From positions 1 to 28,614 of IMG/VR virus record IMGVR_UViG_3300025264_000079: a stretch of DNA of 28,614 bases, one strand, 5' to 3'. Source of the DNA: a virus. Positions 1 to 28,614 of this stretch are shown here, piece by piece. Positions within the stretch are counted from its first letter, which is position 1; each line of letters opens with the position of its first letter. A program made the translations under genes and the position numbers. The notes beneath the pieces were generated by a model that saw only the letters and a program-made list of their open reading frames with translations, ran no database searches and was not told where the DNA came from.

Positions 1-229
1 GGACAGAGCCCAAAAAACTTCCGCTTTTCTGCTTTCCAATCTGTTCAGTTTGTTCTTCTCCAAAAACATCCCTAGCTTCTCGTTTTTTACCTAATCTTCT
101 TAAACCGGCTAAACCAGCAGAGACAGTGTCAGGGACACCACCTTCTTGAAATTGTTGTGGGGGTATTTGCTGTCTAGGATACTGTTGCGGTACATTACCG
201 CCATATTGCATACCGAGTAAAGTTCTCAT
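1..229 (-). CDS. partial virion-associated protein, N-terminus only
   Basis: The first 76 residues of a protein that continues past the left edge. It starts at an ATG preceded by AAGGAG, a strong ribosome binding site. The visible part is rich in Gln, Pro and Gly and contains the segment QEGGVPDTV, close to the Gly-Gly-x-Val segments of the 603-aa protein at 18433-20244 and of the 400-aa protein at 22275-23477. No enzyme motif is visible. It is the next late gene after the 227-aa virion protein and has its own candidate promoter in the 115-base gap before it. A tail-associated or internal virion protein is an inference from position and composition. Confidence 0.8.
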   Translation of the reverse strand, partial: MRTLLGMQYGGNVPQQYPRQQIPPQQFQEGGVPDTVSAGLAGLRRLGKKREARDVFGEEQTEQIGKQKSGSFLGSV

Positions 230-247
230 AGAGACTCCTTATAAATA

Positions 248-271
248 CCGTTTGATACGGATATAATTATA
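248..271 (-). promoter_or_regulatory. candidate late promoter -10 box plus leader hairpin
   Basis: On the minus strand a perfect TATAAT (271-266) preceded by CG lies in the largest gap of the left end. It is followed by a small hairpin (CCGT/ACGG, 260-248) and then by AAGGAG and the ATG at 229. No good -35 hexamer is seen at 16-18 bases, so a phage-modified polymerase or an activator would be needed. The same CGTATAAT occurs at 20637-20632 ahead of the endolysin gene. Confidence 0.4.
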
Positions 272-344
272 CGTTTTAAAGATAGTGAACTTACACATCT
301 TTTCAAATACTGTAATTGGTTGATTATTCTTGTTTTAGAGACCA

Positions 345-1028
345 TTAGATAACTACTTCTACTCTCCAAACGGATGTAACCCAAAATGCTTTTTCGCTTG
401 TAACTATACCAGCATCAGATGCAGTTATTGCAAGAGCCACAACATCTCCCTCATCAATAACCGGAGAAGCACTCCAATCTGATTCACTTACAGTTATCGC
501 TGTATGGTCTACAAAAGATGTTGAATATGTATAGTTACATAAGGCATCAGTTGTATCATCGCCATCATCTTTCTTTTCTATAGCAAATACAATATCGTCA
601 GTATTGTCATCAAGGTCAGGTGGTTTGAATATTAACTTATAGCAAGTCATTTTAAATGGAGCTAAATAACCCTGACCACTTCTAAAAGAAGCAAGTTCAG
701 TATTATTAAACCAAGGCAAGTAAATTTTACTAGCATCTACATCATCAGTAAAATTATGAGAAAAAGTACGATAGTCTATAAACTTGTTAGTATACTTTAA
801 TGTATTAGCAGTTAATGTTCTATCCACATATTGATTACCGTCTGAAGACATATACGTCTTCCACAGTTTGCCATACTTCTTCCTGTATAATGCCAGTTGG
901 CTGTTTGATTTCTTTTCAAGAGCGACCTGACCGTCTACCATACCATTAATTGACGGCTTTCCCTGAAACTCAATAGAGCTTTGCTTGGTATTAATTAATT
1001 TTCTAAGGTCTCTGTCAGTTAGCGGCAT
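345..1028 (-). CDS. hypothetical virion protein, 227 aa
   Basis: A 227-residue protein I do not recognise. It has a charged N-terminal third (Lys/Arg-rich, about residues 8-60), an aromatic-rich middle and a Ser/Thr/Val-rich, probably beta-stranded, C-terminal half ending WRVEVVI. No signal peptide or membrane segment is seen. The start codon overlaps the stop of the 1005-aa nozzle-like gene by one base (TAATG), so translation is probably coupled. Its place at the end of the tail-gene run suggests a tail accessory protein, but no family motif proves it. Confidence 0.7.
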   Translation of the reverse strand: MPLTDRDLRKLINTKQSSIEFQGKPSINGMVDGQVALEKKSNSQLALYRKKYGKLWKTYMSSDGNQYVDRTLTANTLKYTNKFIDYRTFSHNFTDDVDASKIYLPWFNNTELASFRSGQGYLAPFKMTCYKLIFKPPDLDDNTDDIVFAIEKKDDGDDTTDALCNYTYSTSFVDHTAITVSESDWSASPVIDEGDVVALAITASDAGIVTSEKAFWVTSVWRVEVVI

Positions 1029-4000
1029 TATGATACATTTTTATTGCTAATAGTTCTGTATTCTATTGTCATATCATTCACTTCAAACGTACCAGAAGTG
1101 GGTAAATCTAATTGAAATTGTATGCTTTGGCATGAGACAGGAGAACTGGGTGTGAATGTTGCAACATCCCAAACTAAAGAACTTTCTAAATAGCCGGCAC
1201 CTCCAGTGTTCCCCTGTGGGGTAATGTCGCTCGCAAATGAACTGAAGCTTTGACTGCCATTTATAGCATAATATAATGGGGTCTGTTGTTCTGCACTGGA
1301 TTTATAAGTCATGGTTACCTTATATATCTTTTTAATTAAGCCGGGGTGCCCAAAATCTATATCCTTTGTATTAAACTCTTGACCTGACTGAGCAACACTA
1401 ATAGGTAAAAACTTTTTAAACTCTACATCAGTGCTCCCATCAAACACACCAAGGCTTAAATTGTTGTTCCAGTCTGTAATAAAGTTTGTATAATATAAGT
1501 GATTGGTAAATATTGTAGTGTGATATGTCCACCCGTTACTATCGAAATCATATACAAAAGATTGGTTTGAATCATCTGATGCATCATTGGGACTCCTCAT
1601 CATTATGAGAGAATTGCTGATAGGGTCATAGCCAAGCATTACGTCTTTAGTTATAGCAGAACCACGATACCAACTATTCCAATCTACCTCAGTATCAGTA
1701 AAAGAAGCCTTGCTCACTGCTATTTTTTTATCTATTAAATTTCTAACATTTCTACCATCATATAAATAACATCCATCATCAGAGACCCAAGCTATCCCAT
1801 ATTTTGTCTTAGCAACACTAAATGGGAAATTTACGCCAAAATACTTAATAGTTTCTTCAAGATACCAGCTAGAAACACTTGGGCTGGATACATTAATAAT
1901 ATGAACCAGATTATGTTTGAAGGCTAACAACCTGTCAGCAAACGATTCTAAGGCAGTATACTCACCATAATCTCCAGTTGAAACATCTATAAAATTATAT
2001 TCAAGAAATGTATCGAATTTACCTATCTCGCTATACATAATCCTGTCGCCAAACTTTTCCAGCTCTCCAGAGCCTGCCTTCAATTTAACATTAGCAACAA
2101 ATGTCCTTCTATTAGCCACCACTGATGCTTTATATATTTCATTAGTGCCGCCTATACCTAAGAACTTTAAATCCGGGCTAAAGGCGTTTATAGTTGTATA
2201 TGTATCTAGGTTTGGTTTAATAGCGTTCCCGTAAGTACCACTAACAACATGATAACCTTTTCCAGCTTCATATGTCCAAGCCCTATGGTCTCCATCTAGA
2301 TTTGTTCTCATTCCCTTGACAATATCTATATCTGCTAATAATACTAAATCATCATCTGTACCATTGAGTCTTGTATATATTCTCCCACCAGTTATTCTTC
2401 CACTGTAAGCTAAGTCAGCATACACAGAAACCCTCAATGTTTGAGATACTGTAACAGCTACAGTAAAAGCCGCAATGGTTGAAGCACCATCGCCTATTTG
2501 AACTGGTAAAGACTCTTGATTATTATCGTATATAAATGTCTCATAAAATTCATAGGTACCCTCTTCCCAATCGCCATTTCCTGTGCCTGCTGATACAGCT
2601 ATGTTCCAACCGGTTCCCCTGACAATGATAGGAGTTTCATTATCAGCAAAATCAAATGGAGCAGTGCCTCCTAAAGCACCGCCATATGCTCTTGAGTATG
2701 TAGAAGTTCCAGTAGCTGAACTATAACCCTGCTTACAGAATAAAAATTCTTTTGGATATTCTCCCAAATCTCCAACTCCGCCACTAGCTTCCTTAATAGA
2801 TATAACTTCTCCAACAACAGCTCTACCGCTTTTATCAGCACCGGAGCCATTTTCAAACTTAACACCAGTTGCTGATGTGGAAAGGTCAACGCCCATTTGT
2901 AATTGGTCAGACCCAGTTTTTTTTATAATAGCAACTCCCCTGTTGTGAAAAAAGGTTAATTCTTCGTTAGTATTTGTAGCGGTTGTATCTTTATCAACCC
3001 TAAAAAGAGTACCTGAATCTATTTGGGATACAACAGAACCAGCCGCAATTCCTGTACCGGTGACACACATTCCCACAGCAAGTGAGCCAGTAGCATCCAT
3101 TCGCACAATCTTAGGATTACTTCCGAATGTTGAGCCACTTCCAGCAGTATGGTCTGTATCGCAAGTATCATCAGTAAGATAATTATAATAATTAGTAGCA
3201 GTTCCACCAGCGTGGCTAGACGTGCCATAGGCATATGTAAAAGAAGTAGCTATCTTAGGAGGAGCTAAAGAATTTGGATGTTCCTGCCATTCAGCAAAAA
3301 CAAGACCAGTAGTAGCATGGAACTGATTTCCCTGTACATATCCATACCATTTTATTATCGTAGAATTTGTTTCGTTTATATCGCAAACACGAACAGTTCC
3401 ATCTGCAATATGATATATATACTTAGCATCGTTCCCAGAAAGAGTTGGACTAATAGCTGATGTTGTCCAGCCATTATCTTTTGCACCATAACTAGTAGTT
3501 GCATTAGTTGACCAAACATCTACACCGCCTTTACTATCAACGTCACCAAGGGCAACCATTTTATCACCTTGACTATTAATTTGTATTGTAGGGTCTCCGC
3601 CAGAACTATCATCGGAAATGGTTCTACCCTTTAAAACATAATAAATATCCATATCGCCAAATGTCAGGGTTCTAGTTCCGCTAGAACTAGCAGTTTTACT
3701 CATTTCAAAATGAGTTGAATCAGTTATTGAAGCAATATATGTATCTGTTTGAATGCCTGTACCAGATACAGACAAACCAGCTATTATTTGAGTATTTGAG
3801 CTATGTGTAATTGTAGCATCACCACTGCTTACAGTACAACTTGCTTGTGTGAATGTTGTACCAGCCGCATCATTACTGCTTAAAGTATCAACAACATCAG
3901 TCACGGTAAATATCCCATCATTACTACCAGTGCCAGTTATCTTTAATGCATCTCCAATGCTAATGAGACTAGAAGTGTAAATTGTACTATTAACTGCATT

Positions 4001-4045
4001 TGCCCCTCCAACTAATTGTAAGTGCTGTTTTGTAGGTTGCGGCAT
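1028..4045 (-). CDS. large tail protein, nozzle/stabilisation-like, 1005 aa
   Basis: A 1005-residue beta-rich protein. Residues about 68-130 and 311-366 hold two copies of a short module (SGTGI..., IASITDSTHFEMS / TGTGI..., SQIDSGTLFRV, each ending LTF). Residues about 610-890 have repeated aromatic, Gly and Asp-rich strands (GDRIMYSEIG, SFADRLLAFK, GIAWVSDDGCYLYDG) of the kind found in beta-propeller tail nozzle or stabilisation proteins such as the T7 gp12 and P22 gp10 types. It begins three bases after the stop of the 138-aa gene, which looks like the usual N-terminus of this family. No signal peptide or enzyme motif is seen. A tail tube or nozzle role is inferred from strand pattern, size and neighbours. 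Confidence 0.7.
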   Translation of the reverse strand: MPQPTKQHLQLVGGANAVNSTIYTSSLISIGDALKITGTGSNDGIFTVTDVVDTLSSNDAAGTTFTQASCTVSSGDATITHSSNTQIIAGLSVSGTGIQTDTYIASITDSTHFEMSKTASSSGTRTLTFGDMDIYYVLKGRTISDDSSGGDPTIQINSQGDKMVALGDVDSKGGVDVWSTNATTSYGAKDNGWTTSAISPTLSGNDAKYIYHIADGTVRVCDINETNSTIIKWYGYVQGNQFHATTGLVFAEWQEHPNSLAPPKIATSFTYAYGTSSHAGGTATNYYNYLTDDTCDTDHTAGSGSTFGSNPKIVRMDATGSLAVGMCVTGTGIAAGSVVSQIDSGTLFRVDKDTTATNTNEELTFFHNRGVAIIKKTGSDQLQMGVDLSTSATGVKFENGSGADKSGRAVVGEVISIKEASGGVGDLGEYPKEFLFCKQGYSSATGTSTYSRAYGGALGGTAPFDFADNETPIIVRGTGWNIAVSAGTGNGDWEEGTYEFYETFIYDNNQESLPVQIGDGASTIAAFTVAVTVSQTLRVSVYADLAYSGRITGGRIYTRLNGTDDDLVLLADIDIVKGMRTNLDGDHRAWTYEAGKGYHVVSGTYGNAIKPNLDTYTTINAFSPDLKFLGIGGTNEIYKASVVANRRTFVANVKLKAGSGELEKFGDRIMYSEIGKFDTFLEYNFIDVSTGDYGEYTALESFADRLLAFKHNLVHIINVSSPSVSSWYLEETIKYFGVNFPFSVAKTKYGIAWVSDDGCYLYDGRNVRNLIDKKIAVSKASFTDTEVDWNSWYRGSAITKDVMLGYDPISNSLIMMRSPNDASDDSNQSFVYDFDSNGWTYHTTIFTNHLYYTNFITDWNNNLSLGVFDGSTDVEFKKFLPISVAQSGQEFNTKDIDFGHPGLIKKIYKVTMTYKSSAEQQTPLYYAINGSQSFSSFASDITPQGNTGGAGYLESSLVWDVATFTPSSPVSCQSIQFQLDLPTSGTFEVNDMTIEYRTISNKNVS

Positions 4046-4048
4046 TAT

Positions 4049-4465
4049 TTATTCACTACCATATTCAGGGGCTGTTGTAGTAGTATCACCGCCAACCTGC
4101 CTAGCTACAAATTTTATATTACCAACAGCAGAGCCAAGAGCTAAATCATTACTTGTACCCGGATGCTTTGTATCTGTAACAGTATAGGTGCTATCTCTAC
4201 TAATATCAGATTCAAAGTAAAATAATCCATATCCACCAGCACCGGCAAGAGTAGCAGTTCTTTCTACTATATATTCAGATAAATTAGTAGTACCATCAGA
4301 GCCTTCTACATGAGCATATAAACCGCCGGCAGTTTTAATCTTACCCAGAGCATCAACAGACATATTCTGAATAAGAGCATTCTCATTTTCAGCTATATCT
4401 CTTGGGTCTCTCCTGTTATTAGAACCGCCAGACCAATCACGTATAGTATGATACTGCTTGGGCAT
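4049..4465 (-). CDS. nozzle/stabilisation protein N-terminal-like, 138 aa
   Basis: The N-terminus contains DWSGGSNNRRDPRDIAENE followed by a segment with N, G, K and GG (residues 32-48). This is the pattern (Gly-Gly-x-Asn, then Asn-Glu, then a GxIKTAGG-like segment) that opens many phage nozzle or stabilisation proteins. The rest is Gly/Thr-rich and probably beta-stranded. At 138 residues it is far too short for the full protein, and the 1005-aa gene follows after only three bases, so the two may be a naturally split or secondarily broken single protein. The start overlaps the preceding stop by one base. Confidence 0.65.
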   Translation of the reverse strand: MPKQYHTIRDWSGGSNNRRDPRDIAENENALIQNMSVDALGKIKTAGGLYAHVEGSDGTTNLSEYIVERTATLAGAGGYGLFYFESDISRDSTYTVTDTKHPGTSNDLALGSAVGNIKFVARQVGGDTTTTAPEYGSE

Positions 4466-4692
4466 TATTTGCCTTTAAAGAATCCTTCCATCATATCAGT
4501 AACAACATCCATCACTTTCTCGAACAGGATTTGTTCTTTATCTTCTGATACAAATGGGATGTTAATTTTCTCATTCAACTTAGTGGCAAGCATCTTAGAA
4601 AACTCATCTGATTTAATATGACCCATAGCCTCTTCTTTCATTTTATCTGCCTGAGCTTCTGCCATCTTCATTAACATTGATTTGAAGTCCAT
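4465..4692 (-). CDS. small helical protein, 75 aa, unknown
   Basis: A 75-residue, Met/Lys/Glu-rich, probably all-helical protein with no membrane segment and no known motif. It has a good ribosome binding site (AAGGAG), and its ATG overlaps the stop of the 50-aa membrane protein. It sits between the holin-like cluster and the nozzle-like genes. I do not recognise a function. Confidence 0.7.
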   Translation of the reverse strand: MDFKSMLMKMAEAQADKMKEEAMGHIKSDEFSKMLATKLNEKINIPFVSEDKEQILFEKVMDVVTDMMEGFFKGK

Positions 4693-4844
4693 TATTTATC
4701 TCTCCTTATTTTTACTATTTTGTGACTAAGATATACAATGCTCATCACCGCGACAACACACTGTAATAACAAATTTATTTCTGCCAAGTAAACCCCATAG
4801 TTAGCAAATGATACTGCTGTAACTTTTAAACTATCCATAATCAT
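4692..4844 (-). CDS. holin-like single-span membrane protein, 50 aa
   Basis: Starts MIMDSLKV at an ATGA overlap with the preceding stop, a coupled start (a second ATG lies six bases on). It has one hydrophobic helix (about LLLQCVVAVMSIVYL) and a very basic end, HKIVKIRRDK. Small size, one membrane helix and a positive C-terminus are typical of small phage holins. The short N-terminal amphipathic stretch with NYG before the helix also resembles small holins of aquatic phages. The neighbours on the 5' side are two more membrane-anchored proteins. Function is inferred from these features only. Confidence 0.6.
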   Translation of the reverse strand: MIMDSLKVTAVSFANYGVYLAEINLLLQCVVAVMSIVYLSHKIVKIRRDK

Positions 4845-5158
4845 TTACCGTTTATTCTAGACACCTGTCCCTTAATTTCCATTAATACATCAGACATATC
4901 ATTAATTTCTCTAACAGAATCTTCATGTCTTCTATCCCTAGTCTCATCAGAACGGTTCCATCTTTCAATTAATTTAATCAACATACCTTCCATATTTTCC
5001 AATGTTTCAGACTGTCCTTTATTTTCAACCTGTAACTCAGTGATAGACTCAGCTTGAGCATCACTTCTCTTTGCATTCTGGTATACCATAAAGACAAACA
5101 TTGCTCCAACAACACCAATCATTCCAGCTTCTGCATAGAGTGCTAAAAACTCTTCCAT
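4841..5158 (-). CDS. membrane-anchored coiled-coil protein, 105 aa
   Basis: The N-terminus has one membrane helix (about residues 8-26, GMIGVVGAMFVFMVYQ), followed by a long Glu/Lys/Gln/Arg-rich helical region (about residues 30-105) with coiled-coil character. This layout, N-terminal anchor plus periplasmic or cytoplasmic coiled coil, is found in inner-membrane spanins (Rz-like) and in some holin-associated proteins. It is followed directly, by an ATGA overlap, by the 50-aa holin-like gene. Spanin is a possibility, but no partner outer-membrane spanin of normal type is evident. Confidence 0.65.
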   Translation of the reverse strand: MEEFLALYAEAGMIGVVGAMFVFMVYQNAKRSDAQAESITELQVENKGQSETLENMEGMLIKLIERWNRSDETRDRRHEDSVREINDMSDVLMEIKGQVSRINGK

Positions 5159-5227
5159 TATTCATATTACCTTGATATTTGGTTATTGAATTGCCATTTT
5201 TCATAAATGTAGTATATTTCGCACATT

Positions 5228-5548
5228 TTACTTTTTCTTCCGTTTTCCCCAACTGAGTGGGTTAATATTAAATTCTTTCTCATAAAAGCTTACTTTCTCT
5301 GCCAGCTCTTCTCGTTCAATCCGTTCCTCCACGATATGTTTGCCAAGCAAATCCCCAATCTGCTCATTTGCATCAAGCATCTTATTTTCAAGCTCTCCAA
5401 GTCTACTCTCCACACGCCAATAGCCATACACAAGCATACCAACGAGAACACATAACTGCCCCAACCATTTGAGATTAATGCTAATAACAGCATTATCATC
5501 GACAACAGCACCCCTATAACTTCTTGCAGTGTCAGGTTTTTCACTCAC
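5228..5548 (-). CDS. membrane protein with coiled coil, 106 aa
   Basis: Starts at GTG overlapping the TGA of the previous gene (GTGA). A polar N-terminus of about 27 residues is followed by one membrane helix (WLGQLCVLVGMLVYGYW, about 28-45), then a Glu-rich coiled coil (about 46-93) and a tail ending NPLSWGKRKKK. The arrangement resembles inner-membrane spanin-like or holin-accessory proteins. With the next gene it gives two consecutive anchored coiled-coil proteins. A second hydrophobic frame overlaps it and was judged a shadow. Confidence 0.65.
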   Translation of the reverse strand: MSEKPDTARSYRGAVVDDNAVISINLKWLGQLCVLVGMLVYGYWRVESRLGELENKMLDANEQIGDLLGKHIVEERIEREELAEKVSFYEKEFNINPLSWGKRKKK

Positions 5549-5691
5549 TTAACCTTCCTGTATATTGCTACCCATATCAACATGGAAAATAGTATCCAGA
5601 ATAGTGGCGGGTAAATAGTTTTCAGCATCTGAAGTATAATGGCTGAACAGACTGCTATCAGGGCAACATCCCATTTGTCTAAATCTCCCAT
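5545..5691 (-). CDS. two-helix membrane peptide, 48 aa
   Basis: Reads MGDLDKWDVALIAVCSAII... with two hydrophobic segments (about residues 9-23 and 28-44) separated by KTIYPP, and ends YRKVK. A hairpin of two membrane helices with a short loop and a basic tail is the usual shape of small holins. The start overlaps the preceding 43-aa gene by 13 bases, and the stop overlaps the GTG of the next gene. Ribosome binding site support is weak, so coupling is the likely way it is translated. Confidence 0.5.
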   Translation of the reverse strand: MGDLDKWDVALIAVCSAIILQMLKTIYPPLFWILFSMLIWVAIYRKVK

Positions 5692-5810
5692 CCAACAACA
5701 GACCATCCAGAGTCACAACCAGTAAAAACGCTGGTTAAAAACAGGATAAAAAGTAAAAATAGAATATATCCCCCAAGAACTTTAATCTCTTGCTTTGACA
5801 TACTTGACAT
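5679..5810 (-). CDS. small lipoprotein-like membrane peptide, 43 aa
   Basis: Reads MSSMSKQEIKVLGGYILF..., a basic/polar start, a strong hydrophobic core (about residues 12-30), then FTGC-DSGW. The FTGC segment is an imperfect lipobox (Phe rather than Leu/Val/Ile at -3), so the protein may be lipidated on Cys32, leaving a 12-residue mature part. Otherwise it is a single-span membrane peptide. The start may be 5810 or 5801. It overlaps the preceding 57-aa gene and the following 48-aa gene, as expected in a compact lysis cassette. A very short outer-membrane spanin-like lipoprotein is possible. Confidence 0.5.
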   Translation of the reverse strand: MSSMSKQEIKVLGGYILFLLFILFLTSVFTGCDSGWSVVGWEI

Positions 5811-5955
5811 TAGAACAGGAATGTTCCCATTTAAACCCAAACCTAGCTGGGTTTTTCATTACTTTAGGATATTGTTTTGATAGTCCATCATGGTCATCAA
5901 TTCTATGTTCAACCTTAAAATCGCCGTTAGGTAGTTTTTTAATTTTATTCTTCAT
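5782..5955 (-). CDS. small basic protein, 57 aa, unknown
   Basis: Starts MKNKIKKLPNGDFKVEHR. The ATG at 5955 overlaps the stop of the 97-aa membrane protein as ATGA, which decides it over the in-frame upstream ATG at 5970. The protein is soluble, basic and without a recognisable motif; its one Cys is near the C-terminus. Function unknown. Confidence 0.6.
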   Translation of the reverse strand: MKNKIKKLPNGDFKVEHRIDDHDGLSKQYPKVMKNPARFGFKWEHSCSNVKYVKARD

Positions 5956-6245
5956 AATACCATCCACCAAGCGGCACCAATCTCAACTACTAAGTCAGCA
6001 AATGTATTATAAGCCCAACGCTTTTTTGTACCATACGTTTCATCGGTGCCTTCTACATAGACTTCAAAGACTTCCCATAATACTCCAATAATAGCAACCC
6101 ATAGGACTGCCCATAAATCAGATGCACCACACCATTGAGCCACCTTAGCAATAAACAAACCAGCGGCTAAGTGATATGTAGTCCAATGGTCTAATTGACC
6201 AGTGGACAGTTGCCAGTTAACTACTTTTGCAATAGGATTGTTCAT
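5952..6245 (-). CDS. polytopic membrane protein, 97 aa
   Basis: Has two to three hydrophobic segments: YHLAAGLFIAKVAQW, LWAVLWVAIIGVLWEVFEVYV and a C-terminal VVEIGAAWWMVL. Conserved-looking polar residues lie in or next to them (DHWTTYH, WEVFE, NTFADLVVE). The pattern H, WE..E, N...D resembles small VanZ or DUF2238-type membrane proteins and phage proteins of unknown role. It is coupled at both ends by overlapping codons (TAATG in, ATGA out). It could be a holin-type or an envelope-modifying protein. Confidence 0.65.
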   Translation of the reverse strand: MNNPIAKVVNWQLSTGQLDHWTTYHLAAGLFIAKVAQWCGASDLWAVLWVAIIGVLWEVFEVYVEGTDETYGTKKRWAYNTFADLVVEIGAAWWMVL

Positions 6246-6439
6246 TACTTAGAACCAAATACTTTTGAGAAAAAGCCTTTCTTCTTCTTTTTACCTTTTT
6301 CAGACATTTTCTTTTTACCTTTCTTTTTCTTCTTCTTTACTTCTTCACTGGAAGCAAGCTGTTCATACTGCACTGGATTTGCAGGTTCTGCTCCAGCAAA
6401 TGATAGGGCTATAATTACTGCCATTAGTTTTTTAATCAT
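6245..6439 (-). CDS. secreted lysine-rich peptide, 64 aa (disruptin-like?)
   Basis: Residues 1-17 form a clean Sec signal peptide (MIKKLMAVIIALSFAGA, likely cut before EPANP). The mature part has a short acidic spacer, then an extreme Lys-rich tract (runs of six, three and five Lys), and ends GFFSKVFGSK, an amphipathic cationic end like that of antimicrobial peptides. I choose the ATG at 6439, with AAAGGTG six bases upstream, over the GTG at 6445. Exported cationic peptides that disrupt the outer membrane (disruptins, known from phage phiKT) replace spanins in some phages. This identity is inference. Confidence 0.6.
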   Translation of the reverse strand: MIKKLMAVIIALSFAGAEPANPVQYEQLASSEEVKKKKKKGKKKMSEKGKKKKKGFFSKVFGSK

Positions 6440-6441
6440 GT

Positions 6442-6891
6442 TCACACCTTTAAATGTTTAGATACTTCTTTTGCACCACTATACTGAGGAACTATTCTTG
6501 AAAGAAGTTCTGTTTTGGTTTCGCTTCCACCATAAGCAACTCCACGCTTATCATAGAAATCTTTTATCTCTGCTTTAGTATTTGCATCAGTAGGATAATC
6601 TGCTTGTAAAGTAGCGACACCATTGATTATATGATGTCCTCCTACTATCAACCTGCCATGCCCATCACCATGCTTCTTAGCACACTCATCAACATAGAAC
6701 TCTTCAATAGTTTTAAAGCTATTACTTCTCTTTTCTATCTCACCATCTACATCAACAAAGTATGTATAAGACGAAGGGTAAGTCAGAGTCTCTGTAGAAC
6801 CATCTGCATAAGTTTTTGTGCGTGTTGCACCCGGAGTTGTATTTCTATGAATCCGTACTCGATGACCCTGACTACACCTTCTTACAATCAT
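6442..6891 (-). CDS. hypothetical protein with C-terminal HeH/LEM-like motif, 149 aa
   Basis: The N-terminal 100 residues are not recognised (basic, Tyr/Thr-rich, with CSQGH near the start). Residues about 104-133 (TKAEIKDFYDKRGVAYGG, then TKTELLSRI) match the helix-extension-helix (HeH/LEM, SAP-related) pattern common at the ends of small phage proteins: T-K-x-E-I, then G-[VI]-x-[YW], then T-K-x-E-L-L. Such motifs are thought to bind nucleic acid or protein. Starts at an ATGA overlap with the 77-aa gene. Confidence 0.7.
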   Translation of the reverse strand: MIVRRCSQGHRVRIHRNTTPGATRTKTYADGSTETLTYPSSYTYFVDVDGEIEKRSNSFKTIEEFYVDECAKKHGDGHGRLIVGGHHIINGVATLQADYPTDANTKAEIKDFYDKRGVAYGGSETKTELLSRIVPQYSGAKEVSKHLKV

Positions 6892-7121
6892 GCTTCTGCT
6901 TCAGCCTCTTCTACTTCTTCAGTGAGAGATGTACGAAGCATATTAATGAACGCTTCTTTACCAACAGCTAACTGGTCAGCCATAAACTGATTAGTATTCT
7001 GTTTGTTCTGCAAATCATTAATGTGATTTACCATTGCCTTCTGTTCATCAGTCATGTCTTCGATTACATACTCTTTATCATCGAGGTTCAAGACTGGCTT
7101 TTCTTTTTTGTCTTTAGCCAT
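6888..7121 (-). CDS. small helical protein after the tail fibre, 77 aa
   Basis: Starts MAKDKKEKP with AAGGAG upstream. Residues about 10-35 read LNLDDKEYVIEDMTDEQKA, followed by a helical HINDLQNK region and an acidic tail (EEVEEAEAEA). Proteins of this pattern often lie directly after tail-fibre genes in aquatic phages; the function is not established, with fibre assembly or chaperone a guess from position. No membrane segment. Confidence 0.7.
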   Translation of the reverse strand: MAKDKKEKPVLNLDDKEYVIEDMTDEQKAMVNHINDLQNKQNTNQFMADQLAVGKEAFINMLRTSLTEEVEEAEAEA

Positions 7122-7145
7122 TGTATTGACTCCTTGTTTAGTTAA

Positions 7146-10100
7146 TTATTTATTTTCTAATGCTTCCACTTTTGCTGTTAATTCTTGTACTGCTTTTACA
7201 AGCATTGGGATAATAGCACCATCCGCAACAGTTTGAATACCAGAATCATATTCTTTCCACATTTTAAAACCTTCCTTTATTTCAGAATGGTTATCTATTG
7301 CTGTTTTAACTTCTTGGGCTATAAATCCATGAAGAGTCGTCCCGTATTCATGACCAAGGCAAGGAGCATTATCACTTACTCCTCGGTCATTATTTTTTTT
7401 GTACAATTCGAGATTTTTATCAATATCTTTTTGTTTTTTCCAATTATAAGTAACTGGTCTGAGGTCATTTACAAAAGATAATCCAGCAGTAGATGTTTGA
7501 ATATTTTCTTTTAATCTTTCATCAGATGATGCCGCCGCCCAAGAAGTATCACTACCATCTAATCCTAAAGATGCAGTATTAGAACCCGCTCCTATTGTTA
7601 CTGTTGCATTTCCAGTACAGGCAATACCTTGACCTATTGCAATTTGTTGTTGAGCATCAGCAGTAGAAACATTTGAATTTTCACCAAGTAAAACATTTGC
7701 ATCTCCAGTTGTTAAAGTGGCTCCTGTATTGGCTCCCAATCCTGTATTCTGTTGACCTGAAGTATTTGCACCAAGAGCATCACTTCCTACAGCAGTATTT
7801 TTATCAGCATTGGCATGATTTGTGGCATCTAAAGCCATATATCCTACTGCCGTGCATTGTTCTCCACCATCTACTGCAATTTTTAACGATTCATAACCAA
7901 TAGCTGTATTTTTAGTACCTGTTGCAGTTGTTAATAAACTATTATGACCCACTGCCGTATTCCCAGCACCAGATGTGAGTGCTGTGAGGGCAGATTGTCC
8001 GATGGCAATAGTCCCCGTTTGGGCATTAGCGGCAGTAGAATCCATTGCGTTAGCACCTATCGCAACACAACCTGACATAGCCGCTCCTCCACCTATACCA
8101 GCCTGATGACCTATCACAACATTGTTGTCTGCATCAGCATGGTCTACTGAAAGCATAGACTGATACCCAATGGATATATTGTTAGATTCTCCAGTATTAG
8201 CCGTATTAAGGGCAGTATAACCTATTGCAACATTATTTGCTCCATCTGTTTGTTGTTGCAGAGCCTGATACCCCACTGCTATGTTCCCAGCACCCGATGT
8301 GAGAGTAGTGAGAGCATTATACCCGATTGCGATTGTTCCTGTTTGAGCGTTACTTGAAGTAGCATCAAGTGCATAAGCTCCTATAGCGATGTTTCCTATT
8401 ACTTCATTTGTACCGCCAGCCAAACTGGCACCAAGAAATGCTTCCAATCCAAGTGCGACATTGTAATTTATATCACCACCATCACCGCCTTCATTAAAGG
8501 CGTTCATTGCGTTAGCACCAATTGAGATGTTTCCAGTTTCTACATTGCTAAATGCTTGTGCGGATTGGAATCCTATTACAGTATTTTCATTACAAGCCGT
8601 AGCCGCCGTCAAAGCCTTTCTACCAATTGCTATGTTAGTCCCTCCAGTAGTAATCGCCAACAAAGCATTTGAACCCACTCCGACATTGTTTGATTCTGCT
8701 CCAGCCGCTCCTTTACCCGCATTATAACCAACATAGGTGTTATTTGCTCCTGTAGTGTACCAACCAGTTTCATATCCAAAAAGAGTATTGTTATTCATTC
8801 CTGAACCTGTGTTTGAATATCCTGATTGATACCCGACAGCCGTACAGCCAGTTGATGATGAAAGTTGTGTAAGAGATTGGTGCCCGATGGCGATTGTGCC
8901 TGTTTGTGCATTAGCACCTGTAGCATCTAAAGCATAATTCCCAAGAGCAATACATCCTTTCATAACCGTAGCTCCTGAAAATTGTGCTCCTTTCAAAGCA
9001 TCATATCCAATGCCTATATTATGTTGACATGACGCACTGGCATGAGTACCTACGTCAAGAGCTCCCAGAGCATCCACACCAATAGCTATATTTCTAAGAC
9101 CTCCACTATTATCTGCATGACCTACCATAGCATCCATCGCACCTGTGCCAATAGAAACATTATGATTACCTTTAGTAATATTTTTTCCAGAACCATGACC
9201 AATTAAAGTGTTGTTGTGACCACCAGATGCAATATCCTCACCAGCTAAATAACCAAATAATGTATTCCCAGTAGTAGAATCTGCTCCACCAGTGCTACCA
9301 CTATCATTATTCGAGAGCGAGATTCGGGAGTTGGTGTCGAGTTCTAAATGATTAACCCATGAGCCAGTAGCATAAGTTGTAATAGAAAAATACCCACCTT
9401 CATTTGCATTTAAATACCACTTATCAGCATTGTCATCACCTTCATCAGCCCACATATGTATCAATGCTCCTGAACCTTCTCCTCCTTTAATCATTACTAC
9501 ACCACTATTGCCTGTGCCTTCAGAAGAAATCTCAAGCTGTTCATCGGGAGTCGTAGTTCCAATTCCCACATTGCCTGTCGAGTCTAAACGCATCTTTTCA
9601 CCACCGTCAACTTCAAAAATAATATCACCTTTATTACCTGAATTATCTCCAAGACCAGCAATTAATGTCAGCCTACCTTTTTGGGCATCACTATCATATT
9701 CATTACCATAAAAATTAATATATGAACTACGAGTATTTGCACCAGCACTAGCAGCACCAATAGTTAGATAAGCACTATCAGCAGTATCTGACGTTGCGTT
9801 CCCTATATGAAAAGCAGTTGGAAATATTATGCCTGTTGAAGTGATACGCATACGTTCTGTGTCGTCTGTTTCAAAAGCCAATATTTCAGCATTACTATTA
9901 TAAAACCCATATATTCGTGCTACTGTATCATTGCTGTCTGATTGCCAAGCAATAGCACCAGCATATGCATCTGGACATCTTAGAGATAAACCAACTGCAA
10001 CACTATTTTCAATAACTAAGTCATCGGCATACGATAAGTCTGAAATAGTTCCAGCACTTGCAGTTTTAATATGTAAGCTACCTTCAATTATTTCATCATA

Positions 10101-10214
10101 TACTGCTCCACCGCTACCTTCTACAGTTAAATCACCTGAAATGGTCAGGTCGCCAGTTATTGTACCGCCTGAAGCTATATGGTCAGACGTTGTTGATATA
10201 ATTGTACTTCTCAT
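7146..10214 (-). CDS. tail fibre with trimeric beta-roll repeats and S74 chaperone domain, 1022 aa
   Basis: Three regions are seen. Residues about 1-310 are beta-rich with GTITGDLTISGDLTVEG near the start and NVGIGTTTPDEQLE at about 215, typical of fibre shafts. Residues about 315-880 hold many repeats of the form N-x-A-I-G-x-x-A-L (NIAIGVDAL, NVAIGYTAL, NTAIGYESL), matching the left-handed beta-roll of YadA-like head domains. Residues about 897-1022 are an intramolecular chaperone of the Peptidase_S74 (endosialidase) family: SSDERLKENI with the Ser and Lys used in self-cleavage, then LRPVTYNWK and HGFIAQEV. The chaperone aids trimer folding and is usually released. Receptor binding is the expected role. 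Confidence 0.93.
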   Translation of the reverse strand: MRSTIISTTSDHIASGGTITGDLTISGDLTVEGSGGAVYDEIIEGSLHIKTASAGTISDLSYADDLVIENSVAVGLSLRCPDAYAGAIAWQSDSNDTVARIYGFYNSNAEILAFETDDTERMRITSTGIIFPTAFHIGNATSDTADSAYLTIGAASAGANTRSSYINFYGNEYDSDAQKGRLTLIAGLGDNSGNKGDIIFEVDGGEKMRLDSTGNVGIGTTTPDEQLEISSEGTGNSGVVMIKGGEGSGALIHMWADEGDDNADKWYLNANEGGYFSITTYATGSWVNHLELDTNSRISLSNNDSGSTGGADSTTGNTLFGYLAGEDIASGGHNNTLIGHGSGKNITKGNHNVSIGTGAMDAMVGHADNSGGLRNIAIGVDALGALDVGTHASASCQHNIGIGYDALKGAQFSGATVMKGCIALGNYALDATGANAQTGTIAIGHQSLTQLSSSTGCTAVGYQSGYSNTGSGMNNNTLFGYETGWYTTGANNTYVGYNAGKGAAGAESNNVGVGSNALLAITTGGTNIAIGRKALTAATACNENTVIGFQSAQAFSNVETGNISIGANAMNAFNEGGDGGDINYNVALGLEAFLGASLAGGTNEVIGNIAIGAYALDATSSNAQTGTIAIGYNALTTLTSGAGNIAVGYQALQQQTDGANNVAIGYTALNTANTGESNNISIGYQSMLSVDHADADNNVVIGHQAGIGGGAAMSGCVAIGANAMDSTAANAQTGTIAIGQSALTALTSGAGNTAVGHNSLLTTATGTKNTAIGYESLKIAVDGGEQCTAVGYMALDATNHANADKNTAVGSDALGANTSGQQNTGLGANTGATLTTGDANVLLGENSNVSTADAQQQIAIGQGIACTGNATVTIGAGSNTASLGLDGSDTSWAAASSDERLKENIQTSTAGLSFVNDLRPVTYNWKKQKDIDKNLELYKKNNDRGVSDNAPCLGHEYGTTLHGFIAQEVKTAIDNHSEIKEGFKMWKEYDSGIQTVADGAIIPMLVKAVQELTAKVEALENK

Positions 10215-10223
10215 AATAACCCC

Positions 10224-10562
10224 CTAAGCCAGTACGTATCTGACAGTGGAATCAGAGCTTTTACGCTCCCACTGGATATATACAGTATTACCCAAAGCAC
10301 TTGGAATGCGTAATGAATATATTGTATCCCCACCAGCTAAGTATAAATCTTGGTCTGGGTCTACCGAATCTGTAGTGCCATGTGCAACAGTAGTGAACAT
10401 AAAATATATCGGTTCACTGGTTTGAATATGAATAGTATTATACCCACTCACATTGGCTGATGTGGCGGCAGAGCCAACAGTAACCTCTTCTTGTACATCC
10501 CAGCCTGCGGCTGAGTCAGCATTAAGCGATTCGTGTGCTCTGTATTTTTGTAGATTTGCCAT
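10224..10562 (-). CDS. hypothetical beta-rich virion protein, 112 aa
   Basis: A 112-residue protein with a good ribosome binding site (AGGAG), just upstream of the fibre gene (9 bases between). The sequence is Ser/Thr/Val-rich with strand-like segments (YNTIHIQTSEPIYFMF, TVYIQWERKS, STVRYVLA), suggesting one beta-sandwich domain. No catalytic motif. A small decoration, head-tail or fibre-attachment protein is likely from context only. Confidence 0.7.
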   Translation of the reverse strand: MANLQKYRAHESLNADSAAGWDVQEEVTVGSAATSANVSGYNTIHIQTSEPIYFMFTTVAHGTTDSVDPDQDLYLAGGDTIYSLRIPSALGNTVYIQWERKSSDSTVRYVLA

Positions 10563-10619
10563 CTTATTCTCCTGTTATGTTTACTCAGCTTGCGGGGCGA
10601 GAATGCTCCCTATCCGAGT

Positions 10620-11051
10620 TTATCTAAAGTCTGAGGGTACTATTGCCCTAGTGCCCCCTGTCTTATTTCGTTTTCTCATGCCGTATCTTGCAACGGCATC
10701 TCTAAATTTTTTCTCATGGCTAGTTGATACGAGCATTGAAGCCTGTGAAATACCGGCATCGGGGCTCACACCAGCCTTATCCAGATAAAGCCTGTGTTTA
10801 ATGTAATCCACTAAAGAAAGGTGCAGACTGTTATCTAGGTCTATCTCATCATTAATGGTTCTAACTCTGTTAGGCTCACCATAATAATGAAGCAGTACGC
10901 CATCTGTGACAGCTTCGCCAATAGCTTTCCACGTTTTACGGGCAGTAGTTCTGGTATTTCCACTGGCATCAACATTAGTAATCAGTGCAAACTTATCGCC
11001 CTCGATATACCATACTGCTGAACTGTCTGGATATTTAATACTGCTTGCCAT
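10620..11051 (-). CDS. head-tail adaptor-like protein, 143 aa
   Basis: A strand-rich start (AVWYIEGDKFALIT) is followed by a helical part with LHLSLVDYIKHRLYLDKAG and SHEKKFRDAVARYG. It ends with a glycine- and basic-rich tail RKRNKTGGTRAIVPSDFR. The pattern of an LH-x-x-L-V-D-Y-x-x-x-R-L helix and a second helix ending in a Gly-Pro-Asp tail is familiar from adaptor-region proteins of podovirus-like phages. It overlaps the preceding gene by one base. The exact place in the neck cannot be told from sequence alone. Confidence 0.65.
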   Translation of the reverse strand: MASSIKYPDSSAVWYIEGDKFALITNVDASGNTRTTARKTWKAIGEAVTDGVLLHYYGEPNRVRTINDEIDLDNSLHLSLVDYIKHRLYLDKAGVSPDAGISQASMLVSTSHEKKFRDAVARYGMRKRNKTGGTRAIVPSDFR

Positions 11052-11410
11052 TACTTGCTATCCGGTACTGTGAGTGCAGATTCGCTTGAATCAGCATCCA
11101 TTAGTAAAATATTTTTATCCAATAACCGCGGTATCTGGATATAATCGCCGTCATCGTCCATTAAATCTACCCTGTAAACCTTATTAGCTTCCAGCTTATT
11201 CCCGCTGGAATCTTCAGCAGAATCACTAATATCATAAAACATCTGGTCTGCTACTGTTGTCATCTTAGCCTGTACCGGCTTAGTGCTGTACATCCCGACC
11301 TCAACCAGACCATCATTCAAAAGATTAATCAAATAAGCTTCAGGGGTATCAGGAAAGACCTGACGAACCCTGCTTAAGAGCTGTTTCACTGATATTTTAT
11401 GAACTGCCAT
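11051..11410 (-). CDS. hypothetical adaptor-region virion protein, 119 aa
   Basis: A helical N-terminus (VKQLLSRVRQVFPDTPEAYLINLLNDGLVEVG, about residues 8-39) is followed by a strand-rich half (KMTTVADQMFYDISD, KVYRVDLMDDDGDYIQIP). A helix pair followed by beta strands that set Asp-rich loops is typical of small connector proteins. It is one codon junction away from both the 143-aa and the 422-aa genes. Family not identified. Confidence 0.65.
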   Translation of the reverse strand: MAVHKISVKQLLSRVRQVFPDTPEAYLINLLNDGLVEVGMYSTKPVQAKMTTVADQMFYDISDSAEDSSGNKLEANKVYRVDLMDDDGDYIQIPRLLDKNILLMDADSSESALTVPDSK

Positions 11411-11411
11411 A

Positions 11412-12680
11412 TTATCCTAACGCCTGCAATCCTTTATCGTAATCAGCCTGCAACTTAGCCTGCTGTTTTTCATACCAGCTATATTGGGCAGTATCTACCT
11501 GCAACCTAGCCTGTATCTCATTGGCATAGCCCTGAGCTTCAGATAAAGCCGCATTTATTTCTTTAACCCTCATATCTCCAATAGCTGTCCATTCCTGAAT
11601 GTGGACTTGGGCTCTTTGTATCTCAGACCTTGCTATATTAATAGCACCGTTCAAAAGCTCAGTATCCTCATCAGTGTATAAATATGTTGCCGCATCGCCA
11701 GCCGCATTACCGGTTGGGGAATTAGCACCATCATCAATTATTTTCTCTGCATTATTAAGCGCATCTTTAACCCTTGTAAGCTGTGAAGCCGCTGTATCAA
11801 ATACATCCTCATCTCCAAATATAGAGTCTGAATCAGCCTCCTCAAATTTACTTGCCGCTGTAGCCGCTTGGTCTACCGCATCTTTTAATAATCCAAAAGC
11901 AGTTGTTATATCAGAATTGGAAGACCTGCTACCCAATACATTCTGTATTGATTTTACAGAACCATATAAGACAACAAGATGTTCAGCTTCATCTGGAAAA
12001 CCTGTGCTCTTTACAGCAGTTGCGCCAGTAGTTTCAGCGGCTCCATAGTTAGATGAGTCTATTCCAGTAAGCGTAAAAGTATTTGCGCTTGGCACAGATG
12101 CTACTTTAGCTGTTATATCATTTAGTTCTGACATTTCTGTAAAACTACTTAATTCTAAAATATCATTTACACTAAATCCATGAGACGAGGCGGTGAAAAC
12201 CGCTGGGTTAGCTTTAGTAGCCGTTATTCCAGTTACAGTGCTTTCTGTAATAGTAGAATCACTATAAGCCACTGCTGGGTATTGGACTTCAGAATAAGTG
12301 CATGAACCGCCAGCCGGTAAAACATCTAATGAATTATTATCTATATAATAAATCGGGTCAGTAATAGTGGCGTAAGCCATATCTTCAGGGTCTGATACCC
12401 TGCCTTTCTGTTTAGCGGGTATCTTCCTGCATGGTTGGTTAATATCGCCATCACTCCTGAATACATTCAATATTTTACCAGTATTTAATTTATCCACCGT
12501 TCCTGAAGTAAAAGATTGCGATGTTGCACACAGTGGTAAAAGATGTCCGGGTAAACTATTAATCACTTCTTTAGCACCATCTGTAAGAAACTGAGTCAAT
12601 TCAGTTTGAGTTGGAGCAGTTCCACTACTACTAATAGTTAAACTTGTTAATCCTTCTACTTGTGCTTCAAAAGTTGCCAT
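11412..12680 (-). CDS. virion protein with inserted FCCH-like beta module and coiled-coil end, 422 aa
   Basis: Residues 1-150 look like an adaptor-type fold (a helix with TELTQFLTDGAKEVINSLP, later ATITDPIYYIDNNSLDVLPAG). Residues about 151-224 (ITATKANPAVFTASSHGF, then VNDILELSSF, ELNDITAKV and NTFTLTGIDSSNYG) match the beta module annotated in many phage proteins as E1_FCCH-like. Residues about 225-422 are helical and coiled-coil-like, ending YDKGLQALG; DEAEHLVVLYGSVKS marks the junction. It lies between the capsid genes and the adaptor genes, consistent with a head-tail connector or neck protein. Confidence 0.7.
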   Translation of the reverse strand: MATFEAQVEGLTSLTISSSGTAPTQTELTQFLTDGAKEVINSLPGHLLPLCATSQSFTSGTVDKLNTGKILNVFRSDGDINQPCRKIPAKQKGRVSDPEDMAYATITDPIYYIDNNSLDVLPAGGSCTYSEVQYPAVAYSDSTITESTVTGITATKANPAVFTASSHGFSVNDILELSSFTEMSELNDITAKVASVPSANTFTLTGIDSSNYGAAETTGATAVKSTGFPDEAEHLVVLYGSVKSIQNVLGSRSSNSDITTAFGLLKDAVDQAATAASKFEEADSDSIFGDEDVFDTAASQLTRVKDALNNAEKIIDDGANSPTGNAAGDAATYLYTDEDTELLNGAINIARSEIQRAQVHIQEWTAIGDMRVKEINAALSEAQGYANEIQARLQVDTAQYSWYEKQQAKLQADYDKGLQALG

Positions 12681-13165
12681 TAGGAACTCGCTACAAAAAC
12701 TTCAACATCACAAGCGGCTGTATCAGCATCAACAGTAATATCTACTAAATCGGCAAGACCACTAGATAAAGCAGAACCACTAGCCTTCATAGTATCCACA
12801 AATCCTCCGCTATTGTCACCGGGATATATAAATGAATGTCCTGCGTCAACCTTGACTCTAAATTCTGTATTATCTTCATCTCTAAATGTCAACATTATAT
12901 GATTACTACTATCTAAATTAGTAATCCTCATATACCTTACATCCCCATCATCAAAGATACCAGCCATATAACCAACTTTATTAGCAGTAACTCCAACACT
13001 ACTTAGTGCTGATAAAAAACCTACGAGACCAGCTTCAGTTGTTGATGCGGTTACTACTCTTTTAACTATTTCATTCACACTTGAAATTTCCAAAACTCTT
13101 TTAGAACCATAGTCTTGATTATCAAGAATTATATCTTCCTGTATCTTTACTTTAAGAGTAGCCAT
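12680..13165 (-). CDS. hypothetical beta-rich virion protein, 161 aa
   Basis: A protein made mostly of predicted strands (LKVKIQEDIILDN, KRVLEISSVNEIVKRVVTAS, VRYMRITNLDSSNHIMLTF, EFRVKVDAGHSFIYPGD). It ends in Asp/Ala/Val-rich strands, DITVDADTAACDVEVFVAS. No signal peptide. It is coupled by one-base overlaps to the tiny basic gene before it and the 422-aa gene after it. The strand-turn pattern is that of a capsid-surface or neck beta protein; the family is not recognised. Confidence 0.65.
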   Translation of the reverse strand: MATLKVKIQEDIILDNQDYGSKRVLEISSVNEIVKRVVTASTTEAGLVGFLSALSSVGVTANKVGYMAGIFDDGDVRYMRITNLDSSNHIMLTFRDEDNTEFRVKVDAGHSFIYPGDNSGGFVDTMKASGSALSSGLADLVDITVDADTAACDVEVFVASS

Positions 13166-13290
13166 TATTTCTTCTTCCTTCTACGGGATTTCTTCTTAAC
13201 TCGTTTTCTGGCTTTCTTAGCGGCGGCTTTACCCTTTTTTGTATAGGGGTAATGCTTTACCTTGCCAGATTTTGTTTTTACTCTAGGCAT
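13165..13290 (-). CDS. tiny highly basic protein, 41 aa
   Basis: Reads MPRVKTKSGKVKHYPYTKKG and then only Lys, Arg, Ala, Ser and Val, ending KKKSRRRKKK; about half of the residues are Lys or Arg. It overlaps the preceding zinc-ribbon gene by 8 bases, and its TAA shares a base with the next ATG. Very basic small proteins in capsid operons may bind packaged DNA or the inner capsid; this is inference. The coupled overlaps at both ends and the ordered composition argue that it is a real gene. Confidence 0.7.
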   Translation of the reverse strand: MPRVKTKSGKVKHYPYTKKGKAAAKKARKRVKKKSRRRKKK

Positions 13291-13540
13291 ATCTTCCCTT
13301 ATTAAATTCTTTTAGTTTTCCTTCCCAGAACTGTCTACCCTGTTGACTTCTTTCTTTCTTAGCCCTTTCTATGGTCTTATCCATAGTGGTTGCTGAGAAC
13401 TCTACATCAGTTCTCTTGCCCATTTCACTAATCATATACATATTGGTTGTAAACTTCGGTTCAGAAGCTTTGTTACCGCAAGTCTTGCAGTAAAACCAAC
13501 CATCAGGGTTGGGCGTTTCACAATGCATACAATTCTTCAT
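13283..13540 (-). CDS. zinc-ribbon protein in capsid operon, 85 aa
   Basis: Residues 4-21 hold two Cys pairs, C4-x2-C7 and C18-x2-C21 (MKNCMHCETPNP, FYCKTCG), the classic zinc-ribbon knuckles. The rest is polar and helical (TTMDKTIERAKKERSQQG, FWEGKLKEFNKGRY). Single zinc ribbons of this kind occur in phage structural operons; the partner is unknown. The gene begins after an 84-base gap that holds three hairpins and has a poor ribosome binding site. Confidence 0.7.
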   Translation of the reverse strand: MKNCMHCETPNPDGWFYCKTCGNKASEPKFTTNMYMISEMGKRTDVEFSATTMDKTIERAKKERSQQGRQFWEGKLKEFNKGRYA

Positions 13541-13557
13541 AATTCTTCAAGGGTTTC

Positions 13558-13623
13558 GGGAGCCGCCTTTTTTTGACAGCTCCCACAGTACCCAAATACT
13601 GCTAATCCTTATTTATTCGGATT
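13558..13623 (-). other. three consecutive hairpins between capsid genes
   Basis: On the minus strand, in order: AATCC/GGATT (13623-13604), CAGTA/TACTG with loop TTTGGG (13601-13586) and GGGAGC/GCTCCC (13584-13558). No U-run follows the last stem, so this is not a normal intrinsic terminator. It fills the only sizeable gap in the capsid block and could cut down, or provide processing sites for, the downstream transcript. Confidence 0.45.
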
Positions 13624-13624
13624 A

Positions 13625-14107
13625 TTATACGCCAGCGGCACCTACTAGATGAACTGTACCGACTGCAGTCATTATATGACCACTCAAGTGCCAATTAGTA
13701 CCATCACATAGAAAAGATAACTTCATACCTTCTGCTGATTGAGCAACAGAGCCATCTACTGTTATTGTTGAAACACCAGCAAAGGCATCTACTGTACTAT
13801 TAGCCCCAAGGGTAATAATGCCACCATAGATATCAGTCCCAGCCGCATCAGCTTTTACAATAAAATCTGCATCATCGTCAGAATCGACTGTGAAACAAAA
13901 ATCATAGTATACTCCTGCTGAAGTTGATACTGCGGGAAGAGTTAATGTTACATCATAATCTACTGTAGACATATCTACTTGAAATAAAGTCCCAGATTCC
14001 GATGCTAACAATGTTCTTGTTACTGCCGCAACATTATCTATTTGCTCAACTGCTTGTGTTTCTCTACGATAAGAACCACTGCTTTTATTCAATGAATCAC
14101 TTCTCAT
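13625..14107 (-). CDS. putative capsid decoration (cement) protein, 160 aa
   Basis: Directly follows the major capsid gene (14 bases between) with AAGGAGG upstream. After a polar start (about 25 residues) it is a string of beta strands (TLLASESGTLFQVDM, YDVTLTLPAV, VYYDFCFTVDSDDDADFIVKA, GMKLSFLCDGTNWHLSGHI). The DGTNWHLSGH-like strand is common in phage decoration and fibre beta domains. A small beta protein right after the capsid gene is the standard place for a decoration protein. No enzyme motif. Confidence 0.7.
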   Translation of the reverse strand: MRSDSLNKSSGSYRRETQAVEQIDNVAAVTRTLLASESGTLFQVDMSTVDYDVTLTLPAVSTSAGVYYDFCFTVDSDDDADFIVKADAAGTDIYGGIITLGANSTVDAFAGVSTITVDGSVAQSAEGMKLSFLCDGTNWHLSGHIMTAVGTVHLVGAAGV

Positions 14108-14121
14108 TATTCATAACCTCC

Positions 14122-15564
14122 TTAAATGTCTTCAAAGCTGTACAGAGCATGACTTTCAGGAACTGTGACTTCAAGTCCAGCTTCCGTGAGAATCATATCC
14201 TTACGAAGGTCTTCGTCAGCTTGTTGTACGTTAGTTATAATATGAGTATCGCGATTAACGCCATTACCTACCAATGGTCTATAAGACACATGGTTCATGT
14301 CGGCAATTGCCATTAATCCACTTGCGTAACCTCTAAATATCGGCTCTTTAACAATAGCCAATGAACCGTGAATCGTATCCAGTTCCATGATTTTATGCCC
14401 GAAAGCACTCTGTCGTGGTTCAAGATTGAAATTCATAGAGACATTTCCTGCCCCTGCTGTTTCATCATCTCCAACACGCATAGATGTGCTATTGAACAAG
14501 AAACCGCCACTTCCTACTTTATTCAAGTAAGAAATCACTGGAAGTCCTGCTAAACACAACTTCTGTGAGCTTCCACCGCGAGCAGGGTCAAATACAACTT
14601 CCAAATCACCAAGCAACATATCATATGTTAGTTGAGCACCAGTAGTTGTTTTGAAATAGCTACTTCCCCTTGAATAGGAGAAATTGTTTGCACCGTCCGT
14701 TGGTGTTACAGTCCTGATAATCTGACCTACTATTCCATCGGTTAATTGAGAATTACCTTGCCGAGAACGCTGACTGAAGAGCATAGCCCTTTCAATGTCA
14801 ACCTTGTGTTCTCTAAGCTTCAAACTCCAGATACGAGACCATTCATTGTCATAACCACGATACTTTGTAGCAATCGCAGTATTCGACATTTCTGCCGCTG
14901 TCTTGAATATCTGTGTGTATCCAAAATCGTCATCGAGCTCTCCGCTCCAAACGTCAGGCGAACCTGAACCCTCATCGAAAGAAGTACCAATAATCATACA
15001 TTTGTCATTATCAGTAGCAACATTCTCACCAGCAGATGTACCATTAGCAAGTGAAAGAACCTTGCCTGTAAATGTGGTACTCGTACCAGCATCAACAGGT
15101 GCAGTTTCAATACGAACAACTGCCTGAGACATATCTGCGGCACCAGCAGTGCCTGATGTTGTTTGCGTATTAATAGCAAACACCATTCCTTTTACAAGGA
15201 AATCAGCAGATGCACCACCAGAACTATCACCGCCAGCCTGTACATTATCACAATCAACTGTAAAGCTGTATGATGTCCCAGCCACAATAGTGCCGGGAGT
15301 TGATGCCAACAGAAAAGTTCTGTCAGTCCAATCGGTTTTACTTCTGTCTTCTAAGAATCGAAAAACAGGGTCGTCTGTAGGAACTTTACTAACTTTCGAT
15401 AGATATACGAAAAATGGGGATTCTTCAGGAGCAAGGTCTGCTACCCGTTCACCAAAATTGTATAATCTACGATTGTCAGGCGTAGTTCCATGAGTTGAAG
15501 CATGAGAATTAGATGCAGTTTGAGCAACGTCTGTTACTTTTAACTGTCCTTGATTTACTGCCAT
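14122..15564 (-). CDS. major capsid protein, HK97-type (SU10/DUF5309-like), 480 aa
   Basis: 480 residues with GGAGG seven bases before the ATG, the best ribosome binding site of the region. The N-terminal part has the segment RVADLAPEESPFFVYL (about residues 40-55). The centre has GYTQIFKTAAEMSNT, then KLREHKVDIERAMLFSQRS, a helix typical of the spine and P-domain of DUF5309/SU10-like capsid proteins. The later half is beta-rich. A Gly/Ser/Thr-rich segment (about 85-210) may be an inserted surface domain. It follows the scaffold and portal and precedes a decoration candidate, the standard head-gene order. Confidence 0.85.
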   Translation of the reverse strand: MAVNQGQLKVTDVAQTASNSHASTHGTTPDNRRLYNFGERVADLAPEESPFFVYLSKVSKVPTDDPVFRFLEDRSKTDWTDRTFLLASTPGTIVAGTSYSFTVDCDNVQAGGDSSGGASADFLVKGMVFAINTQTTSGTAGAADMSQAVVRIETAPVDAGTSTTFTGKVLSLANGTSAGENVATDNDKCMIIGTSFDEGSGSPDVWSGELDDDFGYTQIFKTAAEMSNTAIATKYRGYDNEWSRIWSLKLREHKVDIERAMLFSQRSRQGNSQLTDGIVGQIIRTVTPTDGANNFSYSRGSSYFKTTTGAQLTYDMLLGDLEVVFDPARGGSSQKLCLAGLPVISYLNKVGSGGFLFNSTSMRVGDDETAGAGNVSMNFNLEPRQSAFGHKIMELDTIHGSLAIVKEPIFRGYASGLMAIADMNHVSYRPLVGNGVNRDTHIITNVQQADEDLRKDMILTEAGLEVTVPESHALYSFEDI

Positions 15565-15594
15565 AGTAAACCTCCATACTTATTTGTTAATTAA

Positions 15595-16362
15595 TTAAGG
15601 CAACCTCGTCCCGCGGGTAGCACTTGCAATAGAATCCCATACCTTATCACTTTCTGATTTGTTTGATACGGGCTGTCCCTGCAAGACACCTGCTGTGCGA
15701 GGTGCTTCTTGTGCGGCTCTAACCGCACTTACGGTATCAGTATTTGTTTGACCAACCCCACTGACATCTCGATACAATTTAACAAGATTACCCATTCCAA
15801 CGGCTTCTTTAGGCTGTGTAGTGAACTCCAGAAAACCTTTAATCTCGTCATCCGACATTTTATAGGTATTCCTGAGCTCACCCACTGTGTTGTTCAAATG
15901 CATTTCTGTCTGCATCTGAGCCTGCTGTTGAGCCATTTTCTTGGATACTACTTCATTCGCCATGCTTTCTATTTTGTTTTGTACATATTGACTGGAAGCA
16001 GAACCATCTTCTGTAAATGCATCCCAAGGGTTGAACTCGTCTTTGCTTATACCGGGAGCTGATTCCTGTGCACTCTGCGGACTTGCAATGCCGTCTTGCA
16101 ATGTCTGTACCAAATCAGGTCTCGATTCCAGAAGATTTACCAAAGGTTCATACTTTTTCAAGTCCTGCAATTCCGCTTGTGAGCGGTCATACATTGACTG
16201 AAACTTACGAACCTCTGCCTCATCTACTAAAACCTGAGCTTCTTCGGGGACATTTTCAACCTGTTCTTCAGATTGTTCTGCAATGACATCATCCACCAAT
16301 GAACTTTCATCTCCATGCGCTGTAGCTTCGACACTAGCCTCAATTTGTTCTAACGATTCCAT
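15595..16362 (-). CDS. capsid scaffolding protein, 255 aa
   Basis: Starts MESLEQIEAS at an ATG with AAAGGAG seven bases upstream; an in-frame upstream ATG at 16425 would overlap the portal gene and lacks a site, so it is rejected. The protein is Glu/Gln/Asp-rich and acidic in the first 60 residues, with helical and coiled-coil-like stretches (KFQSMYDRSQAELQDLKKYE). It ends in a basic tail, DSIASATRGTRLP. Lying between the portal and the major capsid gene, this is the usual make-up and place of a scaffold. The basic C-terminus is expected to bind the capsid protein during assembly. Confidence 0.8.
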   Translation of the reverse strand: MESLEQIEASVEATAHGDESSLVDDVIAEQSEEQVENVPEEAQVLVDEAEVRKFQSMYDRSQAELQDLKKYEPLVNLLESRPDLVQTLQDGIASPQSAQESAPGISKDEFNPWDAFTEDGSASSQYVQNKIESMANEVVSKKMAQQQAQMQTEMHLNNTVGELRNTYKMSDDEIKGFLEFTTQPKEAVGMGNLVKLYRDVSGVGQTNTDTVSAVRAAQEAPRTAGVLQGQPVSNKSESDKVWDSIASATRGTRLP

Positions 16363-16384
16363 GTTTGACTCCTTTAAGATGTCT

Positions 16385-18430
16385 CTAGGCTTTTGGAGCA
16401 GAACCAGTCGCCTTATCAGCCTCACGGTTGATTCGGTTCGCTAATTTCTCTACCTCGAGCTTCACCTCTGTTTCAAGTTTATTACGTTGTACTCTTCTAT
16501 CCGCTTTAGAATCGGAATTAACTCCGGAAAGTCGTGATTTGAATTTCTCAACTTCCACTCGTTTCCTATCCTGAACGGATTCTCTTTGGGCTGTTTGCAA
16601 GTCTCCCTGCAAATTCTTTAACTGACCTTCAAGGGCTTGTATCTGCTGTGCCATCTGCTCTCTCTCATCTGTGCGGCGCATAATGCCCTCCTTGTCAAAA
16701 ATTTCCGGGTTCTTCTTGAGAACCTCATACCTGTCTACAATTCCCAACTGGAAAGCTTCAAGATAAACATTAAGCTCTGCCCATTTGTTGGTCGGCATTG
16801 TAGAACCGGGTTCAATTCTTATATCGTGCTGTTCAATATTATATTTTTCTTTCTTGATGTCAACCACAGCACCGGATACATCAGTGTAAAAATTAACCAT
16901 AGCTTCTGTCTGGTCATTATTAGGCTGTGCAAGGCGGAACATCTTCTTATAGCTGTAATGACCTTTAGCCAGATTATAAACAACTTTTCCAAGCCTGTTG
17001 ATAGAGAACTCTATGTCTCTCAGCTTTGACTTGGGTCTTTCGCTACCCAAGGCTACCATTCTTTCAGTGCCCCTTACTGTCTCGGGAGCTTTATCTGCAA
17101 ATCCGTGCATCATCTCAGGCAAGCCAAATATAAAGTCAATGTAAAACTCACATTGCTGTATTAACTTGTAGAATTCACCAGCTAGTGGTGACGGTTGTGG
17201 ATAATGCGGCTCGCCTTGAGATGAATCTACTTCAATAACAGCATTAGGGTTAGCCCAATCCTGTTCCAACTGAGATATATCATCAACACTGCCAAGCGGT
17301 ACCAGCAACTTTAGACCTGCTGATGCCTGAGCGTGAGATAGAGCAAGAGACCATAGTTTGTTCAGCAGTCTCTGCATCGGTCTGGCGCGGGATACGTCTG
17401 ACTTTGGATAAGGGGTGCCAGTCCATACGTTGGGAAGCGGAACAACAGGATAAATGTCTGAATTAAGGATATCCTCATAAAGAACTATCTCACCTATTGA
17501 AGCACACACTTTCACTCTGGTCTGATAGACCTGAGCAACTTCTAAAAATCCTGATTCTAATACTTCACCATTCTCTTCTGAAAATACAGCAAATTCTTCT
17601 TCAGAGAGAATCATTTCTTCGCCATCCTGAATATTAATGACATGATAAAAAACAACCTTTACTTTATAGAACCGCTCAAGTATCTGGTACTTCTTAACAT
17701 TCATATTGTCTTTATCCTTAACTTCAGCAGGAGTAAAGACAGTCATTGAATTCTTATTTTGGGCTGATGGATAGTCTTCGCCATTGTATTCTGAGTGCTC
17801 AGACACACTGCGGAGCAGACCATCTGATACTTCACCAGTAACAGGGTCTACAATATCATCTAATTCCGGGTAAAGGTTGACGACCTGTTCGCCTGTCAAG
17901 ATTGTAGATATAATAATACCGTCAGCATCATCACACCAACGGTTTCGAGACGAAGGAGATACGTATACTCTAAATGGGTCTAGATAAGTGAACTTGACAT
18001 CACCTTTCCCGAAATCAGATTCTCTGTCAACATAAGCATATAAATAACCAAGACCGGTAATTGCATAATCATGGATAGCCTGCTTCATCTGGGCATCGCC
18101 ATCAGATATCTGCCAGATATAGCCAACAATAGTTCGCCACACGCTTGCCACTTTAACATCAGAGTCCTCTCTAGGTGTTATTGTAAATGCAGGGGGTCTT
18201 GCTGTCAATACAGCTTTAAATTTTTCAACAGCACCGGAAGTCCTGTCCATAGCAACATCAGCCTGATTGCGGGACTGCAACTCATTTGACTCATCTGAAG
18301 TAAAATGGTTGCCAAGATAGAAATCAATATCCCTGCGGGCTTCTTCATCCCAATCTGTACGGGCATCACTCCAATCGCGAAAGAGCTCTTGGTTATATTC
18401 TGCCCTAGGGTCTTTGTCCATGTTTGCCAT
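16385..18430 (-). CDS. portal protein, P22-like, 681 aa
   Basis: 681 residues, the size of P22-type portals. The N-terminal segment (DWSDARTDWDEEARRDIDFYLGNHFT, in part) and the region with DRTSGAVEKFKAVLTARPP, then GYLYAYVDRESDFGKGD, follow the portal order of an N-terminal wing, then clip and stem regions. The C-terminal ~70 residues (QQIQALEGQLKNLQGDLQTA, then a Lys/Glu-rich helix) form a coiled coil, as in portal barrels. It is preceded by the 603-aa protein and followed, 22 bases later, by the scaffold ATG. The portal ring is the DNA entry gate and the docking site of the terminase. Confidence 0.88.
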   Translation of the reverse strand: MANMDKDPRAEYNQELFRDWSDARTDWDEEARRDIDFYLGNHFTSDESNELQSRNQADVAMDRTSGAVEKFKAVLTARPPAFTITPREDSDVKVASVWRTIVGYIWQISDGDAQMKQAIHDYAITGLGYLYAYVDRESDFGKGDVKFTYLDPFRVYVSPSSRNRWCDDADGIIISTILTGEQVVNLYPELDDIVDPVTGEVSDGLLRSVSEHSEYNGEDYPSAQNKNSMTVFTPAEVKDKDNMNVKKYQILERFYKVKVVFYHVINIQDGEEMILSEEEFAVFSEENGEVLESGFLEVAQVYQTRVKVCASIGEIVLYEDILNSDIYPVVPLPNVWTGTPYPKSDVSRARPMQRLLNKLWSLALSHAQASAGLKLLVPLGSVDDISQLEQDWANPNAVIEVDSSQGEPHYPQPSPLAGEFYKLIQQCEFYIDFIFGLPEMMHGFADKAPETVRGTERMVALGSERPKSKLRDIEFSINRLGKVVYNLAKGHYSYKKMFRLAQPNNDQTEAMVNFYTDVSGAVVDIKKEKYNIEQHDIRIEPGSTMPTNKWAELNVYLEAFQLGIVDRYEVLKKNPEIFDKEGIMRRTDEREQMAQQIQALEGQLKNLQGDLQTAQRESVQDRKRVEVEKFKSRLSGVNSDSKADRRVQRNKLETEVKLEVEKLANRINREADKATGSAPKA

Positions 18431-18432
18431 TA

Positions 18433-20244
18433 TTAAGGTTTAAAAAATAATCCTTGATGAATTGGGTTTAATTGTCCGCCCATTCTACCGGACTGCATCA
18501 ATAATTGATTTAATGCTTTTTGATTTTCCATGTCCCTTAAAAGTGAAAACACCATTCTCATCTGGTCTGCTTCAGATTGGGGGACATCTCCTTGAAATTC
18601 AAAATATCCACTTCTTTCAGGCTCATTGTATATTCCTTGCAGTTTTAATGCTTCCATTGCTTGATTAACTTTCTGCATTTCATCAATCTCTACTGCTTCA
18701 GCAACATCACCGACACTTACTCCACCGCCGGCTCCTGCTATTGTACTACCGGCATAAGCCTGTGCGCCCATTGCCTGCCTTTTATTTATACCTAATGGGT
18801 CATTAGGGTCTACAACCTGCTCACCTTGTTGATAACCAACTACATCACCTTCTTGATAGCCACTTGCCTTTAAAAGACCATGTAATCCACGATTTGCTTG
18901 ATATAATTCTTTTCCATAATATTCTTTTAAAATATCAGCTAAATCATCTGTATGTAAATCTTTAAAATAAGACATAGGCTCACCATAAGCATCTGGCAGA
19001 CCAGCTTCATCTATCTCATTTATTAATTTCTTTTTCAAACCACGATTTGCTCCAGCTCCTCTTCTAGCAGTTTTTCTAGTTCTTTTTAATAATTCATCTG
19101 CTTCTTGAAAAGACTTTTTAATACCCTTAGCAAGCGGTGTTCCAGTTGTATGAGTTGGAAGTCTCATTAATCCTTTTGCCCCACTTATAACACCGCCTAT
19201 AGGCATAAAAGCACCCTCAGCTATTTCTTTAGCCGGGTCATAGCCTTCCCTTTCTTCAGAATAATAATATTCTGGTGATTGTTGAGCCACTTCCTTTAAA
19301 AGTAGTTGGGACATAATTGCATTAGCTGTGGCATCGGCAGGTGCCACCTCCTCACCTTCTTGATAGCCAACTGCTCCACCTTTATTATATCCCCACATCT
19401 TTACATCTTCCGGGTCAATACTAATCATTCTTTCAATAGGGATATTTCGACTCTTTTTAATCTCACCAGTCTCTGGGTCATAAATATAATTTTCTAACTG
19501 TCTACCTGTTTCTTTATCTATTTCAGGGGCTTGTCCGCGACTCATTATTTGATAACCAGTACGCTCTCCACCACCCCTACTCCATGGTCTGTCTGCATAT
19601 TGCTTTTTTGGATTTTGACCTGATATTTGTTTTAATAAATATTCTAAACCGGCTTTATCTCCCTTTAAAGCAGATATTGTTTCATCGGCATCAGGATATC
19701 CTTTTTTTTTCTGAAATATTCTTTTACCCGGATAAGATTTTATTTGCTCATAAACATCAGGTATTGCTTCTTGTTCTTCCATTAATCTTTCTAGCCCAAG
19801 ATTAAGGTCAGATAATGGCTCACTTCTCCTAATATCCATATCAGGCATTACTTGCATTTGAGAAATATACTTAGCGACATTTGGCGGGATACTGCCACCA
19901 TTCTCATAGCCGGGGGCAACTTCTCCACCATCATACATTGGTTTCATGCCTGCAAGCTCTGATTGAGCAATCAGTGCATCCATACTGCTATGAGCGGCAT
20001 TATCTGAAGAATTATTTATAGCTCTGAAAAAATCAATTCCATACATATCTACCACCTCTGGTGGTGCAATTCTTTCTTTAGGGGTTGCTTTGATAGGAAC
20101 CGTTCCGCCACCTGCATATCCTTTAGGCTTCTTACCAAGTATTTTATCCAATAATTTTTCATTTAATATCGAAGAACCTCTTTTAACAACAAAACTACCC
20201 GGCTTTACTCTTAACCCAACTGTATCAGTTGAAACACCAGCCAT
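18433..20244 (-). CDS. virion protein with glycine-rich GG-x-V motifs, 603 aa
   Basis: The start has VKPGSFVVKRGSS (residues 13-25) then GYAGGGTVP (42-50). Such PG-[ES]-FV followed by a Gly-Gly-x-Val turn is found in internal or tail proteins of many aquatic phages. More copies follow: YDGGEVAPGYENGGSIP (104-120), KGGAVGYQEGEEVAP (288-302), GYQEGDVVGYQQGEQVVDP (462-480). Between them lie unrelated charged segments, a possible helix pair (about 370-450) and a helical C-terminus rich in Met/Gln. It is placed between an M15 peptidase and the portal. I do not assign a function; an ejected internal virion protein is possible. Confidence 0.65.
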   Translation of the reverse strand: MAGVSTDTVGLRVKPGSFVVKRGSSILNEKLLDKILGKKPKGYAGGGTVPIKATPKERIAPPEVVDMYGIDFFRAINNSSDNAAHSSMDALIAQSELAGMKPMYDGGEVAPGYENGGSIPPNVAKYISQMQVMPDMDIRRSEPLSDLNLGLERLMEEQEAIPDVYEQIKSYPGKRIFQKKKGYPDADETISALKGDKAGLEYLLKQISGQNPKKQYADRPWSRGGGERTGYQIMSRGQAPEIDKETGRQLENYIYDPETGEIKKSRNIPIERMISIDPEDVKMWGYNKGGAVGYQEGEEVAPADATANAIMSQLLLKEVAQQSPEYYYSEEREGYDPAKEIAEGAFMPIGGVISGAKGLMRLPTHTTGTPLAKGIKKSFQEADELLKRTRKTARRGAGANRGLKKKLINEIDEAGLPDAYGEPMSYFKDLHTDDLADILKEYYGKELYQANRGLHGLLKASGYQEGDVVGYQQGEQVVDPNDPLGINKRQAMGAQAYAGSTIAGAGGGVSVGDVAEAVEIDEMQKVNQAMEALKLQGIYNEPERSGYFEFQGDVPQSEADQMRMVFSLLRDMENQKALNQLLMQSGRMGGQLNPIHQGLFFKP

Positions 20245-20624
20245 TAATCCCTAATCTCCACGTGAACCAAGTCATCAAAGTTGTTATCCTTAATTTCTCC
20301 ATCCGAGTCCCAATCGCCGCCCCAGCGTATATTTACGCCAAGCTGTTTGCCAATACCTCTGACCATGCCCCCCATGTAATGAAATCTTTCCCTATCTTCC
20401 CAATCAATAGGATATGGTGCTAAATCTACAGCTTTACCTTCCATATGCCTTGAATATTTAACCTTCGTTGCTCCCTTTTCAAGGAGCTCCGCCTGACGTT
20501 CTTTGCTCCTAACTCCTTCAATAATAGTAACATCCATTATCTTAATGAGCTCATTAAGAACATTAACCAGCTTGGCATTAACACCCTTGAGACGCTCTCT
20601 TGACCTTTTTCCAAACCTAGGCAT
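20244..20624 (-). CDS. M15-family peptidase, probable endolysin, 126 aa
   Basis: The motif SRHMEGKAVDL (residues 58-68) gives His60 and Asp67, and DLVHVE (118-123) gives the second zinc His121, the zinc site of family M15 peptidases (VanY/L-alanyl-D-glutamate endopeptidase type, T5 endolysin). RWGGDWDSDG (100-109) is the loop typical of phage M15 enzymes. At 126 residues it is just the catalytic domain, with no signal peptide or cell-wall domain, so export would need a holin. It cuts the peptide cross-links of peptidoglycan. It lies between the large terminase and the 603-aa gene, far from the small membrane proteins at 4692-6245, and has its own candidate promoter. Confidence 0.88.
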   Translation of the reverse strand: MPRFGKRSRERLKGVNAKLVNVLNELIKIMDVTIIEGVRSKERQAELLEKGATKVKYSRHMEGKAVDLAPYPIDWEDRERFHYMGGMVRGIGKQLGVNIRWGGDWDSDGEIKDNNFDDLVHVEIRD

Positions 20625-20631
20625 TGGTCGT

Positions 20632-20661
20632 ATTATACGTAAAATGTGAATAAAAATACAA
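20632..20661 (-). promoter_or_regulatory. candidate promoter before the endolysin gene
   Basis: On the minus strand TATAAT (20637-20632) with CG before it lies 18 bases after TTGTAT (20661-20656), a 4/6 match to TTGACA. It falls in the 55-base gap between the large terminase and the endolysin, with the ATG at 20624. The start point would fall close to the ATG, giving a very short or leaderless message. The -10 is part of an 11-bp palindrome, CGTAT-T-ATACG. Confidence 0.4.
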
Positions 20662-20679
20662 TGAAAACATAGGCTTATA

Positions 20680-22275
20680 CTACATTTTCGCGCCAGTCAT
20701 CCAGTTATAGGCTTTTTTAAATTTGTAATAGTCCAGTTTTTCCTCTTTCTGCTCAATATCATCCACACTCATTTTATCTGTTTTAGGAGCTTTCGCGAAG
20801 TAGTCAGCATAATACAAACCGTCCAGTAAATCATCATTTCTGGGCTTTGGATGTTCAAAGAATTCATCAACAATCTCTGTCATATGCCTGTAAATGTATA
20901 ATTTCTTTGAGTTTACAATCTGACCGAGTGCTGTTTCAAGCCTGTCTTCCTTTTTCATCCTCGATGGGGGCTTAACTCCCTTGAACAAACCGGGCATCAG
21001 TCTCTTTTCATTGGCAGACATACGGGTTACCATATCCCTGACCATCTCCTGCGCCGCTACTGTTTCTATAGTTACCCTCCTAACAGGACTATATTTCTTG
21101 GCATACTCTATAATTTTTGCCGGGACATCGAAAGTAGGGATGCGTTCCCGAAAGTAATCAATAATATAGCGGTTCTTGTGGGAATCAACACCCATGACCA
21201 AGATAACCTGAAAGTCAGATGTCTCACTGGCAGTTGCCGCTAAGTCAACACCAATATACACATTAACAGGAATAGCGGAGTCACCTTCAATAATAAAAGG
21301 CATATTGTTTCTCTTTTCAAATCTGCCATTATAATACTGGATTCTGTCTATCTTGAATGCCGCATTGGTTATATCACGGGCATCGTTCATATACTCCTGA
21401 GCAAACTTATTGACCAGTCCCGCTTCTATAAACTCCCGTTTCTTAGCATCCAGCTTTTTTTTGGAGAACTGTGAAGACCATAGGGGTTCCCCATCTTCAA
21501 AAGCGCGATAAAAGTTAACATCCCAAGGGTATTTTCTTTTATCTTCCTTAGCTTTCTTCCAACCATCATAGACCATCTGCAAAAAGGAATCATAGTGTAC
21601 AATAGTACCGGAAAGCCATATCCAGCCTTCATTGCCGGGAGTCTCCTCAAGTGCCGGGAACACAGTGGATACAATCCATTTCTTGATTTCAGACCTGCGT
21701 TCAGGGGTCTTGGTGTTCAATTCAGACTCAAAGTCATCAAGCACGATACCCGTATATCGGACATCCACCTCCGCACGACCCCTTAAACGCTGGGATGTTC
21801 CCTTGGCTATCACACGGTCTCCTTTCGGAGTGACCAAATCCTTTTCTGTCCATCGTTTTCCAACCAGTCCGCCATCCATATTGCCAAAATAATACTTAAT
21901 CATCTTATTATTCTCAAAGTGGGAGCGGATATACTTTAAATGGTCAATAGCCTGACCCTGCTCTTCAGATACCCAAGCAACAAAATGCTGGTTATCCTCT
22001 CCGGCAAAGCAGAGCTTATGCATGATAGCGGCTTTTGCCATGACTGACTTGCCGTGACCCCGCGGTATAATATTGCATATCCTAGCACCGGGTCTCATAT
22101 CAATCATCTTTTCAGCCATATCGTAGTGGAAGGGGGCACTCTCTGATTTATTCATAAAGTCCCGCGGCAGGAATGCCCTGCCAAAGTAAATCAAATTATT
22201 AAAAGCATTCAAGAGAACGTCATCACGCTCTTTCATGTCTTTTGGGGAAGGGTTTATATTAAAATTATCTGCCAC
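20680..22275 (-). CDS. terminase large subunit, 531 aa
   Basis: Packaging ATPase and nuclease. The Walker A motif is PRGHGKS (residues 71-77), the R/K-GHGKS variant of phage terminases. Walker B is GIVLDDFE (176-183). SGTIVHYD (222-229) is the coupling motif III. The C-terminal RNase H-like nuclease has Asp344 in IGVDLAAT, Glu404 in VTIETVAA, and Asp481, Asp482 and Asp485 in DDLLDGLYY. Size and order are complete. It starts at GTG overlapping the upstream stop (TAGTG), as a coupled gene. It drives DNA into the prohead at the portal and cuts the concatemer. Confidence 0.95.
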   Translation of the reverse strand: MADNFNINPSPKDMKERDDVLLNAFNNLIYFGRAFLPRDFMNKSESAPFHYDMAEKMIDMRPGARICNIIPRGHGKSVMAKAAIMHKLCFAGEDNQHFVAWVSEEQGQAIDHLKYIRSHFENNKMIKYYFGNMDGGLVGKRWTEKDLVTPKGDRVIAKGTSQRLRGRAEVDVRYTGIVLDDFESELNTKTPERRSEIKKWIVSTVFPALEETPGNEGWIWLSGTIVHYDSFLQMVYDGWKKAKEDKRKYPWDVNFYRAFEDGEPLWSSQFSKKKLDAKKREFIEAGLVNKFAQEYMNDARDITNAAFKIDRIQYYNGRFEKRNNMPFIIEGDSAIPVNVYIGVDLAATASETSDFQVILVMGVDSHKNRYIIDYFRERIPTFDVPAKIIEYAKKYSPVRRVTIETVAAQEMVRDMVTRMSANEKRLMPGLFKGVKPPSRMKKEDRLETALGQIVNSKKLYIYRHMTEIVDEFFEHPKPRNDDLLDGLYYADYFAKAPKTDKMSVDDIEQKEEKLDYYKFKKAYNWMTGAKM

Positions 22276-23477
22276 TATTGAACTGATTTTAATGTATGTC
22301 CAACTTTACCGGTGCCAAGGTTATAATAATACGGTTTCGAATATGATGAGAACGGTGTTCCAATACCAAGTCTAGGAAAAATGGCATCGAGACCCCTTAT
22401 ATTAACCGTTACAGGACGTCCCTTTCCACCATAAGCTTTTGTAAAATCAATTAATGACCTAGCACTGGATACAATTGGACTGTGTATGCTTTCTGCTCCA
22501 TAACCAACCATCGCCTCTTCTGCACCGGGTTTAAGTCTAAAATTTGGTAATTTATCGGCTATTTTTTCTGGAATCCTTGCCTGAATATCCCATGTTTTTG
22601 CTGGCTTATACTCCGGTTTGAAATTATAAGTATCGTAATTACGAAGCTTTACTATAGCGCTCTGATAATCAGGTTCTTCAATAAAATCCTTTTTCTGTTC
22701 ATATTTTTCCCCACCTTCCCTTCTAATTATCCTAGTCCGCTTTTTTGGAAGTTTTACAATTTTCCCCTCAACGGTAAAATTACCAAGAGCACTTGTAACA
22801 TCAGTTCCAAGGTACCCTTCATCAACTGGTACTGTAAACGTATCACCGACCTTGTTCGTGCCACGTTCACCTCGCCACGTGCGTGGGGGGTTCGCTCTGG
22901 TTCCCGAAACATCAACGGCATCAACATAACGGTCAACCATTTTTGATTGATAATTTTCAGGAAACCTATATTTCAAAGTCTTACCCTTTCCAGTGAAGAA
23001 ATGGGAGAACATTTCACCAGCCAGCGGAGTTTCAGCCATCTGCTCTTTAAAAACTTTTGTCTTTCCGAGATGACCGAACAGCTCATTCAAGCCTTTCTGG
23101 ACACCGCTTTCAGGATGACGCATCATGTATCCCGACAATTTCTCAGCACCCTTCATAATATGTTTTGGCTGGGTTGCCCATTTTACACCAGATGCAACAC
23201 CGGAAATAGCTTTAGGCAGAAAAGGTGCCGCGAGTAGCCCAATCTGGGTTGGAACCTGTGCAGACTCAGGCAATTCGCCGATAGCTTTCGGTATGTAAGC
23301 GGCACCCAAGGTCTGAGCCAGAAGACTGCCGGCTCCGCCGGGGAAGATGGGGAGGTCTAAAAGACCGGAATGAGCATATGGGTTAGGTGCCCCAGAGGGC
23401 AACAATTCAGAGCGGCGCGGGTCAAACCATTCAGGGTATTCATCAACTGCACCACCATTTTGATAGAACCGCTTCAT
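22275..23477 (-). CDS. hypothetical 400-aa protein, possible ADP-ribosyltransferase-like segment
   Basis: Starts MKRFYQNGGAVDEYPEWFDP, with the NGGAV turn also found in the 603-aa protein. Residues about 36-100 are Gly/Pro/Ala/Leu-rich and hydrophobic (DLPIFPGGAGSLLAQTLG). Residues about 198-230 read PRTWRGERG, GDTFTVPVDEGYLGTDVTSA. This resembles the R-G ... G-D-x-F ... G-[YF]-x-S-T-S order of ADP-ribosyltransferases, though the STS is only loosely kept. PGAEEAMVG (318-326) could be the third, Glu-bearing motif. It is cotranscribed with the large terminase (coupled stop/start). Function unproven: it may be an ejected or virion-borne effector. Confidence 0.6.
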   Translation of the reverse strand: MKRFYQNGGAVDEYPEWFDPRRSELLPSGAPNPYAHSGLLDLPIFPGGAGSLLAQTLGAAYIPKAIGELPESAQVPTQIGLLAAPFLPKAISGVASGVKWATQPKHIMKGAEKLSGYMMRHPESGVQKGLNELFGHLGKTKVFKEQMAETPLAGEMFSHFFTGKGKTLKYRFPENYQSKMVDRYVDAVDVSGTRANPPRTWRGERGTNKVGDTFTVPVDEGYLGTDVTSALGNFTVEGKIVKLPKKRTRIIRREGGEKYEQKKDFIEEPDYQSAIVKLRNYDTYNFKPEYKPAKTWDIQARIPEKIADKLPNFRLKPGAEEAMVGYGAESIHSPIVSSARSLIDFTKAYGGKGRPVTVNIRGLDAIFPRLGIGTPFSSYSKPYYYNLGTGKVGHTLKSVQ

Positions 23478-23743
23478 CAGGCTACAGCAATCTCTTGGTC
23501 ATATAAGTCAAACTCGCCAATATCTACCATTTTATCCTGTAAATCGAATACACTGTCGCATAATTCGCATATCCAGCCTTCCAAGTTATTAGAATTATTA
23601 ACCAGTGGCATTTTATTCATTGCGTCCCTGCCCATAAGCTGTGAATCGCAGGCAGGGCAGTATACAGCTCCGCATATCAGCTCATGCAGTTCAAGCTTGG
23701 TGGCGAACCTGATAGGGATAAGGATGCTACTCTTCCTGTCCAT
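23477..23743 (-). CDS. zinc-ribbon protein near terminase, 88 aa
   Basis: Two Cys pairs, C29-x2-C32 (YCPACDS) and C59-x2-C62 (ICELCDS), 27 residues apart, form a zinc ribbon. Cys24 may be a further ligand. The last 20 residues are acidic (VDIGEFDLYDQEIAVA). It overlaps the small terminase gene by 17 bases and is followed by the 400-aa gene with a one-base overlap. DNA or terminase contact is plausible for such a ribbon, but the partner is not known. Confidence 0.7.
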   Translation of the reverse strand: MDRKSSILIPIRFATKLELHELICGAVYCPACDSQLMGRDAMNKMPLVNNSNNLEGWICELCDSVFDLQDKMVDIGEFDLYDQEIAVA

Positions 23744-24470
23744 GCTCCGGTAATACCCCCGCCTTGAAAGCGTTGAGCTTTTCTTGGCTAAAACCGGTGA
23801 ATTCCTGAATCAGTGCCAGAGATTCAGTCTTTTTATCATTACTAAGTAACCCGGATATCTTCATCAGGGTCTCCAATGCTCTCAGTTTGTCTGAGTCGCG
23901 GGTATCATTCTTATCAACAATCCCCTTGGTCTCTTCCAGTAAATACGTTTTTGTAATACCAGTGTCGCTTAACAGGATTTCTATCTCTTTATCTATCAAG
24001 TTCATTACCTTTTTGTTTTTAAATAAAATACGAATCCGCTTTTTGGCATAGTCTTTGCTTTCGCAATCGGGGAATGCCTTCATATATGCGTCAAGCGGCT
24101 CTAAACCGGATGCCACATACTTGGCAAATATACGCTTTTTTATGGATAACCTGCCATTTGATGCCTGTTCTTTCCAAACCATCTTCCCGAACCGCCAGAT
24201 ATCTGTTACAGGCTCACCCCCCAAAGATGCGGTACGGTCACAATTCACCATGCCAATCAGGGTTCTGATGTAATCAGAGCTCCGCTTGTCATTAACAATA
24301 ACGCCCCGCTTGATTACCTTGGTTACCTTACCATCATCTGTCTTAATCCACTGTCCCGTCTTCGCCGTACGCCAACTGTCATGTATCTTTGACTTCGGTC
24401 TAGCCTTCCGAAATTCCTTTTCATTGTCATATAATACATATTCCTGACCTTTGACTGTACGTTTATACAT
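23727..24470 (-). CDS. terminase small subunit candidate, 247 aa
   Basis: Residues about 108-165 (LSIKKRIFAKYVASGLEPLDAYMKAFPD..., then KKRIRILFKNKKVMNLIDKE) match the order of the helix-turn-helix and first central helix of small terminases: a K..FA.Y...G..P.DAY..AFP segment followed by R.LL.N..V. KLRALETLMKISGLL (195-209) follows as in the oligomer core. Residues 1-100 are an unfamiliar basic and aromatic N-terminal extension. It stands at the head of the packaging operon, before the large terminase. It should recognise the packaging site, probably in the non-coding region to its right. Confidence 0.7.
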   Translation of the reverse strand: MYKRTVKGQEYVLYDNEKEFRKARPKSKIHDSWRTAKTGQWIKTDDGKVTKVIKRGVIVNDKRSSDYIRTLIGMVNCDRTASLGGEPVTDIWRFGKMVWKEQASNGRLSIKKRIFAKYVASGLEPLDAYMKAFPDCESKDYAKKRIRILFKNKKVMNLIDKEIEILLSDTGITKTYLLEETKGIVDKNDTRDSDKLRALETLMKISGLLSNDKKTESLALIQEFTGFSQEKLNAFKAGVLPEHGQEE

Positions 24471-24487
24471 AGAGAGCCGTTCCCACG

Positions 24488-24766
24488 CTATGTTTTCACA
24501 CGCGCCTTTCCATCTCCCTCCGGACTCTCTCTTAATGGTTTGTTATACAACAGGTGACCATCAGGTAGTAATTCAAAATCTTTCAGACATTTTGCGCGCG
24601 CTACTATTTCCATTAACTTTCCGCATACAGCAGATGTGGGGTTGATTATATCAACCATATTAATCTCACCCGCCAGCCTTTTTATCTCATTACTGTTGGT
24701 AAATGAACTCTCATTACTGTACTCGCCATTCATTGCCCTGCCAATTAAGGTGTCGCTATATGCCAT
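24488..24766 (-). CDS. hypothetical first gene of the packaging operon, 92 aa
   Basis: A 92-residue soluble protein with no recognisable motif: polar N-terminus (MAYSDTLIGRAMNGEY), a middle with NEIKRLAGEINMVDIINP, a mixed end (ELLPDGHLLYNKPLRES). No clear ribosome binding site lies before the ATG at 24766, and an in-frame ATG lies at 24733, so the start is uncertain. It is the first gene leaving the divergent non-coding region and precedes the small terminase by 17 bases. Confidence 0.55.
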   Translation of the reverse strand: MAYSDTLIGRAMNGEYSNESSFTNSNEIKRLAGEINMVDIINPTSAVCGKLMEIVARAKCLKDFELLPDGHLLYNKPLRESPEGDGKARVKT

Positions 24767-24846
24767 ATCATAATTTAGAGCATTCAGTAAGCAAGATAAC
24801 AGTAAATAAAGGTTTTAACCTGTTTTTATAAAAATCCGCGCATACT

Positions 24847-25018
24847 ATAGTATTAGCTTAGTTATATCAAATAGTAGAATAGTATTAGCTTATCTATATC
24901 AAATAGTAGTTAACAGGGTAAAAATAGTTATATAACTAAGCTATATCAAATAGTAGAATAGTATTAGATAAGCTATATATAACTAAGCTATATATAACTT
25001 AGTTATATAAAATAGTAT
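24847..25018. repeat. AT-rich direct repeats
   Basis: TATATCAAATAGTAG occurs exactly at 24863-24877, 24895-24909 and 24942-24956, with a weaker copy (TATATAAAATAGTAT) at 25004-25018. ATAGTATTAGCTTA occurs at 24847-24860 and 24879-24892, and as ATAGTATTAGATAA at 24958-24971, giving a first unit of 32 bases. The spacers also hold short TAAGCTATATA-type mirror pieces. The array lies directly before the small terminase operon, a usual place for packaging sites, but it could equally be operators. Confidence 0.7.
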
Positions 25019-25063
25019 GTAAAGAAGCCAATGTCAATAAAATAGTACCCGGACTCAAAAGAC

Positions 25064-25093
25064 TACAGGGGCTCCCATAAAGAGCCCACTGTA
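25064..25093. other. bulged hairpin
   Basis: TACAG-GGGCTC, loop CCATAAA, GAGCCC-A-CTGTA: an 11-bp stem with one bulged A. No T-run follows on either strand, so it is not a standard terminator. It could be a transcript end by another mechanism or a protein-binding structure. Confidence 0.4.
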
Positions 25094-25152
25094 TGTCGTT
25101 AACTAAATAACTAATCAAATACACTGATATATTCATAGTAGCGGCGAAGTGT

Positions 25153-25198
25153 ACTTCACTATTTCACTATTGGTCGAGAAAAGTGAAGATAATGAAGT
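25153..25198. repeat. imperfect inverted repeat, operator-like
   Basis: The left arm ACTTCACTATTTCACT (25153-25168) pairs with the right arm AGTGAAGATAATGAAGT (25182-25198) with a single gap and few mismatches. A further TGAAGT follows the right arm, and GAAGTGTACTTC sits at the left, so there are several half sites of one sequence, TGAAG. This is the usual look of a repressor or activator cluster. Confidence 0.45.
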
Positions 25199-25329
25199 AA
25201 TGAAGTGGCTTTCCCCCCAAAAATTTTAAAAAATTATATTAGTATTCGCGTTCTGCTTATAAATATACCGGGTACGCCCCCTATCCGGTTTGGGGTTGAA
25301 GAAAGGGTATTGAGTTATTCGATTCGAGA

Positions 25330-25408
25330 CAGGCAGGCAGGTTGAAACTATCCATGCAGGCAGGCAGTCATCACCCTAGCCTACACCATGGCAGGCACCA
25401 AGGCAGGC
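25330..25408. repeat. GGCAGGCA cluster
   Basis: GGCAGGCAGG, ATGCAGGCAGGCA (25354-25366), ATGGCAGGCA (25388-25397) and AAGGCAGGCA lie within about 80 bases. ATGCAGGCAGGCA resembles the iteron ATGCACGYARGTA at 28088-28310, especially its last copy ATGCAAGCAGGTA. Confidence 0.45.
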
Positions 25409-25473
25409 ACACACACAGCACCCATATAAACAGCCATGTCAAATCAATTTAAATAGATGGGAACCTTCTCCCC

Positions 25474-25503
25474 TTGGTAGCGTGATATATACATACATAT
25501 ATT
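25474..25503 (+). promoter_or_regulatory. candidate promoter of the amidoligase operon
   Basis: TTGGTA (25474-25479) and TATATT (25498-25503) are separated by 18 bases, with 4/6 and 5/6 matches to the sigma70 boxes. Transcription would begin near 25510, at the first hairpin of the leader. No better pair was seen between 25200 and 25730. Confidence 0.4.
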
Positions 25504-25507
25504 ATTT

Positions 25508-25664
25508 CTTCTGTCCCTGAAATATTTGGTCTAGGGGCGAGACACCAAAGGCAGAAGATAAAATCCAATGGGCGAGTGTAAAGGTATCCGATTATTCAAG
25601 GATACTCTCGCATGGGCAGTATTGCCAAACCCAATAGAATGCGTATCGGTTAACCATATACCGA
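25508..25664 (+). ncRNA. structured 5' leader of the amidoligase operon
   Basis: Three consecutive structures: (1) CTTCTG/CAGAAG (25508-25513 with 25552-25557) enclosing TTTGGT/ACCAAA (25525-25530 with 25544-25549); (2) GCGAG/CTCGC (25572-25576 with 25607-25611) enclosing GGTATCC/GGATACT with a ten-base loop; (3) TCGGT/ACCGA (25646-25650 with 25660-25664), which contains the palindrome GGTTAACC. I looked for the glnA and downstream-peptide glutamine riboswitch cores and did not see them. A regulatory leader is likely, its ligand or partner unknown. Confidence 0.4.
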
Positions 25665-25672
25665 CTGAATGA
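25568..25672 (+). CDS. possible 34-aa peptide upstream of amidoligase
   Basis: An ATG-to-TGA frame reading MGECKGIRLFKDTLAWAVLP and then NPIECVSVNHIPTE, with ordinary residue composition. It lies in the leader of the operon, 65 bases before the amidoligase ATG. The ribosome binding site is weak (AGAAG ten bases upstream), and the frame overlaps the second and third leader hairpins, so it may be non-coding. If real it could be a leader peptide or a peptide substrate. Confidence 0.3.
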   Translation: MGECKGIRLFKDTLAWAVLPNPIECVSVNHIPTE

Positions 25673-25737
25673 TTGAAAGGGGGGACAACTGGAATTGAAA
25701 GTAATTAATCTTAAACACAAATATGGAGAATCTTTAA

Positions 25738-26982
25738 ATGAATAATTATTTAAAGAAAATTAGAGAGTTATCTCTCTCAGACATCTTCAACATTCCGGTA
25801 GCGATACCAGACTGTTTTAAATGTGGAGTACCGCAAGAAATATTCCAGCATTTTAATGGTGTCGGTGTTTGTTATGACTGCTATGATGATTTACAAATCT
25901 GTAGTTATTGCGAACGCCGTTCATTAAATATTGATAACGGTATATGTGAACCATGCGCTACCAGTTCAGCCAGTATCCAAGGTTATGGACACAAACCTGA
26001 ACCAGTATTCCATAGGGTGAGAATGAATAGGATTAATACTCCGCCGTTGTTAACCGATAGACCTTATATCGTTAATGACAAAGGGAATCCCAATTATATT
26101 GCCCATTATGGAATAGAGATAGAAACCGATAGGCACCAAGGAACGGATGAATCCCCCACATACATGGGTCGACTCATTGCGTCCTTAGTGAATCTCATTG
26201 GTAAAGGTAGAACATCCAAGGAACAGTTACTCTATTCGAAGAATGACTGCACTTGTGCTGTTGAGATTGTATCTCATCCATTCTCGTGGAATTACTGGAA
26301 ATTGTACGGTAAAGAGTTATTCAAAACTTTAGTTCAAAAACTAAAGGATAATAACCTTTATGGATATAACGCCCATAATTCCGGGATGCACATACACGTT
26401 AGCCGTAAAGCCCTTAAAGTCTCGGATATTGTTAAAATGATGTCCTTTGTCTATAATCCGGATAATTTTCAATTTATCTTGGATATTAGCCAGAGACATC
26501 TATCTAGACTTGAAGAATGGGCTAACCCATGGATGAATGAAGATTCTTGGTGCAACCTTGTTAAAATGGCAAGGAATCACCAAGAAGCACGATACAATTC
26601 GTCACGTGACACGGCTATAAACCTTCAAAACAGGAACACGATTGAATTCAGGATATTCAGGGGAACATTAAATTTTATGTCCTTCTGTAAAAATCTGGAA
26701 TTTGTTCGCTCGCTCTGTTTATGGGTTAAGAATGTCTCTTTGGATGTGGCTAAAAATGGTGATGGGTTAACTAGTTATCTTTCTTTTTTAGAAAAGAATT
26801 ATAACGATTATGAAAACCTTTGCTATTTCTTAAGCCATCCGGAAGATGGGCGAAAGCAATACGGCGTCTACAATGTTGTAACTGAAAGATGGACACGGGA
26901 AGACCCGGATAACGTTAACAAGTTAAAGTTCAATACGGACAAAGGGAGTAAAGAAGATGTGTATAGCAATTCTCAAGCCTGA
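25738..26982 (+). CDS. amidoligase (COOH-NH2 ligase, GS-like fold) with N-terminal zinc domain, 414 aa
   Basis: The core matches the putative amidoligase family (Amidoligase_2): HYGIEIETD (residues 123-131), CAVEIVSHPFS (173-183), NSGMHIHVS (214-222) and IEFRIFRGTL (302-311). The acidic and His residues of these motifs are expected to bind ATP and metal as in glutamine synthetase-like ligases. The N-terminal ~75 residues add four Cys pairs, C26/C29, C45/C48, C55/C58 and C70/C73, enough for two zinc sites. It is predicted to join a carboxylate to ammonia or an amine using ATP. The next gene, a glutamine amidotransferase overlapping by 26 bases, would supply ammonia. GGAG lies nine bases before the ATG. 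The substrate (protein, peptide or cell-wall component) is not known. Confidence 0.85.
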   Translation: MNNYLKKIRELSLSDIFNIPVAIPDCFKCGVPQEIFQHFNGVGVCYDCYDDLQICSYCERRSLNIDNGICEPCATSSASIQGYGHKPEPVFHRVRMNRINTPPLLTDRPYIVNDKGNPNYIAHYGIEIETDRHQGTDESPTYMGRLIASLVNLIGKGRTSKEQLLYSKNDCTCAVEIVSHPFSWNYWKLYGKELFKTLVQKLKDNNLYGYNAHNSGMHIHVSRKALKVSDIVKMMSFVYNPDNFQFILDISQRHLSRLEEWANPWMNEDSWCNLVKMARNHQEARYNSSRDTAINLQNRNTIEFRIFRGTLNFMSFCKNLEFVRSLCLWVKNVSLDVAKNGDGLTSYLSFLEKNYNDYENLCYFLSHPEDGRKQYGVYNVVTERWTREDPDNVNKLKFNTDKGSKEDVYSNSQA

Positions 26983-27709
26983 TGGTGAAAACATCAAAAA
27001 AGACAGGTTAAAAACCTGTTTTTTCAACAATGATGATGGAGCCGGTTTCATGTTTGCCAAGGATGGAATACTTCATTTTTTCAAGGGATTCTTTAAGTTT
27101 AATGACTTTTGGAGTTCATACGTGAAAAACGTTGTTAAAAATGGTAATCCTATGTCAGCAATCCATTTTCGGATAAAGACACACGGTAAAACCAATGTTG
27201 ACAATTGTCATCCATTCAAGGTCAATGAAAACCTAGGATTCATTCATAATGGAGTTATAAACATGGTTAAACAGGACAACAAACGTTCTGATACAGCCAT
27301 GTTTAATGAATTGATTCTGAAGAAATTGCCGGATGGTTTCATTCGAAACGTGGCAATTGTTGACCTGATTGAAGAATCTATTGGAAGTTCTAAACTTGTT
27401 TTCTTGGATAATAAGGGACAATTCCTTATTTCCAATTCAACACTTGGAACGGCTCAATGGGATAACAATGTGTGGTATAGTAATAATACTTATAAGTACA
27501 AGTATACATACCATAAACAACCTGTTTACGGTTATGCCTACGGTTCAGATAGTTATCTAAAACAGAAGGGTAAAAAGAAGAAAAAGAAGTCTCTTCTTCC
27601 TGCTGTTTCTCATACTGCCTGCACCATGTGTAAAGCCCCATTAATCACCGTTTTTGAGCAAAAGGTAGGTTTTTGTGGTGGATGTGACAACAGGGGTTAC
27701 TCTAGTTAG
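26957..27709 (+). CDS. class-II glutamine amidotransferase with C-terminal zinc knuckles, 250 aa
   Basis: An N-terminal nucleophile hydrolase of the GATase-II type: Met1 is followed by the catalytic Cys2. NNDDGAGFMF (24-33), HFRIKTHGKTNVDNCHPF (70-87, with Arg72 and the HG pair) and GFIHNGVI (94-101, with the Asn98-Gly99 oxyanion hole) follow in the family order. The last 30 residues carry C222-x2-C225 and C240-x2-C243, a zinc module after a Lys-rich linker. It should hydrolyse glutamine to glutamate and ammonia. The start lies within the end of the amidoligase gene (26-base overlap), so the two products are made together and probably work as one enzyme pair. Confidence 0.88.
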   Translation: MCIAILKPDGENIKKDRLKTCFFNNDDGAGFMFAKDGILHFFKGFFKFNDFWSSYVKNVVKNGNPMSAIHFRIKTHGKTNVDNCHPFKVNENLGFIHNGVINMVKQDNKRSDTAMFNELILKKLPDGFIRNVAIVDLIEESIGSSKLVFLDNKGQFLISNSTLGTAQWDNNVWYSNNTYKYKYTYHKQPVYGYAYGSDSYLKQKGKKKKKKSLLPAVSHTACTMCKAPLITVFEQKVGFCGGCDNRGYSS

Positions 27710-27717
27710 ATAACAAA

Positions 27718-27739
27718 GGGGGCGGAGCAATTCGCCCCC
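27718..27739 (+). other. intergenic hairpin
   Basis: A perfect 7-bp stem GGGGGCG/CGCCCCC with loop GAGCAATT lies just after the amidotransferase stop. No T-run follows, so it is unlikely to end transcription fully. It may protect or attenuate the message before the 88-aa gene. Confidence 0.5.
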
Positions 27740-27760
27740 ATAACCTTAAAGGATAAAACT

Positions 27761-28027
27761 ATGTGGAAACCATTCAAAAAGGATGATGAAAAATACAGTG
27801 CTTACCAGACATGGATAACACAAGGTCATTTTCATTACCTTAAATGGGAAGTAATAGCAATGTTCAAGCCAGAGCAACGGTTCACCGTTAGAACGGTATT
27901 AAAAAACAATCGTAGACTTGGAACGCTACATGGTAATCGATTAGACCATGAGAAAGGTTCAAAAATATATAATTTACATGATATTTTTGAAATTGCTCGG
28001 TTTATCGAATACGGTGATGGTGGATAA
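27761..28027 (+). CDS. hypothetical protein of the amidoligase operon, 88 aa
   Basis: A small soluble protein with AAAGGA nine bases before the ATG. It has a charged N-terminus (MWKPFKKDDEKYSAYQTW), a middle with EQRFTVRTVLKNNRRLGTLHG, and an end with YNLHDIFEIARFIEYGDGG. The hydrophobic and basic pattern (RTVLKNNRRLG, then IYNLHDIFEIARF) suggests one small winged-helix-like or alpha-beta domain, but no family is recognised. It is the last gene of the operon before the terminator. Its link with the two enzymes may mean it is a partner or target; this is a guess. Confidence 0.65.
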   Translation: MWKPFKKDDEKYSAYQTWITQGHFHYLKWEVIAMFKPEQRFTVRTVLKNNRRLGTLHGNRLDHEKGSKIYNLHDIFEIARFIEYGDGG

Positions 28028-28034
28028 GAAAAGG

Positions 28035-28061
28035 GGGAGCCGAAAGGCTCCCTTTTTTTTT
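28035..28061 (+). terminator. intrinsic terminator of the amidoligase operon
   Basis: GGGAGCC, tetraloop GAAA, GGCTCCC, then nine Ts: a 7-bp GC-rich stem with a stable GNRA loop and a U-tract, eight bases after the stop at 28027. Confidence 0.95.
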
Positions 28062-28087
28062 GCCCAAAAATAAATATATATATTATT

Positions 28088-28310
28088 ATGCACGCAAGTA
28101 AGCAGGTAGGTACTATATTTTATGCACGCAGGTACTATGCACGTAGGTAATCAAAGGTATGCACGTACGTAAGTATACATCCTATGCACGTAGGTATACC
28201 ATATGCACGTAAGTACAATAAAAACATATATATACTGTATGCACGTAGGTACTTATCCACAAGTTATCCCCATATGTGGACAATATCTTAATAACTTATG
28301 CAAGCAGGTA
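28088..28310 (+). repeat. eight-copy 13-bp iteron array
   Basis: Consensus ATGCACGYARGTA. Copies begin at 28088, 28122, 28137, 28159, 28184, 28203, 28239 and 28298 (the last is ATGCAAGCAGGTA), all on the plus strand, with irregular spacing of 15-59 bases. A degenerate copy lies at 28101-28113. All keep ATGCA and the final GTA; direct orientation and strict core are typical of initiator-binding iterons. Confidence 0.85.
28253..28283. promoter_or_regulatory. DnaA boxes within the iteron array
   Basis: TTATCCACA at 28253-28261 is a perfect DnaA box (TTATNCACA). TTATCCCCA at 28264-28272 and TTGTCCACA on the minus strand (28283-28275) each differ by one base. Three sites within 31 bases next to an AT-rich tract suggest use of host DnaA. 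Confidence 0.65.
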
Positions 28311-28400
28311 CATTTACTTTATATTATATACTATTCTATTACTATATCTATACTATTTTATATATAATACTACTATAGTATTTAAAACATATTTTATAAG
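28311..28400. other. AT-rich tract, candidate DNA unwinding element
   Basis: About 90 bases made nearly only of A and T, with repeated CTAT/TACTAT pieces (ACTATTCTATTACTATATC, then ATAATACTACTATAGTATT). It follows the last iteron directly. The CTATAGTATT piece is shared with the repeats at 24845-24855. Confidence 0.6.
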
Positions 28401-28513
28401 TCTATTTTGACACTCCCACCACTACACCCACCAAACAATTTAAAATAGTTTGGAACTTTATTAATTCTAGAGCATTTACGGGGTATGAAAACAATAAATA
28501 AATGGAGTACAAA

Positions 28514-28614
28514 ATGATTATAAAAGATGGTAAACATACATATGAAGTGTATTTAATAGATGATGGGTCATTAGATACAGTAATTGAAATAAACGGCAGG
28601 GATTACAGATTTGA
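28514..28614 (+). CDS. partial plus-strand gene at the right edge
   Basis: Reads MIIKDGKHTYEVYLIDDGSL and continues DTVIEINGRDYRF, still open at the window end. GGAG lies six bases before the ATG, so it is a real start. The alternating hydrophobic residues suggest a beta-stranded N-terminus. It is the first gene after the candidate origin. No family can be given from 33 residues. Confidence 0.65.
   Translation, partial: MIIKDGKHTYEVYLIDDGSLDTVIEINGRDYRF

Follow-up and report, generated by a model that had tools for sequence, protein, structure and literature searches.

The window analysed here, that is, the whole stretch of DNA studied, is a linear virus record of 28,614 bases (IMGVR_UViG_3300025264_000079). 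Its left and centre are filled by leftward virion and packaging genes, including those for terminase, portal and major head protein, which were identified by PHROG profile searches. The virion genes show no DNA-level similarity to known phages, and the terminase is only ~25% identical to those of cultured phages. After 971 nt of non-coding DNA a rightward gene pair begins, for which a sequence-only reading had proposed an amidoligase coupled to a class-II glutamine amidotransferase (GATase). The pair and its downstream region contain the following features:

25738..26982, + strand: amidoligase gene, 414 aa, GS/GCS2-like COOH-NH2 ligase fold (profile, model and conserved residues)
25813..25956, + strand: putative N-terminal zinc-finger module of the amidoligase, four CxxC motifs (C26/29, C45/48, C55/58, C70/73)
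26089..26727, + strand: catalytic core of the amidoligase, aa 118-330 (profile match at aa 163-324, conserved columns, strands and helices of the model)
26957..27709, + strand: class-II glutamine amidotransferase-type (Ntn) gene, 250 aa, Cys2 nucleophile (fold, profile and invariant residues)
26957..26982, + strand: overlap of the amidoligase and GATase genes, 26 nt (from sequence)
27620..27685, + strand: putative C-terminal zinc ribbon of the GATase, CxxC-14-CxxC, aa 222-243 (from sequence)
27718..27739, + strand: strong hairpin right behind the GATase stop codon (RNA fold -19.5 kcal/mol, z -3.3)
27761..28027, + strand: ORF of 88 aa, codirectional with the pair, without a family match
28035..28061, + strand: terminator-like hairpin with a T-run (RNA fold -27 kcal/mol, z -4.9)

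The 26-base overlap of the two ORFs and all amidoligase and GATase motifs quoted in the earlier reading are indeed present. That reading had also placed the pair in isolation between non-coding regions, which holds for the upstream side; downstream, it is followed by the 88-aa ORF, for which no family was found in Pfam and PHROG searches and which is probably co-transcribed with the pair, and by the terminator-like hairpin at 28035-28061, which would close the transcription unit. The window ends 0.9 kb beyond the GATase gene. Eight copies of TATGCACGYANGTA (0.08 expected by chance) are located just downstream of the pair at 28087-28310, and exact matches to the same sequence occur in 41 fetched loci, many of them from relatives of the window lineage, with 1-7 copies each. 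This array is iteron-like and perhaps represents an origin or a regulator site. Adjoining it, three DnaA-box-like 9-mers (TTATCCACA, TTATCCCCA and TTGTCCACA) lie within 31 nt at 28253-28283, which suggests a putative replication origin using host DnaA. The intergenic region 5' of the amidoligase gene contains AT-rich direct and inverted repeats of the ATATCAAATAGTAGAATAGTATTAGCTTA type and CAGG-rich short repeats (24822-25040 and 25330-25420).

The amidoligase matches Amidoligase_2 (PF12224) in a single-sequence Pfam search (E=1.1e-7, 32.5 bits against a curated cut-off of 22), which bears out the predicted family membership, as well as PHROG 16683 (E=4e-19). A profile search of its core found no sequence-level match in the PDB. 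The AF2 model is confident (pLDDT 88.5) and its best Foldseek match was YbdK (2.9e-5), followed by PafA (6.9e-4) and glutamine synthetase (GS; 3.9e-3), with Dop among the top matches and plant GCL, a GCS2 protein like YbdK, also among the near ones; TM-scores are modest (0.35-0.40 for YbdK). YbdK, PafA, Dop and glutamine synthetase all belong to the GS/GCS2 superfamily, and the product of 25738-26982 is, by sequence profile and predicted structure, a GS/GCS2-fold amidoligase. The characteristic motifs are GIEIETD (aa 125-131), EIVSHP (aa 176-181), GMHIH (aa 216-220) and EFRIFRGT (aa 303-310). Residue invariance of both enzymes was assessed over 55-62 relatives, and the loss of ATP or metal residues considered in the earlier reading was not seen, the catalytic residues being invariant. 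Across 12 amidoligases G125, E127, E129, D170, E176, H218, H220, R253, N295, E303 and R305 are invariant, and an alignment of 62 sequences, from which GenBank-phage rows were omitted, retains E127, E129, D170, E176, H180, G216, H218, R253, N295, E303 and R305, with H220 nearly so. The N-terminal CxxC module resembles a LIM domain by a weak profile match (E=1.5e-4). At least two CxxC motifs N-terminal of the core were found in 118 of the 133 amidoligase relatives scored.

The GATase contains Cys2 and the motifs HFRIKTHG (aa 70-77) and HNGVI (aa 97-101). Its assignment to class II by the earlier reading stood at the level of fold and family profile and failed at that of the single sequence, which scored below the Pfam cut-offs for GATase_6 (16.7 bits against 27) and GATase_4 (13.6 against 23), matched the glmS NCBIfam model weakly (4e-5) and retrieved nothing from the PDB with phmmer. 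A profile of the 58-sequence family alone reached GlmS structures in the PDB (3.2e-8). The predicted model (pLDDT 82) matches the glutaminase domain of GlmS (E=2.4e-7) and EgtC (1.5e-4). The residues C2, G30, R72, T75, G77, N83, H85, N98, G99 and D112 are invariant. Since the single-sequence Pfam scores are under the cut-off, the protein was classified, on the strength of its fold and residues, as a divergent relative and not as a member of Pfam GATase_6. The product of 26957-27709 is, on this profile and model basis, a class-II (Ntn) glutaminase-type protein with Cys2 as its predicted nucleophile. The C-terminal CxxC pairs of the GATase are present in most other amidoligase clusters and missing from cluster 0. 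Both genes are under strong purifying selection, with dN/dS of 0.04-0.10 in close pairs (0.08 for the amidoligase and 0.06 for the GATase against relative L010).

The association of the two genes was surveyed in viral contigs that were fetched separately by a profile of one protein or the other, the best 80 of each being kept and the partner being scored with locally built profiles. Because a profile built from all 12 GATases proved too diverse to scan the collection, narrower profiles were used; the survey covers near to middle-distance relatives, a part of all Amidoligase_2 proteins. An amidoligase is encoded immediately upstream on the same strand in 78/80 loci fetched by GATase alone, and a GATase immediately downstream in 72/80 loci fetched by amidoligase alone. 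Nine of the ten exceptions lie at a contig end, and in the tenth (L151) 374 nt remain. The order amidoligase to GATase is invariable among the surveyed loci, which span 37 amidoligase clusters at 50% identity and include no fused protein, and the gap between the genes across 141 pairs is mostly -32 to +3 nt (mainly -10, -1 and +1 to +3). The divergence of one protein correlates with that of the other (Mantel r 0.71, 0/2000 permutations), as expected of co-inherited partners. The pair is also adjacent in the cultured phages MEP401/402, Marvin and StenR_269, in the circular record ctgrD200 and in two gut phage contigs. The pair is thus close to an obligate two-gene unit, in line with the coupled two-enzyme system suggested from the window alone.

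Where relatives of the window lineage extend further, the pair stands first in a block of early-type small genes (nucleases, Holliday resolvase-like) that diverges from the terminase and virion genes, and in OM43-type phages a primase, helicase and polymerase are encoded downstream. The location away from virion genes noted in the sequence-only reading is thus shared by relatives, in which the pair lies next to replication or early genes. Stretches of two relatives, G003 and G009 (L011, L017, L023-L026), encode nucleases, a resolvase-like protein, DUF932 and many small ORFs, and no DNA or RNA polymerase gene was recognised in them. In G009, a gene downstream of the pair encodes a small protein that weakly matches metzincin-type zinc proteases (L025, 12715-13203). 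A gamma-glutamyl cyclotransferase (GGCT) is present in all five window-lineage contigs >30 kb and also in contigs of 13.6 and 21 kb (G003, G005, G009-G012 and G045); it is absent from the window itself, which stops before such a gene would be reached. Among the other long contigs with the pair, outside the window lineage, 0/30 contain GGCT. A RimK-like ATP-grasp protein of the same family as phiEco32 gp80 and LUZ24 gp21 is encoded just downstream of the pair in 26/40 OM43-like loci. No such protein was found in the relatives G003, G009, G010 and G012, whose contigs may be incomplete (LUZ24 and StenR_269 controls positive), and no COOH-NH2 ligase (PF14395) was found in the window lineage (LUZ24 and phiEco32 controls positive, StenR_269 negative). 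By gene content, the window lineage appears to carry a reduced cassette consisting of the pair and GGCT, the latter as seen in relatives, with putative zinc-finger modules on both enzymes. Membership in a defence system was considered and rejected, as PADLOC models match neither enzyme nor GGCT.

The earlier reading had taken the system to be undescribed. The pairing of amidoligase and GATase in phages is already known, however: it has been noted in phiEco32/LUZ24-like, RIO1-like and UFV-P2-like phages, the cassette being traced to Iyer et al. 2009 through the papers citing that work, as well as in OM43 and Marvin phages, and either cell-wall modification against superinfection or nitrogen metabolism has been proposed. 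The phiEco32/LUZ24-type cassettes, of which the pair forms the core, were labelled peptidoglycan-modification modules that might block superinfection (PMC5498523; PMC11945000). The work on OM43 phages, in which the cell-wall hypothesis also figures, reported the pair from MEP401/402 and >30 viral genomes and referred to Iyer et al. 2009 as well as to the Marvin paper (PMC10580990). A literature search, with most subscription journals outside its reach, found no experimental test of these enzymes.

Like the window pair, LUZ24 gp18-gp19 and phiEco32 gp84-gp83 consist of an amidoligase directly upstream of a class-II GATase in the early region, and GGCT is encoded in the same phage, as it is in relatives of the window. 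LUZ24 and phiEco32 combine amidoligase, GATase, RimK-like ligase, GGCT and COOH-NH2 ligase, whereas neither the RimK-like ATP-grasp protein nor the COOH-NH2 ligase was found in window-lineage contigs. Furthermore, the amidoligases phiEco32 gp84 and LUZ24 gp18 (367 and 391 aa) contain no CxxC, unlike that of the window, and the GATases are far longer (510 and 676 aa) than the 250-aa protein described here. These differences (zinc-finger modules, short GATase and reduced gene set) are shared in part by Marvin and the OM43 phages, and the window pair has in common with that type the CxxC modules N-terminal of the amidoligase core and the GATase immediately downstream. MEP401/402 encode the same two-gene unit, with a 10-nt overlap, beside primase, helicase and polymerase, and a GATase 44-45% identical to that of the window, but the amidoligase N-terminus is longer, the GATase lacks the zinc ribbon and a RimK-like ATP-grasp gene is nearby in 26/40 of the cluster. 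Marvin gp105/gp106 are likewise an adjacent amidoligase and GATase with CxxC zinc-type modules on both; here the amidoligase is 26% identical to that of the window, the genes are separated by a ~80-nt gap and both are annotated as 'glutamine amidotransferase domain protein'. The fullest cassette among the phages examined is that of StenR_269 (L005, 4199-12357), in which an amidoligase, two different class-II GATases, two ligase-type proteins annotated or assigned as GS-like, an ATP-grasp protein and GGCT are encoded in one cluster. Outside such cassettes, the YbdK/GCS2 glutamate-cysteine ligases and PafA/Dop have the GS-like fold in common with the window amidoligase, and we know of no GATase partner for either family. 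The glutaminase domain of GlmS and EgtC share the class-II Ntn fold and catalytic residues with the window GATase, which differs from them in being a small stand-alone protein with an extra C-terminal ribbon and an amidoligase partner.

The explanation that we favour, with the balance of probability about even, is that the pair forms a two-subunit glutamine-dependent ligase that, early in infection, makes an amide from the carboxylate of a glutamyl group or a cell-wall peptide. The Ntn subunit would release ammonia from glutamine with its N-terminal Cys2, exposed by removal of Met, and the GS/GCS2-fold subunit would bind ATP and Mg, activate the carboxylate as an acyl-phosphate and join it to the ammonia. 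The two subunits, translated from overlapping genes, would probably act in a complex. Tight, ordered and overlapping gene pairs are usual for two-subunit glutamine-dependent ligases such as CarA/CarB and MurT/GatD, and it is because the genes described here show this arrangement that ammonia release by the Ntn protein and ATP-dependent amidation by its partner are favoured. The most likely target would be a glutamyl-type carboxylate of a peptide or metabolite, since a gamma-glutamyl carboxylate of cell-wall or small peptides fits both the GCS2-like folds and the GGCT partner, which is encoded a few kb away in this phage lineage and may act on the same gamma-glutamyl pool. A cell-wall peptide is the leading candidate, modified early in infection with a presumed benefit to the phage; a peptidoglycan target has been inferred in published work from gene context. 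Several observations count against this explanation: some enzymes of the class-II fold, such as the gamma-glutamyl hydrolase EgtC, are not ammonia donors, a small-molecule substrate does not explain the putative zinc-finger modules, and no amidoligase-GATase fusion was seen among the loci.

Since EgtC has the same fold, the class-II fold alone leaves ammonia donation and gamma-glutamyl hydrolysis undistinguished, and the strongest rival, in our judgement an unlikely one, involves no ammonia transfer. Here, the amidoligase would attach glutamate via its gamma-carboxyl to an amine, as do EgtA/GCS2 and PuuA, the Ntn protein would remove or trim this handle in the manner of EgtC, and GGCT would handle the released gamma-glutamyl compounds. 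Gamma-glutamylation and its removal are established in the EgtA/EgtC and PuuA/PuuD pathways, and the closeness of the amidoligase fold to the GCS2 proteins YbdK and plant GCL, the EgtC match of the GATase and the co-occurrence of GGCT in the window lineage are consistent with such a handle. However, both profile and fold place the GATase nearer to GlmS than to EgtC. Modification of proteins in a PafA/Dop-like manner, for which the zinc-finger modules would select a host or phage protein and host takeover would be served by amidation of an Asp/Glu side chain or C-terminus, or by its ligation to an amine, is quite improbable. It could draw on the rank of PafA and Dop among the best fold matches, the early-block location and the zinc-finger-type modules carried by both partners in most clusters, which suggest macromolecular recognition, but a common target is not visible with CxxC numbers ranging from 0 to 13 between proteins, and a neighbour survey within +/-6 kb of most pairs, in which absence is weak evidence, found no conserved protein tag or partner gene adjoining the pair. 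The zinc-finger modules on both partners might also be targeting devices that make the pair a phage macromolecule-amidating machine for specific host proteins or nucleic acids and not for cell-wall precursors. We regard this as a long shot and know of no virus with such chemistry.

Base modification and a general supply of nitrogen are less likely. Phages use amide-forming enzymes on modified bases and the zinc-ribbon-type modules could bind DNA, yet no base-modification genes were recognised with PHROGs and Pfam among 31 proteins scanned, mostly from the early region of the window lineage, and hypermodification of nucleic acids or bases is scarcely credible here. An auxiliary role in nitrogen metabolism, in which the pair would channel glutamine nitrogen to host amino-acid pools, was proposed by the authors of Phage-ZRK32, which encodes an amidoligase, a GATase, a glutathione-synthase-like protein and GGCT and reportedly promotes growth when nitrate or ammonium is supplied (PMC10945688). 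This effect is that of the whole phage and not of these genes (PMC10945688), phages that infect widely differing hosts have conserved the pair, and the window lineage showed no further recognisable nitrogen genes, which makes such a role very unlikely for the pair described here.

Annotation of amidoligase-GATase cassettes in phages dates back to 2009, and context has been the only basis for interpreting them. The results presented here define the minimal unit of this phage system, as its indivisible part consists of just two genes common to the 37 amidoligase clusters, the RimK-like ligase and GGCT being optional lineage-specific additions. This two-gene unit makes the question of what these phages amidate open to two-protein reconstitution, for which the zinc-finger subfamily represents the cleanest object.
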